A stretch of DNA of 64,000 nt from Janthinobacterium lividum. GTDB lineage: Bacteria; Pseudomonadota; Gammaproteobacteria; Burkholderiales; Burkholderiaceae_D. Below are positions 1-64,000 of the stretch, in pieces (position 1 is the stretch's first letter; each line of letters opens with the position of its first letter). The position numbers and the translations under genes are program-made. Location: contig NZ_CP075583.1 in NCBI RefSeq assembly GCF_023509035.1, forward strand, positions 1,612,001 through 1,676,000. The letters are read 5' to 3'. The notes below the pieces were generated by a model, which did no database searches, was not told where the DNA came from, and was given only the letters and a program-made list of their open reading frames with translations.

Positions 1-164
1 CGCCAGTGGCGATGGCTGCGGCGGGGCTGGTAGAATGCCCGCTTTGCCGTGGGAAGCCTGGAAAATCAAGGGGGCGCGCGCACGGATCGCTGTCCGGAAT
101 GGGTAGCGTTTTGTAATAAGCTGTAACATGGATCGATGTAATCCTGGTTTTGCCGCACATACCC

Positions 165-192
165 CTTGAAACAATAGGATATAGCCCCATCT
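165..192 (+). promoter_or_regulatory. sigma-32 heat-shock promoter of grpE
   Basis: CTTGAAA at 165-171 and CCCCAT followed by CT at 185-192, separated by 13 bases. This matches the known RpoH consensus (CTTGAAA, 11-15 bases, CCCCATNT) at every fixed position. It lies 67 bases before the grpE start codon. No CIRCE inverted repeat was seen nearby, so control by RpoH is inferred rather than HrcA repression. The 164 bases before it show no gene that can be supported. Confidence 0.85.
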
Positions 193-258
193 GCCCGTTA
201 GTGTTGTAAAGATAGTTAGACTAACTCATTTAAGTCATTGATTGTAGGAGCTTTTCAG

Positions 259-795
259 ATGCAAGATCAGGAAAACCAAGCTGTACCTAATCCGCAAGCG
301 GACGCCGCGGCGACTGCCCCATCGACTCCCGCAGAGCCTACTTTGGAAGAGCAGCTGGCGAGTACCGAAGCGCGTCTTGCAGAGATGCACGATGCCTTCA
401 TGCGCGCCAAGGCTGATGGCGAAAATATCCGCCGCCGCGCGCAGGAAGATGTTGCTAAAGCACATAAATTCGCAGTGGAAAGCTTTGCCGAAGCCATGGT
501 GCCGGTGAAAGACAGCCTGGAAACGGCGCTGACGGTGGAAGCACCGACCATCGAATCGCTGAAAGAAGGCGTCGAGATGACCCTGAAGCAATTGAACGCC
601 GCGTTCGAGCGCAACCGCCTGGTGGAAGTATTGCCAGTGCAGGGTGAAAAGCTCGATCCGATGAAACACCAGGCTGTTGCCGTGGTGCCAGCGGAGCAGG
701 AAGCCAATACCATCGTGTCAGTCCTGCAAAAGGGCTATATGATTGCGGACCGCCTGCTGCGTCCAGCCATTGTAACGACCGCGCAAGCAAAATAA
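259..795 (+). CDS. grpE: nucleotide exchange factor GrpE
   Basis: GrpE releases ADP from DnaK so that client proteins can be let go; it acts as a cytoplasmic dimer. The protein has 178 residues. An Ala/Pro-rich acidic leader (about 1-30) is followed by a long helical coiled-coil region (about 32-95) and a beta-wing domain. The typical C-terminal stretch contains the words [10 protein letters not shown] and [12 protein letters not shown]. The start at 259 is chosen because AGGAG lies at 246-250; an in-frame ATG at 238 would precede that ribosome site. The gene is first in the grpE-dnaK-dnaJ cluster and sits behind a near-perfect sigma-32 promoter. Confidence 0.97.
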
Positions 796-818
796 TCAGA
801 GTGCGGCATCAAGCAAGC

Positions 819-846
819 CTTGAAACCATGCCGCTTTGCCACATAT
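819..846 (+). promoter_or_regulatory. second sigma-32-like promoter, upstream of dnaK
   Basis: CTTGAAA at 819-825 and CCACAT at 839-844, with the same 13-base spacing as the grpE promoter. The -35 part is perfect and the -10 part matches CCCCAT at five of six positions. It lies in the 91-base grpE-dnaK gap, 42 bases before the dnaK start, and would let dnaK be boosted independently of grpE. Confidence 0.6.
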
Positions 847-886
847 AAGAACCATCTGAAATCTAGCAAATAAAAGGAAAAAAATC

Positions 887-2829
887 ATGGGTAGAATTAT
901 CGGTATCGATCTGGGAACCACGAATTCCTGCGTTTCCATCATGGAAAACGGTCAACCAAAGGTAATCGAAAACGCTGAAGGCGCACGCACGACGCCGTCG
1001 ATTATTGCTTATCAAGAAGATGGCGAAATTCTCGTCGGCGCGCCAGCGAAACGCCAGGCCGTGACCAATCCGAAAAACACGCTGTACGCAGTCAAGCGTC
1101 TGATCGGTCGCAAGTTCGACGAAAAAGAAGTCCAAAAAGACATCGCGCTGATGCCGTACCAAATCATGAAAGCCGACAACGGCGATGCGTGGATCGGCGT
1201 ACGCGACAAAAAACTGGCGCCGCCGCAAATTTCGGCTGAAGTCCTGCGCAAGATGAAGAAAACGGCAGAAGACTACCTCGGTGAAGAAGTCACCGAAGCC
1301 GTCATCACCGTGCCTGCGTACTTCAACGACTCGCAGCGTCAAGCGACCAAGGATGCCGGCCGTATCGCTGGCCTGGACGTCAAGCGCATCATCAACGAGC
1401 CAACCGCGGCAGCGCTGGCGTTCGGCCTGGACAAGACCGAAAAAGGCGACCGTAAAATCGCCGTGTATGACTTGGGTGGCGGTACGTTCGACGTGTCGAT
1501 CATCGAAATCGCAGATGTTGATGGTGAGAAACAATTTGAAGTGCTGTCGACCAACGGCGACACCTTCCTGGGCGGCGAAGACTTCGACCAACGCGTCATC
1601 GATTACATCATCGACGAGTTCAAGAAGATCAACGGCATCGATCTGAAAAAGATCCGATCGCCCTGCAGCGCATCAAGGCTTCGGCCGAGCGCGCGAAGAT
1701 CGAGTTGTCGTCGTCGCAACAAACCGAGATCAACGAGCCGTACATCGCCATGGCGAACGGCGCACCGGTCCACTTGAACCTGAAGATGACCCGCGCCAAG
1801 CTGGAATCCCTGGTGGAAGAGCTGATCACGGCCACGATGGAACCATGCCGCATCGCCATCAAAGATGCTGGCGTGAAAGTGTCGGACATCGATGACATTA
1901 TCCTGGTCGGCGGTATGACGCGTATGCCGAAGGTGCAGGAAAAAGTGAAGGAATTCTTCGGCAAGGATCCACGCAAGGACGTGAACCCGGACGAAGCCGT
2001 CGCCGTGGGCGCAGCGATTCAAGGTTCGGTCCTGTCGGGCGAACGCAAGGACTTGCTGTTGCTGGACGTCACCCCTCTGTCCCTGGGTATCGAAACCCTG
2101 GGCGGCGTGATGACCAAGATGATCCACAAAAACACGACGATTCCGACCAAGTTCAGCCAGGTGTTCTCGACGGCCGACGACAACCAGCCTGCGGTGACCA
2201 TCAAGGTCTTCCAGGGTGAGCGCGAAATCGCCGCCGGCAACAAGGGCCTGGGCGAATTCAATCTGGAAGGTATCCCACCAGCATCGCGTGGTACGCCACA
2301 GATCGAAGTGACCTTCGACATCGACGCCAACGGCATCTTGCATGTCGGCGCGAAAGACAAGGCCACCGGCAAGGAAAACAAGATCACGATCAAGGCCAAT
2401 TCCGGCTTGACCGAGGCTGAAATCCAGAAGATGGTGAAAGACGCCGAGTTGAACGCGGAAGAAGACAAGAAGGTCAAAGAATTGGCCGAGTCGCGCAACC
2501 AGGCCGATGCTCTGGTACACTCGACCCGGAAATCCTTGACCGAATACGGCGACAAGCTGGATGCGGGCGAGAAAGAGAAGATCGAAGCGGCCATCACCGA
2601 CCTGGAAGCAAGCATCAAGGCGGGCGACAAGGCTGAGATCGACGCCAAGGTGGAAGCACTGTCGAGCGCATCGCAGAAACTGGGCGAAAAAATGTATGCC
2701 GACATGCAAGCGCAGCAAGCTGCCGGCGGCGCGGAAGGTGCACAGCAAGCTGCTGGCGCATCGGACGCAGGCGCCAAGCAAGACGACGTTGTTGACGCTG
2801 ACTTCAAAGAAGTCAAAGACAGCAAGTAA
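887..2829 (+). CDS. dnaK: chaperone DnaK (Hsp70), broken by a one-base deletion in this sequence
   Basis: Hsp70 is an ATP-driven chaperone that works with DnaJ and GrpE. The N-terminal ATPase domain shows the Hsp70 signatures IDLGTTNS near residue 7, [11 protein letters not shown] near 200 and LVGGMTRMP in the second half. The substrate-binding domain and an Ala/Gln-rich lid follow, ending in [15 protein letters not shown]. Reading frame is lost after the KK pair at residues 254-255: one G is missing at about 1651 (AAAAAGATCC, where AAAAAGGATCC would keep frame and give [11 protein letters not shown]). Repaired, the protein has about 647 residues, normal for the family. As dnaK is generally essential or nearly so, a sequencing error is the likely cause. 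Confidence 0.95.
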
Positions 2830-2903
2830 TGTCTTGCGCTCCCATGAACTGGGGGCAGCCGGGCTGAACGCTACATCGCGGGATTAGCCGCGAAGACCGG
2901 CCG

Positions 2904-2944
2904 AGCCGAGTCGTTGCCCAGTGCAGCACTCGACTCGGCTTTTT
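2904..2944 (+). terminator. Rho-independent terminator between dnaK and dnaJ
   Basis: AGCCGAGTCG at 2904-2913 pairs perfectly with CGACTCGGCT at 2931-2940 and is followed by TTTT. The loop is 17 bases. It lies 74 bases after dnaK and 45 before dnaJ, so dnaJ would be expressed by read-through or from its own promoter. This is a common way to keep DnaJ below DnaK levels. Confidence 0.75.
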
Positions 2945-2989
2945 CGTGTAATTTTTACATCAGTAGATAGACTGCAAGGTGCCGACAAC

Positions 2990-4123
2990 ATGGCAAAGCG
3001 TGATTTTTACGAGACACTCGGTGTCGCAAAAAATGCTTCGGAAGAAGAGATCAAAAAGTCTTACCGTAAACTGGCGATGAAATACCATCCGGACCGCAAT
3101 CCGGATAGCAAGGAATCGGAAGAAAAGTTTAAGGAAGTCAAAGAAGCCTACGAGATGCTGACCAATCCGGAAAAGCGCGATGCGTATGACCGTTATGGTC
3201 ACGCTGGCGTGGACCCGAACATGGGCGGCGGTGGCGGCTTCGGCGGCGGTGCTGGCGGCTTTGCCGACAGCTTCGGCGATATCTTCGGCGACATCTTTGG
3301 CGGTGGCGGCGGACGCAGCCGCAATGCGGGTCCACAGGTGTACCGTGGCGCCGACTTGCGCTATAACCTGGAAATTACACTGGAGCAAGCTGCTCACGGC
3401 TTCGACACGACCATCCGCGTGCCGAGCTGGGACAAGTGCGACACGTGCCACGGCAGCGGCGCCAAGCCGGGCACCTCGCCGACCACTTGCGGCACTTGCG
3501 GTGGTCACGGCCAGGTGCGCATGCAGCAAGGTTTCTTCAGCATCCAGCAAACCTGCCCGAAATGCCATGGCAGCGGCAAGGTCATCACCGACCCGTGCAC
3601 GCCATGCGGCGGCGCCGGTCGCATCAAGCGCAACAAGACCCTGGAAGTGAAAATTCCAGTCGGTATCGACAACGGCATGCGTATCCGTTCGTCCGGCAAC
3701 GGCGAACCGGGCACGAATGGCGGCCCGGCGGGCGACCTGTATGTGGAAATCCACATCAAGCCGCACGCCGTGTTCCAGCGCGAAGGCGACGACCTGCATT
3801 GCGAAATGCCGATTTCGTTCACCAAGGCGGCCCTGGGCGGCGAAATCGAAGTGCCTACCCTGAACGGCAAAGTGTCGTTCACGATCCCGGAAGGCACCCA
3901 ATCGGGTAAAACCTTCCGCCTGAAAGGCAAGGGCATCAAGGGCGTGCGTTCCGGTTACGCGGGCGACCTGTTCTGCCACGTGGCCATCGAAACACCGGTG
4001 AAACTGACGGAAAAACAGAAAGACCTGCTGCGCGACTTTGAAAAGTCGACCACCGAGGGCGGTGCCAAGCACAGTCCGCAAAGCAAGACCTGGAAAGACA
4101 AGGTCAAGGATTTTTTTGAGTAA
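2990..4123 (+). CDS. dnaJ: chaperone DnaJ (Hsp40)
   Basis: DnaJ delivers clients to DnaK and stimulates its ATPase. The protein has 377 residues, the usual length for a type I DnaJ. The J-domain covers residues 1-70 with HPD at 33-35. A Gly/Phe-rich linker covers about 75-120. A zinc-binding region (Cys150 to about Cys206) contains four CxxCxGxG units, and the C-terminal client-binding domains follow. The start at 2990 gives [12 protein letters not shown], the conserved DnaJ N-terminus; the longer in-frame ATG at 2921 lies inside the upstream terminator and is rejected. A strong terminator follows the gene. Confidence 0.97.
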
Positions 4124-4140
4124 GCACACGTAATACCAGG

Positions 4141-4174
4141 CGCCGGGATGCTTAAAACATCCCGGCGTTTTTTT
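4141..4174 (+). terminator. Rho-independent terminator after dnaJ
   Basis: CGCCGGGATG at 4141-4150 pairs perfectly with CATCCCGGCG at 4158-4167 across a 7-base loop, followed by a run of T to 4174. It closes the heat-shock operon. Confidence 0.9.
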
Positions 4175-4259
4175 CACCACGACTGAGAAATTGCGCACAT
4201 CGCCGGCCTATGGGCGCGATCTGCCGCCAATTTAGTCGTACTCACACAATGGGAGCGAT

Positions 4260-4931
4260 ATGACCGAACAGAAAAATGGCCCGGCCCTGGCGGAACTGCT
4301 GCAGCGTAACCGCCGCTGGGCCGACTCGATGGTGGCGAAAGACCCGAACTTCTTCAAGAACCTGGAAGCGCAAACGTCGCCCGAATACCTGTGGATCGGC
4401 TGTTCCGACAGCCGCGTGCCCGCCAACGAATTGCTGGGCATGGCGCCTGGCGACGTGTTTGTGCACCGTAATATTGCCAACGTGGTCGTGCATTCCGACC
4501 TCAATTGCCTGTCCGTCCTGCAATTTGCCGTGGACGTTCTGAAAGTCAAACATGTCATCATCGTCGGCCATTATGGCTGCAAGGGCGTGCATGCGGCCAT
4601 GACGGGCACGCGTATCGGCCTGGTCGACAACTGGCTGCGCCATGTGCAGGACGTGGGGCAGAAGCATGAGCGCTATCTGGGCGACGTGCTGACCAGCCGC
4701 CAGCGCGGCGACCGCCTGTGCGAACTGAACGTGGTCGAACAAGTCTTGAACGTGTGCCAGACCACCGTCGTGCAAGATGCGTGGGAACGGGGCCAGGAAC
4801 TCAGCGTTCATGGCTGGGTCTATGGCTTGAAGGATGGCTTGCTGAACGACTTGGAAGTGACCGTCACGGCCGGCCACGAGCTGGCGCCGCGCATGGCGAC
4901 CCGCCTGGCTCGCTACGAAGCAACGGCGTAA
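4260..4931 (+). CDS. can: beta-class carbonic anhydrase
   Basis: This zinc enzyme interconverts CO2 and bicarbonate in the cytoplasm, supplying bicarbonate for carboxylations. The protein has 223 residues. The zinc ligands of the beta class are visible: Cys48 and Asp50 in GCSDSR, and His104 and Cys107 in GHYGCKG. Arg52 of the Asp-Arg dyad is also present. The start at 4260 follows GGGAG at 4251-4255. The gene stands alone, between the dnaJ terminator and a sulfonate-type uptake cluster on the same strand. Confidence 0.95.
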   Translation: MTEQKNGPALAELLQRNRRWADSMVAKDPNFFKNLEAQTSPEYLWIGCSDSRVPANELLGMAPGDVFVHRNIANVVVHSDLNCLSVLQFAVDVLKVKHVIIVGHYGCKGVHAAMTGTRIGLVDNWLRHVQDVGQKHERYLGDVLTSRQRGDRLCELNVVEQVLNVCQTTVVQDAWERGQELSVHGWVYGLKDGLLNDLEVTVTAGHELAPRMATRLARYEATA

Positions 4932-5120
4932 TCGGCGCAGCCAGGTTTTTGCCTGGGAGATATCTAAGCAAGGGCCAGCGCGCTGTTGCTGTGCCATTGC
5001 GTGACAGTGCCTGTTGCCGCGTGGCGCAACGCGCCGCGCATATCCATATAGTAAATGCTTCGTTTGCAAGCAGGGCCGGCCGGCATACAGTGGACTTCCC
5101 CAGACTCTTGGCGAATTCCC

Positions 5121-6005
5121 ATGTCGGCCGTCATGAAACCCGTGCAGTCCACCAGCCAGTTCCGTATCGAGACTTTCGATGCGCCGCTCGGCGCACAAGT
5201 GCTGGGGCTGGACCTGGCGCAGCCGCTGTCGCTGGGCGACTTCCAGCGCCTGCACCACGCCCACCTCGACCATCACGTGCTGGTGTTCCGCGACCAGCGC
5301 ATCACGCCGCAGCAGCAAGTCGATTTCAGCCGCCGCTTCGGCCCGTTGCAAATCCACGTGCTGCGCCAGTTCCAGCTGCCCACGCAGCCGGAAGTGCTGA
5401 TCATCTCGAACATCGTCGAAGATGGTCAGCCCATCGGCCTGGGCGACGCGGGCCATTTCTGGCATTCCGATTTGTCGTACAAGGAAGTGCCCAGCCTCGG
5501 CTCCATGCTGCACGCGCAAGAGTTGCCGCAGGACGGAGGCGATACCGTGTTTGCGAATATGCACCTGGCCTGGGAAAGCTTGCCGGCCGCGCTGCGCCAC
5601 GCCGTGCGCGGCGCCCGTGCCGAACACAGCTACCTGAGCCAGTATGAGGAATTGCGCCGCCGCAATCCCTGGCGGCCCGCCTTGACGCAGGCGCAGATCG
5701 ATGAAGTCAAACCCGTCACGCATCCCGTGGTGCGCGTGCACCCGGAAACGGGACGGCGCGCCCTGTTCGTCAGCGAGCATTTCACCACGCGCGTCGTCGG
5801 CTTGCCTGACGATGAAAGCCGTTCCCTGCTCGACGAACTGTTTGCCCACAGCGTGCGCCCCGAGCACCTGTATCGGCACCGCTGGCAGCCGCATGACCTG
5901 GTGTTCTGGGATAACCGCTCCCTGATGCATCTGGCGACGGGGTGTCCGCCCGACCAGCGCCGCAAGTTGTATCGCACCACTATTGAGGGCGATGCGCCGT
6001 ACTGA
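5121..6005 (+). CDS. TauD-family Fe(II)/2-oxoglutarate dioxygenase
   Basis: Enzymes of this family hydroxylate taurine, alkyl sulfates or related substrates, using 2-oxoglutarate and O2, often releasing sulfite or sulfate. The protein has 294 residues. The iron ligands HxD are His115 and Asp117, the distal His is probably His270, and the 2-oxoglutarate-binding Arg is probably Arg285 (within RRKLYRTTI). The start at 5121 (MSAVMKPVQS) gives a normal N-terminus; the in-frame ATG at 5055 is less likely. Only 32 bases separate it from the substrate-binding protein of an ABC transporter of the sulfonate/taurine class, so the four genes probably form one sulfur-scavenging operon. The exact substrate cannot be told from sequence. 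Confidence 0.88.
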   Translation: MSAVMKPVQSTSQFRIETFDAPLGAQVLGLDLAQPLSLGDFQRLHHAHLDHHVLVFRDQRITPQQQVDFSRRFGPLQIHVLRQFQLPTQPEVLIISNIVEDGQPIGLGDAGHFWHSDLSYKEVPSLGSMLHAQELPQDGGDTVFANMHLAWESLPAALRHAVRGARAEHSYLSQYEELRRRNPWRPALTQAQIDEVKPVTHPVVRVHPETGRRALFVSEHFTTRVVGLPDDESRSLLDELFAHSVRPEHLYRHRWQPHDLVFWDNRSLMHLATGCPPDQRRKLYRTTIEGDAPY

Positions 6006-6037
6006 CTTTGACTGTTGATCCGACCCAAGGAGTGTCC

Positions 6038-7063
6038 ATGTTGCCGATCTTTACCTTTGCCCGCCGCCGCTTGTTCGCCGCCATCGCCATGCTGTGTTTG
6101 ACAGGCATGGCGATGCCCATGGCCCGGGCCGAAGGACAGATCCGCATCGCGGGCCAGCATGGCATCACCTTCTTGCTGCTCAATATTGCGCAGGAACAAA
6201 AGCTGATTGAAAAGCATGGCAAGCAGCAGGGCGTCGACGTGAAGGTCGAGTGGATCACCCTGTCCGGCGGCCCGGCCATCAATGACGCTTTGTTGTCCGG
6301 CAATATCGATATCGCGGGGGCCGGCCTGGGGCCGCTGTTGACCATCTGGGACCGCACAAAAGGCCGGCAGAACGTGCGCGGCGTGGCGTCCTTGGGCAAT
6401 TTCCCTTACTACTTGGTCAGCAACAACCCCAAGGTGAAAAGCCTGGCGGACTTGACGGACAAGGACCGCATCGCCTTGCCCGCCGTCTCCGTTTCCGTCC
6501 AGGCGAGGATTTTGCAAATGGCGGTGGCGAAGCTGTGGGGCGACAAGGAATTTGCCCGCCTCGATAAAATCACGCAAACCCTGCCGCACCCGGACGCGGC
6601 CGCCGCCATCATCGCCGGCGGAACGGAACTGAGCGGCCACTTCGGCAACTCGCCGTTCCAGGAGCAGGAACTGGCGCAGAACCCGAACGCCCACATCATC
6701 CTGAACTCGTATGACGTGCAAGGCGGACCCAGCTCATCGACCCTGCTGTATGCGACGGAAAAATACCGCAAGGATAATCCGAAGACCTATCGCGCCTTCA
6801 TCGCCGCGCTGGCGGAAGCGGCGCAGTATGCGAGCAGCAATCCGCAAGGCGCGGCCGACATCTATATCAAGGTGAATAAAAGCAAGGTGGACCGCAATTT
6901 GCTGCTGAAAATCTTTGCCAACCCGCAAGTGCAATTCAAGATCGCGCCGCAAAACACCTATGGCCTGGCGCAATTCCTGCACCGCGTGAGCGCCATCCGC
7001 AACCTGCCCGACAGCTGGCGCGATTATTTCTTTGATGACCCTGCCATCACGCAAGGAGGCTGA
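6038..7063 (+). CDS. ABC transporter substrate-binding protein, sulfonate/taurine (SsuA/TauA) type
   Basis: This is a periplasmic binding protein of 341 residues that would deliver its ligand to the permease encoded two genes downstream. It carries a clear signal peptide: an Arg-rich start (ARRR near residues 8-11), a hydrophobic core, and probable cleavage after ARA near residue 31. The mature start, EGQIRIAGQ, resembles NMT1/SsuA-like proteins. The start at 6038 is set by AAGGAG at 6027-6032, five bases upstream. The in-frame ATG at 6008 would lie before that site. Confidence 0.88.
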   Translation: MLPIFTFARRRLFAAIAMLCLTGMAMPMARAEGQIRIAGQHGITFLLLNIAQEQKLIEKHGKQQGVDVKVEWITLSGGPAINDALLSGNIDIAGAGLGPLLTIWDRTKGRQNVRGVASLGNFPYYLVSNNPKVKSLADLTDKDRIALPAVSVSVQARILQMAVAKLWGDKEFARLDKITQTLPHPDAAAAIIAGGTELSGHFGNSPFQEQELAQNPNAHIILNSYDVQGGPSSSTLLYATEKYRKDNPKTYRAFIAALAEAAQYASSNPQGAADIYIKVNKSKVDRNLLLKIFANPQVQFKIAPQNTYGLAQFLHRVSAIRNLPDSWRDYFFDDPAITQGG

Positions 7064-7064
7064 C

Positions 7065-7910
7065 ATGAACGCACCCGCCTTTCACCTGGTACGTCCTCCG
7101 GTTGCGCTGCAGCCACTTCTCAGCGTCAAGAATGTCAGCCTGGAGTACCGCACGGAGCAGCGCACCGTGCGCGCCACGCATGACGTCAGTTTCGACGTGT
7201 TCCGCGGCGACCGTTTCGTGCTGCTGGGGCCATCGGGCTGCGGCAAGTCGTCACTGCTGAAAGCCGTGGCCGGCTTCATCGCTCCGCGCGCTGGCAGCAT
7301 CGCCATGCAGGGGCAGCCCATTCATAGACCGGGGCCGGACAGGGTCGTCGTGTTCCAGGAGTTCGACCAGTTGCCGCCGTGGAAAACGGTGCTGGAAAAC
7401 GTCATGTTCCCCTTGCTGGCCAGCAAGCGGCTGGACAAGGTGGCGGCCCGCGAGCGCGCCCATCACTGGATCGCCAAGGTGGGCCTGGCCGGCTTTGAGG
7501 ATGCCCATCCGCATACCTTGTCGGGCGGCATGAAGCAGCGCGTAGCCATCGCCCGTGCGCTGGCCATGCAGCCGGAAGTGCTGCTGATGGACGAGCCGTT
7601 TGCCGCCCTCGATGCCTTGACGCGGCGCAAGATGCAGGAAGAGCTGAGCCGCTTGTGGGAAGAGCTGCGTTTTACGCTCGTGTTCGTCACGCATTCGATC
7701 GAGGAAGCCTTGGTCGTGGGCAACCGCATTCTGCTGCTGTCGCCCCATCCGGGCAGGGTGCGCGCCGAATTGAACAGTCATCAGTTCGGCTTGCACAGCG
7801 CCGGCAGCGCGGAATTCCAGGCGGCCAGCAGCCGCATCCACGGCTTGCTGTTCGATGAGGACGTTGTTCCTGTTCCGCACGCAGGCAGCGCGCAACGGGA
7901 GGCCGTATGA
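7065..7910 (+). CDS. ABC transporter ATP-binding protein, sulfonate/taurine (SsuB/TauB) type
   Basis: This is the energising subunit of the importer. It has 281 residues, with Walker A GPSGCGKSS (55-63), ABC signature LSGGMKQR (152-159) and Walker B VLLMDEP (172-178), followed by the D-loop ALDALTRR and a switch His in VFVTHS. AAGGAGG at 7053-7059 fixes the start at 7065, one base after the upstream stop codon. The 3' end overlaps the permease gene by four bases (ATGA), a sign of translational coupling. Confidence 0.93.
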   Translation: MNAPAFHLVRPPVALQPLLSVKNVSLEYRTEQRTVRATHDVSFDVFRGDRFVLLGPSGCGKSSLLKAVAGFIAPRAGSIAMQGQPIHRPGPDRVVVFQEFDQLPPWKTVLENVMFPLLASKRLDKVAARERAHHWIAKVGLAGFEDAHPHTLSGGMKQRVAIARALAMQPEVLLMDEPFAALDALTRRKMQEELSRLWEELRFTLVFVTHSIEEALVVGNRILLLSPHPGRVRAELNSHQFGLHSAGSAEFQAASSRIHGLLFDEDVVPVPHAGSAQREAV

Positions 7911-8779
7911 GCGTGCTGCTGGAAGCGCCGATCCGCCAGGAGTTCGTGTATGCGGCGCCGCCGCCGGCTGGCGTCACCGTCGAGCAGCCGCTGTCGCGCT
8001 GGCAGCGCTTGAGCCAGCACGCCTTGTGGCGCAAGGTCTTGATTTTGCTCAGCCTGGCTCTGCTGTGGGAAGGCGCGGCGCGCTGGACGCAGAACGATCT
8101 ATTGCTGCCAAGCTTTCTGCAGACGGCGCAGGCGTTTATCGGCGGCATCGCCAGCGGTGAATTGCTCACGCGTACAGCCGCGTCCCTGGTCGTCTTGCTG
8201 CAGGGCTATGCGGTGGGCGTGCTGGCCGCCTTCGTGCTGACCTTGCTGGCAGTGTCCAGCCGCCTCGGGCGCGACGTGCTGGAAACCCTGACGGCCATGT
8301 TGAATCCCTTGCCGGCGATTGCCCTGCTGCCGCTGGCCCTGCTGTGGTTCGGCCTGGGCCGCGCCAGCCTGATCTTCGTCATCGTCCATTCCGTGATGTG
8401 GCCGCTGGCACTGAACACGTATGCGGGTTTCCAGGGCGTACCGGAAACCCTGCGCATGGCGGGCCGCAATTACGGGCTGAACGGCTTGCGCCTGGTGCTG
8501 CACATCCTCGTGCCGGGCGCCTTGCCCTCCATCGTCTCGGGCTTGAAGATCGGCTGGGCGTTTGCCTGGCGCACGCTGATCGCGGCCGAGCTGGTATTTG
8601 GCACCACATCGGGGCAGGGCGGCCTGGGCTGGTATATCTTCCAGAACCGCAACGAGCTGTACACGGACAAGGTGTTCGCCGGCCTGGCGGCCGTCATCGT
8701 CATCGGGCTGCTGGTGGAAAACATCGGCTTTCGCAGCCTGGAGCGCGTCACTTTGAAACGCTGGGGCATGCAGCGATAG
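7907..8779 (+). CDS. ABC transporter permease, sulfonate/taurine (SsuC/TauC) type
   Basis: This inner-membrane channel subunit has 290 residues and about six hydrophobic segments. The BPD-type coupling motif appears as EAxxxxG-like sequence in ETLRMAGRNYGLNG, followed by the typical IVPGALPSIVSGLKIGW-like stretch. The cytoplasmic N-terminal tail of about 45 residues is rather long. The gene overlaps the ATPase gene by four bases. It ends directly against the 3' end of the opposing lysR gene with no bases between. Confidence 0.92.
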   Translation: MSVLLEAPIRQEFVYAAPPPAGVTVEQPLSRWQRLSQHALWRKVLILLSLALLWEGAARWTQNDLLLPSFLQTAQAFIGGIASGELLTRTAASLVVLLQGYAVGVLAAFVLTLLAVSSRLGRDVLETLTAMLNPLPAIALLPLALLWFGLGRASLIFVIVHSVMWPLALNTYAGFQGVPETLRMAGRNYGLNGLRLVLHILVPGALPSIVSGLKIGWAFAWRTLIAAELVFGTTSGQGGLGWYIFQNRNELYTDKVFAGLAAVIVIGLLVENIGFRSLERVTLKRWGMQR

Positions 8780-9673
8780 CTACTTCAAGATTTTGCGCGC
8801 CGCCGCGATGATTTGCCGCGACAGCTGCTCCATGCGCGGCGACTGGACCTTCCACGTGTGCCAGTACAGGGCCACGTCGGCCGGGGTCTTCGGCGTGAGC
8901 ATTTCCACCAGCTCGCCATCCGTATTCGCTTTCAGCAGCAGTTCGGGCACCATGCCATAGCCGAGGCCATAGCGGATGGCGTTGAAGTGCGAGGTGGCGC
9001 CTGGCACGTAATGGCAGGGGTAGGCTCCCTCGGGCAACCCCAGCGCCTGTTGCAAGAACGACGATTGCAAGGTGTCCTTGCGCGTGTAGGCGACGACGGG
9101 CGCCGTGCGCGCCGCCTTGCGCGTCAGCCCGTGCGGGAACCACTGCTGGCGGAACGCGGGCGTGGCCACCAGCCAGTAGCGCATCACGCCCAGCGGCTCG
9201 GCCGTGCAGCCGCGCATGGGTTTTGCCTCCGTGCTGATGCAACCGATGGCCATGCCCGTCTCCAGCAAGGTGTACGTGTGGTCCTGGTCTTCCACGGTCA
9301 GGTCCAGCAGCACCCTTTCGCGTATCAGCACTTCCGACAGGGCCGGAAAAAACCAGGTGCCCATCGAATCCGCGTTCAGCGCCAGCACCAGGGTCAGCGG
9401 GGCATCCTGCTGCACCGCCAGCTCCGCCTGCAAGTCCGCTTCCAGCAGCTTGGCGCGCTTCAGATACTGCATCAGGCGCTGGCCCATGCGCGTGGCGCGC
9501 GCGGGACGGCTGCGCACGATCAGCGCATTACCCAGCTGACTTTCCAGCGCCCGTACCCGCTGCGAAATGGCGGGCGACGTCAGGTGCAGCCGCAGCGCCG
9601 CCTGCTCGAAGCTGCCCGTTTCAACGACGGCGCGGAACGCTTCCGTGTGCTTGGGATTGAGATCCATGGTCAT
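8780..9673 (-). CDS. LysR-family regulator, ArgP/LysG-like
   Basis: This is a DNA-binding transcription regulator of 297 residues. The N-terminal winged HTH (about 5-65) reads AFRAVVETGSFEQAAL, then SPAISQRVRALESQLG. The RVRALE and LIVRSRPAR wording resembles ArgP/IciA and LysG, which sense lysine or arginine and control amino-acid export, rather than CysB/Cbl regulators of sulfonate genes. A ligand-binding domain fills the C-terminal two thirds. The gene is tail-to-tail with the ABC permease gene and head-to-head with the penicillin-binding protein gene, so its target is not obvious from position. Confidence 0.85.
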   Translation of the reverse strand: MTMDLNPKHTEAFRAVVETGSFEQAALRLHLTSPAISQRVRALESQLGNALIVRSRPARATRMGQRLMQYLKRAKLLEADLQAELAVQQDAPLTLVLALNADSMGTWFFPALSEVLIRERVLLDLTVEDQDHTYTLLETGMAIGCISTEAKPMRGCTAEPLGVMRYWLVATPAFRQQWFPHGLTRKAARTAPVVAYTRKDTLQSSFLQQALGLPEGAYPCHYVPGATSHFNAIRYGLGYGMVPELLLKANTDGELVEMLTPKTPADVALYWHTWKVQSPRMEQLSRQIIAAARKILK

Positions 9674-9692
9674 TGCCTTGCATAAGAAAAAT

Positions 9693-9725
9693 TTATCAAT
9701 ACTAAATAATACTTACTTTTGATAA
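9693..9725. promoter_or_regulatory. inverted repeat in the lysR / PBP divergent promoter region
   Basis: TTATCAA at 9693-9699 is perfectly inverted as TTGATAA at 9719-9725, with an AT-rich 19-base centre in otherwise GC-rich DNA. It lies 20 bases upstream of the lysR start. LysR proteins usually bind such sites and repress their own gene. Function is inferred. Confidence 0.4.
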
Positions 9726-9811
9726 GGATGGGTGTGTTGCAGTGCACAATGCCTCTTTGATGGAGTGCCGCATACCTGTATGCGGCCTCCTGGCAGCAAG
9801 GAAATACCACC

Positions 9812-12239
9812 ATGGAAGCACAAGCGAACGACAACACCACCCGCAAGCCCCAGTCGAAGCTGGCGCGCAATCTGAAATTCGGCCTGGGATTGACCCTGGG
9901 CCTGGGCCTGGCCGGCGCGCTGGCGGGCGGCTGGTGGCTGCGCCAGGCGTGGCAGGACTTGCCAGCCGTCGAGCACCTGGCGCAGTACAAGCCTGCGCTG
10001 CCGCTGCGCATTTTTTCCAGCGAAGGCGAACTGCTGGCCGAATACGGCGAAGAACGCCGCGAATTTTTGCCCTTGAAAGGCATCCCGCTGCGCATGCGCC
10101 AGGCCTTGCTGGCCATCGAGGATGCGCGTTTCTACGAACACGGCGCCGTCGATTTCTATGGCTTGACGCGCGCCACGCTCGCCAACGTCGTCACGGGTCA
10201 CCACGCGCAGGGCGCCAGCACCATCACCATGCAGGTGGCGCGCGACTTTTTCCTGTCGCGCGAAAAAACCGTGCAGCGCAAGCTGACGGAGATGCTGCTT
10301 GCCTACAAGCTGGAACAGCACTACGGCAAGGACAAGCTGCTGGAACTGTATATGAACCAGATTTACCTGGGCGAGCGTTCCTACGGTTTTTCTGCCGCCT
10401 CGAACATTTATTTCGACAAGCCCCTGGCCGAGATCAGCATCGCCGAAGCGGCCATGCTGGCCGGTTTGCCGAAGGCCCCGTCGGCCTATAACCCCGTCGC
10501 CAATCCGCAGCGTGCCACCGTGCGCCAGCATTACATCCTGCAGCGCATGCGCGAACTCGGCTACATCACGCCGGCCGAATACGACGCGGCCGTGGCGGAA
10601 AAACTGGCCCTGAACAAGGACCGCAACAGCTCCGTGCACGCGGCCGCGTATGCGGTCGAGGAAGCGCGCCAGCTGATCCTGCAAAGCTATCCCGAAGGCG
10701 CCTACAGCATGGGCCTGGACGTGACGACCACCATCCGCATGGCGCCGCAAATCGCGGCCGACAAGTCGCTGCGCGATGGGCTATTGAATGCGCAGGCGCG
10801 ACGCGGCTATCGTGGCCCGGAAGCGCGCCTGGCCGCCTCCGAAGACAGCGTGGCGCGCCAGCTGGCCCCCTATCCGGACAGCGGAGAAGTGCGCGCCGCC
10901 CTGGTGCGCAAGGTGGAGACCACCGGCAAGCGCCAGCTGACGGCGCAGTTGCGCAATGGCGACGAGATCGTGCTGATGGCATCGGATGCGCACCTGGGTG
11001 GCAAGCTGCAATGGGATGGCAAGCGCGCCATCGTCGAGGGCAGCGTCATCCGCGTGGTGCACGACGCGACAAAGAAGCGCTGGCTGGTGAGCCAGTTGCC
11101 CGAAATGGAAGGCGCGCTCATTTCCGTCGAGGCGCACAGCGGCGAAATCGTCGCCATGGCGGGCGGCTTCGATTTCTACCGCAACCACTACAACCACGCC
11201 ATGCAGGCCTACCGCCAGCCCGGTTCCAGCTTCAAGCCCTTCGTGTATTCGGCGGCGCTGGAAAAGGGATATTTCCCCGGCACGGCCGTGGACGATACGC
11301 AGCGCTTGCTGCTGCCGCAGGAAACGGGCGCGCAGCTGTGGCGTCCGCGCAATTACGGCAACAACTATGAAGGCTTCATCAGCGTGCGGCGCGGCCTCGT
11401 GCGCTCGAAAAACCTCGTGGCCGTCAGCCTGATGCAAGCGGCCGGTCCCGGCTACGTGCAGCACTACGCCACGCGCTTCGGCTTCGAGGGTGCGCGCAAT
11501 CCCGTCTCCCTGCCGCTGGCGCTGGGCGCGGGCGCCGTCACGCCGCTGCAACTGGCGCAATCGTATGCCGTCTTCGCCAATGGTGGTGTGCAGATGCCGC
11601 CAAAGCTGATCAAGGAAGTGCGCAGCCGCAGCGGCGCGGTGCTGTTCAGCGATGCGGCGCCACGCGCCAAGGGCGAGCCGGCGCCAGGCACGCAAGTCAT
11701 CTCCACGCGCAACGCCTACGTCATGGACAGCATGCTGCGCGACGTTGTCAAGAGCGGCACGGGACGCGGCGCGCTGGCGCTGGGACGCGGCGACGCGGCC
11801 GGCAAGACGGGGACATCGAATAACGCGTATGACGCCTGGTTCGCAGGCTATTCCTCGGGCCTCGTGTCCGTCGTCTGGCTCGGTTACGACCAGCCGAAAA
11901 GCCTGGGCAACGCCACGGGGGGCTTTGGCGTTGCCCGTCTGGCGCGACTACATGCAAGTGGCCGTGCAGGGCCGCCGCGAACGGGTGCTGGCCGAACCGC
12001 CAGGCCTGGCCCTGCTCGACGGCGATTACGTGTATGCCGAATACCTGGCCGGCGACTGCCTGAAGGATAACTTTGCCTTTATCCACAGCAGTGTCAGCTG
12101 CGGCAGTGGCGGTGCGGATACGCGCATGGCGCACGGTGAAGCTGGCGATGGCGGCTCCGGCACGGGCACGAGCGAGGCGCGCACCTTGAGCGAAGCGCGC
12201 GAACGCGAACAAATTCTCAAATCATTTTCGGAAGAATAA
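9812..12239 (+). CDS. class A penicillin-binding protein (PBP1A family), frame broken near the 3' end
   Basis: This bifunctional murein synthase has one N-terminal membrane anchor (about 22-43), a GT51 glycosyltransferase domain and a transpeptidase domain. Catalytic Glu103 is in EDARFYEHG. The transpeptidase motifs are SSFK (active Ser in GSSFKPF), SKN and KTG (Lys665). The frame is lost at a run of six G (11917-11922). With five G the protein continues ATGALALPVWRDYM, and a Ser/Gly-rich tail ends at 12239, giving about 808 residues. A sequencing insertion is likely. It is not beside pilMNOPQ, where the main ponA/mrcA of these bacteria usually lies, so it may be a second PBP1A. TRIC follows after four bases. 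Confidence 0.9.
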
Positions 12240-12243
12240 GAGC

Positions 12244-12867
12244 ATGCTGTTATATACGATTTATTTGGTGGCGATTGTCGCCGAAGCGATGTCCGGCGCC
12301 ATCATGGGCATGCGGCGCGGCATGGATTTGTTCGGCATCTGCATGATCGGCACTGTCACGGCGCTCGGTGGCGGCACTGTGCGTGACGTGCTGCTGGGAC
12401 ACTATCCGCTGGGCTGGATCGCGCATCCCGAGTACCTGCTGTTTACCATCGGCGCGGCCATCGTCACGGCCTTTGTCGCGCGCTACCTGCATCATCTGCG
12501 CGCCATCTTCCTGCTGGTCGATGGACTGGGCCTGGTGGCGTTTTGCGTGATCGGCTGCGACATCGCCATGTCGGCCAAGATGCATCCGGCCATCGTCGTG
12601 CTGGCGGGGATGATCACGGGTGTCTTTGGCGGCCTGCTGCGCGATATCCTGTGCAACCAGATTCCCCTCGTACTGCAGCGCGAAGTGTATGCCACCGTCG
12701 CCCTGTTTACGGGCAGCCTGTATGTGGGCCTGCTGTATTTCAAGGTCGACAGCTCGGTGGCGCAGCTGGCGTCCATCGGCGCCGGCTTCCTGTTCCGTTT
12801 CCTGGCCCTGCACTTCGAGTGGCGCCTGCCGAATTTCAATGGCGATCGCATACGCGGTTTTGAGTAA
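12244..12867 (+). CDS. TRIC-type cation channel family protein (former UPF0126)
   Basis: This is an inner-membrane protein of 207 residues with about seven hydrophobic segments in two homologous halves. Each half has the family hallmark: GGGTVRDVLLG in the first and GGLLRDIL in the second. Bacterial homologues (YicG/YadS family) form trimeric ion-conducting pores. The physiological role in bacteria is poorly known. It starts four bases after the penicillin-binding protein gene and is probably co-transcribed with it. Confidence 0.9.
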   Translation: MLLYTIYLVAIVAEAMSGAIMGMRRGMDLFGICMIGTVTALGGGTVRDVLLGHYPLGWIAHPEYLLFTIGAAIVTAFVARYLHHLRAIFLLVDGLGLVAFCVIGCDIAMSAKMHPAIVVLAGMITGVFGGLLRDILCNQIPLVLQREVYATVALFTGSLYVGLLYFKVDSSVAQLASIGAGFLFRFLALHFEWRLPNFNGDRIRGFE

Positions 12868-12963
12868 GGCAGTAGCCGCGTGAATATTTTTACGCGCCTT
12901 TAACCCCTTTTTCTGCGCCGCTGCGTTTCATGCTTGACACCCCAGCCAACCGGAGAAGAAGCG

Positions 12964-14857
12964 ATGTCCAGCGCCCTCAAGATTACATTGATACTGTCCC
13001 TGCTGCTGTCGGCAGGCTGCCATGCCGCCGGCACGGCGCCGCGCAAGACCCTGGCGCCGTTCGCCAGCGAGCAGGCCTTGAGCAGCTACCTGCAGCAGTT
13101 GCAGGCGCGCCAGGCGGCCCTGCAAAGGGAGCAGCAGAAACTGCAGCGCGCCACGGCGCAGTATTCGGCGCAGTACACGGCGGCGGCGCCGCCGGCCCCT
13201 GTCGCACCGATGGCGGCGAAAGCCGCGCCGGTTGCATCGGCGGAGGCGGCGGAATCCGTCACCAATGTGCAGACGGCGGGCGTGGACGAAGGCGGCATCG
13301 TCAAGCTGCATGGCAAGCACCTGGTGATGCTCAGGCGCGGCAAGCTGTTTTACCGTGCAGGTGGATGGCAAGGCCCTGCAACCCGTCGCGGCGCTTGACG
13401 CGTTCGCGCCGGGCAGCGATCCGTCGGGCAGCTGGTATGACGAGATGCTGATCGACGGCGACACGGTGGTGGTCATCGGCTACAGCTACAGCCGTGGCGG
13501 CACGGAGATCGGCCTGTTCGACATCGCTGCGGACGGCAAGCTGGCCTACCGCGCCACGTATCACTTGCGCTCCAACGATTACTATTCGTCGCGCAATTAC
13601 GCCAGCCGGCTGATCGGCAGCAAACTGGTGTTCTATTCGCCCCTGTCGCTGAACTTGCACCGGGGTGACCCCTTTGGCGGCTTCCCGGCGCTGCGCCGCT
13701 GGCGTCCCGATACGGTGCCGTCCGACTTCAAGCGCATCGCCCCTGCCACGCGCATTTACCGCACCGATGAAGAGCCCGAACCGGGCGCCGGCCTGACCCT
13801 GCACACGGTCACCGTGTGCGACCTGGCGCAGCGCGACATGCGCTGCGAAGCGACCGCCGTGATGGGGCCGCAGGGCCGCGTATTTTATGTGTCGGGCGAA
13901 TCCGTTTTCGTGTGGACGACGCGCCGGGGCCGCGACTCGGGCGTGTTCCGCATTCCCCTCGATGGTTCGGCGCCCAGCGCCCTGAAGGTGGCGGGCGCGC
14001 CCGTCGACCAGTTCTCGTTCCTGGAAAGCGTGGATGGCCACCTGAACGTCTTGCTGCGCGCCGAAGGCCAGGGCGACGCCATGTGGGATGGCGCGCGGGG
14101 CCGCGGCGACATGGCCTTGCTGCGCGTGCCATTGACGTCGTTTTCCGATGGCCGCGACAGTACGCCCGCCAGCAGCTACAAGCCGCTGCCCGGTGGTGGC
14201 GGCTACGGTCTGCAGAACCGCTATGTGGGGTCCTATCTGTTGTACGGCAATCCGGGCAATGGCGGTCGACGGCAGGCGGACCAGGCCTGGCCGCGCCAGC
14301 CCCTGTATGCCGTGCGCTGGGCCGATGCGGGCAGCGTGCAAGCCTTGTCTCTGCCGCACGGCGTGGAGCGCATCGAGGCGCTGGGCAATGATGCCGTAGT
14401 GATCGGCGCGCAGGGCAAGGATCTGCACTTCAGCAGCATCCGCCTGGGGGCGCAGGCGGCGATTGCCACGCGCTACATCCGCGCCGATGCGGCGCAGGGC
14501 GAGTCGCGCAGCCACGGCTTTTTCTACAAGCCACAAACGGCCAGCGAGGGCATGATCGGGCTGCCCATCCTGGACGCGGACGAGCGGCCTGGCCTCAACA
14601 AGTCAGCCGCATCCGTGCTCTATCTGCGTAACAGCGGCTTGCAGTTGACGGAGATGGGCGCGCTGGCGGCGCGGCCTGGCCAAACGCCGGACGACGGCTG
14701 CCGCGCGTCCTGCGTGGACTGGTATGGCAATGCGCGGCCCCTGTTCCTGCAGGGCCGGGTCTTCGCCCTGCTCGGCTATGAAGTGGTGGAAGGGGCGCTC
14801 AAGGAGGGGCAGATCCGCGAAGTGCGCCGCGTCAGTTATGCACCTGCCGCACGCTGA
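12964..14857 (+). CDS. beta-propeller domain lipoprotein (PF09826 type), frame broken
   Basis: This is a secreted or envelope protein with a C-terminal beta-propeller. The N-terminus has a hydrophobic stretch ending LLSAGC, a plausible though not ideal lipobox, then a Gln/Ala-rich coiled coil (about 38-75) and the family hallmark NVQTAGVDEGGIVK. The frame breaks at a run of four T (13348-13351). Three T would join LRRGKLFT to VQVDGKALQPV and give a protein of about 630 residues. The start at 12964 is preceded by GGAGAAGAAG. An ECF sigma and an anti-sigma gene follow, suggesting a shared envelope-stress or signalling role. Biochemical function is unknown. Confidence 0.82.
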
Positions 14858-14870
14858 AGGAGCATGTAAA

Positions 14871-14899
14871 TTGTCGCTGCCGCGCAGTTCGGCTACACT
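14871..14899 (+). promoter_or_regulatory. possible sigma-70 promoter giving a leaderless sigma-factor mRNA
   Basis: TTGTCG (14871-14876) and TACACT (14894-14899), 17 bases apart, each match the consensus at four of six positions. Transcription would begin about 7 bases later, at the ATG at 14907. The same TTG could instead be a start codon, because AAGGAG lies at 14857-14862. The two readings exclude each other. Confidence 0.35.
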
Positions 14900-14906
14900 G
14901 GTCCGC

Positions 14907-15473
14907 ATGCCCGACACTTTATTGACCGCGACGGATGAAGACCTGATGCTGCGCTACAGCGCCGGCGACCTGCCGTCGTTTCGCGAATTGTACCGGCGCC
15001 ATAGCCAGGGCCTGTACCGCTTCGTGGCCTGGCGTGCGCCGCGTCGCGCGTGGGTGGACGAGATCGTGCAGGATGCGTGGGCCAGCCTGCATGCTGCGCG
15101 CACGGGCTACCAGCCGCAGGCGGCGTTCCGCACCTATCTGTACCAGATCGCGCGCAACCGCCTGATCGACCTCCTGCGCCAGCGGGAAGGGCAGGAACAA
15201 GGGGAAGCAGGCGAGCTGGCCGACGAGGGCGCATCGCCGCCGCAATCGCTGGAGCAGAAACAGCAGCATGCGCTGCTGCATGCGGCCATCGCCGCGCTGC
15301 CCGTGGAACAAAAGGAAGCGCTGGTGCTGCAGCAGTTCAGCGGCATGAGCATCCTCGAGATCGCCGTGGTGACGGGGGCGGAAGCGGAAACCGTCAAGAG
15401 CCGGCTGCGCTACGCCATGCAGAAATTGCGCGCGGGCTTGGACAGCGCCGCTGGCGCGGGAGGACAGGCATGA
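14907..15473 (+). CDS. ECF-family RNA polymerase sigma factor
   Basis: This alternative sigma factor has 188 residues. Region 2 is visible in LMLRYSAGDLPSFRELYRRH through VQDAW and FRTYLYQIARNRLID. A linker rich in Glu and Gln follows, then region 4 with LPVEQKEALVLQQFSGMS and a helix-turn-helix ending VKSRLRYAMQKLR. The start is taken at ATG 14907 (MPDTLLTATDEDLM). A TTG at 14871 with a better-placed AAGGAG would add 12 residues. The stop overlaps the start of the anti-sigma gene by four bases, so both are translated together. Confidence 0.9.
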   Translation: MPDTLLTATDEDLMLRYSAGDLPSFRELYRRHSQGLYRFVAWRAPRRAWVDEIVQDAWASLHAARTGYQPQAAFRTYLYQIARNRLIDLLRQREGQEQGEAGELADEGASPPQSLEQKQQHALLHAAIAALPVEQKEALVLQQFSGMSILEIAVVTGAEAETVKSRLRYAMQKLRAGLDSAAGAGGQA

Positions 15474-16280
15474 CTACGCACGATACAGATCATCAAGATG
15501 ATCACGACCAAGAATTGAACGCGCTGCTGGCCAGTTTGCCGCAGCCCGCGCCTTCCAGCGCGCTCGATGCGGCCATTTTGGCGGACGCGGAAAAGGCCCT
15601 GCACAAGCCGGCGGCCGCGAACGACAGCGCCGATGGCGTGCTGCGCACCTTGCCCGCCAAGAAATCCCCGGACTATCTGCAGCGCTGGCGCGTTCCGCTG
15701 GGACTGGCGGCGGCCGTGCTGCTGACGGTAAAACCTGATCGGCGTCGACTGGTTCGGCTCGAAGCCAGCGCAATTTCCCGTGGTCGGGGAACCTGTCACG
15801 CAGGAGGTGATGCCGGCTGCGGCGCCAGTGCCGCAAGCTGCCGTCTCCACGGCACCCGTGGCACCCGTGCAGGCGCCAGCACCGGCGCGAGTGCCAGCGC
15901 CAGCGCCGCGCGCCATGGCAGCAGCCAAGCCAGCGCCGCCGCCTGAACTGGCACCGCCGCCTCCACCGCCGCCAGCCACGGACATGCAGCGGGCAATGGA
16001 GCAGCAAGCTGCCATGCAGGCCGAGGCCAGCCTGCAGCGCCAGGCACCGGTGCAGCGCGCGCTGTCCATGCCCGCTCCCGTCGTGGCAAAGTCGGCTCCG
16101 CTGCCGCTGCCGCCGCCGGCCAGGCTCGATGCTGGTGTATGGCTGGTGAAGATCGACGCCATGTTAAAAGCGGGCGAAGGTGCGCCGGCACGCGAGGAGT
16201 GGACGGCCTTCCGGCAGGCGTATCCCGATTATCCTGTGGCCGAGGAGCTGCGGCAGCGCCTGGAAAAAGTACCGAAGTAG
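15470..16280 (+). CDS. membrane-anchored anti-sigma factor candidate, frame broken
   Basis: This is probably the inhibitor of the ECF sigma factor encoded just upstream. The N-terminal cytoplasmic part (about 75 residues, starting with a His/Asp-rich tail) contains LLASLPQPAPSSALDAAI. One transmembrane segment follows (PLGLAAAVLLTV), then a long Pro/Ala/Gln-rich periplasmic arm and a small helical C-terminal region (WLVKIDAMLKAGE). The frame breaks at AAAA (15730-15733). Three A would give VNLIGVDWFGSKPAQFPV and a protein of about 269 residues. It resembles no anti-sigma domain I can name; the role rests on the four-base overlap with the sigma gene and on topology. Confidence 0.7.
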
Positions 16281-16286
16281 CGCGCG

Positions 16287-17432
16287 TTACACGATCCCCT
16301 TCCTGCGTTCCCACACGGCGCTGCCGACGAAAATGGCGGCGCATACCCACATCACGGCCGGCAGGGCGTTCACGCCCACCGATTGCATCAGCACGCCCGT
16401 CAGCAGGGGGCCGCCGCCGCTGGTCACGCCCCAGGTGGCGTTGACGATGGCGCTGGCGCTGGTCAGCGACAGTCCCGTGAAACGCTCACCGCAGGCCACC
16501 AGCGCCAACATGTAGATGCCGCCCGCCGCCGCGCCCAGCAACAGCAGCAAGGTCCACCACAGCCACGGCGTACCGACGGCAAACGGCAGCAGCGGCAGCA
16601 GCAGGCAGACGGCCACGCCACAACCTGCGTGGACTTTGGCGCGGCCGAAGCGGTCGGCCATCCATCCCAGTGCGAACTGCAGGCCCGTATCGCCCACCAG
16701 CACCACGGTGGCCGACAGCAGGGCCAGGTCCGTGCTGATGCCGTGCTCCATCGCGTACAGCGGCAACAGGCTCAATGCCAGCGTATCGAACAGGGCAAAG
16801 AAGGCGGCGCCGAGCACGATCATCGGCATGCGCGGCAGGATCAAGGTCCATTTCACGCCATGTTCTTCCGGCTCGCGTTCCGGGCCGCCGTTCGAGATCA
16901 GCATCAATCCCGGCACGGCCAGCAAAAACAGCAGGCCGCAGGCGGCGAAGCTCCAGCTGATCTTGTCGTTGAACAGGGCCACCAGGGCAGGGCCGATCAG
17001 CTGGAAGAAAGTGAAACTGGTGGTGTACATGGCTACCACGCGTCCCCGCGAATTGTCGGGTGCCAGGCGGTTGACCCACGCTTCGCCAATGGTGAACAGC
17101 ACGCCCATGGCGCCGCCAAACAGGAAGCGCAGCACGCTCCACGCAAGCAGGTGATCGGTGAACTGCATGGCGATCGTCGCCAGCGACGCCACCCACACGG
17201 CGCCCAGCATGGTGGCGCGCGCGCCGAAACGTCCCACCCAGCGCGAGACGAATGGCGAGGCGGCCAGGATGCCGAGGGCGCTGACGGCCGTGATCATGCC
17301 GATGATGTCCGTGCCAACGCCGCGCTGGTGCAGGGTCAAGGCGGTGAGCGGCATGGTCGCGCCCAGGCCCAGGCCGACCACGCCGATGCTGACCACGAGG
17401 GCGAAGAAGTCGCGCCACGGCATGTGCTTCAT
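16287..17432 (-). CDS. MFS transporter
   Basis: This is a 12-helix secondary transporter of 381 residues. The MFS hallmark between helices 2 and 3 is present as SRWVGRFGAR, and the matching motif in the second half is GWMADRFGRAK. The start at 17432 gives MKHMPWRDFFALV; the open frame runs on to 17675, but that stretch is non-coding in character. The gene ends six bases from the anti-sigma gene, tail-to-tail. Substrate cannot be inferred; general resemblance is to YcaD/YfkF-like drug or metabolite exporters. Confidence 0.85.
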   Translation of the reverse strand: MKHMPWRDFFALVVSIGVVGLGLGATMPLTALTLHQRGVGTDIIGMITAVSALGILAASPFVSRWVGRFGARATMLGAVWVASLATIAMQFTDHLLAWSVLRFLFGGAMGVLFTIGEAWVNRLAPDNSRGRVVAMYTTSFTFFQLIGPALVALFNDKISWSFAACGLLFLLAVPGLMLISNGGPEREPEEHGVKWTLILPRMPMIVLGAAFFALFDTLALSLLPLYAMEHGISTDLALLSATVVLVGDTGLQFALGWMADRFGRAKVHAGCGVAVCLLLPLLPFAVGTPWLWWTLLLLLGAAAGGIYMLALVACGERFTGLSLTSASAIVNATWGVTSGGGPLLTGVLMQSVGVNALPAVMWVCAAIFVGSAVWERRKGIV

Positions 17433-17665
17433 GGCTGCCCCCGCAGCGTGGAAGTGGAACTCGGGATGGCTGGTAAACGGTGTGGATGCATGGGAAAGTA
17501 AGGGACTTTGCCTGCGGCGCTGGTGTTTGGCGCCAGACGGGCATATGATGATTTTAATAAGGGCAATATTGCAAAGCCGTAGTGTAGGCGATGTGTGCCA
17601 CCGCTGGCCACGTCCATCGGTGTGGCCGCCCCTGCCGGCTCTGCTGTACAGTGAAGCGAGCGGCA

Positions 17666-17686
17666 GCGCTGTCATGGCGCTGTCAT
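17666..17686 (+). promoter_or_regulatory. tandem 10-bp direct repeat upstream of the polyamine genes
   Basis: GCGCTGTCAT occurs at 17666-17675 and again at 17677-17686, a period of 11 bases (one helical turn). It lies 28 bases before puuD. A regulator binding two adjacent sites on one face of the helix would fit. No PuuR-type gene is in the window. Confidence 0.4.
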
Positions 17687-17714
17687 TGGATCGTCACGCC
17701 AGCGAGGAAGCTCT

Positions 17715-18482
17715 ATGCGCCGTCCCATCGTTCTCGTTCCCGCTTGCCAGCGCCAGCTTGGCAGCCACGTCTGGCACATGGCGCAGGACAAATACCTGCA
17801 CGCCGTGCTGCGCGGCGCCGGCTGCATGCCGCTGTTGCTGCCCGCTCTGGGCCTTGACGCGGACCTGGAAGCGGCGCTGCGCATCGCCGATGGCGTCATG
17901 CTGACCGGTTCGGCCTCGAACGTCGATGCTCGCCTGTATGGCGAAGACATCCTGCATCCCGACCTGCCGCAAGACCCCGCGCGCGACGCCACCACCTTGC
18001 CCCTGATCCGCGCCGCGCTGGCGCGCCAGCTGCCCCTGCTCGCCATCTGCCGCGGCTTCCAGGAAGTCAACGTGGCCCTGGGCGGCGGCTTGCACCAGGC
18101 CGTGCATGCGGTGCCGGGCATGCAGGACCATCGTGAAAACGTGCTCGATCCCCTGGCGCATCAGTACGCCCCCGCGCATCGCATCCAGTTGATGCCCGAC
18201 GGCCTGCTGTCACGGCTGCTGGGCGGCGAGAGCGAAATGATGGTCAATTCCCTGCATGGCCAGGGCATCGCCCGGCTGGCCGATGGCTTGCTGGTGGAAG
18301 CCCTGGCCGACGACGGCCTGGTGGAAGCGTACACGGTGGCCAGCGCCCCCGGTTTTACCCTGGCCGTGCAATGGCATCCGGAATGGCAGGTGGAAGACAA
18401 TCCGCAGTCGATGCGGCTGTTCGATGCCTTCGGCCAGGCCTGCCGCGATTACCAGGAACAGCAGCATAGAAAGACAGGATGA
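17715..18482 (+). CDS. puuD: gamma-glutamyl-gamma-aminobutyrate hydrolase (class I glutamine amidotransferase fold)
   Basis: This enzyme hydrolyses gamma-glutamyl-GABA to glutamate and GABA, the last step of the gamma-glutamylated putrescine pathway (SpuA/PuuD). The protein has 255 residues. The catalytic triad is visible: Cys112 in AICRGFQEVN, and His221 and Glu223 in QWHPEW. The start at 17715 is preceded by GAGGAAG. It is first in a block of seven polyamine genes on the same strand and lies 54 bases before puuA. Confidence 0.93.
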   Translation: MRRPIVLVPACQRQLGSHVWHMAQDKYLHAVLRGAGCMPLLLPALGLDADLEAALRIADGVMLTGSASNVDARLYGEDILHPDLPQDPARDATTLPLIRAALARQLPLLAICRGFQEVNVALGGGLHQAVHAVPGMQDHRENVLDPLAHQYAPAHRIQLMPDGLLSRLLGGESEMMVNSLHGQGIARLADGLLVEALADDGLVEAYTVASAPGFTLAVQWHPEWQVEDNPQSMRLFDAFGQACRDYQEQQHRKTG

Positions 18483-18536
18483 CAGGCGCGCCGCACGCAG
18501 TACGCGGTGTTCGATCAAGATCAACGAGAGGGAAAC

Positions 18537-19907
18537 ATGGCAATACGCGAAAATTTCACCTATACGGATATGGATTTGTGGCTCAATGAAAAGCGCGTCA
18601 CGGAAATCGAATGCCTGGTCCCCGATTTGACGGGCGTGGCGCGCGGGAAGATCCTGCCGCGCGGGAAATTCACCCAGGAGCGCGGCATGCGCATCCCGGA
18701 AGCGGTACTGGGCATGACGGTGACGGGCAATTACCCGGTCGACGATGGCGGCTACGACCGCGCCATTTCCAGCACCGACCGCGACATGATTTTAAAGGCC
18801 GATCCCACCACCATCACCATGGTGCCGTGGGCCACTGACCCCACTGCGCAAGTCATCCACGACTGTTATTTTGCCGACGGCATGCTGGTCGATTTTGCTC
18901 CAAGATCTGTGTTGCGGCGCGTGCTGAAACTGTATGCGGACAAGGGTTGGAAGCCCGTGGTGGCGCCCGAACTGGAGTTTTACCTGACGGCGAAGAACAC
19001 GGATCCGGACCTGCCTTTGAAGCCGCCCATCGGGCGCAGCGGCCGGGCCGAGACCAGTCGCCAGGTGTACAGCATCGACGCCGTCAACGAGTTCGATCCG
19101 CTGTTCGAGGATATCTACGATTATTGCGAACTGATGAACCTTGACGTCGACACCCTGATCCACGAAATCGGCGCGGGGCAGATGGAAATCAACTTCCTGC
19201 ACGGCGATCCATTGGGCCTGGCCGACAAGGTCTTCTTCTTCAAGCGCACCCTGCGTGAAGCGGCCTTGAAACACGATATGTACGCCACCTTCATGGCCAA
19301 GCCGATGGCCGGCGAGCCGGGGTCCGCCATGCATGTGCACCAGAGCGTCGTCGATGCGAAGACGGGGCTGAATATCTTCAGCAACGAGGATGGATCGGCC
19401 GCGCCCATCTTCAAGCATTACATCGCGGGCTTGCAGCGCTACATGCCGTCGGCCATGGCCATCGTCGCGCCGTACGTGAACTCCTACCGCCGCATCGTGC
19501 GCCACACGGCGGCGCCCATCAACATCCAGTGGGGCCTGGACAACCGCACCGTGGGCTTCCGCGTGCCAGAGTCTGGCGTGCAGGACCGCCGCGTGGAAAA
19601 CCGCATCATCGGCGCCGACGCGAATCCCTACCTGGCCCTGGCCGTCACGCTGGCCTGCGGCTATCTCGGCATGACGGAGCAGCTGGAAGCGACGCCGATG
19701 ATGGTGGGCAGCGCCTACGACATGAAATTCGAACTGCCGCAAGGCTTGCCCGAGGCCCTGCAGTTGCTGCGCGCGGAAGACAAGCTGCGCACGGTGCTGG
19801 GCGAGCGCTTCATCGACGTGTATGCGGCTATCAAGGACCTGGAGCACCAGGAATTCATGACGGTCATCAGCCCGTGGGAGCGCGAGCACTTGTTATTGCA
19901 CGTTTAA
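18537..19907 (+). CDS. puuA: gamma-glutamylputrescine synthetase (glutamine synthetase family)
   Basis: It ligates glutamate to putrescine using ATP, the entry step of the pathway. The protein has 456 residues. Glutamine-synthetase features include the beta-grasp N-terminus (LVPDLTGVARGK), catalytic-domain metal-site words VVAPELEFYLT and GAGQMEINFLHGDPL, MHVHQSV, and the Arg-rich NRTVGFRVP. Absence of the GlnA adenylylation loop and membership of the polyamine block support PuuA/SpuB rather than GlnA. The start at 18537 follows GAGAGGGAAAC. Confidence 0.93.
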   Translation: MAIRENFTYTDMDLWLNEKRVTEIECLVPDLTGVARGKILPRGKFTQERGMRIPEAVLGMTVTGNYPVDDGGYDRAISSTDRDMILKADPTTITMVPWATDPTAQVIHDCYFADGMLVDFAPRSVLRRVLKLYADKGWKPVVAPELEFYLTAKNTDPDLPLKPPIGRSGRAETSRQVYSIDAVNEFDPLFEDIYDYCELMNLDVDTLIHEIGAGQMEINFLHGDPLGLADKVFFFKRTLREAALKHDMYATFMAKPMAGEPGSAMHVHQSVVDAKTGLNIFSNEDGSAAPIFKHYIAGLQRYMPSAMAIVAPYVNSYRRIVRHTAAPINIQWGLDNRTVGFRVPESGVQDRRVENRIIGADANPYLALAVTLACGYLGMTEQLEATPMMVGSAYDMKFELPQGLPEALQLLRAEDKLRTVLGERFIDVYAAIKDLEHQEFMTVISPWEREHLLLHV

Positions 19908-19918
19908 AAGGAGCACGC

Positions 19919-21379
19919 ATGAGCACAACAAACAATCCGCTGGCGCCGAGCGCCGCCCTGGTCGCCTCCGTGGCGCAGAAAAACGCGGCGCCGCAGGTAT
20001 ATGACACGTCGGCCATCCAGCAGATGGACTCGGCCCACTACCTGCATCCATTCACCGATTTCCAGGACCTGGCATCGAAAGGCGCCAGGGTGATGGTGCG
20101 CGGCGATGGCGTCTACCTGTGGGATAGCCAGGGCAAGAAAATCGTCGACGGCATGTCGGGCCTGTGGTGCGTGAACGTGGGTTATGGCCGCACGTCGATT
20201 TCGCAAGCCGTGTACCGGCAGATGGAGACGCTGCCCTTCTATAACAGCTTCTTTGGCACGACCAACGTGCCAGCCGCACAGCTGGCCGCCAAGCTGGCGC
20301 AAATTTCGCCGCCGCAGTTCCAGCACGTGTTCTTCACCAGTTCCGGCTCCGAAGGCAACGATACGAATTTGCGCATGGTGCGCCGCTACTGGGACATCCT
20401 TGGCTACAAGGAGCGCCACACCATCATCAGCCGCCACAACGCGTATCACGGCAGCACGGTGGCGGGGGCGTCGCTGGGGGGCATGGATGGCATGCATGCG
20501 CAGGGCGGCTTGCCGATACCCGGCATCGCGCACATCGGCCAGCCCAATTACCTGGAATCGGGCCACGGATTGACTCCCGAGGAATTCGGTGTAAAAGCGG
20601 CCGGCTGGCTGGAAGACAAAATCCTGGAAATCGGCGCCGACAAGGTGGCCGCCTTCATCGGCGAGCCGGTGCAGGGCGCCGGTGGCGTGATCATCCCGCC
20701 ATCGACCTACTGGCCCGAGATTCAGCGCATCTGCGACAAGCACGGCATTTTGCTCATCGCCGATGAAGTCATCTGCGGCTTCGGCCGCCTGGGGCGCTGG
20801 TTCGGCTCCGAACTGTTCGGCATCAAGCCGGACCTGATCACCTTTGCCAAGGGCGTCACCTCGGGCTATGTGCCCCTGGGCGGCGTGCTGGTGGGCAACA
20901 GGGTGGCCAAGGTGCTCATCGAGCAGGGCGGCGAATTCACGCACGGTTTCACGTATTCGGGCCATCCCGTGGCCTGCGCGGCCGCGCTGGAAAACATCCG
21001 CATCATCGAAGAAGAGCAGCTGGTGGCGAAGGTGGCCGACGATACGGGACCCTACCTGAAACAGTGCTTTGCCAGCCTGGGCGAACATCCGCTGGTCGGC
21101 TATGCGGACAGCTGCGGCCTGGTTGCGGGCCTGAACCTGGTGCGCAAGAAGGGCGCCACCGTGCACGAGAACGAGCTGTTCGACGAGAACCAGGGCGTGG
21201 GCATGATCTGCCGCGGCCACATGTTCGACAATGGCGTCATCATGCGCGCCGTGGGCGAACGCATGATCGTCGCCCCGCCGCTGGTCATGACGCGCGCGCA
21301 GATCGATGAAATGGTGGGCTTGATACGGGTGTGCCTGGACAAGACCCATGCGGACGTGCAGGCGAAGGGCTGGGTGTAG
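19919..21379 (+). CDS. spuC: putrescine-pyruvate aminotransferase (class III, PLP)
   Basis: This class III aminotransferase converts putrescine, or a related diamine, to an aminoaldehyde with pyruvate as acceptor. The protein has 486 residues. The PLP Schiff-base lysine is Lys311 in TFAKGVTSGY, the phosphate-binding SSGSEGNDTN and the cofactor Asp in IADEVICGFGR are clear. AGGAG at 19909-19913 sets the start. It directly follows puuA (11 bases), so the cell would have both the gamma-glutamyl and the transaminase routes for putrescine. A terminator follows. Confidence 0.92.
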   Translation: MSTTNNPLAPSAALVASVAQKNAAPQVYDTSAIQQMDSAHYLHPFTDFQDLASKGARVMVRGDGVYLWDSQGKKIVDGMSGLWCVNVGYGRTSISQAVYRQMETLPFYNSFFGTTNVPAAQLAAKLAQISPPQFQHVFFTSSGSEGNDTNLRMVRRYWDILGYKERHTIISRHNAYHGSTVAGASLGGMDGMHAQGGLPIPGIAHIGQPNYLESGHGLTPEEFGVKAAGWLEDKILEIGADKVAAFIGEPVQGAGGVIIPPSTYWPEIQRICDKHGILLIADEVICGFGRLGRWFGSELFGIKPDLITFAKGVTSGYVPLGGVLVGNRVAKVLIEQGGEFTHGFTYSGHPVACAAALENIRIIEEEQLVAKVADDTGPYLKQCFASLGEHPLVGYADSCGLVAGLNLVRKKGATVHENELFDENQGVGMICRGHMFDNGVIMRAVGERMIVAPPLVMTRAQIDEMVGLIRVCLDKTHADVQAKGWV

Positions 21380-21453
21380 GTTTTTGCCCCATTTTGCCGC
21401 CATCTGCGCATTTTTTGGACCGCAATGGCGGCAGTTCCGCTAAACTTCCATCT

Positions 21454-21480
21454 TGGCCGCTACTACAGCGGCCAGTTTTT
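21454..21480 (+). terminator. Rho-independent terminator between spuC and potG
   Basis: TGGCCGCT at 21454-21461 pairs perfectly with AGCGGCCA at 21467-21474 around a five-base loop, followed by GTTTTT. It separates the catabolic genes from the transporter genes, 36 bases before potG. Confidence 0.85.
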
Positions 21481-21516
21481 CATTTTGACACCCACTTACC
21501 CTGAAGCCACCCACAC

Positions 21517-22665
21517 ATGACGATAGCAACACCAGCCGCGTCGGCCAACGACGCCCCAGCGCCTTTCTTGCTGATTGATCAACTGGTCAAGGAATTCGAT
21601 GGCGTGAGCGCCGTCAATGATATTTCCGTGACGATCAACAAGGGCGAGATCTTCGCCCTGCTGGGCAGTTCAGGTTGCGGCAAGTCGACCCTGCTGCGCA
21701 TGCTGGCCGGTTTCGAGACGCCGACGTCGGGGCGCATCGCCCTGGCGGGCAACAGCATCGTCGATGTGCCGCCGCACCAGCGGCCGATCAACATGATGTT
21801 CCAGTCGTACGCGCTGTTCCCCCATCTGTCCGTGTGGGACAACATTGCCTTCGGCCTGCGCCGCGACGGCTTGCCGAAAGCGGAAGTGGCGGCGCGGGTC
21901 GAGCAGATGCTGGCGCTGGTGCAGCTGGGCCAATACGCGAAGCGCAAGCCGCACCAGCTGTCGGGCGGGCAGCAGCAGCGCGTGGCGCTGGCGCGCAGCC
22001 TGGCCAAGCGGCCGCAATTGCTGCTGCTCGACGAACCGCTGGGCGCGCTCGACAAGAAACTGCGCGAACGCACGCAGATGGAACTGGTGAACATCATCGA
22101 GCAGGTGGGCGTGACCTGCGTGATGGTCACGCACGACCAGGACGAGGCGATGAGCATGGCCACGCGCATCGCCGTCATGAGTGAAGGGCGCATCCTGCAG
22201 GTGGGCGCGCCCGGCGAAATCTACGAGACGCCGAACTGCCGTTTTGTGGCCGACTTCATCGGCAGCGTCAACCTGTTCGACGGCAGCATCACGCAGGACG
22301 AACCGGATCACGTGGTGATCGCCACGCCCGATGGCGAACACTATGTCTCGCACGGCATCACGGGCAACCTGGGCATGGATGTCTCGGTAGCCGTGCGCCC
22401 CGAAAAAATCGGCATCCAGATCGAGCCACCTGCTTTGGAAGAGCGCGCGTCGCCAGCGGAACATGGCTACAACTGCGCCCAGGGCGTGATCGTCGCCATG
22501 GCATATTTTGGCAATGAAACCAGTTACCATGTGCGCCTCGACAGCGGCACGGTGGTGAAAGTCTCGCGCACCAACGCGGCCCGCCACGACGCCGCGCGCC
22601 TCGAGCGCGAGCAGCGCGTGTGGCTGTGGTGGGATGGCGCCGACATCGTCGTGCTGACCAGCTGA
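21517..22665 (+). CDS. potG: putrescine/polyamine ABC transporter ATP-binding protein
   Basis: This is the ATPase subunit of a PotFGHI-type importer, with 382 residues. It shows Walker A GSSGCGKST (50-58), signature LSGGQQQR (148-155), Walker B LLLLDEP (168-174), and a C-terminal TOBE-type regulatory domain with SVAVRPEKIGI. The ribosome site is weak and the gene follows a strong terminator, so its own promoter must lie close or read-through is used. The expected binding-protein gene (potF or spuD/spuE) is absent on either side. Confidence 0.92.
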   Translation: MTIATPAASANDAPAPFLLIDQLVKEFDGVSAVNDISVTINKGEIFALLGSSGCGKSTLLRMLAGFETPTSGRIALAGNSIVDVPPHQRPINMMFQSYALFPHLSVWDNIAFGLRRDGLPKAEVAARVEQMLALVQLGQYAKRKPHQLSGGQQQRVALARSLAKRPQLLLLDEPLGALDKKLRERTQMELVNIIEQVGVTCVMVTHDQDEAMSMATRIAVMSEGRILQVGAPGEIYETPNCRFVADFIGSVNLFDGSITQDEPDHVVIATPDGEHYVSHGITGNLGMDVSVAVRPEKIGIQIEPPALEERASPAEHGYNCAQGVIVAMAYFGNETSYHVRLDSGTVVKVSRTNAARHDAARLEREQRVWLWWDGADIVVLTS

Positions 22666-22672
22666 GGCCATC

Positions 22673-23602
22673 ATGACGCCCATTTTGCAATCGCTGCGTA
22701 ACCTTGTCACCCTGCGCTGGGTCACTGGGCGCAACGCCGTCATCGCCGTGCCTTCGCTGTTCCTCGCGGCCGCTTTTCTGGTTCCCTTCCTGATCGTGCT
22801 GCGCATCAGCCTGTCCGACATGGACACGGCGGGCAGTCCGTTCGGTGGCTTGCTGTCGTACGTCGACGGCATCGTCGTGCTGAAGGTCAAAATCGCCAAC
22901 TACCTGTTCATCGCCGCCGATGAACTGTATTTGCTCACCTATCTCAGTTCCTTGAAATATGCGGCGATCACCACCGCCATCTGTCTGTTCATCGGCTACC
23001 CGTTCGCCTACTTCATGGCGCGCGCCAAACCCTCGATCCGCCCCGTGCTGATGATGCTGGTGATGCTGCCGTTCTGGACCTCCTTCCTGCTGCGCGTGTA
23101 TGCGTGGAAGGGCATCCTGGCCAACCACGGCTTGCTCAACGACCTGCTGATCGCGCTGGGCGTCGTGCAGGAACCGCTGCACATGATGAACACCTCGTTT
23201 TCGCTGGTGGTCGGCATGGTGTACGCCTATCTGCCCTTCATGATCCTGCCCCTGTATGCGAATCTGGTGAAAATGGACATGCGCTATCTGGAAGCGGCGG
23301 CCGACCTGGGCGCCACCCCTTTGCAAGCGTTCTGGCGCATCACCGTGCCGCTGTCAAAGTCGGGCATCATCGCCGGCGCCATGCTGGTGTTCATTCCGTC
23401 CGTGGGCGAATACGTGATTCCCGAGCTGCTGGGCGGCCCGGAAACCTTGATGATCGGCCGCGTGCTGTGGGATGAATATTTCACCAATAACGACTGGGCC
23501 ATGGCTTCGTCGGTGACGGTGCTGGTGGTCTTGCTGATCCTCGTGCCGATGGCCATTTTTAACAAATACAAGACGGACCAGGACGCGGAGGAGCGCACAT
23601 GA
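22673..23602 (+). CDS. potH: putrescine/polyamine ABC transporter permease 1
   Basis: This inner-membrane permease of 309 residues has about six transmembrane helices. The coupling-helix motif is EAAADLGATPLQAFWRITVP, and the ending GEYVIPELLGGPETLMIGR is typical of PotB/PotH. It lies seven bases after potG and overlaps potI by four bases (ATGA). Confidence 0.92.
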   Translation: MTPILQSLRNLVTLRWVTGRNAVIAVPSLFLAAAFLVPFLIVLRISLSDMDTAGSPFGGLLSYVDGIVVLKVKIANYLFIAADELYLLTYLSSLKYAAITTAICLFIGYPFAYFMARAKPSIRPVLMMLVMLPFWTSFLLRVYAWKGILANHGLLNDLLIALGVVQEPLHMMNTSFSLVVGMVYAYLPFMILPLYANLVKMDMRYLEAAADLGATPLQAFWRITVPLSKSGIIAGAMLVFIPSVGEYVIPELLGGPETLMIGRVLWDEYFTNNDWAMASSVTVLVVLLILVPMAIFNKYKTDQDAEERT

Positions 23603-24444
23603 ACGGACCTACCTTCCTGCAGCGCTGGTTCGGGCGCGGCTGGCTCTCGCTGGGCTATCTGTTCCTCTACCTGCCCATCATCGTGCTGATCGTCTTCTCG
23701 TTCAACAGCTCGCGCCAGGACATGGTGTGGAGCGGCTTTTCGCTGCGCTGGTACAGCGAGTTGATGAGCGATACGGAAATCATCTCGGGCTTCGGTTTGT
23801 CCTTGAAGATCGCCTTCATGTCGGCCACATCGTCTGTCATCCTGGGCACGTTTGCCGCTTTCGCCTTGAGCAGCTACCAGCGCTTCCGTGGCCGCACGCT
23901 GTTTTCCGCCATGGTCAGCGCGCCTTTGGTGATGCCGGAAGTGATCATCGGCCTGTCGCTGCTGCTGATGCTGGTGTCCATGCAAAAAGTCTTCGGTTTC
24001 CCCGAGCGCGGCGTGCTGACCATCTGGCTCGGCCACACCTTGCTGGGCATGGCGTATGCGGCCGTGGTGGTGCAGTCGCGCCTGCAGGAGATGAGCAAGT
24101 CGCTGGCCGAAGCGGCGATGGACCTGGGCTGCCGCGCGCACCAGGTGTTCTTCCTCGTCACCCTGCCGAACATCACGCAGGCGCTGGCCTCTGCCTGGCT
24201 GCTGACATTCACCCTGTCGCTCGATGACGTGGTGCTGTCGGCCTTCCTGTCCGGCCCCGGTTCGACGACGATGCCGCTGGTGATCTTCTCGCGCGCGCGC
24301 CTGGGGCTCGATCCGCGCGTCAATGCCATCGCCGCGCTGACCATCCTGGTGGTGACGCTCGCCGTGATCGCGTATGCCGTGATGCTGGCGCGCGCCGACC
24401 GGAAACGCCGCAAGCAGATGTCTGCGGCCTATTCGGCAGACTAG
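23599..24444 (+). CDS. potI: putrescine/polyamine ABC transporter permease 2
   Basis: This is the second permease subunit, of 281 residues, with about six helices. The coupling motif reads EAAMDLGCRAHQVFFLVTLP, and SLDDVVLSAFLSGPGSTTMP is typical of PotC/PotI. The start overlaps the potH stop by four bases. The last gene of the block, puuC, follows 36 bases later. Confidence 0.92.
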   Translation: MNGPTFLQRWFGRGWLSLGYLFLYLPIIVLIVFSFNSSRQDMVWSGFSLRWYSELMSDTEIISGFGLSLKIAFMSATSSVILGTFAAFALSSYQRFRGRTLFSAMVSAPLVMPEVIIGLSLLLMLVSMQKVFGFPERGVLTIWLGHTLLGMAYAAVVVQSRLQEMSKSLAEAAMDLGCRAHQVFFLVTLPNITQALASAWLLTFTLSLDDVVLSAFLSGPGSTTMPLVIFSRARLGLDPRVNAIAALTILVVTLAVIAYAVMLARADRKRRKQMSAAYSAD

Positions 24445-24480
24445 GAGTAAGCTGGCGTTTTCACCTTGCAGGAGACGACC

Positions 24481-25968
24481 ATGACGGAAAACACCAGTTG
24501 GCATGCGCGGGCCGCAGCGCTCACGATCGATGGACGCGCCTTCATCAACGGCGAGCGCGCCTGGGCCAGGTCCGGCCAGACTTTCGACAATCTGTCGCCC
24601 ATCGATGGGCGCCTGCTGGGGCAAGTGGCCCGCTGCGATAGTGCGGACGTGGACACGGCCGTGCAGGCCGCCCGTGCCGCTTTTGACGACGGCCGTTGGG
24701 CAGGCAAGTCGCCCGCGCAGCGCAAGCGCGTGCTGATCAAGTTTGCCGACCTGGTGCAGAAATACGGCCCCGAGCTGGCCTTGCTGGAAACCCTGGACAT
24801 GGGTAAGCCGATCAAGTATAGCCAGAGCGTGGACGTGGGCGCCACGGCCAACTGCCTGCGCTGGTATGGCGAGGCGATCGACAAGGTTTACGATGAAATC
24901 GCGCCTACCCCGGCCAACAGCCTGGCCCTGATCACGCGCGAACCGGTGGGTGTCGTTGCCGCCATCGTGCCGTGGAACTACCCGATGATCATGGCCGCCT
25001 GGAAGATCGCACCAGCCCTCGCGGCCGGCAACAGCGTGATATTGAAACCGTCTGAAAAATCACCGCTTACGGCACTGCGCCTGGCCGACATCGCGCTGGA
25101 AGCGGGCTTGCCGGCCGGCGTCTTCAACGTGCTGCCAGGCTACGGTAACGAGGCCGGCGCCGCTCTGGCGTTGCACGTGGATGTCGATTGCATCGGCTTT
25201 ACGGGTTCCACGCGCACGGGAAAATTGATCGTGCAGATGGCGGGCCAGTCGAATTTGAAACGGGCGTGGACGGAATTGGGCGGCAAGTCCGCCAATATCG
25301 TCTGCGCCGATTGCCCGGACCTGGACAAGGCCGTGGCGGCTGCCGTCGGTTCCATCTTTTTCAACCAGGGCGAAAGCTGCAACGCGCCCTCGCGTCTGTT
25401 CGTGGAAGAATCGATCAAGGAAGAATTTCTGGCCAAGGCATTGGCCATGCTGCCCCGTTTCCAGCCCGGTGACCCGCTCGACGAAGCCACCGTCATGGGC
25501 GCCATCGTCGACGCCACGCAGATGAACACCGTCATGGGCTATATCGCGGCCGGCAAGAACGAAGGCGCACAGCTGCTCGGCGGCGGCGAGGCCGTGCGTC
25601 TTGAGACGGGCGGCTATTACGTGCAGCCGACCATCTTTGGCGTGGACGCCGGCATGACGATTGCGCGCGAAGAGATCTTCGGCCCTGTGCTGTCCGTGCT
25701 GGGCTTTACGGATATCGCCGAGGCCATCAAACAGGCCAACGCCACGCCGTACGGCTTGCAGGCGGCCGTGTGGACGTCCGACATTAGCAAGGCCATCCAG
25801 ACGGCGCGCGCCCTGCGTGCCGGCACCGTGCACGTCAACCAGTACGACGGCGACGACATCACCGTGCCGTTCGGCGGCTACAAGCAGTCGGGCAACGGGC
25901 GTGACAAGTCGCTGCACGCGCTGGACAAGTACACGGAGCTGAAGACGACGTGGATACAAGTGGGTTAA
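24481..25968 (+). CDS. puuC: gamma-glutamyl-gamma-aminobutyraldehyde dehydrogenase (ALDH family)
   Basis: It oxidises the aldehyde made from gamma-glutamylputrescine, or from putrescine by SpuC, with NAD(P). The protein has 495 residues, normal for the family. The catalytic base is Glu265 in ELGGKSAN and the nucleophile is Cys300 in NQGESCNAPSR. The cofactor-site words PWNYPMIMAAWK and GFTGSTRTG are present. AGGAGA at 24470-24475 sets the start. An AT-rich hairpin closes the block downstream. Confidence 0.92.
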   Translation: MTENTSWHARAAALTIDGRAFINGERAWARSGQTFDNLSPIDGRLLGQVARCDSADVDTAVQAARAAFDDGRWAGKSPAQRKRVLIKFADLVQKYGPELALLETLDMGKPIKYSQSVDVGATANCLRWYGEAIDKVYDEIAPTPANSLALITREPVGVVAAIVPWNYPMIMAAWKIAPALAAGNSVILKPSEKSPLTALRLADIALEAGLPAGVFNVLPGYGNEAGAALALHVDVDCIGFTGSTRTGKLIVQMAGQSNLKRAWTELGGKSANIVCADCPDLDKAVAAAVGSIFFNQGESCNAPSRLFVEESIKEEFLAKALAMLPRFQPGDPLDEATVMGAIVDATQMNTVMGYIAAGKNEGAQLLGGGEAVRLETGGYYVQPTIFGVDAGMTIAREEIFGPVLSVLGFTDIAEAIKQANATPYGLQAAVWTSDISKAIQTARALRAGTVHVNQYDGDDITVPFGGYKQSGNGRDKSLHALDKYTELKTTWIQVG

Positions 25969-25981
25969 TTTGCTTATGGAA

Positions 25982-26046
25982 CTTAAAAGGACTATTTAAG
26001 GCTGTTGATGGCTTGAAATAGTTCTTTTAAGGTCTATTTATTTTTT
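25982..26046 (+). terminator. AT-rich hairpin terminator after puuC
   Basis: A 16-base arm at 25982-25997 pairs with 26016-26031, with one G-U pair and an 18-base loop. A T-rich tract (TTTATTTTTT) follows to 26046. The AT-richness stands out and continues to the hipA start, marking the edge of the toxin-antitoxin unit. Confidence 0.6.
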
Positions 26047-26084
26047 CGTGGCGCTGTGGCTGCTGAAATTTGGATCGTATAAGT

Positions 26085-26116
26085 GCTAATTTAAGGATAA
26101 ACTGAACACAATTAGC
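26085..26116. promoter_or_regulatory. inverted repeat upstream of hipA-like gene
   Basis: GCTAATT at 26085-26091 is inverted as AATTAGC at 26110-26116. It is flanked by two TATAAG words at 26078-26083 and 26120-26125 and by GGATC/GATCC at 26072-26076 and 26125-26129. This nested symmetry, 26 bases before the start codon, looks like an operator for the HTH partner. Function is inferred. Confidence 0.45.
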
Positions 26117-26141
26117 TACTATAAGATCCAGTGGAGCCGCC

Positions 26142-27434
26142 ATGCAGTGCCATTTTCAAATTTTTCATGATGATGCGTGGCACGATTGCGCATCGCTGAC
26201 TTTGCTTGAACCTGCAGGCGGCAATCCACGTACCGGTGCCCTGTTCGAGTATGACCTCGACTATGCTTTCTTCAAGCTTGAGAGTGGACCCGTCTCGCTG
26301 CGTTTTCCCGTCACGGCAGAGATGCAGAAGTTGGCGCAATGGCCAGCCTTTATCTTTGACCTGATTCCCCAGGGAAGCGGACGGACATATCTGCTTGGGC
26401 AGCTTCAACAGGCCGATGGTCCGGCTGCCGACTTTGCGCTGGCGTGTGCCGGCGCATTCAATCCCGTCGGGCGCGTGCGCATCGCCGAGGCCGTGCAGTA
26501 CTACGCACAACATATGAATCGCCACGACAAGGGCAAGCCGCTGCCCGGCTTTTCATTGGACGAGATCATAGGTCGCGGCGATGCCTTCAATGAGCGCATG
26601 CTGATGCATGGCATGCTGGCCGCCGGCAGCCTGGGGGTGCAAGGAGCGGCGCCAAAATATCTGCTGACCACCGACCATGCTGGTCTCTGGCATGCCGATA
26701 GCGCCCTGGCGGACCAGTACGCGGCTGCGCATTTCATCGTCAAGCGTCCGCGCGGAAAGACCGCCAGCGACGCCAAGGTATTGAGAAATGAAGCCGCGTA
26801 CATGACTGTGGCGCGCGCGGTGGGCTTGCGCACCGAAGGCCAGCTGCGCTACCAGGACGATACCTTGTTCATTCCCCGTTTTGACCGCCGCATCCGGGAT
26901 GGAAAAGTGCTGCGACTGCATCAGGAAAGCGCCGCTTCGCTGGCAGCTATCGTTGGCTTTGAAGCCACGCCCAGCCAGTTCGTGCTATTGCAGGCGCTGC
27001 GCGCCGTCGTCAGCGACAAGACTGCGGAAACCATTGAATTTCTCAAACGCGATATATTGAACCTGGCCATGCGCAATACCGATAATCACGCACGCAATAC
27101 GGCGGTACAGCAAGTTGGTGCCGAGGTGCGCCTCACGCCGCTGTTCGATTTTGCGCCGATGTACCTGGACCCGGATGGCATACCACGCGCGGCGCGCTGG
27201 TATCACCCGGATACAAAAAACGAGCTGCATGACTGGACGACGATACTGGCTACGATCGGCATGCCGGACATGGAGCACCAGCAGGTTCGCCTCGCGCTAT
27301 ACGGATTTGCCCAGCAACTGGCGGCGCTGGAACAGCATATGCAGGAGGCAGGCGTGGATGATGACATCATTGCTTTCCTCCGGCCACATATCGCCGGGCA
27401 GATCGAACAGCTCAAGGCATTGGGAGAGCACTGA
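26142..27434 (+). CDS. HipA-family serine/threonine kinase toxin
   Basis: HipA kinases phosphorylate aminoacyl-tRNA synthetases or other translation targets and cause growth arrest. The protein has 430 residues. A Gly/Ser loop lies at about 161-172 (AGSLGVQGAAPK). The kinase catalytic loop reads NTDNHARN, with catalytic Asp314 and Asn319. The metal-binding DFAPM follows with Asp336, and a probable ATP-site lysine is in HFIVKRPRG (Lys201). GGAG at 26133-26136 sets the start. The kinase gene comes first and the HTH gene second, one base apart, the reverse of classical hipBA. The target is unknown. Confidence 0.88.
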   Translation: MQCHFQIFHDDAWHDCASLTLLEPAGGNPRTGALFEYDLDYAFFKLESGPVSLRFPVTAEMQKLAQWPAFIFDLIPQGSGRTYLLGQLQQADGPAADFALACAGAFNPVGRVRIAEAVQYYAQHMNRHDKGKPLPGFSLDEIIGRGDAFNERMLMHGMLAAGSLGVQGAAPKYLLTTDHAGLWHADSALADQYAAAHFIVKRPRGKTASDAKVLRNEAAYMTVARAVGLRTEGQLRYQDDTLFIPRFDRRIRDGKVLRLHQESAASLAAIVGFEATPSQFVLLQALRAVVSDKTAETIEFLKRDILNLAMRNTDNHARNTAVQQVGAEVRLTPLFDFAPMYLDPDGIPRAARWYHPDTKNELHDWTTILATIGMPDMEHQQVRLALYGFAQQLAALEQHMQEAGVDDDIIAFLRPHIAGQIEQLKALGEH

Positions 27435-27435
27435 C

Positions 27436-27765
27436 ATGGCGCGTACGAAAAAGACCGTTGACAAGGAAGAGTTGCGGCAGCGCAGGGCTGTGCTTTACGA
27501 AGCCATTGAAGCAGGAGCCGTCACGCTACAGCACGCCGTCAAGGAAATGCGCGCCATCTCGCGTATGACGCAGGCAGAGTTTGCGACGCACCGGGGCGTG
27601 AGCACGAAGGTCATCAAGGAGATCGAGAGTGGAAAGGGCAATCCGACCATCCAGACGCTGAACCGTATCGGCCAGTTCTTTGGCCTGGAGGTGGCCTTTG
27701 TACGGACAGAAACGCTGCGCGAAAAAATCGCCCTGGCGAGTACCGGGGCGATATCGCCTCAATAG
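27436..27765 (+). CDS. XRE-family HTH antitoxin (HipB-like)
   Basis: This is a small DNA-binding protein of 109 residues, likely the antitoxin and autorepressor of the upstream kinase. A basic N-terminal extension of about 40 residues (MARTKKTVDKEE) precedes a helix-turn-helix domain (about 48-98) with MTQAEFATHRGVSTKVIKEIE and NPTIQTLNRIGQFFGLE. It starts one base after the kinase stop. It ends six bases from panB, tail-to-tail, with no terminator seen. Confidence 0.85.
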   Translation: MARTKKTVDKEELRQRRAVLYEAIEAGAVTLQHAVKEMRAISRMTQAEFATHRGVSTKVIKEIESGKGNPTIQTLNRIGQFFGLEVAFVRTETLREKIALASTGAISPQ

Positions 27766-27771
27766 ACTACA

Positions 27772-28647
27772 TCAGAAGCAGTGTTCCAGTGCCGGGAAGC
27801 TGCCATCCTTGACGGCTTTTACATAGCCGGTGACGGCGTCGTCGATGCTGGCCGCGCCTTCCATGAAGTTGCGTACGAAGCGCGCCTTGCGGCCTGGGAA
27901 GACGCCCAGCATGTCGTGCATGACCAGCACCTGGCCCGAGCAGTCGGGACCTGCGCCGATGCCGATGGTGGGGATCGTCAGCATGTCGGTGACTTCCTTG
28001 CCCAGCTGCGACGGCATGGCTTCCATCAGCACGATGGCGGCGCCCGCGTTTTGCAGCACCAGCGCGTCGTTCTTCAGTTCCGCCGCGCTTTCCGTGCTCT
28101 TGCCCTGCACCTTGTAGCCGCCCAGCTGGTGCACCGATTGCGGCGTCAGGCCGATGTGGGCGCAGATGGGGATGCCACGCTCGGTGAGGAAGCGGACGGT
28201 CTCGGCCAGCCAGGCGCCGCCTTCGATCTTGATCATGTGCGCGCCCGCCTGCATCAGGATGACGGCATTCGCGTACGCCGTTTCGGGCGTGCCATAGGCG
28301 CCGAACGGCAGGTCGGACATGATCATGGCGGACTTGGAGCCGCGCGCCACGGACGCCGTGTGATAGGCCAGTTCGGCCACGGTGACGGGCAGGGTGGAGT
28401 TGTGGCCGTTGCAGACCATGCCGAGCGAATCGCCGATCAGCAGGATCTCCACGCCGCAGCGGTCCATCAGGGACGCGAAACTGGCGTCATAGCAGGTCAG
28501 CATGGTGATCTTTTCACGGGCGGCGCGCAGCGTGGCCAGCGTATGGATGGTCACGGCCTTGTTGGCGACAGGCTTGGATGGCGCCGGCGCCGGCGTGGCA
28601 GCCTTGTCTTTTGCGGCCAGATCTGTTCCTTGCAAATAAGCGGACAT
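27772..28647 (-). CDS. panB: 3-methyl-2-oxobutanoate hydroxymethyltransferase
   Basis: It adds a hydroxymethyl group from methylene-tetrahydrofolate to 2-oxoisovalerate, making ketopantoate for pantothenate and CoA. The protein has 291 residues. Conserved words are [17 protein letters not shown] (Mg-binding Asp), [18 protein letters not shown] and GIGAG. An Ala/Pro-rich N-terminal extension of about 30 residues precedes the TIM barrel. It follows folK on the same strand after 120 bases. Confidence 0.95.
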
Positions 28648-28767
28648 AGGTATTCTCTAGAGTGAAAGGGGGTGATGCGATTGCGACGCCGCTAGTGTAG
28701 TACTTTATGCGGCGTGCTGCAGGAGCGGCATTGTAGAGGATGGGAGCGAGAACGGTCGGAGCTGGGG

Positions 28768-29256
28768 TCAGAGCTGGCTGATGGCCTGGTCAGCGACGCT
28801 TGCCAGGTAGTCCTGCGCCGGCCCGAGTCCCGGCACGACGATGGCGGGCGCCAGGGCCAGCAGCGGCACCAGCACGAAGGCGCGCTCTGCCAGGCGTGGA
28901 TGCGGCACCGTCAAGGTCGGGCTGGCGATCTGTTCATCGCCGTACAGCAGCAAGTCCAGGTCCAGGGTGCGCGGAGCGTTGCGGTAAGGCCGCTCGCGCC
29001 CGTGCGCCGCCTCGATGGCGTGCAGGGCCAGCAGCAGTTCCTCTGCCGGCAGGGTGGTCGTGAGGCGCGCCACGGCGTTGATGTAGTCGTCACCGCTTGA
29101 ATCGATGGGCGCCGTGCGGTAGCTGGCCGAGGCGTCGATCAGCGAGGCGCCGGGCAGGCGCGCCAGGCGCGCAAGCGCATCCTGCACATTCGCGCGCGCG
29201 TCGCCCAGGTTCGCCCCGATGCCGATGTAAGCGGTCACTTGTGCAAGCGCGTCCAT
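28768..29256 (-). CDS. folK: 2-amino-4-hydroxy-6-hydroxymethyldihydropteridine pyrophosphokinase
   Basis: It transfers pyrophosphate from ATP to the pterin precursor in folate synthesis. The protein has 162 residues. The HPPK signature RTLDLDLLLYGD is present, and IGIGANLGD starts the fold. The start codon shares one base with the pcnB stop (TAATG), so it is translationally coupled to pcnB. Confidence 0.95.
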   Translation of the reverse strand: MDALAQVTAYIGIGANLGDARANVQDALARLARLPGASLIDASASYRTAPIDSSGDDYINAVARLTTTLPAEELLLALHAIEAAHGRERPYRNAPRTLDLDLLLYGDEQIASPTLTVPHPRLAERAFVLVPLLALAPAIVVPGLGPAQDYLASVADQAISQL

Positions 29257-30629
29257 TATTCGTCGCTGTTGCTGCCGGTGGCCGAGCCGCTCGTGCCCGT
29301 CTTGCTGCGCGTGCTGCGGCGCGGCGGACGCTTCTTCTTGACGGCGCCCGGCGCGGCATTGGCGCTGACGAGCAGCGCTTCGCGCGTTTCCTCGTCGCCT
29401 TCATAAAAGGCCGTCCACCATTCGCCGATGTCCATGTCGATCTCGCCCGAGGCGCAGCGCAGCAGCAGGAAGTCGTAGCCGGCGCGAAAGCGCAGGTGCT
29501 CCAGCAATTTGTATGGCGCCTTGCCGACCCGGCGCTCGAAGCGCGGCTGCATCGACCAGATGTCGCGCATGTCGGAACCGATCTTGCGCTGCAAGGCCAG
29601 CTTTTCCGTTTGCGAATCGAGCACGTCGTCGGCCGCCAGGTGCAGCGCGGGGATGGTCGACTCGCCGGCGGCGCGGTAGGCCGTCCATTTTTCCAGCACC
29701 TGGTGCCACAGCAGTGAGGCAAACAAAAAGCCTGGCGAGACGGTCTTGCCGGCGGCGATGCGTTGATCCGTGGCGTCCAGCGCCAGGGTGACGAACTTCG
29801 CGCCCAGCGGCTGTTCCAGCACCACGTCGAGCAGCGGCAGCAGGCCGTGATGCAAGCCTTCCTTGCGCAACTGCTGCAGGCAGGCCAGCGCGTGGCCGCT
29901 CATCAGCAGTTTCAGCATTTCGTCGAACACGCGCGGCGCGGGCACGTTGTTGATCAGCGGCGCCATGATGGGGATCGGCGCGGCCGTGTGCGGCTCGATG
30001 GTGAATTTCAGCTTGGCGGCAAAGCGCACCACGCGCAGCATGCGCACGGGGTCTTCGCGGTAGCGCTCTTCCGGCTTGCCGATCATGCGCAGGGTCTTGG
30101 CGCGGATGTCTTCCACGCCGCCGTGGTAATCGAGCACTTCCTGCGTGGCCGGGTTGTAGTACATGGCGTTGATGGTGAAGTCGCGGCGCAGCGCATCTTC
30201 GTGCTGCAGACCGAAGGTGTTGTCGCGCAGGACGCGGCCATGTTCATCCTTGGGCGCGGAGTCGGCGCCGGCGCCGCGGAAGGTCGTCACTTCCAGCAAA
30301 TCCTGGCCGAACATCACGTGCACGATCTGGAAGCGCTTGCCGATGATGAAGGCGCGGCGGAACAGGCGTTTGACCTGTTCCGGCGTGGCGTTGGTGGCGA
30401 TGTCGAAGTCTTTCGGCTTCACGCCCAGCAGCAGGTCGCGCACGGCGCCGCCGACGACAAAGGCCTCAAAACCCGCTTCCTGCAGGCTGCTGGTGACGCG
30501 GATGGCATTCGACGACACCAGTTTCGGGTCGATTCCGTGTTGCGCAGAACCGAGCACGATGGGTGCCGTGGTGTCGCGCGCTGCCTCTTTTTTAACGCCG
30601 AGGATCTTGCGGATGAATTTTTTAATCAT
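29256..30629 (-). CDS. pcnB: poly(A) polymerase I
   Basis: It adds 3' poly(A) tails to RNA and so promotes decay. The protein has 457 residues. The nucleotidyltransferase core reads FVVGGAVRDLLLG, then KDFDIATNATPEQVKRLF (catalytic Asp pair), and RRDFTINAMYY. A Lys/Arg-rich C-terminal tail and a Gly/Ser end suggest RNA binding. The start at 30629 gives MIKKFIRKILG; the open frame extends to 30668 inside the upstream gene. It overlaps the HAD hydrolase gene by eight bases. Confidence 0.94.
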   Translation of the reverse strand: MIKKFIRKILGVKKEAARDTTAPIVLGSAQHGIDPKLVSSNAIRVTSSLQEAGFEAFVVGGAVRDLLLGVKPKDFDIATNATPEQVKRLFRRAFIIGKRFQIVHVMFGQDLLEVTTFRGAGADSAPKDEHGRVLRDNTFGLQHEDALRRDFTINAMYYNPATQEVLDYHGGVEDIRAKTLRMIGKPEERYREDPVRMLRVVRFAAKLKFTIEPHTAAPIPIMAPLINNVPAPRVFDEMLKLLMSGHALACLQQLRKEGLHHGLLPLLDVVLEQPLGAKFVTLALDATDQRIAAGKTVSPGFLFASLLWHQVLEKWTAYRAAGESTIPALHLAADDVLDSQTEKLALQRKIGSDMRDIWSMQPRFERRVGKAPYKLLEHLRFRAGYDFLLLRCASGEIDMDIGEWWTAFYEGDEETREALLVSANAAPGAVKKKRPPRRSTRSKTGTSGSATGSNSDE

Positions 30630-31296
30630 TGAATAAGTGGAGTGATGGCCAGCCGTGGAGGGATGCATGTGCGCTCAAAGCGGTGTTGGGATTGGTCGCG
30701 ACAGGGTGGGTAACGACTGACAGCAAGGGAATGTCGTTGTGCGAATCGCTGTAAAAATAGCTGCGCTCGAATTGTCCCAGTTCCTTGCCCATTTTTTCCA
30801 GCCAGGCGTGGGTGTGGGTCAGCTTGCCCGCGCCCAGGGTCGGCGTGCCCAGCAGCTTGCCCGTGACATTGCCTTGTTCGTCATATTCGGGCATGGCGGC
30901 CAGCAGATGCTCGACGCCCAGCGCATCGGCGATGGGTTTGGTGATGAAATGGTTGGTCGCCGTGACGATGGCCAGCAGGTCGCCCGCGTCCTGGTGCTGT
31001 TTCAGCAAGGCCAAGACTTCCGGGCGGATGGCCGGGATGACCACTTCGGCCATGAATTGCCGGTGCAGCGCTTCCAGGCGTTCGCGCGGGAATTGCGCCA
31101 GTGTACCGAGGGAAAATTCCAGGTATTCCACCGGATCGAGCGTGCCGGCCTGGTATTGCGCGAAAAATTCGTCGTTGCGGCGGGTGAATTCGGCGGCGTC
31201 CACGGCACCGATGCGTACCAGGAATTCGCCCCACTCGTGATCCGAGTCGATGGGCAGCAAGGTGTGGTCGAGGTCAAACAGGGCCAGATTCATCAT
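30622..31296 (-). CDS. HAD-superfamily (subclass IB) phosphatase
   Basis: This is a SerB-like hydrolase of 224 residues. Motif I is DLDHTLLP, motif II is the TAT in IVTATNHF, the lysine is probably in GAGKLTH, and motif III is YSDSHNDIP. It resembles the HAD-IB hydrolases often found between hda and pcnB in betaproteobacteria. The substrate is unknown. Its start overlaps the hda stop by four bases. Confidence 0.88.
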   Translation of the reverse strand: MMNLALFDLDHTLLPIDSDHEWGEFLVRIGAVDAAEFTRRNDEFFAQYQAGTLDPVEYLEFSLGTLAQFPRERLEALHRQFMAEVVIPAIRPEVLALLKQHQDAGDLLAIVTATNHFITKPIADALGVEHLLAAMPEYDEQGNVTGKLLGTPTLGAGKLTHTHAWLEKMGKELGQFERSYFYSDSHNDIPLLSVVTHPVATNPNTALSAHASLHGWPSLHLFND

Positions 31297-31961
31297 TCTT
31301 TCGCTTCCGCCTGCAGCAACTCGCGCAACAATGGCAAGGTGATCGGGCGTTGGGTTTCAAGGGAGTAGAGGTCAAGAGAGTCCAGCATCGTCGACAGCGA
31401 ACGCATGTCGCGCCGGAAATGGGACAGCAGATAGGGTAACACGCCCGGCGACAAGGTCAAGCCGCGGGTGGTGGCCGCCTGGGTCAGGGCGGCGATTTTT
31501 TCATCGTCGGTCAAGCCGTGGATTTGATAGATCAGGCCCCAGCCCATGCGCGTGCGCAAGTCTTCGCGCACGGGCAGCACGGCGGGCGGCACGGCGCCGC
31601 TGCATACCATGTAGGCCTTGTTGGCGCGGATTTCGTTGAACAGGGCAAAGGCATCGATCTGCGCCAGCGGCGACAGCTTTTCGCAGTCGTCGAGCAGGTA
31701 CAAATCCACGTCAGGCGAATACACGAATTCGGACTCGATCGAGAAAGGCGAAATGTAACGCGCGCGCTCGGTGCTGGCCAGGGCCTTGAGCAGGTGGCTC
31801 TTGCCGGCGGCCAGTTCGCCCCACAGATAGGCAAAATGTTCGCGCGAAGTGCGTGCGGCGAACTGGCGCATCAGCTGCGCCACTTCGGCATTCTGTCCCA
31901 CCTCGAAGGTATCGAGGCTGTGCGCCTGGTCTGTGCCTAAATCGAGCACCAGTTGTTTCAT
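31293..31961 (-). CDS. hda: DnaA regulatory inactivator Hda
   Basis: Hda binds the sliding clamp and stimulates ATP hydrolysis by DnaA, preventing re-initiation. The protein has 222 residues, with an N-terminal clamp-binding type sequence (QLVLDLG), Walker A-like GELAAGKSHLL and a Walker B-like LYLLDDCEKL. It is the first gene of the hda-HAD-pcnB-folK run, whose genes overlap one another. Confidence 0.93.
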   Translation of the reverse strand: MKQLVLDLGTDQAHSLDTFEVGQNAEVAQLMRQFAARTSREHFAYLWGELAAGKSHLLKALASTERARYISPFSIESEFVYSPDVDLYLLDDCEKLSPLAQIDAFALFNEIRANKAYMVCSGAVPPAVLPVREDLRTRMGWGLIYQIHGLTDDEKIAALTQAATTRGLTLSPGVLPYLLSHFRRDMRSLSTMLDSLDLYSLETQRPITLPLLRELLQAEAKE

Positions 31962-32052
31962 GGCGTACGCCTTGTCCTGTTTTTCATTACTGCTTGTGCG
32001 TCGTCGTCGCTGTTGTTGGATTTTTATTAATTTAACATTGTAGTCGTATCGA

Positions 32053-32170
32053 GTGCCTGACAGAAGCGTAGCGAGCGGCAGCGATTTGTGGCCGAGAAGC
32101 GCAACCGTACTATAGTACGGTGAGCATCGCCGGCCGCAAAGTGCGACGCGCAGTAGCTTATGTCAGTCAC
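32053..32170. repeat. 118-bp imperfect palindrome between hda and the AI-2E permease
   Basis: The left arm from GTGCCTGACA (32053-32062) and the right arm ending TGTCAGTCAC (32161-32170) are reverse complements with scattered mismatches over about 58 bases each. The centre is the perfect 16-base palindrome CCGTACTATAGTACGG (32105-32120). It could be a MITE-like or REP-like element or a large bidirectional hairpin. No coding sequence fits in it. Confidence 0.6.
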
Positions 32171-32174
32171 CTTG

Positions 32175-33257
32175 TCATGCATTATAGAAGGTGCTGGACA
32201 GGTAGTGGCGTCTTAGATGCTTAAAAGCGACCATCAGGACGGCAGAAGCGGGTAAAGCGAGCAAAACGCCGACGAAACCGAATAGTTGTCCGAAGGCCAA
32301 TAAGGCGAAGATCACGGCCAGCGGGTTCAGACCGATGCGCTCGCCCACCAGGCGCGGCGTGAGGAAAAAGCCTTCGATGACCTGGCCGCAGCCGTAGATG
32401 ACGGCCACGGCGATGACGCCGCTCCAGTCGGCAAACTGCAGCAGGGCGGCGATCAGCGCCAGCATCAACCCCAGGCCGAAGCCCAGGTAGGGGATGAACA
32501 CCAGCAAGCCCGTGATGATGCCCACAGGCAATGCCACTTCAAAACCGGCGATGGCCAGCGCCGCCGAGTAATACGTGGCCAGCACCAGCATGACGAGCAA
32601 CTGGCCGCGCAGGTATTGCGCCAGCAGGGTGTCGACTTCCTGCGCCATGCCCACCGTGCGGCCGACCCAGCGTCGCGGTACGGCGCTTGCGATGCGCGCC
32701 AGCATCGGATGCCAGTCCAGCAACAGGTAGAACAGCACCACGGGAATCAGCACGACGGTGGCCAGCCAGCCCAGCACGGCCGTGCCGCCAATACGGGCCG
32801 AGGCCAGCACGGTGCTCCAGATTTCATCGCCGCTGGTGGCCATCTGCTGGCTCAGCATGCGCTTGATGCCGGTGCCGTCAAGCCGCACGCGGATGCCCAG
32901 GTCGCGCAGTTTCGGCGCCAGGAAGTCGTTCGCCTTGTTCAGAAATTGCGGGATTTGCGCCTGCAGCAACGGAATTTCCTTTTGCAACACAGGCACGACA
33001 ATCAGCACCAGCGCCGTAATGGCGAGGAAAAACAACACTACGACGATCAGCACGGCCAGCGGACGGGGCACGTAAAAGCGCTGGTAATGGAGGCGTTGCA
33101 GGCGGTCCACGCCGGGATTGAGCACGTAGGCGAGGATGGCGGCGGCCAGGAAGGGCGTCAGGATGGGGCCCAGGCTGACGAGCAGCAGCAAGAATGCCAG
33201 CCAGACCGCGATCCAAAATGCTGTTTGCTTCTGTTCGGCGGTGATGGCGAATGGCAT
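32175..33257 (-). CDS. AI-2E family transporter (PerM-type permease)
   Basis: This is an inner-membrane protein of 360 residues with about eight hydrophobic segments. It has the typical C-terminal sequence PYLGFGLGLMLALIAALLQF, then GFFLTPRLVGERIGLNPLAVI. Family members include TqsA (AI-2 export) and PerM; the actual substrate is unclear. It is divergent from purM, with 188 bases between the two starts, a pairing common in betaproteobacteria. Confidence 0.88.
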   Translation of the reverse strand: MPFAITAEQKQTAFWIAVWLAFLLLLVSLGPILTPFLAAAILAYVLNPGVDRLQRLHYQRFYVPRPLAVLIVVVLFFLAITALVLIVVPVLQKEIPLLQAQIPQFLNKANDFLAPKLRDLGIRVRLDGTGIKRMLSQQMATSGDEIWSTVLASARIGGTAVLGWLATVVLIPVVLFYLLLDWHPMLARIASAVPRRWVGRTVGMAQEVDTLLAQYLRGQLLVMLVLATYYSAALAIAGFEVALPVGIITGLLVFIPYLGFGLGLMLALIAALLQFADWSGVIAVAVIYGCGQVIEGFFLTPRLVGERIGLNPLAVIFALLAFGQLFGFVGVLLALPASAVLMVAFKHLRRHYLSSTFYNA

Positions 33258-33445
33258 GTAGTTTGTGCTGTTGCGTTAAAAAAAGGCAGTTAATTACGAA
33301 ATGGCGGGGCAGTTTGATAAAATAGCGACTTGATCGACCGAATTCACCCGCTGGCGCCCTGCCGCACGATGTTGAAAAACATGCTTGCGCGCGCGTGTCG
33401 GCGGGTATCCGCCTTCTATTTTACCGCCTCCGCTGCCACCACACC

Positions 33446-34489
33446 ATGAACCAGACTTCTAATGTTTCCCTTTCCTACCGTGACGCTGGCGTCGATATCG
33501 ACGCAGGCGACGCTTTAGTCGAAGCAATCAAGCCGTTTGCCAAGCGCACCCTGCGCGAAGGCGTGATGGGCGGCCTGGGCGGTTTTGGCGCCATGTTTGA
33601 AATCAGCAAGAAGTACAAGGAACCGGTGCTGGTCTCGGGCACCGACGGCGTCGGCACCAAATTGCGCCTGGCGTTCGAACTGAACCGCCACGACACGGTC
33701 GGCATCGACCTGGTCGCCATGAGCGTCAACGATATCCTGGTGCAAGGCGCCGAACCGCTGTTCTTCCTCGACTACTTCGCTTGCGGCAAGCTGGACGTTG
33801 CCATCGCCACCGACGTCATCAAGGGCATCGCCCAGGGTTGCGAACAAGCTGGCTGCGCGCTGATCGGCGGCGAAACGGCGGAAATGCCGAGCATGTATCC
33901 GGCCGGCGAATACGATCTGGCAGGCTTTGCCGTCGGCGCCGTGGAAAAATCGAAAATCATCGACGGCACCAAGATCGCTCCGGGCGACGTGGTGCTGGGC
34001 CTGGCCTCGTCGGGCGTGCACTCGAACGGTTACTCGCTGGTGCGCAAGATCATCGAAGTGGCGAAACCTGACCTGGAAGGCGATTTCCACGGCCGCAAGC
34101 TGGCCGACGTGCTGATGCAACCGACGCGCATCTACGTCAAGCCATTGCTGGCGCTGATGGATGCCATGGAAGTCAAAGGCATGGTGCACATCACCGGTGG
34201 CGGCCTGGTGGAAAACATTCCGCGCGTGCTGCAGCCTGGCCTGGTAGCTGAGCTGGACTCGAAGGCATGGACCATGCCACCGTTGTTCACATGGCTGCAA
34301 CAGCACGGCGGCGTGGCTGACGCCGAGATGCACCGCGTCTTCAACTGCGGCATCGGCATGACCGTCATCGTCTCGCAGGAAAACGCCGACGCCGCTATCG
34401 CGCAATTGCAAGCGGCCGGCGAAAGCGTCTCGCGCATCGGTACCATCCGCGCGCGCGTGGGCGATGAGCACCAAACCATCGTGATCTAA
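33446..34489 (+). CDS. purM: phosphoribosylformylglycinamidine cyclo-ligase (AIR synthetase)
   Basis: It closes the imidazole ring in purine synthesis using ATP. The protein has 347 residues. Visible motifs are [32 protein letters not shown] and [13 protein letters not shown]. The start at 33446 ([19 protein letters not shown]) fits the family; the frame is open upstream to 33395 but that part is not conserved-looking. A terminator follows. Confidence 0.96.
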
Positions 34490-34508
34490 GTTTTAGCGCG
34501 CACAGAAC

Positions 34509-34541
34509 AGGCAGGCACTCGCGAGAGGCCTGCCTTTTTTT
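34509..34541 (+). terminator. Rho-independent terminator after purM
   Basis: AGGCAGGC at 34509-34516 pairs with GCCTGCCT at 34528-34535 and is followed by seven T. The loop itself contains the palindrome CTCGCGAG. Confidence 0.88.
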
Positions 34542-34554
34542 ACGTCCGGATGTC

Positions 34555-34749
34555 TTACCTTGCGTGCGCCGGCTTCATGCGGCCATCCGGCTGCGAGCCA
34601 CCCCTGCCGATCATGGCCACGCTGACGGCCGAAACGAGGGAGGGGAACAGGATGTAGCCGACGATGTGCCATGGCTCGCCATTGCCCGTTTTCAGCAGAA
34701 AGGTGGCGATGATGGGCATCAGGCCGCTGGCGAAGATGCCGGAGTCCAG
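34555..34749 (-). pseudogene. C-terminal remnant of an MFS transporter
   Basis: Directly after the pfp stop codon, in the same frame, about 64 codons read as the end of a transporter: SGIFASGLMPIIATFLL, then a short loop, then GYILFPSLVSAVSVAMIG, and a hydrophilic tail ending before TAA at 34555-34557. Two hydrophobic helices are clear. There is no start codon and nothing upstream but pfp. It resembles the last two helices of metabolite:H+ symporter (MHS) type MFS proteins, suggesting a deletion that removed the rest of the gene. Confidence 0.65.
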
Positions 34750-35964
34750 CTAGGGTTTCAGCACCTTCGCCACCTTGGCCGCCCGCAGGCGAAACGCATC
34801 CGGCATGCCCGAGCCCAGCAGCGGGCGCAGATACAGGCGGAAGGCATCCGTTACGTCGGTGCCGCTGGCGCTGATGAATTCGTCTTCCATGGTGCGCGTC
34901 TTGCCCGCCACTTCCGTCAGGGGCAGCAACTCGTAGTCGACGGAATAAAAGCCCGTGCGCTTGATGGCGACGGAACCGTCGCGGTCGCCCCACATGGCGA
35001 ACTGCACCGCCTTCTCTCCCACTTCGCGCGCCTCGCGCTGGTCGACGTCGGAGACGCAACCGATGAAGGAGCGCTGCAGATAGCCGAAGGTATCGCCACG
35101 CACGCGCTTGATGCCCAGCTTGGCCTTGATTTCGTCGCACAGCAGGTCGGCCAGCGCGCCCGTGCCCGACAATTGCACATTGCCGTGCGCATCGCGTTCT
35201 ACTTCCTGGGCCAGCAGGCTGGCGATCGGCTCGCCCGAGGCATCGTGAATGCCTTCCGAGACGGCAACCACGCAGCGGCCATATTTTTCATAGGTCGCCT
35301 TCACGTCGGCAAGAAAGTTTTCCAGTACGAAGACGCGCTCGGGCAGGTAGATCAGGTGAGGGCCATCGTCGGGGAACTTCTTGCCCAGCGCCGAGGCGGC
35401 CGTCAAAAAGCCCGCGTGGCGTCCCATCACCACGCCCACGTAGACGCCGGGCAAGGCCGCGTTGTCGAGGTTGGCGCCGGCGAAGGCCTGTGCGACGAAA
35501 CGCGCGGCCGAGGGAAAGCCAGGCGTGTGGTCGCTGCCCACCAGGTCGTTGTCGATGGTTTTCGGGATGTGGATGCAGCGCAGCGGATAGCCGGCCTTGT
35601 GCGCTTCCTCGCTGACGATGCGCACCGTGTCGGACGAGTCGTTGCCGCCGATGTAGAAGAAATGCTCGATCTCGTGTGCGCGCAGCACTTCGAAGATTTG
35701 CTGGCAGTAGGCAATATCGGGCTTGTCGCGCGTGGAGCCGAGGGCAGAGGACGGCGTGGCGGCCACCAGTTCCAGGTTGTGGCTGGTTTCCTGCGTCAGA
35801 TCGACGAATTCTTCATTGACGATGCCGCGCACGCCATGCAGCGCGCCATACACGCGCGTGACATGTTGAAAACGCCGCGATTCGAGCACCACGCCCACCA
35901 GCGACTGGTTGATGACGGCGGTGGGGCCGCCTCCCTGGGCAACAAGAATTTTTCCAGACGGCAT
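34750..35964 (-). CDS. pfp: 6-phosphofructokinase, probably pyrophosphate-dependent
   Basis: It phosphorylates fructose 6-phosphate. The protein has 404 residues. GGNDS at 106-110 puts Asp where ATP enzymes have Gly (GGDGS), and PKTIDND at 134-140 puts Lys where they have Gly. These two changes mark PPi-dependent enzymes, so the reaction is probably reversible. MGRHAGF and the N-terminal AQGGGPTAVINQS are also typical. AAGGAA precedes the start. A truncated MFS gene follows in the same frame, and a degenerate peptidase gene lies upstream on the same strand. Confidence 0.9.
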   Translation of the reverse strand: MPSGKILVAQGGGPTAVINQSLVGVVLESRRFQHVTRVYGALHGVRGIVNEEFVDLTQETSHNLELVAATPSSALGSTRDKPDIAYCQQIFEVLRAHEIEHFFYIGGNDSSDTVRIVSEEAHKAGYPLRCIHIPKTIDNDLVGSDHTPGFPSAARFVAQAFAGANLDNAALPGVYVGVVMGRHAGFLTAASALGKKFPDDGPHLIYLPERVFVLENFLADVKATYEKYGRCVVAVSEGIHDASGEPIASLLAQEVERDAHGNVQLSGTGALADLLCDEIKAKLGIKRVRGDTFGYLQRSFIGCVSDVDQREAREVGEKAVQFAMWGDRDGSVAIKRTGFYSVDYELLPLTEVAGKTRTMEDEFISASGTDVTDAFRLYLRPLLGSGMPDAFRLRAAKVAKVLKP

Positions 35965-35997
35965 GGGATTTCCTTGTAAATGGAACGGCCCTCCAGC

Positions 35998-38057
35998 CTA
36001 CTCCTTTTTGCGGCCGCGCTGTGTTTTCCGATATACCTGTCGAGGAACTGTTCGCTCTGCTGCCAGAAGTCGACATGGGTTTGCGGCAGGACCCAATCGT
36101 GCCCTTCATCGCCGTACTCTATCCATTGGGCATGCGCATTGGTCTTGTGGATGGCGTCAAATAGCGCGCGCGCATCGGACGTGGGCACGATATGGTCGGT
36201 GTAGCCGTGGGCCATCAGCAGTGGGGCGTTGATGCGGGCAGGCTGGTGGCGTGGTGAATTCTCGCGCAGCAAGGCCTTGTCATTGTCCGCGTCGCCCAGC
36301 AGCATGGCCAGCGTGTATTGCTCATTGCTGTTGCGCAAATCGTCATCGAGCCACCAGTTGACTTCATCTTTGAGCTCCCGCAAGTCAGGGATGCTGGACC
36401 AGGCTATGCCGCAGCGGAACAGGGCCGGATCGCGTCCCAGTCCCATCAGGGTGGCATAGCCGCCATAGCCGCCACCGGCCAGGCAAATGCGCTGCGGATC
36501 GGCGATGCCTTCTGCAATGGCCCAGCGCGCCGCATCGGCGATATCGTCCTGCATGGCCAGGCCCCATTGCTTCCAGCCGGCGCGGAAATGGCGCGCGCCC
36601 AGTCCCGTGCTGCCCCGGTAATCGGGCTCCAGGACGGCATAGCCGCGCGAGGCCAGGAATTGGCTGGCCGGATCCCAGCCCCAGTCGCCGCGCTGCCACG
36701 GACCATCATGAATCAGCACCACCAGCGGCTGCTGGCGGCCGCTGCCCTTGGGCAAAGTTAGCCAGGCGGGTATCGTCAGGCCGTCGCGGGCTTTGATGTG
36801 TAGCAATTGTCTTGATGCCATGCGCTCGGCGGCAACGGCGGGATAGGCTTTGCCCAAAGGTATCAACTTGCCGCTTGCCCGCTCAAGCAAGCGATAGATG
36901 GGGGCTGGACATCGGACCAGCTCGACACGAGCACGTAGGGCGCATCCGTGCGTTGCGCTACGCTCAGCGTATTGACCGTGGTGGGCAGGCGCGCATTGAC
37001 TGCTTGCTGCATGGCCTGCATGTCCGCATCGAGCCACAAGGTGGTTTCCGCATCGGTCCTGTAGCGGATGCCCAGCAGTTTGGCATCGTTATGCACCATG
37101 CTGGCCTGGATATCATAATCGGGCGATGCGAGCAGCGGTGCGCCATCGAGCCGCTGGCCTTGCTGGTCAAAACGGTACAACGCCAGCTTGTCGCCGCCAT
37201 TGCGCGCATACACATACAACTGGCCGTCTGGTGCCAGGAAGGCGGGGGCAATGGCTTCGCCGGTCGCATCTGCCGGTATCACCTGGGCCAGCTTGCGCCA
37301 GGTGCCGGCTGGCCGGTCGAAGGTGTAGGCCATGTTGCGCTTGTCCGCAAATTCCTTGTCCATGCGCCAGGCCACACCCGAGTCGCTCATCCAGTACAGC
37401 AGGTCCGGCGGCATGTTGACGGTTTCGTAGCCACCCGTTAGCGTGTTGAGGCGGCCCGTCGAGGTGTCGGCGATCGAGTTCAGGCGGCTCAGATGGGTAC
37501 GCCAGACGTAGACGAAGTTACCGGTCTGCGCACTGATATTGTCGATCAGGAAAGTTGACCATGGCTGCAACAGCATGCCAGGCCTGTCGCGTACGATGCC
37601 TTCGCGGGTGGCCAATTGGCGGTAGCCGCTGCCATCCTTGTTCACGGCGAACATGCCCGATGCAAACCGCTGCCTTCCCTGGCCCCGTTGCCGGTCCACC
37701 AGGCTGTAGGCTAGGCGTTCGTTATTGACCCACTGGAAGTTGGCGATATCCGCATCGTTGAAATAGGCCACGACCTTGGCTTGCATGCTCGCCAGTTCCA
37801 GCACGCTCAGGCGCACCCGCTGCCGCTCGCCGGCAGGCCGGACGCGCATCGCCAGGAAGCGCCCATCGGGCGACAGCGCGGCACCGCCCAGCGAGCGGGG
37901 AGCAAAGAACAGGCTCGTCGGCAGCGCGGATGCGGCAGCGGCAGGAGCGGCCGGCGTTTCCTGGACTTGTGCCTGCGCAAACGGCAGGGGGCGCAAGCGC
38001 AAGCATCAGGGGGAATAGCACGCAGCGGGGTAATTTCGGCAAGATCGACAACATCAT
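35998..38057 (-). pseudogene. S9-family prolyl-oligopeptidase-like gene, degenerate paralogue
   Basis: This is a relative of the intact peptidase next to it. Pieces in three frames cover a signal peptide (MMLSILPKLPRCVLFPLML), a beta-propeller-like N-domain and an alpha/beta-hydrolase domain. Frame breaks lie at five G (37987-37991, one too many), five G (36900-36904, one too few) and five T (36005-36009, one too few; an added base gives a stop at 35998, avoiding a long overlap with pfp). These may be sequencing errors. However, the nucleophile motif reads GGGYGGY, with Gly replacing Ser at 36468-36470, and the oxyanion HGG reads HDG. The Asp and His of the triad (GYTDH, DEGHDW) remain. The product would be catalytically dead even if frame were restored. 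Confidence 0.75.
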
Positions 38058-38117
38058 TCTTTATATCCTCGGTAACTCATAACAACGGCAGGGCATGCAT
38101 ACAGCGACGACGCGGCG

Positions 38118-40157
38118 TTATTGGCTGACGCTGCCTAGCCCGATATTGCGCGCCAGAAATTTCTCCACCCGCTGCCAGAAATCGTAGCGGGTGGCCGGTA
38201 AGGCCCAGCCGTGGCCTTCCGTGGCGTACTCGACCCATTCCACCTGCGCGTTGGTCTTGCGCACGGCATCGTAGAACTTGCGGCCATGGGGCAGCGGCAC
38301 GCGCTGGTCGGCGCTGCCGTAGGCCAGCAGCAAGGGTTGCGTGATGCGCGCTGCCTGCTGCAGCGGCGAGGTGGCCTTGAACTGGGCCGCATCCTTGACG
38401 GGGTCGCCGATCAGCACGGGCATGCCGTATTGGCGGTAGTGCTCGGACACGTCCGAGTAGCCGCCCCAGCTGCCATTGCGCAGCAGCTCGATGTCGGTGA
38501 CGCCGACCCAGTCGATGCCGCAGCGGAACAGCTCCGGATCGTTGACCAGGCCCATCAAGGCGGCATAGCCGCCATAGCTGGCGCCGGCGATGCAGATGCG
38601 CTGCGGGTCAGCAATGCCTTCGGCAATCGCCCAGCGCGCGCCATCGGCGATGTCGTCCTGCATCTTCAAGCCCCATTGCTTCCAGCCTGCCTGGAAGTGA
38701 TGCTGGCCGTAGCCGGTGCTGCCGCGGTATTCCGGTTCCAGCACCACATAGCCGCGCGAGGCCAGGAATTGGCTTTCGGCATTCCAGTTCCAGCTGCCGC
38801 GCACCCAGGGGCCGCCATGCACGAGTACCACCATGGGACGCTTTTTTGCCCCTCCTTTTGGAGTGGTCAGCCAAGCGGGAATGTCGAGGCCATCGCGTGC
38901 CTTGTAGTGCCGCAAGTCCTTGTTCGCCATCTGCGACGGCAGGATGGCGGGACGGGCGCTGCCCAGCACGCTCAAGCTGCCTGTCTCGCTGTTGAACAGG
39001 TGATAGGTGGTCGGCATGGTATCGGAAACGCTGCGCACCAGGATGAAGGGCGTGGCCGAACGCCAGCCGGTGGACAGGCTATTGACGCTCATGGGCAGCA
39101 AGGCATTCACCTGCTTTTGCATGAGCTGCATTTTTTCATCAAGCCACTGTGTGGTTTGCGCATCGGTTTCATAGCGCAAACCCAGCAGGCGTCCGCTGCT
39201 GCCCAGCATTTCCGCCTGCACGTCGAAGTCGGGCGAGGCGGCCAGGGGCGTGTCATCGAGGCGGTTCTTTTCCAGGTCGTAGCGGTACAGGGCCAGCTTG
39301 TCGCGGCCATGGTGGGCATGCACGTACAGGGTGCCATCTGGGGCGAAAAATGCGGGCGTGAACGCATCCTTGCCGCCGCTGTAGGCGTCGAAGCGGGCCA
39401 GCGTGCGCCACGGCGCCTCGACGCTGTCGCGGTAATGGATTTCTTCCTGGGCGCCGTTGCGTACCTGCGCGACGCGCAGCTGGCCTTGCTTGTCGAACAA
39501 CCAGTTGCGCGTGCCGGGCGGCTGCGCGATGGTTTTGACGATGCCCGTACTGGTATTGAGGCGCAGCAACGCCGAGTCATTGATTTCGCCAGGGCGCGTA
39601 AATTCGGGTTGTGCGACAAACACGTCGTCCGATTGCTGGTCGCCGATACTTTCAATCAGGAATGTATTCCATGGCAGCATCAAGATGGCGCGCTTATTTT
39701 GCCGGAAGTCAGTGCGCGTGACCAGTTGCCGATAATTGCTGCCGTCGGCGTTGACGGCGTACAGGCCGGGGCCATAGCGTAGCGCGCCTTGCGCCAGCTG
39801 CCGATCCGCCAGGTCGAAGACCAGGCGTTGATCATTTACCCAGCGAAAGACATTCACGTCGGCATCGCTGAAAAACGCCACCACCTTGACTTGCATGCTC
39901 GCCAGTTCCAGCACGGCCAGGCGCACGCGCTGCCCGGCAGGCGCCACGCGCACGGCCAGGCGACGGCCGTCGGGCGAAAGGATGGTGCCGCTGAAGGAAT
40001 TGTTCTCGAAAAAATTTTCGATGGGAATCAGTGTGCCCGGTGCGGCCGCTGGCGTGGTTGTCGCCTCAGCTACTGCAGCTATCGCCAATGCGGCTGGCGC
40101 CGTGACCAACATGCCCAATGACGCGAGTAGCGCAACGCTCAAATGCTTGCCAAACAT
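38118..40157 (-). CDS. S9-family prolyl oligopeptidase, secreted
   Basis: This is an alpha/beta-hydrolase peptidase of 679 residues, probably periplasmic. A signal peptide (about 1-25) is followed by a propeller-like N-domain with LSPDGRRLAV repeats and the catalytic domain. The nucleophile is Ser527 in GASYGGY, the Asp is in YGSADQRVP, and the His in TEGHGW. The oxyanion region reads VHGGPW. It is followed downstream by a degenerate copy in the same orientation, implying tandem duplication. Substrates are probably short peptides. An AT-rich 116-base stretch before it may hold its promoter. Confidence 0.9.
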   Translation of the reverse strand: MFGKHLSVALLASLGMLVTAPAALAIAAVAEATTTPAAAPGTLIPIENFFENNSFSGTILSPDGRRLAVRVAPAGQRVRLAVLELASMQVKVVAFFSDADVNVFRWVNDQRLVFDLADRQLAQGALRYGPGLYAVNADGSNYRQLVTRTDFRQNKRAILMLPWNTFLIESIGDQQSDDVFVAQPEFTRPGEINDSALLRLNTSTGIVKTIAQPPGTRNWLFDKQGQLRVAQVRNGAQEEIHYRDSVEAPWRTLARFDAYSGGKDAFTPAFFAPDGTLYVHAHHGRDKLALYRYDLEKNRLDDTPLAASPDFDVQAEMLGSSGRLLGLRYETDAQTTQWLDEKMQLMQKQVNALLPMSVNSLSTGWRSATPFILVRSVSDTMPTTYHLFNSETGSLSVLGSARPAILPSQMANKDLRHYKARDGLDIPAWLTTPKGGAKKRPMVVLVHGGPWVRGSWNWNAESQFLASRGYVVLEPEYRGSTGYGQHHFQAGWKQWGLKMQDDIADGARWAIAEGIADPQRICIAGASYGGYAALMGLVNDPELFRCGIDWVGVTDIELLRNGSWGGYSDVSEHYRQYGMPVLIGDPVKDAAQFKATSPLQQAARITQPLLLAYGSADQRVPLPHGRKFYDAVRKTNAQVEWVEYATEGHGWALPATRYDFWQRVEKFLARNIGLGSVSQ

Positions 40158-40273
40158 GTTTCCCTTTTGAAAATTATCTTAAGGCAATATATTATCATTG
40201 GATTAATATGGGTCAAAGTATATCGTTGTGGCGCTGGAGAATGTTCACCCGTTTGCCCGAGTCGATGCGCTAC

Positions 40274-42322
40274 TCATTCCGGCGCGCGGATATGCTCGAC
40301 CAGCCCGTTGCTGCGCCGCCCCGGCGCCGGTGTCAGCCAGCTGACCAGCACGGCGGCTGCCAGGCCGGCCGGCACGCCGAAGATGCCGGCGGAAATGGGC
40401 GCGATATGCATCCATTGACCGCTGGCATTGCCGCCCAACATGGTGCTCGTGTGCAGCATGTAATACAGGCACACGCCAAAGCCCGTCAGCATGCCGGCCA
40501 GCGCGCCCTGGTAGTTGGCGCGCTTCCAGAAGACGCCCAGCACCAGCGGCGGGAACAGGGTCGAGGCGGCAAGGGAAAACGCCACGCCCACCAGCGACAG
40601 GATGTCGGCCGGTTTTTGCGAGGCGGCATAGGCGGCGATGAAGGCCACGGCCAGCAGCAGCAATTTTGAAATCGTCACGCGCTTTTGCGTCGAGGCGGTG
40701 GGGTCGACCACCTTGTAATAGATGTCGTGCGACAGGGCGTTGGAGATGGCCAGCAGCAAACCGTCGGCCGTTGACAGGGCGGCAGCCAGGCCGCCGGCCG
40801 CCACCAAGCCGGAAATCACGTAGGGCAGGCCAGCGATCTCGGGCGTGGCCAGCACCAGCACGTCGGCGTCGATGGAAATTTCCGCCAGTTGCACGATGCC
40901 GTCGCGGTTGACGTCGACGATGCTGATCAGGGGACTGAGCTTGTCCACGTTGGCCCAGTACGACACCCAGGTGGGCAGGTTCGTGTATTGCGTGCCCACC
41001 AGAGCGGAGTAAATATCGTACTTGACCAGCACGGCCAGCGCGGGAATCGTGAGATAGATCAACAAGATGAAGAACAGGGTCCAGAAGACGGAGACGCGCG
41101 TTTCGTGCACGGAGGGCGTGGTGTACGATCGCATGAGGATATGCGGCAGGGCGGCTGTGCCCAGCATCATGCAAAACACGAGGGCCAGGAAATTGTTGCG
41201 CTTGATGTCGGACTGCTCCCGGTTGGCGGCGGGGAATGGCTGCGCGTGTGGAATGATCGGCTCTGCGCGTTTCTGATTCTGTGCCTGCGCGGCTTGCCAC
41301 AGCACGCGTGCCTCGTCGGGACTCTTCGGATACGCGATCAGGTAGCGTTCCGCGTTGCGGATGTCGAATAGCGAGGCATTGCGCTGGCGCAAACTATCGA
41401 GCTGGCGCTGGGCCGCCAGATGGCCTTGTTCCCAGGATGCGGGCAAGCCGTCTATGCGCGCCTGGTAGCTTTGCGCGCGCTGGCGGAAAATGGCGCGCAC
41501 CTCGTTTTCTTTCGGGTCCGTTTCCAGCACGTGTTCGCGGGCGCTCAGTTGCGGCAGCACCTTGCCGTAGGCGATCTGCGGCACGGGATTGTCCGCATGC
41601 TTGACCGACAGCCATATGGCGGGGATCAGAAAAGCGACGAGGATGATGATGTACTGGGCCACCTGCGTCCAGGTAATGGCGCGCATGCCGCCAAGAAAGG
41701 AGCAGACGAGGATGCTGGCCAGACCCAGGAAGATGCCGACGGAAAAATCCACGCCCGTGAAGCGCGAGGCGATCAGGCCGACGGCGTAAATCTGCGCCAC
41801 GACATACGTAAACGACACGATGATGGTGGCGGCCACGGCCACCACGCGCACGCTGGCACCCCGTTTGTCGGTGCCGCTGCCGTAGCGGGCGGCGAGGAAA
41901 TCTGGAATCGTGTATTGGCTGAACTTGCGCAGGTAGGGGGCGATCAGGAGCGCCACCAGGCAATAGCCGCCCGTCCAGCCCATGATGAAGGCCAGGCCGT
42001 CGAAGCCGTTCAGGTACAGGCCGCCGGCCAGGCTGATGAAGCTGGCCGCCGAAATCCAGTCGGCGGCCGTGGCCATGCCGTTGAACATGGCCGGTACCCG
42101 GCGTCCCGCCACATAGTATTCGGTGACGTTCGAGGTGCGGCTGATGACGCCGATGGTGGCGTACAGCGTGATGGTGACGAGCATGAACAGGTAGCCGATC
42201 CACGCGCGCGGCATGCCTTCCTGCTCCAGCACGGACAGGGCTAGCAGGAAGGCGGCGAAACCGGCGGTAAACAGCAGGTAGTAGCGGCACAGGCGTGCAA
42301 AAAAGCTGGGATGACCGCTCAT
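40274..42322 (-). CDS. sodium:solute symporter (VC_2705/ActP-like) with an EF-hand-like loop
   Basis: This is a membrane symporter of 682 residues with about 13 helices, likely importing a short-chain carboxylate such as acetate with sodium. SSS-family words include EYYVAGRRVPAMFNGMA, and CSFLGGMRAITWTQ. It is longer than usual because a soluble, charged, coiled-coil-like insertion sits at about 240-375. A canonical EF-hand loop (Asp470, Asn472, Asp474, Gly475, Glu481) lies between two later helices. The start overlaps the DUF4212 gene by four bases. It is the last gene of a four-gene operon with a response regulator and a kinase. Confidence 0.88.
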   Translation of the reverse strand: MSGHPSFFARLCRYYLLFTAGFAAFLLALSVLEQEGMPRAWIGYLFMLVTITLYATIGVISRTSNVTEYYVAGRRVPAMFNGMATAADWISAASFISLAGGLYLNGFDGLAFIMGWTGGYCLVALLIAPYLRKFSQYTIPDFLAARYGSGTDKRGASVRVVAVAATIIVSFTYVVAQIYAVGLIASRFTGVDFSVGIFLGLASILVCSFLGGMRAITWTQVAQYIIILVAFLIPAIWLSVKHADNPVPQIAYGKVLPQLSAREHVLETDPKENEVRAIFRQRAQSYQARIDGLPASWEQGHLAAQRQLDSLRQRNASLFDIRNAERYLIAYPKSPDEARVLWQAAQAQNQKRAEPIIPHAQPFPAANREQSDIKRNNFLALVFCMMLGTAALPHILMRSYTTPSVHETRVSVFWTLFFILLIYLTIPALAVLVKYDIYSALVGTQYTNLPTWVSYWANVDKLSPLISIVDVNRDGIVQLAEISIDADVLVLATPEIAGLPYVISGLVAAGGLAAALSTADGLLLAISNALSHDIYYKVVDPTASTQKRVTISKLLLLAVAFIAAYAASQKPADILSLVGVAFSLAASTLFPPLVLGVFWKRANYQGALAGMLTGFGVCLYYMLHTSTMLGGNASGQWMHIAPISAGIFGVPAGLAAAVLVSWLTPAPGRRSNGLVEHIRAPE

Positions 42323-42645
42323 GCGTGCTCCTCGGCATGAAAAGCCTGGTCGAGGCGCCGCATGCGCCAGGCATAGAAGGCGATGATGGCCAGGTACACC
42401 AGCGAGGCGCCCTGGGCCGCCATATAAAAGGGCAGCGGCCAGCCGAACAGGTTCAGATGCAACAGCTCGCGCGCATAAAACACGGTCAGGAAGCCCGTCA
42501 GCAGCCAGATCAGCAACAGGATGGCCGTCAGGCGCCGCGTCTTGTGCCAGTGTATATCGAGGCGCGCCTGCAGTTCGGGGCTGGGCGTGCGCGCCGGCCG
42601 CGCCAGGGGAACGGGTGGGCTGGGCTTATCCATACGTGATGTCAT
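42319..42645 (-). CDS. DUF4212 small membrane subunit of the symporter
   Basis: This is a two-helix membrane protein of 108 residues (or 104 if MDKP at 42633 is the start). Family members nearly always precede a sodium:solute symporter gene and are thought to be its small subunit. The words HWHKTRRLTAILLLIWLL and GWPLPFYMAAQGA are typical. It overlaps both the kinase gene (20 or 8 bases) and the symporter gene (4 bases). No well-spaced ribosome site supports either start. Confidence 0.88.
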   Translation of the reverse strand: MTSRMDKPSPPVPLARPARTPSPELQARLDIHWHKTRRLTAILLLIWLLTGFLTVFYARELLHLNLFGWPLPFYMAAQGASLVYLAIIAFYAWRMRRLDQAFHAEEHA

Positions 42646-44158
42646 CCTCTTCTGGCGCGTCCGGCAACAGCAGGGCGATGCTCAGGCGCAGCAGGGTGCC
42701 CGGCAGCTTCGGCGAGTGCGCGCGCGGATTGTTAAAAATATCGACTTCGGCGCCATGCTGCTGGGCAATCTCGCGCACGATGGCCAGGCCCAGGCCGCTA
42801 CCGTCGACATTGCTGCCGAGAATGCGGTAAAAGCGTTCGAACACGTGCGCCCGCTCAGTCTGCGGTATGCCGGGACCCGTATCTTCCACTTCCAGGATGG
42901 CCAGCTCCAGGGTGCTGCGCACGCGTACCGTGACGCTGCCGCCGGCCGGCGTGTAGCGCAGGGCATTGTCGATCAGGTTGCTCAGCAGTTCACGCAGCAT
43001 CATGGCATTGCCGGAAATCATGATCGCATAGGCGGGCTGTTCGAAGCCCAGGTCGATATGCTGGGCGAACGAGGCCTGCACCCAGTCCTGCACCACGCCG
43101 CGCGCCATTTCGCTCAGCTCGATCGGCTCGAACGCCGTGCCCGCCTGCGGCTGGTTTTCCGCGCGCGCCAGGGCCAGCAGCTGGTTGACGAGGCGCGTGG
43201 CCGCTTCCGAACTTTTTGCCAGTTGCAGCAGCGAGCGGTGAATCTCGTCGTGGTCAGTCTGGCGCAGGGCCAGCTCGGATTGCATGCGCATGCCGGCCAG
43301 CGGCGTTTTCATCTGGTGCGCGGCATCGGCGATGAAGCGTTTCTGCATGTCGATTGACAGAGACAGCCGCGCCAGCATCTCGTTGAGCGAACCGACCAGC
43401 GGCGTGATTTCCTCGGGCACCTGGCCCGATTCGATGGGGCTCAAATCGTCGGGCGGCCGGGCGCGTATGCGCTCCTGCAATTGCGCCAGCGGCGACAGGC
43501 CGCGTGCCAGGGCAAACCAGACCAGGGCCAGGATCACGGGCAGGATGATGAACTGCGGCAAAATCACGCCCTTGATGATTTCATTGGCCAGCTGGGCCCG
43601 TTTTTCCAGCGTCTCGGCCACTTGCACCAGCGCGCGGTGCGGTTCATCGTCGTTGCTGGAAGGAATGTCGAGATAGCTGAACGCCACGCGCACGGGCGTG
43701 CCGTAGATGGTGTCGTTGCGAAACAGCACCATGCCGCTGCGGTATTTGTCAGGGTCTTGCGGCGGCGGCAAATCGCGGTCGCCGTCGAGGTATTCGCCGC
43801 GCGGACCTACCACCAGGTAATACAGGGTGTCGATATCGTCACCGCGCAGAAAATCGCGGCCCTTGCCGTTCTTTTCCGGCGCGCGGCGCAGCATGGCGCC
43901 GTCGGCTTGCTTGACCTGCTGCGTGAGCACCGTCACGCTGTCTTCCAGCGCATGGTCGAAGGGCTGATTGGCGATGCCCTTGGCCACCAGATAGGTGATG
44001 GCAATGCTCATTGGCCACAGCAGCAGCAAGGGCGCCAGCATCCAGTCGAGGATTTCGCCGAACAGCGAGTGCTCGATGGTGTCATCCTGTTCCGTGGTGG
44101 GCGGCTCGAACCAGTCGTCGTCGTCCGCCTCGTCCGCTGGCGCCTCGCGCGCCTTCAC
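42626..44158 (-). CDS. two-component sensor histidine kinase
   Basis: This is an inner-membrane kinase of 510 residues. Transmembrane segments lie at about 40-60 and 200-218 and enclose a periplasmic sensor. HAMP-like sequence follows, then the H-box with His281 in ADAAHQMKTPLAG, the N-box NLIDNALRYTPAGG, and G-boxes DTGPGIP and GSGLGLAIV. The start is GTG at 44158, overlapping the response-regulator stop by four bases (GTGA). The frame is open further upstream but lies inside the regulator gene. The N-terminal 35 residues are strikingly acidic. It resembles TctE/QseC-type kinases and is operonic with a symporter it may control. Confidence 0.9.
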   Translation of the reverse strand: MKAREAPADEADDDDWFEPPTTEQDDTIEHSLFGEILDWMLAPLLLLWPMSIAITYLVAKGIANQPFDHALEDSVTVLTQQVKQADGAMLRRAPEKNGKGRDFLRGDDIDTLYYLVVGPRGEYLDGDRDLPPPQDPDKYRSGMVLFRNDTIYGTPVRVAFSYLDIPSSNDDEPHRALVQVAETLEKRAQLANEIIKGVILPQFIILPVILALVWFALARGLSPLAQLQERIRARPPDDLSPIESGQVPEEITPLVGSLNEMLARLSLSIDMQKRFIADAAHQMKTPLAGMRMQSELALRQTDHDEIHRSLLQLAKSSEAATRLVNQLLALARAENQPQAGTAFEPIELSEMARGVVQDWVQASFAQHIDLGFEQPAYAIMISGNAMMLRELLSNLIDNALRYTPAGGSVTVRVRSTLELAILEVEDTGPGIPQTERAHVFERFYRILGSNVDGSGLGLAIVREIAQQHGAEVDIFNNPRAHSPKLPGTLLRLSIALLLPDAPEEDDITYG

Positions 44159-44889
44159 TTGCTGGCGGGTCCGCTGGGCGGGCTTGCCGACTCGCCCGCT
44201 TCGGCGTTCAGGCGCGCCGCTTCCGAGTATTTTTCCAGGCAATAGCCGAGGCCGCGCACGGTGGCGATACGCACGCCGCCCACTTCGATCTTCTTGCGCA
44301 AGCGGTGGACATACACTTCGATGGCGTTGTTCGACACTTCTTCGCCCCATTCGCACAGGTGGTCGACCAGCTGCTCTTTCGAGACGAGGCGGCCGGTGCG
44401 GCCCAGCAAGATTTCCAGCAAGCCCAGTTCGCGCGCAGACAAGTCGAGCATCTGGTCGTTGATGTAGGCGCTGCGCCCCACCTGGTCGTAGCTGAGGGGG
44501 CCGTGCTTGATGATGGTGGCGCCGCCGCCGGCGCCGCGGCGCGTCAGGGCGCGCACTCTTGCCTCCAGTTCCGACAGGGCGAACGGCTTGGCCATATAAT
44601 CATCGGCACCCAGGTCGAGGCCATTCACGCGTTGCTCGATGGAATCGGCGGCCGTCAGGATCAGCACCGGCAGCAGCGAGGCGCGCGCGCGCAGGCGGCG
44701 CAGCACTTCCAGGCCGGACATCTTGGGCAAGCCCAAGTCGAGGATCAGCAGGTCGAATTCCTGGGTGGACAGGGCCGTATCGGCCTCTTGACCAGTCTTG
44801 ACGTAGTCGATCGCATAACCGGACTGGCGCAGCGAGCGGGTCAGGCCATCGGCCAGCACGCTGTCATCTTCGGCAAGTAAAATACGCAT
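44155..44889 (-). CDS. OmpR-family response regulator
   Basis: This is a DNA-binding response regulator of 244 residues. The receiver domain has the acidic pair in LLAEDDS, the phospho-acceptor Asp51 in ILDLGLP and Lys101 in AKPF. The C-terminal winged helix has SNAIEVYVHRLRKKIE, then TVRGLGYCLE. A Ser/Pro-rich tail of about 20 residues is added after the domain. The start at 44889 gives MRILLAEDD. It is first in the regulator-kinase-DUF4212-symporter operon and divergent from recA. Confidence 0.93.
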   Translation of the reverse strand: MRILLAEDDSVLADGLTRSLRQSGYAIDYVKTGQEADTALSTQEFDLLILDLGLPKMSGLEVLRRLRARASLLPVLILTAADSIEQRVNGLDLGADDYMAKPFALSELEARVRALTRRGAGGGATIIKHGPLSYDQVGRSAYINDQMLDLSARELGLLEILLGRTGRLVSKEQLVDHLCEWGEEVSNNAIEVYVHRLRKKIEVGGVRIATVRGLGYCLEKYSEAARLNAEAGESASPPSGPASK

Positions 44890-45011
44890 GGTGCACTTCC
44901 TATGCTTGCGGCGGTAGAAGTTTGTATTGTGTTTCATTTTCCGCAAGGTAGCGAGTTTTTGTGAAAAACCAGGCTTGTATTGATCTGTTTCAAAACAAAT
45001 CCACGTTCCGC

Positions 45012-45040
45012 TTGCATTGATCACTGTTTTTTTATACAGT
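45012..45040 (+). promoter_or_regulatory. recA promoter with overlapping LexA (SOS) box
   Basis: CTGT at 45024-45027 and ACAG at 45036-45039, eight bases apart, form a full LexA box within the symmetrical ACTGT-N8-ACAGT. A possible -35 TTGCAT (45012-45017) and -10 TACAGT (45035-45040), 17 bases apart, overlap it, so LexA would block polymerase. It lies about 90 bases before the recA start. Confidence 0.8.
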
Positions 45041-45130
45041 ACTGTCTGTGTAAAGAATTTAACCCACTGGCGCTATCGCAGGCTGCAGGATTCACGTGAA
45101 TCTGCAACTGTAGAACGGCTGAAAGAACAT

Positions 45131-46237
45131 ATGGACGATAAAAAAGCTGTAGTACCCGCATCGGAAAAAGCCAAGGCGCTCGCCGCCGCACTGGCGCAGA
45201 TCGAGAAGCAGTTTGGCAAAGGTTCGGTCATGCGCATGGATGCCAGCGCAGCGATCGAAGAAGTGCAAGTCGTGTCGACCGGTTCGCTCGGCCTCGATAT
45301 CGCGCTGGGCGTGGGCGGCTTGCCGCGCGGCCGCGTGGTGGAGATCTACGGTCCGGAATCGTCGGGTAAAACCACCCTGACCCTGCAAACCATCGCTGAA
45401 ATGCAAAAATTGGGCGGCACTTGCGCCTTTATCGATGCCGAGCACGCGCTGGACGTCGGTTACGCGCAAAAGCTGGGCGTGAACCTGCATGAATTGCTGA
45501 TCTCGCAACCGGACACGGGCGAGCAGGCGCTGGAAATCTGCGACGCCCTCGTGCGTTCGGGCAGCGTCGACCTCGTCGTCATCGACTCCGTGGCCGCGCT
45601 GACGCCACGCGCCGAGATCGAAGGCGACATGGGCGATTCCCTGCCAGGCTTGCAAGCGCGCCTGATGTCGCAAGCCCTGCGCAAGCTGACCGGTTCCATC
45701 AACCGCACCAATACCCTGGTCATCTTCATCAACCAGATCCGCATGAAGATCGGCGTGATGTTCGGCAGCCCGGAAACGACCACCGGCGGCAATGCGCTGA
45801 AATTCTACGCCTCCGTGCGCCTGGATATCCGCCGCACCGGCTCGATCAAGTCCGGCGATGAAGTGATCGGCAACGAAACCAAGGTCAAGGTCGTCAAGAA
45901 CAAGATCGCGCCACCGTTCAAGGAAGCGCACTTCGACATCCTGTACGGCGCCGGCACCTCGCGCGAAGGCGAAATCCTGGACTTGGGCTCGGATGCCAAG
46001 ATCGTGGAAAAATCCGGTTCGTGGTACAGCTACAACGGCGAACGCATCGGCCAGGGCAAGGACAACGCCCGCGCCTTCCTGCAAGAGCGTCCGGCACTGG
46101 CCCGCGAAATCGAAAACAAGGTCCGCGCTTCGCTGGGCGTGCGCGAACTGCCGCCGCTGGCTGCTGAAAAGCCGGAAAAAGCGGATAAAGCCGCCGACAA
46201 GGCTGCCAAGGCTGCGGAAGCCAAGGCTGCCGAGTAA
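45131..46237 (+). CDS. recA: recombinase RecA
   Basis: RecA forms filaments on single-stranded DNA, drives strand exchange and triggers LexA cleavage. The protein has 368 residues. Walker A is GPESSGKT (74-81), and [28 protein letters not shown] and [11 protein letters not shown] are highly conserved. The C-terminal tail is unusual in being a Lys/Ala-rich repeat ([19 protein letters not shown]) rather than the acidic tail of E. coli RecA. The start at 45131 gives MDDKKAVVP; the open frame upstream includes the LexA box and is not coding. Confidence 0.97.
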
Positions 46238-46293
46238 GCTGCCGCCAGCCATCATTCGCGTTTGCGGATGGTGTCTGGCAAGGTGTCACCACG

Positions 46294-46327
46294 ATCGCCG
46301 TCCCGCGCTGTTGCGCCGGGCGGCGAT
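46294..46327 (+). terminator. hairpin between recA and recX
   Basis: ATCGCCGTCCC at 46294-46304 pairs with GGGCGGCGAT at 46318-46327, with one bulged T. No T-run follows, so termination would be partial at best. A similar partial terminator separates recA and recX in E. coli. Confidence 0.4.
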
Positions 46328-46372
46328 TGTGTTTGGGTGGCTTGATCGTGGAATGAAAGACAAGGTGGGTGT

Positions 46373-46828
46373 ATGGCCGCAGTACAACTAAGCCTGAAGG
46401 GCAGGGCGCTACGCTTTCTGTCGATGCGCGAACACAGCCGCATGGAATTGCGGCGCAAGCTGCAGCGGCATGCGCAGGAGGGCGATGACGTGGAAGCCTT
46501 GCTCGACAGCCTGGAAAAGGCCAACTGGCTGTCGCAGGAACGTTTTTCCGAGTCGCTGATCCATCGTCGCTCGGCCCGCTTCGGCAATAGCCGCATCATG
46601 GCGGAATTGCAAAGCCATGGCATCGGGGGCGAGGCGCTGCAGGAACTCAAGGCGGGCCTGGCCGAAGGGGAAGTGGCGCGCGCCTGCGAGGTGTGGCGTC
46701 GCAAATTTGGCGAGGTGGCGCAGGATGCCGAGCAGCGCAACAAGCAGATGCGCTTCCTGATGCAGCGCGGTTTTTCCCAACGCGCCGTGCAAGTGGCCTT
46801 GAAGGGGCTGGAGCCGGAAGACGACTAG
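46373..46828 (+). CDS. recX: regulatory protein RecX
   Basis: RecX binds RecA filaments and limits their extension. The protein has 151 residues in the helical repeats typical of the family: [36 protein letters not shown] and [12 protein letters not shown]. It follows recA by 135 bases and is probably partly co-transcribed. Confidence 0.93.
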
Positions 46829-47346
46829 GCGCGTGCCGTTGGCCGTCCGGCTGGCCAAAGGCCATGCCTGGCCGCGGACCCTCCCGGCCCGGTTGTGTTC
46901 CTTCTGCAACAGTTCATAGTTGTCCTGTGCCTTGCCTGCAAGGCAACCTCGCTCCCGATCATTGTTTTACTGGTAAGTTCACTTTGCTTGTCATCAGCTT
47001 GTCAATTGGATGGCATATTGTTGCGCTGCGTAGGGCCAGGTCTGCCCGTGCTGCCGTTTGCCTGGCAGGCGCGGCAAGTTGAGGTATTTCGCGCCGCTCA
47101 TCGTTCATATCTATCATCACTATTCGTGATAACAGCGTTAATTTGCATGTGGATTCTTTGTACTTTGAAATGTTTTTATCAAAGCAATGAAAAATTATGT
47201 TGCGGCGCAACCGGCGCCCAGTGTGCTACACTTTTAGGGTTTTTGCGGCGCCGCAGGTGCGGTTGCTGTTCGTAGAAGCTGCGAACGGCGTGCTTTATGC
47301 ACATGGCTGCTTACTAAATTATGGCCGCGCAAGCGGCATCGGTCTT
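46829..47346. other. 518-bp stretch with no supported gene
   Basis: Open frames here are short or have poor codon use and no recognisable motif. The first part is GC-rich with an inverted TTGGCC/GGCCAA. The part from about 46960 to 47200 is AT-rich, with the small palindrome ATCACTATTCGTGAT. A 12-base palindrome TGCGGCGCCGCA lies near 47250. A possible extended -10 promoter is listed separately. The AT-rich core may be a relic of a lost gene or a small RNA; nothing in the sequence decides. Confidence 0.5.
47224..47232 (+). promoter_or_regulatory. possible extended -10 promoter of the DUF2889 gene
   Basis: TG-C-TACACT at 47224-47232 fits an extended -10 element. No good -35 lies 16-18 bases before it. 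The leader would be about 110 bases. Confidence 0.3.
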
Positions 47347-47907
47347 ATGCCCCTGTCAACTCCCGTATCCCGGCGCGCCCTACGGCACTCCCGCGTTATC
47401 GACGTCCAAGCGTATGTGCGCGACGACGGCCTGTGGGATATTGACGCCCATATCACCGATATCAAAAGCTATGACGCGACCCTGGCCTCCGGCCCCCGTC
47501 CCGCCGGCTCCCCTCTGCATGACCTCCACCTACGCATTACCGTCGATCGCGAACTGAACATTGTCGAGGCCGAAGCTGCCTCCGATGCCGTGCCCTATCC
47601 CGGTTTTTGCGATACCATCGGCCCCGCTTACAGCGCGCTGATCGGTTTGAATTTATTGAAGAATTTCCGCCGCGACTTGAAACAGCGCCTGGCGGGAATC
47701 GCTGGCTGTACCCATTTGACCGAACTGGCGCAAGTCTTGCCGACTGCGACGGTTCAGGCATTTGCCGGCGATGTCTGGTCGACCCGTGACGGTGAGAATG
47801 CTGACTTGTCGCATGAAAAGCCGTTTCAACTCGACAAATGCCACGCCCTGCGCACCGATGGCGGGGCAGTTGCACAGTATTACCCGCGCTGGGTAGCCAA
47901 GGCGTGA
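47347..47907 (+). CDS. DUF2889 family protein
   Basis: This protein of 186 residues has no known function. Family features are visible: RRALRHSRVIDVQAYVRDDGLWDIDAHITD at the start (a strongly conserved opening), and GCTHLTELAQVLPT near residue 119. It is likely cytoplasmic, with no signal peptide or membrane helix. The start at 47347 (MPLSTPVSRR) fits the family; the frame is open to 47197, but that region carries the putative promoter. sucC follows 78 bases later. Confidence 0.85.
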   Translation: MPLSTPVSRRALRHSRVIDVQAYVRDDGLWDIDAHITDIKSYDATLASGPRPAGSPLHDLHLRITVDRELNIVEAEAASDAVPYPGFCDTIGPAYSALIGLNLLKNFRRDLKQRLAGIAGCTHLTELAQVLPTATVQAFAGDVWSTRDGENADLSHEKPFQLDKCHALRTDGGAVAQYYPRWVAKA

Positions 47908-47985
47908 CCCCGGCGCTCTGTTTTTCCTGTTTTTTTTGCACCACTAACCGTATTTTTACACATCAGTATCAGAAGGGAAGCCAGC

Positions 47986-49155
47986 ATGAAAATCCATGAG
48001 TATCAAGCCAAAGAAATCCTCCGGCAGTACGGAGTGACGGTACCACGCGGTATCCCGTGCATGTCCGTCGACGAGGCAGTCAAGGCTGCGGAAACCCTGG
48101 GCGGCCCGGTATGGGTCGTCAAGGCACAGATCCACGCAGGTGGCCGCGGCAAGGGCGGCGGCGTCAAAGTGGCGAAATCGATGGAACAGGTCAAGGAATA
48201 CGCTGACCAGATCATGGGCATGCAGCTGATCACGCACCAGACCAGCGCCGAAGGCCAGAAAGTCAACCGCCTGCTGGTGGAAGAAGGCGCCGACATCAAA
48301 CAAGAACTGTACGTTTCGCTGGTCACCGACCGCGTCACCCAGAAAATCGTCCTGATGGCGTCGTCCGAAGGCGGCATGGACATCGAAGAAGTGGCCGAGA
48401 GCCACCCAGAGAAGATCCACCACGTCACCATCGATCCGGGCGTTGGCCTGACCGATGCCCAGGCAGACGACATCGCGACCAAAATCGGCGTGCCTGCCGG
48501 TTCCATCGCCGACGCTCGCGTCAACCTGCAAGGCCTGTACAAAGCGTACTGGGAAACCGACTGCTCGCTGGCCGAGATCAATCCGCTGATCGTCACTGGC
48601 AGCGGCAAAGTCATCGCCCTGGACGCCAAGTTCAACTTTGACCCGAACGCGCTGTTCCGTCATCCGGAAATCGTCGCCCTGCGCGATCTGGACGAAGAAG
48701 ATCCAGCTGAAATCGAAGCGTCGAAATTCGACTTGGCCTACATCTCGCTCGACGGCAATATCGGTTGCCTGGTAAACGGCGCCGGCCTGGCCATGGCTAC
48801 CATGGACACCATCAAGCTGTTCGGCGGCGAGCCAGCCAACTTCCTGGACGTCGGCGGCGGTGCCACGGCAGAAAAAGTGACCGAAGCGTTCAAGATCATG
48901 CTGAAAAATCCAGGCCTGAAAGCCATCCTGGTGAACATTTTCGGCGGCATCATGCGTTGTGACGTGATCGCCGAAGGCGTTATCGCCGCGGTGAAAGCCG
49001 TCTCGCTGAACGTGCCACTGGTCGTGCGCATGAAGGGCACCAACGAAGACCTGGGCAAAAAGATGCTGGCCGATTCCGGTCTGCCTATCATCGCAGCCGA
49101 CACCATGGAAGATGCAGCCAAGAGCGTCGTTGCCGCTGCTGCCGGTCAAGCTTAA
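47986..49155 (+). CDS. sucC: succinyl-CoA synthetase beta subunit
   Basis: This is the TCA-cycle enzyme that makes ATP or GTP from succinyl-CoA. The protein has 389 residues. The N-terminal ATP-grasp domain starts [17 protein letters not shown] and contains [11 protein letters not shown]. The C-terminal CoA-ligase-like domain contains [15 protein letters not shown] and GGGAT, then [25 protein letters not shown] precedes the start. sucD follows after 13 bases. Confidence 0.97.
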
Positions 49156-49168
49156 TTAAGGAATCAAC

Positions 49169-50050
49169 ATGTCCATTCTGATCAATAAAGATACCAAAGT
49201 CGTTACCCAAGGGATCACCGGCAAGACCGGCCAGTTCCATACCCGCGGTTGCCGCGACTACGCAAACGGCAAAGCTGCCTTCGTGGCAGGCGTGAACCCG
49301 AAGAAAGCCGGCGAAGACTTCGAAGGCATTCCTATTTTCGCTAACGTCACCGAAGCGAAAAAAGAAACCGGCGCTAACGTTTCCGTGATCTACGTGCCGC
49401 CAGCAGGTGCGGCAGCGGCGATCTGGGAAGCTGTCGAAGCTGAAATGGATCTGGCCATTTGCATCACCGAAGGCATTCCTGTACGTGACATGATGGCCCT
49501 GAAAGATCGCATGGCTAAAGCCAACAGCAAAACCTTGCTGCTGGGCCCTAACTGCCCAGGCTTGATCACGCCAGACGAAATCAAGATCGGCATCATGCCA
49601 GGTCACATCCATAAAAAAGGCCGCATCGGCGTGGTGTCGCGTTCGGGTACCCTGACCTATGAAGCAGTGGGTCAATTGACCGCACTGGGCCTGGGCCAAT
49701 CGTCGGCAGTCGGCATCGGCGGCGACCCGATCAACGGTCTGAAACACATCGACATCATGAAGATGTTCAATGATGATCCAGATACCGACGCGGTCATCAT
49801 GATCGGCGAAATCGGTGGTCCAGACGAAGCCAACGCGGCTTATTGGATCAAAGACAACATGAAAAAACCGGTCGTTGGCTTCATCGCTGGCGTGACCGCT
49901 CCTCCAGGCAAGCGCATGGGCCACGCCGGCGCGCTGATCTCGGGCGGTGCCGATACGGCACAAGCCAAGCTGGAAATCATGGAAGCTTGCGGCATTACCG
50001 TGACCAAAAACCCGTCGGAAATGGCGCGTCTGCTGAAAGCCATGCTGTAA
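49169..50050 (+). CDS. sucD: succinyl-CoA synthetase alpha subunit
   Basis: This is the CoA-binding and phosphohistidine subunit, of 293 residues. CoA-binding sequence QGITGKTGQFHT opens the protein, and the phosphorylated His252 is in RMGHAGALISGG. VIYVPPAGAAAAIWEA and GPNCPGLITPDE are conserved. AAGGAA precedes the start. A strong terminator follows. Confidence 0.97.
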   Translation: MSILINKDTKVVTQGITGKTGQFHTRGCRDYANGKAAFVAGVNPKKAGEDFEGIPIFANVTEAKKETGANVSVIYVPPAGAAAAIWEAVEAEMDLAICITEGIPVRDMMALKDRMAKANSKTLLLGPNCPGLITPDEIKIGIMPGHIHKKGRIGVVSRSGTLTYEAVGQLTALGLGQSSAVGIGGDPINGLKHIDIMKMFNDDPDTDAVIMIGEIGGPDEANAAYWIKDNMKKPVVGFIAGVTAPPGKRMGHAGALISGGADTAQAKLEIMEACGITVTKNPSEMARLLKAML

Positions 50051-50073
50051 TTCCAGCCTGGTCACCGCAGTAC

Positions 50074-50101
50074 AAAAAAGGAGCTTCGGCTCCTTTTTTT
50101 T
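50074..50101 (+). terminator. Rho-independent terminator after sucD with a UUCG loop
   Basis: AAAAAAGGAGC (50074-50084) and GCTCCTTTTTT are perfectly paired around TTCG (50085-50088), the very stable UUCG tetraloop. The flanking A and T runs allow it to work on both strands. Confidence 0.93.
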
Positions 50102-50263
50102 GTCCGCAAGACAGGCCGATTCCCGGCCGGGGGCGACGCTGCTGGTCCGATCCGGCCCAAATGTGTCGCTTTTCTTTCCGTGCGTACTGCCGCTGCCCGG
50201 GCGCGCCGCTGGCATGGCGCTTGCACCATGCACGGCGTGAGCAATGCACCATGGGAGGATACG

Positions 50264-50729
50264 ATGCGCGCGCAAAGCGGATTTACCCTGATAGAACTGA
50301 TGATCGTGGTGGCCATCGCCGGCATCCTGGCGGCCGTGGCCATTCCCCAGTATGGAGACTATACGATGCGGGCCAAGGTCAGCAACGTGCTGGCCGCCGC
50401 TGCCCCGTTGAAAACGGCCGTGGCCCTGTGCGTGCAGGAAAACGGTGGGCTGGCTACCGCCTGCAGCACCCCCCACCCAGGCCGTGCCCAGCGCCATCCC
50501 CGTGTTTAGCCCGACGCGCGAGGTGGCCAGCGCCAAGGTCGACAAGGGCAATATCGAGCTGACTCTGGCGGGCGACATGGGAAGCGGCATGGGCGGTCAG
50601 ACGGTGAGCATGGAGCTGCAGGTCGGCTCCAGCAGCCTGAGCTGGTTTAACAGTACCAGCGTGACGAATGCGGCGGCCAGGGAAGCCATTACCAGGAACA
50701 ATATTCCGAAGGTAGTGGCGACGCAGTGA
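50264..50729 (+). CDS. type IV pilin-like protein, frame broken
   Basis: This is a pilus subunit or minor pilin. The prepilin signature is complete: a short leader MRAQSG, cleavage before [20 protein letters not shown], with Glu5 of the mature protein present. A PilA-like C-terminal globular region follows ([10 protein letters not shown] near the end). The frame breaks at six C (50469-50474); five C would join [16 protein letters not shown] and give about 154 residues. GGGAGGA at 50253-50259 sets the start. No other pilus genes lie nearby, so it is an orphan pilin. The PilZ gene faces its 3' end. Confidence 0.83.
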
Positions 50730-50750
50730 GCGGCGCCTTCCGCGCCAGTG

Positions 50751-51473
50751 TCAGACGATTTTTTGCCGGTCCGCGATCAGCGCTTCATAGGTGAGGTTTT
50801 GCAGCAGGGTGTAGTGGGTCGGTTCCAGGTCGATGAATTGCACGCCATACGTATAGATTTCCGCTACCTCGGCGGCGTGGCCATTCGATGGCTTGCCCAC
50901 ACTGACGTTCTGGATGCGCGCGCGCGTATTGACGCGCATCTGATGCTTGTTCGGCTGCACCAGCAGGGTAAAGCTGAGCGTCACGCCTTCGTCGTCCGGC
51001 GTGAGCATGCTGGGCGCCTCGATCAGCGCGCCCGAAACGCTGAGGTTGACGATAAACACGGGCACGGCCGCTACGTCGCGGTAGCTGAGCTGCGCCGGAA
51101 TGTCCACTTTTACGCGCATGGCCGTGCGCAGGCTGGTGCCCTGGATGGCGTCGGGAAAGCTCAGGTGGACATAATTGAGCGGGCGACCGAAGATGCGTAG
51201 GACGCTGCAGGAAAACGAACACACGGTAACGCCGGAAAACACGCGGATGGTCAGCTTGTCACCCTCGTTGAGCACGATGGACGCGCCGTTTTCCGTGGGA
51301 ATCTTGACGATCAGGTACTCATCTTTCACATAGCCGATCACGGTCGAGAAATGCTGGATGGGTTTGATGGTGCGGTGCGTGATGAACTGGATGCGTCCCC
51401 CCACCTGCAGATGCATGGCCTCGAATTCGAAGTCCTGGAGCTTGCTTTCCGCGGCGGGCTTGTTGCTTGTCAT
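50751..51473 (-). CDS. PilZ-domain c-di-GMP-binding protein (YcgR-like)
   Basis: This protein of 240 residues probably senses cyclic di-GMP. An N-terminal YcgR-like beta domain (about 15-115) is followed by a PilZ domain whose binding motifs are visible: RTAMRVKV (RxxxR) and NLSVSGALIE (the D/NxSxxG motif). The start at 51473 gives MTSNKPAAES; the open frame reaches 51533. YcgR proteins brake flagella, but the orphan pilin next door leaves a twitching role open. Confidence 0.87.
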   Translation of the reverse strand: MTSNKPAAESKLQDFEFEAMHLQVGGRIQFITHRTIKPIQHFSTVIGYVKDEYLIVKIPTENGASIVLNEGDKLTIRVFSGVTVCSFSCSVLRIFGRPLNYVHLSFPDAIQGTSLRTAMRVKVDIPAQLSYRDVAAVPVFIVNLSVSGALIEAPSMLTPDDEGVTLSFTLLVQPNKHQMRVNTRARIQNVSVGKPSNGHAAEVAEIYTYGVQFIDLEPTHYTLLQNLTYEALIADRQKIV

Positions 51474-51639
51474 GCGATGCTCATCTGGATATTGTCGAAT
51501 CGCAGTATGCATGATTTCTTGATGAAAAAGCATTTATATCAATGAATTTCATATTGGCATAGAAAAATGCCATGTGCCTGTGTCGGTGCGCGATGCAGGC
51601 TTTACAATTGCATCAATATTGACGAATGTAGTAGATATT

Positions 51640-52023
51640 ATGCCGCGCAGCTACTTCTGGACCATGTTGTCCCTGATCCTGCATCAAATCGACGCTGCCT
51701 ACTGGAAAGAGTGGGAGATGTTTCATTTGCCGGGCGGCGTGCAGGGTTTCCTGGTGTTTAATCTGGCGGCCATTGCCCTGGTGCTGGCCGGTTACCGGCA
51801 TGTCTTGCTGGATACCAAACAAGCGCCCCGCTATGCGGCAGTGTGCGCCACGCTGGGCGTGGGCACCTTCCTGATCCACGCCGGCTTCGCGCTGGCGGGG
51901 TTGGCGCAATTTCACTTGCCCCTGTCGATCGCCATCATCGTGCTGTGCCTGGCATGCGCCGTGTGGCTGCTGAGCGATTTGCGCCGGCTCAGGGGCAGGA
52001 GGCCGGACGCTGTTGTCGTGTAG
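51640..52023 (+). CDS. small membrane protein, DUF6713-like
   Basis: This is a hydrophobic protein of 127 residues with four likely transmembrane helices. The opening MPRSYFWTMLSLILHQIDAAYW and the following EWEMFHLPGGVQGFLVFN suggest the DUF6713 family. The function is unknown. The start at 51640 is chosen because helix 1 begins there; the open frame runs up to 51574 without a ribosome site. It stands between the divergent PilZ gene and the aminopeptidase gene. Confidence 0.65.
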   Translation: MPRSYFWTMLSLILHQIDAAYWKEWEMFHLPGGVQGFLVFNLAAIALVLAGYRHVLLDTKQAPRYAAVCATLGVGTFLIHAGFALAGLAQFHLPLSIAIIVLCLACAVWLLSDLRRLRGRRPDAVVV

Positions 52024-52185
52024 CAAATCAGCACTGCCACCGTCCATCTCCGATGTTTTCAATAGGCATGCAGGTGAAAAATCACCGTTGGCGACAGATT
52101 TACCTGCTCATCACAGGAATTGAGTGCGGCATGCCAGCGAAGCGTGAGTGCCGCGTGTCCTTCGCAGCAGAGCGGACGCTAGCAG

Positions 52186-53670
52186 TCAGAGTCGATTGAC
52201 ATTCTGCGCCCGCGCAAGCAGGAAGGTGACCAGGAGCGGGACGGGGCGACCGCTGGCGCCCTTGGTCCCGCCGTGTTCCCAGGCGGGACCAGCAATATCG
52301 AGGTGGGCCCAGTTGTAGGTGCGCGTAAAGTTCTCAAGGAAGCACGCTGCCGTAATACTACCGGCGCCTGGCGTGCCGAGATTGGCCAGGTCTGCGCAAG
52401 TGGACTTGATCTGCTCTTGATAGGCGTCGTGGAGTGGCATGCGCCAAGCGAGGTCGCTACTAGCGTGTCCGGCCGCGAGCAATTCATTGGCCAGTACGTC
52501 GTGTGCCGTATCGGCCCGGCTAAACAAGCCGGAATGGTGTTGACCAAGTGCCGTTACACAAGCACCGGTCAGCGTAGCGATATCGACGACGGCCGCAGGC
52601 TTGAAACGCGCTGCGTAAGTGAGCGCGTCGCACAGCACCATGCGTCCTTCTGCATCTGTATTTTGTACCTCGATGGTCAGCCCGCTCATCGAGGTGACGA
52701 TGTCGCCAGGCTTGACGGCGCGTCCGGAAGGCATGTTTTCGCACGCCGCCACAAGGCCTATCACATTCAAGGGCAAGCGCAACTCGGCGATGGCGCGGAA
52801 TGTGCCCAGCACAGCGCCGCCACCGCACATATCGTATTTCATCTCGTCCATGCCGTCGCCAGGCTTTAGCGAGATGCCGCCAGAGTCGAAGGTGATGCCT
52901 TTGCCGACCAGTATCACTGGTGCCTGCTTGAATTTCCCACCCATATGTTTCAAAATGATGAAGTACGGCGGCGCATCGCTGCCATCGGCCACAGCGAGCA
53001 AGCAGCGCATGCCCAGCTGTTCGATTTGCTGACGATCCAATACCTGTACGCCCATACCCCAGTCGCGGCCCAGCTGGCGGGCGGCTTCAGCCAGATAAGC
53101 CGGCGTGCAGATATTCGCTGGCAGGTTGCCTAGTTGCTTGCACAGATCAACGCCATTCGCAGTGGCCTGTGCCTGCGCCAGCGCCAGGTTGGCCGCCGCA
53201 TCCGGTTTTGTGGCAAGCACAATGCGCCGCACCCCGGCGGCCGATGTTTCTTTGCGGCTTTTCAGTCCGTCGCGACGGAACACGCTGTCCCGCGCGGCCG
53301 CCACCAGGCAGGCGATGGCCCAGCAGCGATCGCGCTCCGCCACCGCATCCAGTGGGAGCGCAACAGTTGCCTGGACCGCATTCAGGGTGGCGAATGCCTT
53401 GAGCATTGCGCGCACTGCCGTGAGGAAAATAGTGTCGGTCACGGCAGCTTCCTTGCCCAGCCCGACCAGCAGCACCCGGGCCATGCCGCCCACACCACGC
53501 AGCAATAGCGTGGAACCTGGCTTGCCGCTGATGTCACCCGAGCGCACCGCCAGCGAGATGCTTCCGTCACTATCCAGCGTCTGAGCTTCCAGCGACAAGC
53601 GCCGCTGCTCGAAAACGCCGACTGCGATGCAGGCGCTGCCGCTGTCCTTTTCCTTGATCTTGAATTCCAT
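52186..53670 (-). CDS. leucyl aminopeptidase (M17 family)
   Basis: This cytoplasmic enzyme removes N-terminal residues from peptides using two metal ions. The protein has 494 residues. The metal ligands and catalytic Lys are visible: Lys257 and Asp262 in [10 protein letters not shown], Asp280 in KYDMCGGG, and Asp339 and Glu341 in the M17 signature NTDAEGR. It is the last gene of the minus-strand peptide-use block, 160 bases after the epimerase gene. It is more divergent than a housekeeping PepA would be, in keeping with a dedicated role. Confidence 0.92.
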
Positions 53671-53830
53671 GTGTTCTTTCGTTTCGTGTTTATAGCAGGG
53701 CGCCCGGGTAAATCACACCGCAGGGTAGGTCGAAGCAGGTGCGCAAAGGCCGAGCGCAGCCTGTCCAGCGTGCGCGATGCAGCCATTACGGCGAGCCATG
53801 CCTGATTTTCAAAATCGTCCTTCAAAAGTG

Positions 53831-54817
53831 CTAACCCCACAGGCCAGGCTCCGCCGCGCTCAATAGCGCCGCCTGGTAGCACATCCCCTGGGAGCGGTCC
53901 TCGTGCAGGAGCAGCGGTCCATCGAGGTCGACATAGGTGCATTCCTGTGCCACCAGATGCGCCGGCGCCATCGCCAGCGAGGTGCCGCCCATATTGCCCA
54001 CCATGAGACGGAATCCCAGCTCGCGCGCCCTGCTGGCCAGGGCGAGTGCCTCGGTAAGGCCACCGCACTTGTCGAGTTTGATGTTGATGAATTGATAGCG
54101 GCCAAGCAAGCCGACCAGGGAGCCGCGGTCGGTGCATGACTCGTCCGCAGCCAGTGGGATCGGGCTCCGCAGGCCATCAAGCTGGGCGTCCGTGCCGCGA
54201 GGCACGGGCTGCTCGATCAGTTCGACGCCCTGGGCATGCAGCTCGGGCAAGATGTGTTCCAGCAGCTGGCGGCTCCAGGCCTGGTTGGCATCGATCAATA
54301 GCCGGGCGTCTGGATGCTCCTCACGCGCAAGACGCACCATCTCGGTGTGCCGCGTGGCATCGGCCTTGAGCTTTAACAGCGGAAAATGACGCGCGGCGCG
54401 GATTTTGCGCCGCACGTCGGCCTCGCTGCCGAGTCCGATAGTGTAAGCAGTCAGTACAGGGCTCACCTGCTTGCGGCCAGCCAGTTGCCAGGCCGGTTGG
54501 CCTGTCTGCTTGGCGCGCAAATCCCACAGCGCGCAATCGAGCGCATTGCGCGCGCCGCCGATCGGCAGCCATTGCATCAGATCGGCACTCGACAGACCGG
54601 CGTGAAGCAAGGGCTGCACCGCACCGATTTGCGCAGCGATGGACTGTGGCGTCTCGCCGTCGTAGCTAACGCCTGCGGCCTCGCCCCAACCGATATTGCC
54701 CTGCGCGTCGCGCAGGCGCACGACCAGCACGTCAATGGCCGTCATGATTTCATTGGCGATTTCAAAAGGCTCTTGCAGAGGCCAGTGTTCCAGCGCGATC
54801 TTGCATTCAATCGTCAT
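53831..54817 (-). CDS. dipeptide epimerase (enolase superfamily, L-Ala-D/L-Glu type)
   Basis: Enzymes of this group invert one residue of a dipeptide, classically L-Ala-D-Glu to L-Ala-L-Glu. The protein has 328 residues. The KxK motif is Lys149/Lys151, the metal ligands are Asp176, Glu202 and Asp225, and the second base lysine lies in NIKLDKCGG. The DxD pair Asp297/Asp299 (YVDLDGP) that holds the dipeptide amino group is present. This favours a dipeptide epimerase over the related N-acetyl-D-Glu racemase (DgcA). Its place between peptidase genes suggests that it lets D-amino-acid peptides be used. Confidence 0.85.
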   Translation of the reverse strand: MTIECKIALEHWPLQEPFEIANEIMTAIDVLVVRLRDAQGNIGWGEAAGVSYDGETPQSIAAQIGAVQPLLHAGLSSADLMQWLPIGGARNALDCALWDLRAKQTGQPAWQLAGRKQVSPVLTAYTIGLGSEADVRRKIRAARHFPLLKLKADATRHTEMVRLAREEHPDARLLIDANQAWSRQLLEHILPELHAQGVELIEQPVPRGTDAQLDGLRSPIPLAADESCTDRGSLVGLLGRYQFINIKLDKCGGLTEALALASRARELGFRLMVGNMGGTSLAMAPAHLVAQECTYVDLDGPLLLHEDRSQGMCYQAALLSAAEPGLWG

Positions 54818-54932
54818 GACAGGTTTCCTCTTGATGTGTAATGGCCGCGGCCAAGGTTTCCAGGCGCCGGCGCAGCGGCTCTGCCACGGAAGGTGTGCGA
54901 AGTAAGAGCATGTGGTTTCCGTTCAAATCGAT

Positions 54933-56417
54933 TCAAGGCCAGCCGGCGTGCGGGTGAGCCACTCGCGGCCAGTAGTCAAGCTTGCGCACCTGGTAGGCGA
55001 TGGCGGCGCAATCGGGGGCGATGGCGCCCGGGGTCGAGGCGTAGAGCACCGACCGGGCGATGGGCGCGAACTCGGCGTAAAAATGTATCGCGGACTTGAC
55101 CACTACCAGCTTCTTGTCGGCCAGACTCAAGCCGACACCGGTAAAGGCCTCGGGGGAAAACACTTGGCCACGCAGCGAAGCCAGCAAGAGGTGCACCTTG
55201 TTCTCGCACTCGAGCCAGACGCAGGTGCCCAGTGGCGCCCGCCCACCAATGGCGGCGGCGCTATGGCTGTGGTCCTCGACGACGGCGCGTACTGTCGCGC
55301 GCAAATCGATCGCCTGGCCCGAACTGGGGCCGCATTTACCGCCCACGCGCAGGTTCAGCGTCGCGCCGACACCGGCGTCCTTGCAGATCTGGATCGCACC
55401 AAGATCCCAGAACGCGCCGATGGCCACATTGCCAATGCCGCGCTCGAGTAGCCGCCGCAGCACGAAGGTCGAATCGCCAGGCGCGCCACCGCCAGGGTTG
55501 TCGGCCACGTCGGCCAGCACGACAGGTCCGCCATCCTGCCCGCGCGTTTGTTCGATTGCCAGGTCAAGCGCGGCATCGAGCGGCAGCACGTTGCCGCCTA
55601 TCAGCTCGCGCAGCGCCCAGAACTCGCGTCCCAGCTGTTCGGCAAGGGGCGCGGCCAGCACCGGGCAGTTATCGGTAACGACCCACAACCTGGCGCCTGA
55701 ATCGGCTACGTCGCCCCAGGCGAAGCCATGACCCAGCGAGATCGACAGGACGCCGTCGCGCCCTTCGAAGGACTGCATGCGCTTGACGAAGCTGGCCATC
55801 GGTTCGCGCGTGGTTTGCCAGTTTCCCACCATCTTGCAATCGAACACCGCCGTGCTCGGACGTACGCGTCCGGCATGCATGTCGACCAGGATGCGATAGA
55901 GTTCATGCGCGCGCTCCACGATATCCGTATGGGGATATTGCTTAAAAGCGATGATGACGTCTGCCGATACACGCATCAGTTCGGTGAAATGACAGTGCAG
56001 ATCGAGTTCGACACCGACAGGCACTGCGGGCCCGACGATTTCGCGCACGCGCATCAGCAAGTCCCCTTCGCAATCGTCATAGCCATCGGCCACCATCGCC
56101 CCGTGCAGCATCAGCTGTACCGCATCGACTGGCAGGGCTGCGCGCAGATCGGCCAGCAACTGTTCGCGCAGCTCCTCGTACACGGCGCGCACAGTACGGC
56201 CGGACGGCTCGGCTAGGGCGCACAGGCCTTCGACGACCTGATGGCCATCGTCCACCATCATCGAGCGGAAAGCGTGCATGACCGCACCGGTATCGTCTGG
56301 CGCTTTGAGGCTGGCATCGCCGTAGTAAATGCCACAGGCCTCGAAACTGCCGCGGCCGGTGGGGGTAGGCGCGAAGGTGTTGGTCTCGGTGGCTAGCTGA
56401 GCAATGAAGAATTTCAT
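54933..56417 (-). CDS. M81-family metallopeptidase (MlrC-like)
   Basis: MlrC completes microcystin breakdown in sphingomonads; other members act on unknown peptides. The protein has 494 residues. It opens MKFFIAQLATETNTF, as the family does. The probable zinc ligands are Asp139 and His141 in ELDLHCH, and His163 in YPHTD. The C-terminal domain holds DNPGGGAPGDST. The start at 56417 is 30 bases inside the open frame. It follows the serine hydrolase gene by 10 bases and precedes the epimerase gene. Confidence 0.88.
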   Translation of the reverse strand: MKFFIAQLATETNTFAPTPTGRGSFEACGIYYGDASLKAPDDTGAVMHAFRSMMVDDGHQVVEGLCALAEPSGRTVRAVYEELREQLLADLRAALPVDAVQLMLHGAMVADGYDDCEGDLLMRVREIVGPAVPVGVELDLHCHFTELMRVSADVIIAFKQYPHTDIVERAHELYRILVDMHAGRVRPSTAVFDCKMVGNWQTTREPMASFVKRMQSFEGRDGVLSISLGHGFAWGDVADSGARLWVVTDNCPVLAAPLAEQLGREFWALRELIGGNVLPLDAALDLAIEQTRGQDGGPVVLADVADNPGGGAPGDSTFVLRRLLERGIGNVAIGAFWDLGAIQICKDAGVGATLNLRVGGKCGPSSGQAIDLRATVRAVVEDHSHSAAAIGGRAPLGTCVWLECENKVHLLLASLRGQVFSPEAFTGVGLSLADKKLVVVKSAIHFYAEFAPIARSVLYASTPGAIAPDCAAIAYQVRKLDYWPRVAHPHAGWP

Positions 56418-56427
56418 CCTGCCCCCT

Positions 56428-58099
56428 TCAGCCGGCCATGCGCTCAAAGCGCAGATTGCGGGTACGCGGCGTATTGACGCGCAATGCGGTGATGGAACCG
56501 GCCGACCGCTCGACGCTCAGCACCCCGCGCAACGGCGGATATTCGCCACCGAAGCGCAGGCCGAACACCAGGTCCGAAAATGCCTCGAGCACCATCACGT
56601 CGCCACCATAAGGGCCGGACACCTCCAGCAACAGCTGCGCGCCGTCGAAGCGTAGCAAAGCTTCCGCTTGCAGGTCGGACGCATGGTAGCGTCCCAGCAA
56701 AGCTGGTGCCACCTCGGCCAAGGGCGGCGCTGTGACCGGCAGGCGCTCATAGTATTCGACATGGCCCGCTTCGCTGATGGCCAAGGTGGATGGCAGCGGC
56801 TGGTTTTCCACGGCCAGCGCAGCGCTCTGCAGCGCCAGTGGTCCGATCGCCATGTCCTCGAAATCCACGCGCAAGACATCGCCGTCCTGCGTCAGCGGTA
56901 CCGGTAGTCCGTCCAGAAAGGTCAGGCCCAGCCGTCCCTCGGGCGTTTCGGCAAAGCCACATACCAGGCCCGAGGCGCTTGCGTGGTAGCGTGCTCCCAG
57001 CATCGGCGTGAAGCGCGCGGCTGCCGCTTGCTCCTTTGCCATGCCGAGCAAGGCATCGCCGAGCATGATGTCGATGATCCTGTTGCCCAGCTCGATAGGA
57101 TTAGCGGGCGCGCCATTGCTCATGATAATGATGTCCAGTGCCTGGCCGGGCACGGTGATCATCTGGCAGGTGCCGCCGACAACGCCCCCGGAATGCTGGA
57201 TTACGTCGATGCCGCGGTAGTCGTGCAACATCAGGCCCAGGCCATACGGATTGACGAGGCCGTTGTTCAGCGTCGTGCGGGTCATCATCTGCTGCCAGCT
57301 GGCCTCGCTGCCTACCGTCTTCTTCTCTGCGCGCAGATGGGCGAGCCAGGTGAACATATCGTCCAGCGTGGAAATCATGGCGCCCTCGCCACGCAATTCC
57401 TCGGTCGGGAAGATGCCCCGCCGCCAGCCGCCGCCCTGCTCCGGCGCGCGCGGCACATACAGGCAGGCCAGGCCGGCATGGATCTCGAAATCACTGGGCA
57501 CGGAGGCCGTGTCCTGCATCCCCAACGGCGCCAGGATGCGCTGCTGAAGGAATTGCTCGAAGGGCATGCCGGCGACCTTTTCGATCACCAGGGACAGCAG
57601 GTGGTAGCCGCCGTTGCAATAAGTCATCTTTTCGCCTGGCGCGAAGTTGACAGCCGTCTGGCGCAGCTGGGCGGCGAGGGGCCTGGCCTTGTGGCTTGAT
57701 GGCCATGCCGTCGGCCAGGGAGGACAGGTCCATGAAGCAGCGATAGCCGCTGGTATGCGTCATGAGCTGGCGCAGGGTCGGATCGCCCTGTAGCAGCGGC
57801 AGCGAGGGGAAATGGCGGCGCACTCCGGCATCGATATCGAGCTTGCCGTCCTCGGCCAGCAGGAGGGCCGCCAGGCAAGTGAAGTGCTTGCTTGTCGAGC
57901 CGATCCGCATGCGCGTCCAGGCCGTATTGGCCACGCCCAGCTCGATGCTGGCCAGGCCGAAGCCGCGTCGATAAACGCATTTTCCGTGCTGTGCCACGCC
58001 AACCACCAGGCCCGGTGCATCGCTACGGTTGAAGGGGTGGAACAGCTCGTCCAGCGCAGCGATGCCGGTGATGGTTGTGGTCGTTGTGAGTTGGTTCAT
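56428..58099 (-). CDS. beta-lactamase-fold serine hydrolase (MlrB / D-aminopeptidase type), frame broken
   Basis: This is a penicillin-recognising-enzyme fold hydrolase, like D-aminopeptidases, class C beta-lactamases and MlrB. The SxxK motif is Ser68-Thr-Ser-Lys71, the YxN motif is the YCN in MTYCNGGY, and the third motif is HSGG. A C-terminal domain of about 200 residues (beta-rich, lipocalin-like) follows. The frame breaks near 57687 (CC in GGCCTT, read on the plus strand). Removing one base restores GMAIKPQARPLAAQL and gives about 556 residues. No signal peptide is seen, so it is probably cytoplasmic and acts after import by the MFS protein encoded 18 bases upstream. Confidence 0.83.
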
Positions 58100-58117
58100 G
58101 GTATCTCCTGTGAGGAA

Positions 58118-59482
58118 TCAGGCCTCGCGCAATGCGAGGTCAAGGTGGATTTTTTCGATGGTTTTCACAAACGGTTGTTCGGCCGCCCGCATCACGACGG
58201 AGGCCAATGCGAAGCCGACGGCACCGACGCCAGCCATCGCGATCAGCAGCCCCTGCGCGCTGGACTGCAGCAGATCGGACAGCGCGCCGACCAGCACCGG
58301 ACTCAATACGCTCAGGCCCACGCTCACTCCGGAGCCAATGGCGATGAGCCTGGAACGCAATGCTGCCGGGGTCATGTCTTGCAGCAGGGTCGGCATCAAC
58401 ACGCTGCCGGCAATCAGCGCCGCCACTTGAACGCCAAACAGCAGATACAGACCCGCGGCGCTGTGCACGGCAAGCATCAGCAGCGACGCCAGCGCGGCCA
58501 GGGCCGAACCGATGGCGACGACGCGAATCGGCGTGGCCAGCCCCACGCGGCGCCGTAACAGCTTCACGCCGACTGCCCCCAGCACCGCACCGGCTAACGT
58601 GCCCAGCAAATAGGACAGGCCGATACCTTGCCCGACCTGCGCCGCCGTTGCGCCAAATACGCGCGCCGCGACGATAGGCGCCCAATTGACGCTGGCTGCG
58701 AGCGCGAGTGCCAACAGGCCGGAGCCGCCAAACACATAGACCATGGTTCGGCCATGGGCGCGAAAATACGCCGGCAGGGCAGACTTGGCACCCGCCATCG
58801 GCACATCGGCGTCAGCGCGCCCGGGATGCAGGCGTATCAGCAAAACCGCCAGCGCCACCAGCGGACCCGGCAGCGCAACGATGAGAAAGGCCAGGCGCCA
58901 AGATTCCAGCGCCTGCAACGCGGACGGCAGCATGGGACGCACGCTGTCCAAGGCCTGCACCAAGGCGCCGCTGAGCGTAATGCCCAGACCCGAACCCAGG
59001 ATCACCGCCAGCGTATAGATGCCATTGGCCAGCACGCGGCGTCGCTCGGACACGATCTGCGGGATCAGCCCATAGATGATGGGGGTGAGACCGGCCTCAC
59101 CAATGCCCAAGCCGATGGCCGCGAGGAACAGGGCGGAAAAATCATGTGCCAGGCCGCAAGCTGCGGTGGCGGCGGTCCACACCAGTACGCAGGCAGCCAG
59201 CAGTGCGCGACGGCCAAAGCGGTCGGCCAGCCAGCCCAGCGGCACGGCGGCCACACCCACGAACAAAGTAATGCCGACGCCTTGCAGCAGGCCCAGCTTG
59301 GTGTCCGACAGGCCCAGGCTATGGCGCATGGGTTCGGCCAGCAGCCCGAGTATCTGCCTGTCCAGCGCATTGAAAATGGTGGCAACGACCAGCACGAGCA
59401 AACCGTAGCCAGCCAGCCAGCTGCGCGCAGGCGAGGCGGCAGGCTTCGACGGCGGAGCAAAATGCGAGGCGTGAATATCCAT
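58118..59482 (-). CDS. MFS transporter of the peptide-use cluster
   Basis: This is a 12-helix transporter of 454 residues. MFS motif A appears as GWLADRFGRRALLA between helices 2 and 3. FNALDRQILGLLAEPMR in helix 1 is typical of the spinster/ACS-like branch. It sits between the TonB receptor and the hydrolase genes, the expected place for the inner-membrane step that moves the receptor's cargo from periplasm to cytoplasm. The mlr locus likewise contains a transporter gene, mlrD. Confidence 0.85.
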   Translation of the reverse strand: MDIHASHFAPPSKPAASPARSWLAGYGLLVLVVATIFNALDRQILGLLAEPMRHSLGLSDTKLGLLQGVGITLFVGVAAVPLGWLADRFGRRALLAACVLVWTAATAACGLAHDFSALFLAAIGLGIGEAGLTPIIYGLIPQIVSERRRVLANGIYTLAVILGSGLGITLSGALVQALDSVRPMLPSALQALESWRLAFLIVALPGPLVALAVLLIRLHPGRADADVPMAGAKSALPAYFRAHGRTMVYVFGGSGLLALALAASVNWAPIVAARVFGATAAQVGQGIGLSYLLGTLAGAVLGAVGVKLLRRRVGLATPIRVVAIGSALAALASLLMLAVHSAAGLYLLFGVQVAALIAGSVLMPTLLQDMTPAALRSRLIAIGSGVSVGLSVLSPVLVGALSDLLQSSAQGLLIAMAGVGAVGFALASVVMRAAEQPFVKTIEKIHLDLALREA

Positions 59483-59554
59483 GAGCGTAGCCCTGAGAAG
59501 AAAATGAAGGTGGAACCGGCGGCATTGCCGCCGGGGACTTGACCGTGTCTGCGC

Positions 59555-62008
59555 TTAGAACGGCACTGTCAAGGTCGCGCCCAGCGTGCGTGCCTGGGCC
59601 AGCGAAACCCAGGCCGGGCCGCCAAGCGCCTGTACCGTGCTGTCGGCCGCGAGCTGCGCGCGCTGGTCGAACGCATTGCGCACGAATAGCGCAAGGCTGG
59701 AATGCTTGAAATCGATCCCGGCCTGCAGATCGGTCAGCGTGTAGGCCGGCAAGCGGTACAGTGGTAGCGCCGTACTGCCAGCGAAGCCTGCATTGCGCTC
59801 GCCGACATAACGCTGCGCCACCCCGGCATAGCTGGCAAAACCGGCCAGATCAAACGCATAGTTGGCGCTGAGACTGGCCGAAAAGCGTGCACTGCTGGGC
59901 AGGCGCGTACCGGCCACGGCATCCAGGCCGGGTGCATTTTCACTCAATACTGCATCGATGTAGGCGGCGTTGCCAGCCAATGTCCAATGCGCGTCAGGCC
60001 GATAGCCGAGCATCAGTTCGGCGCCCCGCACGCGCGCCGCGCCGGCATTGACGATCACCGAGAGGCCGTTGACCGGCAGGTACTGCTGCAGGTTTTTCCA
60101 GTTCAGCTGGAACACGGATGCGGCGACAGACAAGCGTTTGCCCAACAGTTCTGCTTTGTAGCCGAGTTCGTAGCTGGCAAGCGTATCCGGTTGAAATGTT
60201 CCAGGTCCGCTCGACGCGCCGGTACGCGGATCGCTGAACACCGCGTTGGGGCCGCCGGGCCGGTAGCCGGTCGCTGCGCGCCCATAGATAGAGCTGCCTG
60301 GCGTCAAGTCATAGCGCGCGGTCAGCAACCAGGTGCGGCTGGTGTCGCTGGAACGGGCATCGATGATTTTCGCGCCGCCAGACAGTAGGCCATCGGAGTG
60401 CTGCACGTTATGCTGCTTGTTGCGCGCAAATCTGAGGCCGCCAGTGACAGCCAGCTTGCTCGCCAGCTTCCAGGTCAGGTCGCCATACAGCGCCGTCTCT
60501 TTATATTGGGCCGGCAACGTGACATCCAGCAGATCCGGACCGGGTGCTCCGTCCACTAGCGTCGTGGCGCCATGCTGCCGGTTAGTGGTGTTTTCCTGGT
60601 TGTAATAGAAGCCGGCCAGCCATTCAAGTTGTTTGTCTGGCTTGGACGTCAGGCGCAGCTCTTGCGTGGTCTTGTCCAGCGCAACGTCAACTATCGCCGC
60701 CGCACCGCCTACATTGATGCCTAAGCCGGACAATAGTGGCACATAGGCGGAGCTCAGGTCGGTGAGGGCATTTGACCGTACGCGCTGCCGGGAGGTAATC
60801 GAATTGAGCCGTGCCCAGCCAAAGTCATATTCGAGATCGGCCGCCAGCAGATCGATCTTGACGCCATAGGGCTCGGCAATATACAGGCGCCGGCTCGTCT
60901 CGCCCCCGACGGCACGTCCGGTGGCGGGGTTGTAGTCGACAAAGTCGATGCCGTCGCGGCGGATTTGCTGGGTGGTGCCGGTCAGCCGCAGTCTGAATTG
61001 ATTACTTGGCATGAGCAACAGGGAAACACGTGCACCGCTGCTGCTGCCGCGGTCGCTGTCCCGGCGACTGACCACTCCTTCACTATCTACGCTGCCGCCT
61101 GCGTGATCGCGGAAGGCCGAGACACGCAGCCCCGCGACATCTTCCTTCAGTGGCGCATTGACGACTGCGCTGAGCGTATGGCTGGCGCCTCCGCCCCGCG
61201 TGCCCGCCCCGCTCACCACCACCTTGCCGGAGAACTCCGAGGTATTGGGTTCATTGGTGACGTACTTGAGCAAGCCCCCCATTGCGCTGGCGCCGTAGAG
61301 CGTGCCCTGCGGTCCGCGCAGCAACTCGATGTGATTGAGATCCAGCAAAGCCATGTCCAGGGCCATCTGCGCGCCGTTCGCCGTGGCGGTACTGGAACCG
61401 AAGGCCACGTCGTCGATATATACGCCGACAGTCGAAATGGTCTGGACACCGGTACTGACACCGCGGATCGTCAAGGTGCCAATGCCGGGACCGCCGGTGC
61501 TCTTGACATCGACGCCGGCTTCATTGCCCAGATAGTCCTGCAGGGTCTTGGCGCCAGCGCGGCTCAGTTTCTCCGTTGACAGACTCGATACCTGCATCGG
61601 GACTTCGCGCGCCGGCTCGCGGCGCCGGGTGGCGCTGACGACGACGGAGTCGATCACGGCCGCTTCGTTCTCGCTGCTCTTCTCCGGCTTCGGCGGCGCC
61701 TCGACGAAGATCAGCACGGCCCCCGAGACGTCGCGACGCACCGACAGGGAGGTGCCTTCGAGCAACTGGTGCAGGGCTTCCTCGGTCGGCAGTGCGCGCT
61801 TGAGACCTTTACTGCTGCGGCCCTTGACGTCCTCGATTTTATAGATCAGTTGTGTACCCGACTGCGCCGCATAGGCATCGAGCGCGGCTTTCAATTCGCC
61901 ACCTGCTATATCGAAACTGCGCACTTGGGCTTGCGCACTGGTGCACAATGCCACAGCGCTGCACAAGGCCAGGCGGGCCAGGAGCTTCCATCTTGTTGTC
62001 GGTTTCAT
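59555..62008 (-). CDS. TonB-dependent receptor with an N-terminal signalling (STN) domain
   Basis: This is an outer-membrane importer of 817 residues. A signal peptide (1-27, ending SAQAQ) precedes an STN domain (about 31-103) with FDIAGGELKAALDAYAAQSG. A TonB box lies near 117-129 (AVIDSVVVSATRR), followed by the plug (about 133-240; LRGPQGTLYGASAMGG) and a 22-strand barrel ending in Phe (LGATLTVPF). STN receptors signal through a FecR protein to a FecI sigma, both encoded divergently here. The start at 62008 is preferred; the frame is open to 62113 through the promoter region. The neighbours suggest a peptide cargo rather than iron. Confidence 0.92.
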   Translation of the reverse strand: MKPTTRWKLLARLALCSAVALCTSAQAQVRSFDIAGGELKAALDAYAAQSGTQLIYKIEDVKGRSSKGLKRALPTEEALHQLLEGTSLSVRRDVSGAVLIFVEAPPKPEKSSENEAAVIDSVVVSATRRREPAREVPMQVSSLSTEKLSRAGAKTLQDYLGNEAGVDVKSTGGPGIGTLTIRGVSTGVQTISTVGVYIDDVAFGSSTATANGAQMALDMALLDLNHIELLRGPQGTLYGASAMGGLLKYVTNEPNTSEFSGKVVVSGAGTRGGGASHTLSAVVNAPLKEDVAGLRVSAFRDHAGGSVDSEGVVSRRDSDRGSSSGARVSLLLMPSNQFRLRLTGTTQQIRRDGIDFVDYNPATGRAVGGETSRRLYIAEPYGVKIDLLAADLEYDFGWARLNSITSRQRVRSNALTDLSSAYVPLLSGLGINVGGAAAIVDVALDKTTQELRLTSKPDKQLEWLAGFYYNQENTTNRQHGATTLVDGAPGPDLLDVTLPAQYKETALYGDLTWKLASKLAVTGGLRFARNKQHNVQHSDGLLSGGAKIIDARSSDTSRTWLLTARYDLTPGSSIYGRAATGYRPGGPNAVFSDPRTGASSGPGTFQPDTLASYELGYKAELLGKRLSVAASVFQLNWKNLQQYLPVNGLSVIVNAGAARVRGAELMLGYRPDAHWTLAGNAAYIDAVLSENAPGLDAVAGTRLPSSARFSASLSANYAFDLAGFASYAGVAQRYVGERNAGFAGSTALPLYRLPAYTLTDLQAGIDFKHSSLALFVRNAFDQRAQLAADSTVQALGGPAWVSLAQARTLGATLTVPF

Positions 62009-62044
62009 CGTTCGCTTCCCCGGTATGGTGTCTCTGTCAAACAA

Positions 62045-62070
62045 AGACGAACAGCTCGCCACAATCCGGT
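62045..62070 (-). promoter_or_regulatory. ECF-type promoter copy A, facing the TonB receptor gene
   Basis: On the minus strand CCGGATT (62070-62064), 11 bases, then TTCGTCTT (62052-62045). It ends 37 bases before the receptor start codon, so the leader would be about 30 bases. It is one of three copies with identical spacing in this intergenic region. Confidence 0.7.
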
Positions 62071-62148
62071 ACGGCGTGCGCCGCAAAAAGTTCAAACTAT
62101 TTTTTGGTTTCATTATTTTCTTTCTTTATTGGCTGTCTCCGTAAAACA

Positions 62149-62174
62149 AAGACGAAGACCTCGCTGCAATCCGG
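62149..62174 (-). promoter_or_regulatory. ECF-type promoter copy B, facing the TonB receptor gene
   Basis: On the minus strand CCGGATT (62174-62168), 11 bases, then TTCGTCTT (62156-62149). It is identical in both boxes and in spacing to copy A, 104 bases further from the gene. Confidence 0.65.
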
Positions 62175-62221
62175 TACGTGGCGTGATTTTTTTAATATCA
62201 GAAAATATTTTTTTTACGATG

Positions 62222-62247
62222 CCGGATTTTCTGCGCCGCTTCGTCTT
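62222..62247 (+). promoter_or_regulatory. ECF-type promoter copy C, facing the sigma gene
   Basis: On the plus strand CCGGATT (62222-62228), 11 bases, then TTCGTCTT (62240-62247). The 11-base spacer differs from copies A and B, while both boxes are identical. It lies 45 bases before the TTG start of the sigma gene, fitting autoregulation. Confidence 0.7.
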
Positions 62248-62292
62248 AATAGGTAGGCTGATGGCTGAGCTTCAAAACGCGAGGGGTCTCGT

Positions 62293-62872
62293 TTGAAAGA
62301 TGATGAGTTGAACGCCTGGTTTGTCGAACAGGTACTGCCGCTGGAGGGGGTACTCGAACGCTATTTGCGCCGTAACTGGCGCGATGCGCGGGGAGATTGC
62401 CGATTTGCGGCAGGAAGTTTATGCGCGCGTCTTCGATGGCTGCGCGCAGCGCCGGCCCGAGTCGGCGCAGGCATTTATGCTGTCGACGGCGCGTAACCTG
62501 TTGATCGACCGGGCACGCCGCCTGCAGATTGTGTCGATCGAAACCTTTGCCAATATGGATACGCTGGCGCCGACGATCGACGAACTGAGCCCCGAACGCC
62601 ATCTGGCGGCGCGCAGCGAACTGCGGCTGTTGCAACTTGCCTTGAATTTGTTGCCTGCCCGTTGCCGCGAAGTTATTGAGCTGAGAAAGATCGACGGCTT
62701 GTCCCAGCGCGAAGTAGCCTCGCGCATGGGGATCACCGAAGATACGGTAGAGCGCCAGGTCTCCAAGGGCGTGCGCGCCTTGGCTGCGGCGTTGCAGGCG
62801 GCCCGGCAGGACGGTGATGGCAGTGCCGTGAGTCCTTCGGCAGCGCTGCGCAAGAGAGGAACCTTACAATGA
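62293..62872 (+). CDS. FecI-type ECF sigma factor, frame broken
   Basis: This sigma factor is probably activated by the receptor through FecR. Two overlapping frames together read MKDDELNAWFVEQVL, then LRQEVYARVFDGCAQRRP, FMLSTARNLLIDRARR (region 2) and LPARCREVIELRKIDGLSQ with a helix-turn-helix ending TVERQVSKGVRALA (region 4). The frame breaks at four G (62390-62393); three G give DAREIADLRQE and about 192 residues. The start is a TTG at 62293 with GAGGGG at 62281-62286. The stop overlaps the fecR start by four bases. One promoter copy lies just upstream. Confidence 0.87.
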
Positions 62873-63852
62873 CAACCGACAAACTCACACAGATAGAAGC
62901 CCGGGCGGCCGACTGGATTGCCGAGCGCGACCACAGCGCCGAATCCTGGCCACAGGAGCGACAGCAAGCGCTGGACGCTTGGCTAAAAGCATCGACCGTC
63001 CACCGCGTTGCCTTTTTGCGCCTGGACCATGCCTGGCGTCGGGCCGATCGCTTGCGCGCGCTGCAGGCGTCGAGTGCGCCCCTGGCGGCCGGGCAGCCGC
63101 AGCGTGCGCGCTGGGCCTGGCTGGCGCGACCGCCGGTCTACCGCGCGGCCGCCGGCCTTTGCCTGACCTTGCTTGCCCTGGAACTGGTGACCGATTTTGG
63201 TGGGTCGCGCACTATGCAGACCTATGCCACCGCGCGTGGTCAGCGCGAATCGGTGGCCCTGGCCGATGGTTCACGCTTGACACTCAATACGGCCACGCAA
63301 CTACGCACGGCCGTGACGCCGCAGGCACGCGAGGTGTGGCTGGATCAGGGCGAGGCCTTTTTCGATATCGCCCATGACGCCCAACGGCCTTTTGTCATCC
63401 ACGCCGGGCAGCAGACCGTCACCGTGCTGGGCACAAAATTTTCACTATTTCTCGAAGGCGACAGCTTGCGCGTGGCCGTTCTGGAAGGCCGCGTGCAGGT
63501 AAAGACCGCGCGCAGCAGCCCGACTGTATTGGCGCGCGATGAAGCTGCCGTGGCCGATGTCAGCAACGTTTTGGTGACCAAGAAATCCAGCCAGCAGTTG
63601 AACGCGGGTCTGAGCTGGCTGCAAGGCAAGCTGGTCTTCGATCAAGTCAGCCTGGCCGATGCCGCACGCCAGTTCAATCGCTACGGGCGCAAGCAGTTGG
63701 TGATCGAGGACGACGCCACCGCGCGTATCGCCATGGGCGGCGTCTTCGATGCGGACAATGTCGAGGCCTTTGCGCGTCTGCTGCATGTGGGCCTCGGTCT
63801 GAACGTGCGCACGGTGGGCAATGAGATCCGTGTTTCGAGCCCAGCGTCCTGA
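62869..63852 (+). CDS. FecR-type transmembrane sigma regulator
   Basis: FecR proteins carry the signal from a loaded TonB receptor to the sigma factor. The protein has 327 residues. A cytoplasmic DUF4880 region (about 8-55, with ARAADWIAERD and AFLRLDHAW) precedes one transmembrane helix (about 90-108). A periplasmic FecR domain (about 118-215, with LADGSRLTLNTAT) and a C-terminal STN-like region (about 255-325) follow. It is translationally coupled to the sigma gene (ATGA overlap). The 148 bases after it hold no supported gene. Confidence 0.92.
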   Translation: MTTDKLTQIEARAADWIAERDHSAESWPQERQQALDAWLKASTVHRVAFLRLDHAWRRADRLRALQASSAPLAAGQPQRARWAWLARPPVYRAAAGLCLTLLALELVTDFGGSRTMQTYATARGQRESVALADGSRLTLNTATQLRTAVTPQAREVWLDQGEAFFDIAHDAQRPFVIHAGQQTVTVLGTKFSLFLEGDSLRVAVLEGRVQVKTARSSPTVLARDEAAVADVSNVLVTKKSSQQLNAGLSWLQGKLVFDQVSLADAARQFNRYGRKQLVIEDDATARIAMGGVFDADNVEAFARLLHVGLGLNVRTVGNEIRVSSPAS

Positions 63853-64000
63853 GCCTGGACCGATCAGCAATCGCCGACCTGGTGGCGTTGATACTTTATC
63901 CAACTACCGTCCGCTTGCTGGTGCACAGATGGCCTGATGGCGCTAAGGCCATACAGCTCGCCAAAATTTCCGCCACAATTGGGGGTTTTTTATCAATTGA

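Follow-up and report, generated by a model that had tools for sequence, protein, structure and literature searches.

The window, which is the whole 64,000-nucleotide stretch of Janthinobacterium lividum DNA analyzed here, carries an insertion of approximately 12.0 kb (51999..64025 in window numbering), flanked by a gene for a small membrane protein and by moaC. The island, to which no strand is assigned, takes up positions 51999..64000, and its right end lies 25 bases past the window. The site is empty in all eight sibling genomes examined, where the flanks are 13–148 bp apart; in L076 the left-flank match stops earlier, at 50861. The island M81 peptidase was found in one of 40 genomes of the genus. 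No integrase is present among the recognized island genes, and no exact direct or inverted repeats of at least 9 bp are common to both 200-bp island ends.

Gene content and condition of the island

The minus strand encodes an M17 leucyl aminopeptidase with an open frame of 494 aa (52186..53670; PF00883, 1.5e-121; NF002074, 673.6 against a cut-off of 415), a 328-aa enolase-superfamily enzyme similar to DgcA-type N-acetyl-D-Glu racemases and dipeptide epimerases (53831..54817; NF042940; PDB 4gfi, 1jpd), a 493-aa M81 metallopeptidase that keeps the zinc ligands E10, D138, H140 and H162 (54933..56414; PF07364, PF07171; MlrC 7YLQ), an S12 serine hydrolase in two pieces, a 454-aa spinster-type MFS transporter (58118..59482; PF07690; best solved relatives 6e8j and SPNS2) and a TonB-dependent receptor with an N-terminal STN region (59555..62008; PF00593, PF07715), 818 aa from its likely start. 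The plus strand encodes an ECF sigma factor (62293..62872) and a FecR-type regulator with an open frame of 327 aa (62869..63852; PF04773, 3.8e-22). The initial annotation named these eight genes with correct positions and families, as Pfam and NCBIfam models confirm, but the serine hydrolase occupies two frames, the fecI-type gene is frameshifted, and three deleted genes went unnoticed along with the two frameshifts.

The N-terminal hydrolase piece (57491..58099, minus strand) contains the SxxK motif and covers PF00144 profile positions 2–119; the C-terminal piece (56428..57627, minus strand) contains YxN and HxG and covers positions 143–315. They are separated by a one-nucleotide frameshift near 57675–57685, and relatives have a single frame of approximately 550 aa. 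Comparison of frames with the nearest intact form found, from Massilia sp. Root351 (L002), places the conserved N-terminus of the ECF factor at about 62293, in a different frame from the open part (62321–62872; TIGR02937, 78 bits). The frameshift falls near 62385–62392, and the frame is open in relatives such as L002. Both frameshifts sit in short G/C runs and could be assembly errors.

Two minus-strand scars mark the deletions. At 53671..53830, a 5' remnant of kynureninase runs directly into what is left of tryptophan 2,3-dioxygenase, its 3' end; blastn aligns it to L002 with 68% identity over 155 columns (E 8e-16; partly the DgcA 3' end), and a second match covers 35 of 44 positions (E 6e-6). 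At 54818..54932, the start and 3' end of dgcN are left, the start being visible by eye, with 65 of 88 positions matching the dgcN 3' end and DgcA start of L002 (E 8e-14). With two frameshifts and three deleted genes, the island copy here may not work, and we infer that it no longer does. The opposite reading, a fully functional copy with frameshifts that are sequencing errors and lost genes compensated elsewhere, is possible but doubtful. It would accommodate the G or C runs, a tryptophan dioxygenase elsewhere in the genome (419.6 bits) and the open frames of the receptor, M81, MFS, racemase, aminopeptidase and FecR genes. However, ten flanking genes are open and, compared with six siblings, free of internal net frameshifts; nothing in the whole genome replaces dgcN (0 matches to DUF1611, the DgcN family), and the deletions left scars.

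Recurrence of the gene set

We gathered 30 island loci via their M81 gene; the co-occurrence counts are conditional on M81, and the loci are related rather than independent. Counted in this way, the receptor is present in 28 of 30 loci, S12 in 24, the MFS transporter in 21 and any D-amino-acid enzyme in 27, whereas all 12 control loci with a distant M81 have none of these partners. The one-strand order TBDR-MFS-S12-M81 is found in 12 of the 30. M81 and receptor distances correlate across 24 loci (r 0.84), a value equalled in none of 2000 permutations. A single receptor-led search found two other genomes, both with the receptor beside M81 and DauA. The set also entered the present genome as one 12.0-kb insertion that is missing from every sibling site examined. 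The recurrence and the insertion set the unit apart from a chance grouping and support the proposal that the genes travel together, and their co-occurrence in relatives, set earlier as a test, is indeed observed. Massilia, Duganella, Pandoraea and Dyella are among the carriers.

Receptor, regulators and promoter motif

The receptor frame can be extended to 62113, but its start is probably at about 62008, because the upstream ATG sits in an apparent duplicated promoter segment. The STN region scores 24.4 bits against PF07660, under the cut-off of 28.4, and has signaling-domain matches to FoxA, FpvA and FecA; in the relatives L004, L005 and L016 it exceeds the Pfam cut-off. ECF and FecR genes accompany 12 of 12 receptors that reach into STN versus 0 of 15 others, and a Pfam check of a subset finds the domain in 6 of 6 and 0 of 4, respectively. 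Both regulators lie inside the locus stretch in only 9 of 30 loci, with two more (L088 and L017) on further DNA, so the signaling is a feature of one subgroup.

A putative ECF-type promoter motif, CCGGATT-N12-TCGTCTT, has exactly three copies in the 6.26-Mb genome, all in the divergent promoter region. Two face the receptor operon (62044..62069 and 62149..62174, minus strand) and the third faces the ECF/FecR operon (62222..62247, plus strand). A relaxed form is present in 8 of 13 island loci scanned; the exact motif was not found in L108 and L004, both of which have ECF/FecR. The scan for Fur boxes yielded nothing above shuffled sequence: the best match, 13/19, lies inside the hydrolase gene, and 20 mononucleotide shuffles reach maxima of 11–14 on one strand. 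The coincidence of STN with ECF/FecR, the private motif and the lack of a Fur-box-like site above the shuffles favor the cell-surface sensing circuit suggested earlier, with a receptor, ECF factor and FecR that look dedicated to it. The arrangement shares an STN-type receptor, FecR and an ECF factor with Fec-type signaling (FecA-FecR-FecI), but differs in having one motif before both divergent operons, linked peptidases and no such Fur-box-like site. Lasso-peptide isopeptidase loci also couple a peptidase to a TonB receptor and FecI/FecR.

FecI/FecR-type regulators are classic controllers of iron uptake. TonB-siderophore is the family model that the receptor fits best, and most of its PDB matches, headed by FyuA, are siderophore receptors. 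The locus could therefore be read as a siderophore or metallophore system, importing an iron-chelating peptide whose carrier is destroyed by the hydrolases to free the iron. We consider this unlikely: the receptor scores under the cut-off in all 25 family models listed, siderophore receptors included (TIGR01783, 150.2 against 223.5), so that the firm grouping with siderophore receptors raised earlier as a counter-argument is not observed. The Fur-box result likewise offers no support, the island genes include neither a ferric reductase nor an iron ABC transporter, and the partner genes in other islands are D-amino-acid enzymes.

Hydrolases, D-amino-acid enzymes and the probable cargo

The initial annotation likened the island to the mlr cluster (mlrA-D) of microcystin-degrading sphingomonads. 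Both combine S12 and M81 enzymes with an MFS permease, but the island adds the TonB receptor, ECF/FecR and DgcA, and none of the nine island ORFs scanned matches PF02517, the family of the MlrA-type CPBP protease. Its M81 is 39% identical to MlrC (7YLQ) and scores 350 against NF041767 (cut-off 999). The zinc site, with residue roles described in PMC9982164 (E39, D167, H169 and H191), is conserved in the window M81 and in 35–36 of 36 island rows. MlrC groups outside the clade of these 36 rows with support of 100/99, although on a long branch. MlrC residues W59, F67, E70 and Q468 are kept in 0 of 36 rows and F96 in 17, within an uncertain loop alignment that pairs F67 with K in one version and A in another. 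MlrB is reported to be periplasmic (PMC12474180), whereas the island S12 has no signal peptide evident by eye. The M81 comparison gives no support for a relationship to mlr closer than that of shared families.

Microcystins contain D-Glu. This, the three enzyme classes of mlrB, mlrC and mlrD and the partial retention of F96 would suit a new, mlrA-less type of microcystin or nodularin degradation locus, as would the three islands (L003, L005 and L088) of R. toxinivorans. Microcystin cargo is unsupported because MlrC lies outside the island clade; the four absent MlrC residues argue in the same direction, and the carriers Massilia, Duganella, Pandoraea and Dyella are not known to us for microcystin degradation. 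R. toxinivorans, a microcystin degrader typed mlr-negative (PMC8068134, PMC5127115), owns a separate, closer MlrC relative (51%). We regard this reading as highly improbable.

The island S12 points to D-amino-acid peptides in general. The SxxK, YxN and HxG motifs are invariant in 32 aligned sequences from intact relatives, and the best PDB fold for a model of one of these is D-aminopeptidase 1EI5 (TM 0.80 by target, 0.76 by query, 568 alignment columns); the two pieces score 74.8 and 48.8 against NF009622 (cut-off 443). The predicted fold and motifs link it to the Ochrobactrum anthropi D-aminopeptidase DAP (1EI5) and to microbial DL-peptidases, for example Lip3 (9SN1), but identity is 22% and the activity of the island enzyme is putative. 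Paenibacillus Lip3 and Lip7 are described as lipopeptide-induced enzymes, and the passages of PMC13188892 consulted mention no uptake locus for them.

The racemase exceeds the DgcA (N-acetyl-D-Glu racemase) model NF042940 by just 8 bits (408.1, cut-off 400), and the next-best racemase model, L-Ala-D/L-Glu epimerase, remains below its cut-off (235.2 against 343). Inspected by eye, the alignment seems to preserve its KxK, metal-ligand and DxD positions. The enzyme previously called a dipeptide epimerase is thus present with its DxD pair, but is DgcA-type by score. L002 additionally encodes DgcN (454.1, under its own cut-off of 480), kynureninase and tryptophan dioxygenase. DgcN recurs in L015, L016, L088 and L090, and kynU, the dioxygenase and the aminopeptidase occur together again in L110, which speaks for Trp in the cargo. 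A DauA-like dehydrogenase, with D-arginine dehydrogenase as best PDB match, is present in 17 of 30 loci. As in DgcN-DgcA D-glutamate catabolism, a DgcA-family racemase adjoins DgcN in relatives; the difference is that it is set in a peptide-uptake locus and that dgcN is deleted here. The DgcA score, the neighboring DgcN and the D-amino-acid dehydrogenase-like genes make a D-amino-acid cargo, D-Glu in particular, well supported at the sequence level, as proposed earlier. The precise cargo is presumptive, and we know of no substrate for any of the 30 islands.

Recovery of murein peptides from the medium, as L-Ala-D-Glu-containing fragments, would also explain the D-Glu enzymes, the relation of S12 enzymes to DD-peptidases and the second rank of the epimerase model. 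It is quite improbable, given that the island genes include no muramidase, amidase or L,D-carboxypeptidase, and neither the tryptophan-catabolic genes of the closest relative nor the D-arginine-dehydrogenase-like enzymes of other islands fit. Spinster-family proteins are known to move lipids, so the MFS may instead export, or the cargo may be a lipid.

In the intact form, the receptor would bind an exogenous peptide with D-Glu, and probably Trp too; its STN domain would pass the signal via FecR to the ECF factor, and this factor would turn on both divergent operons from the private promoter. The imported peptide would cross the inner membrane via the MFS transporter and be cut in the cytoplasm by the D-aminopeptidase-like S12 hydrolase and M81, with M17 trimming L-residues. 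Released D-Glu would pass to the L-form via DgcN/DgcA, and Trp to the dioxygenase and kynureninase. The order of cuts, transport direction and role of the motif are those we presume.

The best explanation, at a confidence of about 0.66, is that the island is a copy of a 'D-peptide utilisation locus' that arrived by horizontal transfer and is degraded. The locus is probably a new variety of regulated peptide-utilization locus, and the J. lividum copy probably a relict. Together, the islands appear to form a family, by all appearances new, of gene sets for sensing, taking up and digesting foreign D-amino-acid peptides. At even odds, they are a broad, modular family of nonribosomal-peptide utilization loci of Burkholderiales and relatives, following a logic like that of polysaccharide utilization loci: a sensing TonB receptor and private ECF regulon would govern import, D-peptide hydrolysis and D-amino-acid racemization or dehydrogenation, and the catabolic modules (DgcNA, DauA, DadA-like, Trp-kynurenine) would be exchanged to suit the peptide of each locus.

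Peptides with D-amino acids, among them antibiotics, cyanotoxins and lipopeptides, withstand many ordinary peptidases, and their consumers are poorly known. Surface signaling of this type would be well suited to sensing them. The signature of STN receptor, ECF/FecR, spinster MFS, S12, M81 and DgcNA or DauA would allow a genome search for such consumers, and the neighboring catabolic module would give a partial prediction of the cargo of each locus. A candidate microcystin locus in a degrader typed mlr-negative also emerged from the present search.

Insertion and probable decay of the island in J. lividum

The genome of J. lividum is a single 6.26-Mb contig. The sequences to the left of window position 51999 and to the right of 64025 lie only 13–148 bp apart in eight of eight same-genus genomes, with the left-flank match stopping already at 50861 in the sibling locus L076. 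The island M81 gene was present in one of 40 genomes of the genus, the window's own (E ≤ 1e-20). Judged from these sequence comparisons, the island is one inserted cassette. Its transfer is deduced from the empty site in the siblings and not from composition, which carries no sign of it (G+C 62.8% in the island versus 62.0 and 63.1% in its surroundings). The recognised island genes include no integrase, and the two 200-bp end stretches of the insertion have no repeats of 9 bp or more in common.

The minus strand carries genes for an M17 leucyl aminopeptidase (52186–53670), a DgcA-type racemase (53831–54817), an M81 peptidase (54933–56414), an S12 serine hydrolase in two frames (56428–57627 and 57491–58099), an MFS permease (58118–59482) and a TonB receptor (59555 to approximately 62008). 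The plus strand carries an ECF factor, as an open frame at 62321–62872, and FecR (62869–63852). All families named in the initial annotation are found at the places claimed, but not all as intact genes: a frameshift divides S12 in two, and ECF has one of its own near 62385–62392. Both frameshifts could possibly be sequencing errors in short G/C runs, although ten flanking genes are open and without internal net frameshift relative to the siblings (pyk was aligned over its first 48–79 residues only in four of them). Net differences of one to five bases are confined to the very 5' termini of two flanking genes, in siblings L074 and L078, and the ten intact genes argue against generally poor sequence. 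Alignment to the nearest intact island found, that of Massilia sp. Root351 (L002), reveals remnants in two gaps: dgcN has left its start and 3' end between M81 and DgcA, while kynU has left its start, and the dioxygenase gene its end, between DgcA and the aminopeptidase. No DUF1611 gene, the mark of DgcN, occurs elsewhere in the J. lividum genome; a tryptophan dioxygenase gene does. The window probably holds a relict copy. An island of Roseateles (Paucibacter) toxinivorans (L003, 15120–16241) has second, incomplete copies of the S12 and M81 genes behind its receptor, so that islands seem to decay elsewhere too.

Recurrence of the gene set and its regulation

A scan of genome contigs yielded 25 island loci, and a family search added further ones. 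Our table of 30 loci, all having sufficient flanking DNA and an M81 identity no lower than about 57%, comprises 20 loci of the contig scan, the window, L088 and L101–L108; L008, L010, L014, L024 and L026 were dropped as truncated contigs, and L090 as lying on the same contig as L017. Genes were called with a home-made gene caller. Because M81 served as bait, all co-occurrence counts are conditional on it: the TonB receptor is present in 28 of the 30 loci, S12 in 24, MFS in 21, and ECF together with FecR in nine, while the order receptor–MFS–S12–M81 on a single strand is found in 12. By contrast, none of 16 other query genes matched (E ≤ 1e-15) in 12 control loci around distant M81 genes of the same family (31–33% identical). 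The proposal that these genes are conserved together as a unit is borne out by this comparison. The island M81s form a single clade of 36 rows (support 100/99), and receptor distances follow M81 distances (r = 0.84 over 24 loci, four near-identical Pandoraea rows dropped), a value matched by none of 2000 permutations; the loci are phylogenetically non-independent, and Fisher and permutation values are therefore descriptive. When 300 genomes from the order were searched with the receptor, at least two further genomes had a match at E ≤ 1e-100, each time next to M81 and DauA; this search is weak because no more than three candidates per genome were scored. Two MFS and three S12 genes stand consecutively in a Pelomonas island (L025, 2132–9968), which suggests that paralogues have expanded to handle several bonds or cargos.

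The kind of regulatory gene varies with the receptor's N-terminus. Among 27 loci with a complete receptor (L025 is truncated; L009 and L011 have no receptor in the locus), ECF and/or FecR lie near 12 of 12 receptors reaching into the STN region, defined by a tblastn match beginning at query residue 75 or earlier, versus none of the 15 others; here L017 is credited with the ECF/FecR of L090, and L015, cut by the locus end, is counted on ECF alone. Pfam STN, run on ten of these receptors, was found in six of six STN-reaching ones (three above cut-off) and in none of four others. For the sole apparent exception, L088, an ECF/FecR pair was predicted past the fetched stretch and then found in the adjacent DNA. 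An XRE-cupin regulator occurs in 14 of the 15 non-STN-reaching loci versus none of the 12. These islands (L101–L107, L007, L012, L013, L020–L023) carry a DauA-like or DadA-like enzyme and, by gene content, would represent a version of the locus under a second type of regulation.

The pattern CCGGATT-N12-TCGTCTT has exactly three copies in the J. lividum genome. Each lies in the region separating ECF from the receptor, with one oriented toward ECF and two toward the receptor. One mismatch adds four genome places; a reversed control pattern matched once. With up to two mismatches the window contains three occurrences, all exact, versus 0.21 expected. A relaxed motif is present in eight of 13 island loci scanned: near ECF genes in L002, L003, L005, L006, L018 and L090, and upstream of a neighbouring S12–M81 operon in L015 and L016. 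It was not found in L004 and L088 (distant ECF), L007 and L025 (no ECF seen) or L108 (ECF 73% identical). Coincidence of STN with ECF/FecR, and confinement of the motif to the divergent region, bear out the earlier suggestion of dedicated surface signalling, as far as sequence can indicate it. The promoter segment before the window receptor (62044–62174) is apparently tandemly duplicated, with motif copies 105 bp apart; this supplies an upstream ATG and hence a longer apparent receptor ORF. In L018 the relaxed motif stands before the ECF gene (4269) and before the receptor (5916); a third copy (15888) coincides with the beginning of another receptor N-terminus downstream.

Relation to MlrC and a candidate cyanotoxin locus

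The resemblance to the microcystin-degrading mlr cluster, put forward in the initial annotation, did not survive comparison of the M81 enzymes, and mlr membership is rejected on the M81 tree and the MlrC residues. MlrC and the window M81 are 39% identical, and the latter keeps the zinc ligands. MlrC residues W59, F67, E70 and Q468, with roles described in part of PMC9982164, are kept in none of 36 island rows, and F96 in 17, the loop alignment being uncertain. MlrC, a long branch, falls outside the island clade and groups with an M81 of R. toxinivorans (51% identical), the sole one of 63 other rows to keep W59, E70 and Q468. Public plasmids yielded no true mlr cluster; MlrC had matches in 294 records, of which none reached 60% identity and the highest stood at 43%. 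A siderophore or iron function, a competing reading of the receptor, is likewise unsupported, as the receptor scores below family cut-offs and no Fur-box-like site rises above shuffled sequence.

The MlrC-like gene belongs to an M81 cluster of R. toxinivorans DSM 16998 (G307:C16; L096 4747–9797, L133 2447–13960, L134 7799–16242), a strain we take to be 2C20. ECF and TonB receptor genes precede it and a C26 peptidase gene follows. The same contig encodes an Rce1-like CPBP protein, further peptidases (one S58, a second M81 and two M55 D-aminopeptidases) and an oligopeptide ABC transporter, along with a class-III aminotransferase, an acyl-CoA ligase and proteins of beta-oxidation type. The CPBP gene, used as a protein query, brought up 65 proteins, most unnamed and none named microcystinase. 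MlrA is Rce1-like according to passages of PMC12474180, and R. toxinivorans, in the portions of PMC8068134 and PMC5127115 concerned, degrades microcystins and is typed without an mlr cluster. We propose the M81/CPBP cluster as a candidate microcystin/nodularin locus.

D-amino-acid enzymes and possible cargo

The window epimerase scores 408.1 against the NCBI DgcA model, above its cut-off of 400, and looks like a D-Glu enzyme. In Massilia sp. Root351 DgcA scores 421.8, and its gene lies directly 3' of dgcN, whose product falls slightly under its cut-off (454.1 versus 480); sections of PMC10845958 and PMC11747546 treat this enzyme pair. DUF1611 was found in eight of 15 island genomes searched, and ten of 11 copies have a DgcA relative on the roughly 20-kb stretch that contains them, the exception being L092 (L016 was assigned by coordinates; in L093 the DgcA relative is an edge piece only, about 9.5 kb off). 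In place of DgcA, many other islands carry an enzyme related to D-arginine dehydrogenase (336 bits against 3NYC) or to DadA. Across the 30 loci, DgcA relatives occur in 12, DgcN in four, DauA-like dehydrogenases in 17 and DadA-like ones in six. The predicted S12 model of an intact relative (mean pLDDT 84) has the D-aminopeptidase 1EI5 as best PDB match.

Kynureninase and tryptophan 2,3-dioxygenase genes sit between DgcA and the aminopeptidase in Root351, and relatives of kynureninase, dioxygenase and aminopeptidase (78, 81 and 57% identity) occur together in L110, a locus whose M81 is only 45% identical. Tryptophan is a possible second cargo residue. In an R. toxinivorans island (L005, 11617–13707), M81 and the racemase are separated by an S9 prolyl-oligopeptidase-like gene, which may encode an endopeptidase of that island. 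M81 genes of L099, L100, L109 and L112, 44–50% identical to the window's and outside the island clade, have D-amino-acid dehydrogenase-like and XRE-cupin genes as neighbours; such neighbourhoods suggest a broader use of D-amino-acid substrates among M81 enzymes. Literature searches on mlr/TonB, DgcN or D-aminopeptidase/TonB gave no matching paper, the remaining ones being broad.

At the family level, the D-amino-acid cargo first supposed gains support from the DgcA score, the DgcN neighbours and the presence of at least one D-amino-acid enzyme in 27 of the 30 loci. A role of the island family in sensing, importing and digesting D-amino-acid peptides is well supported by the comparison of loci.
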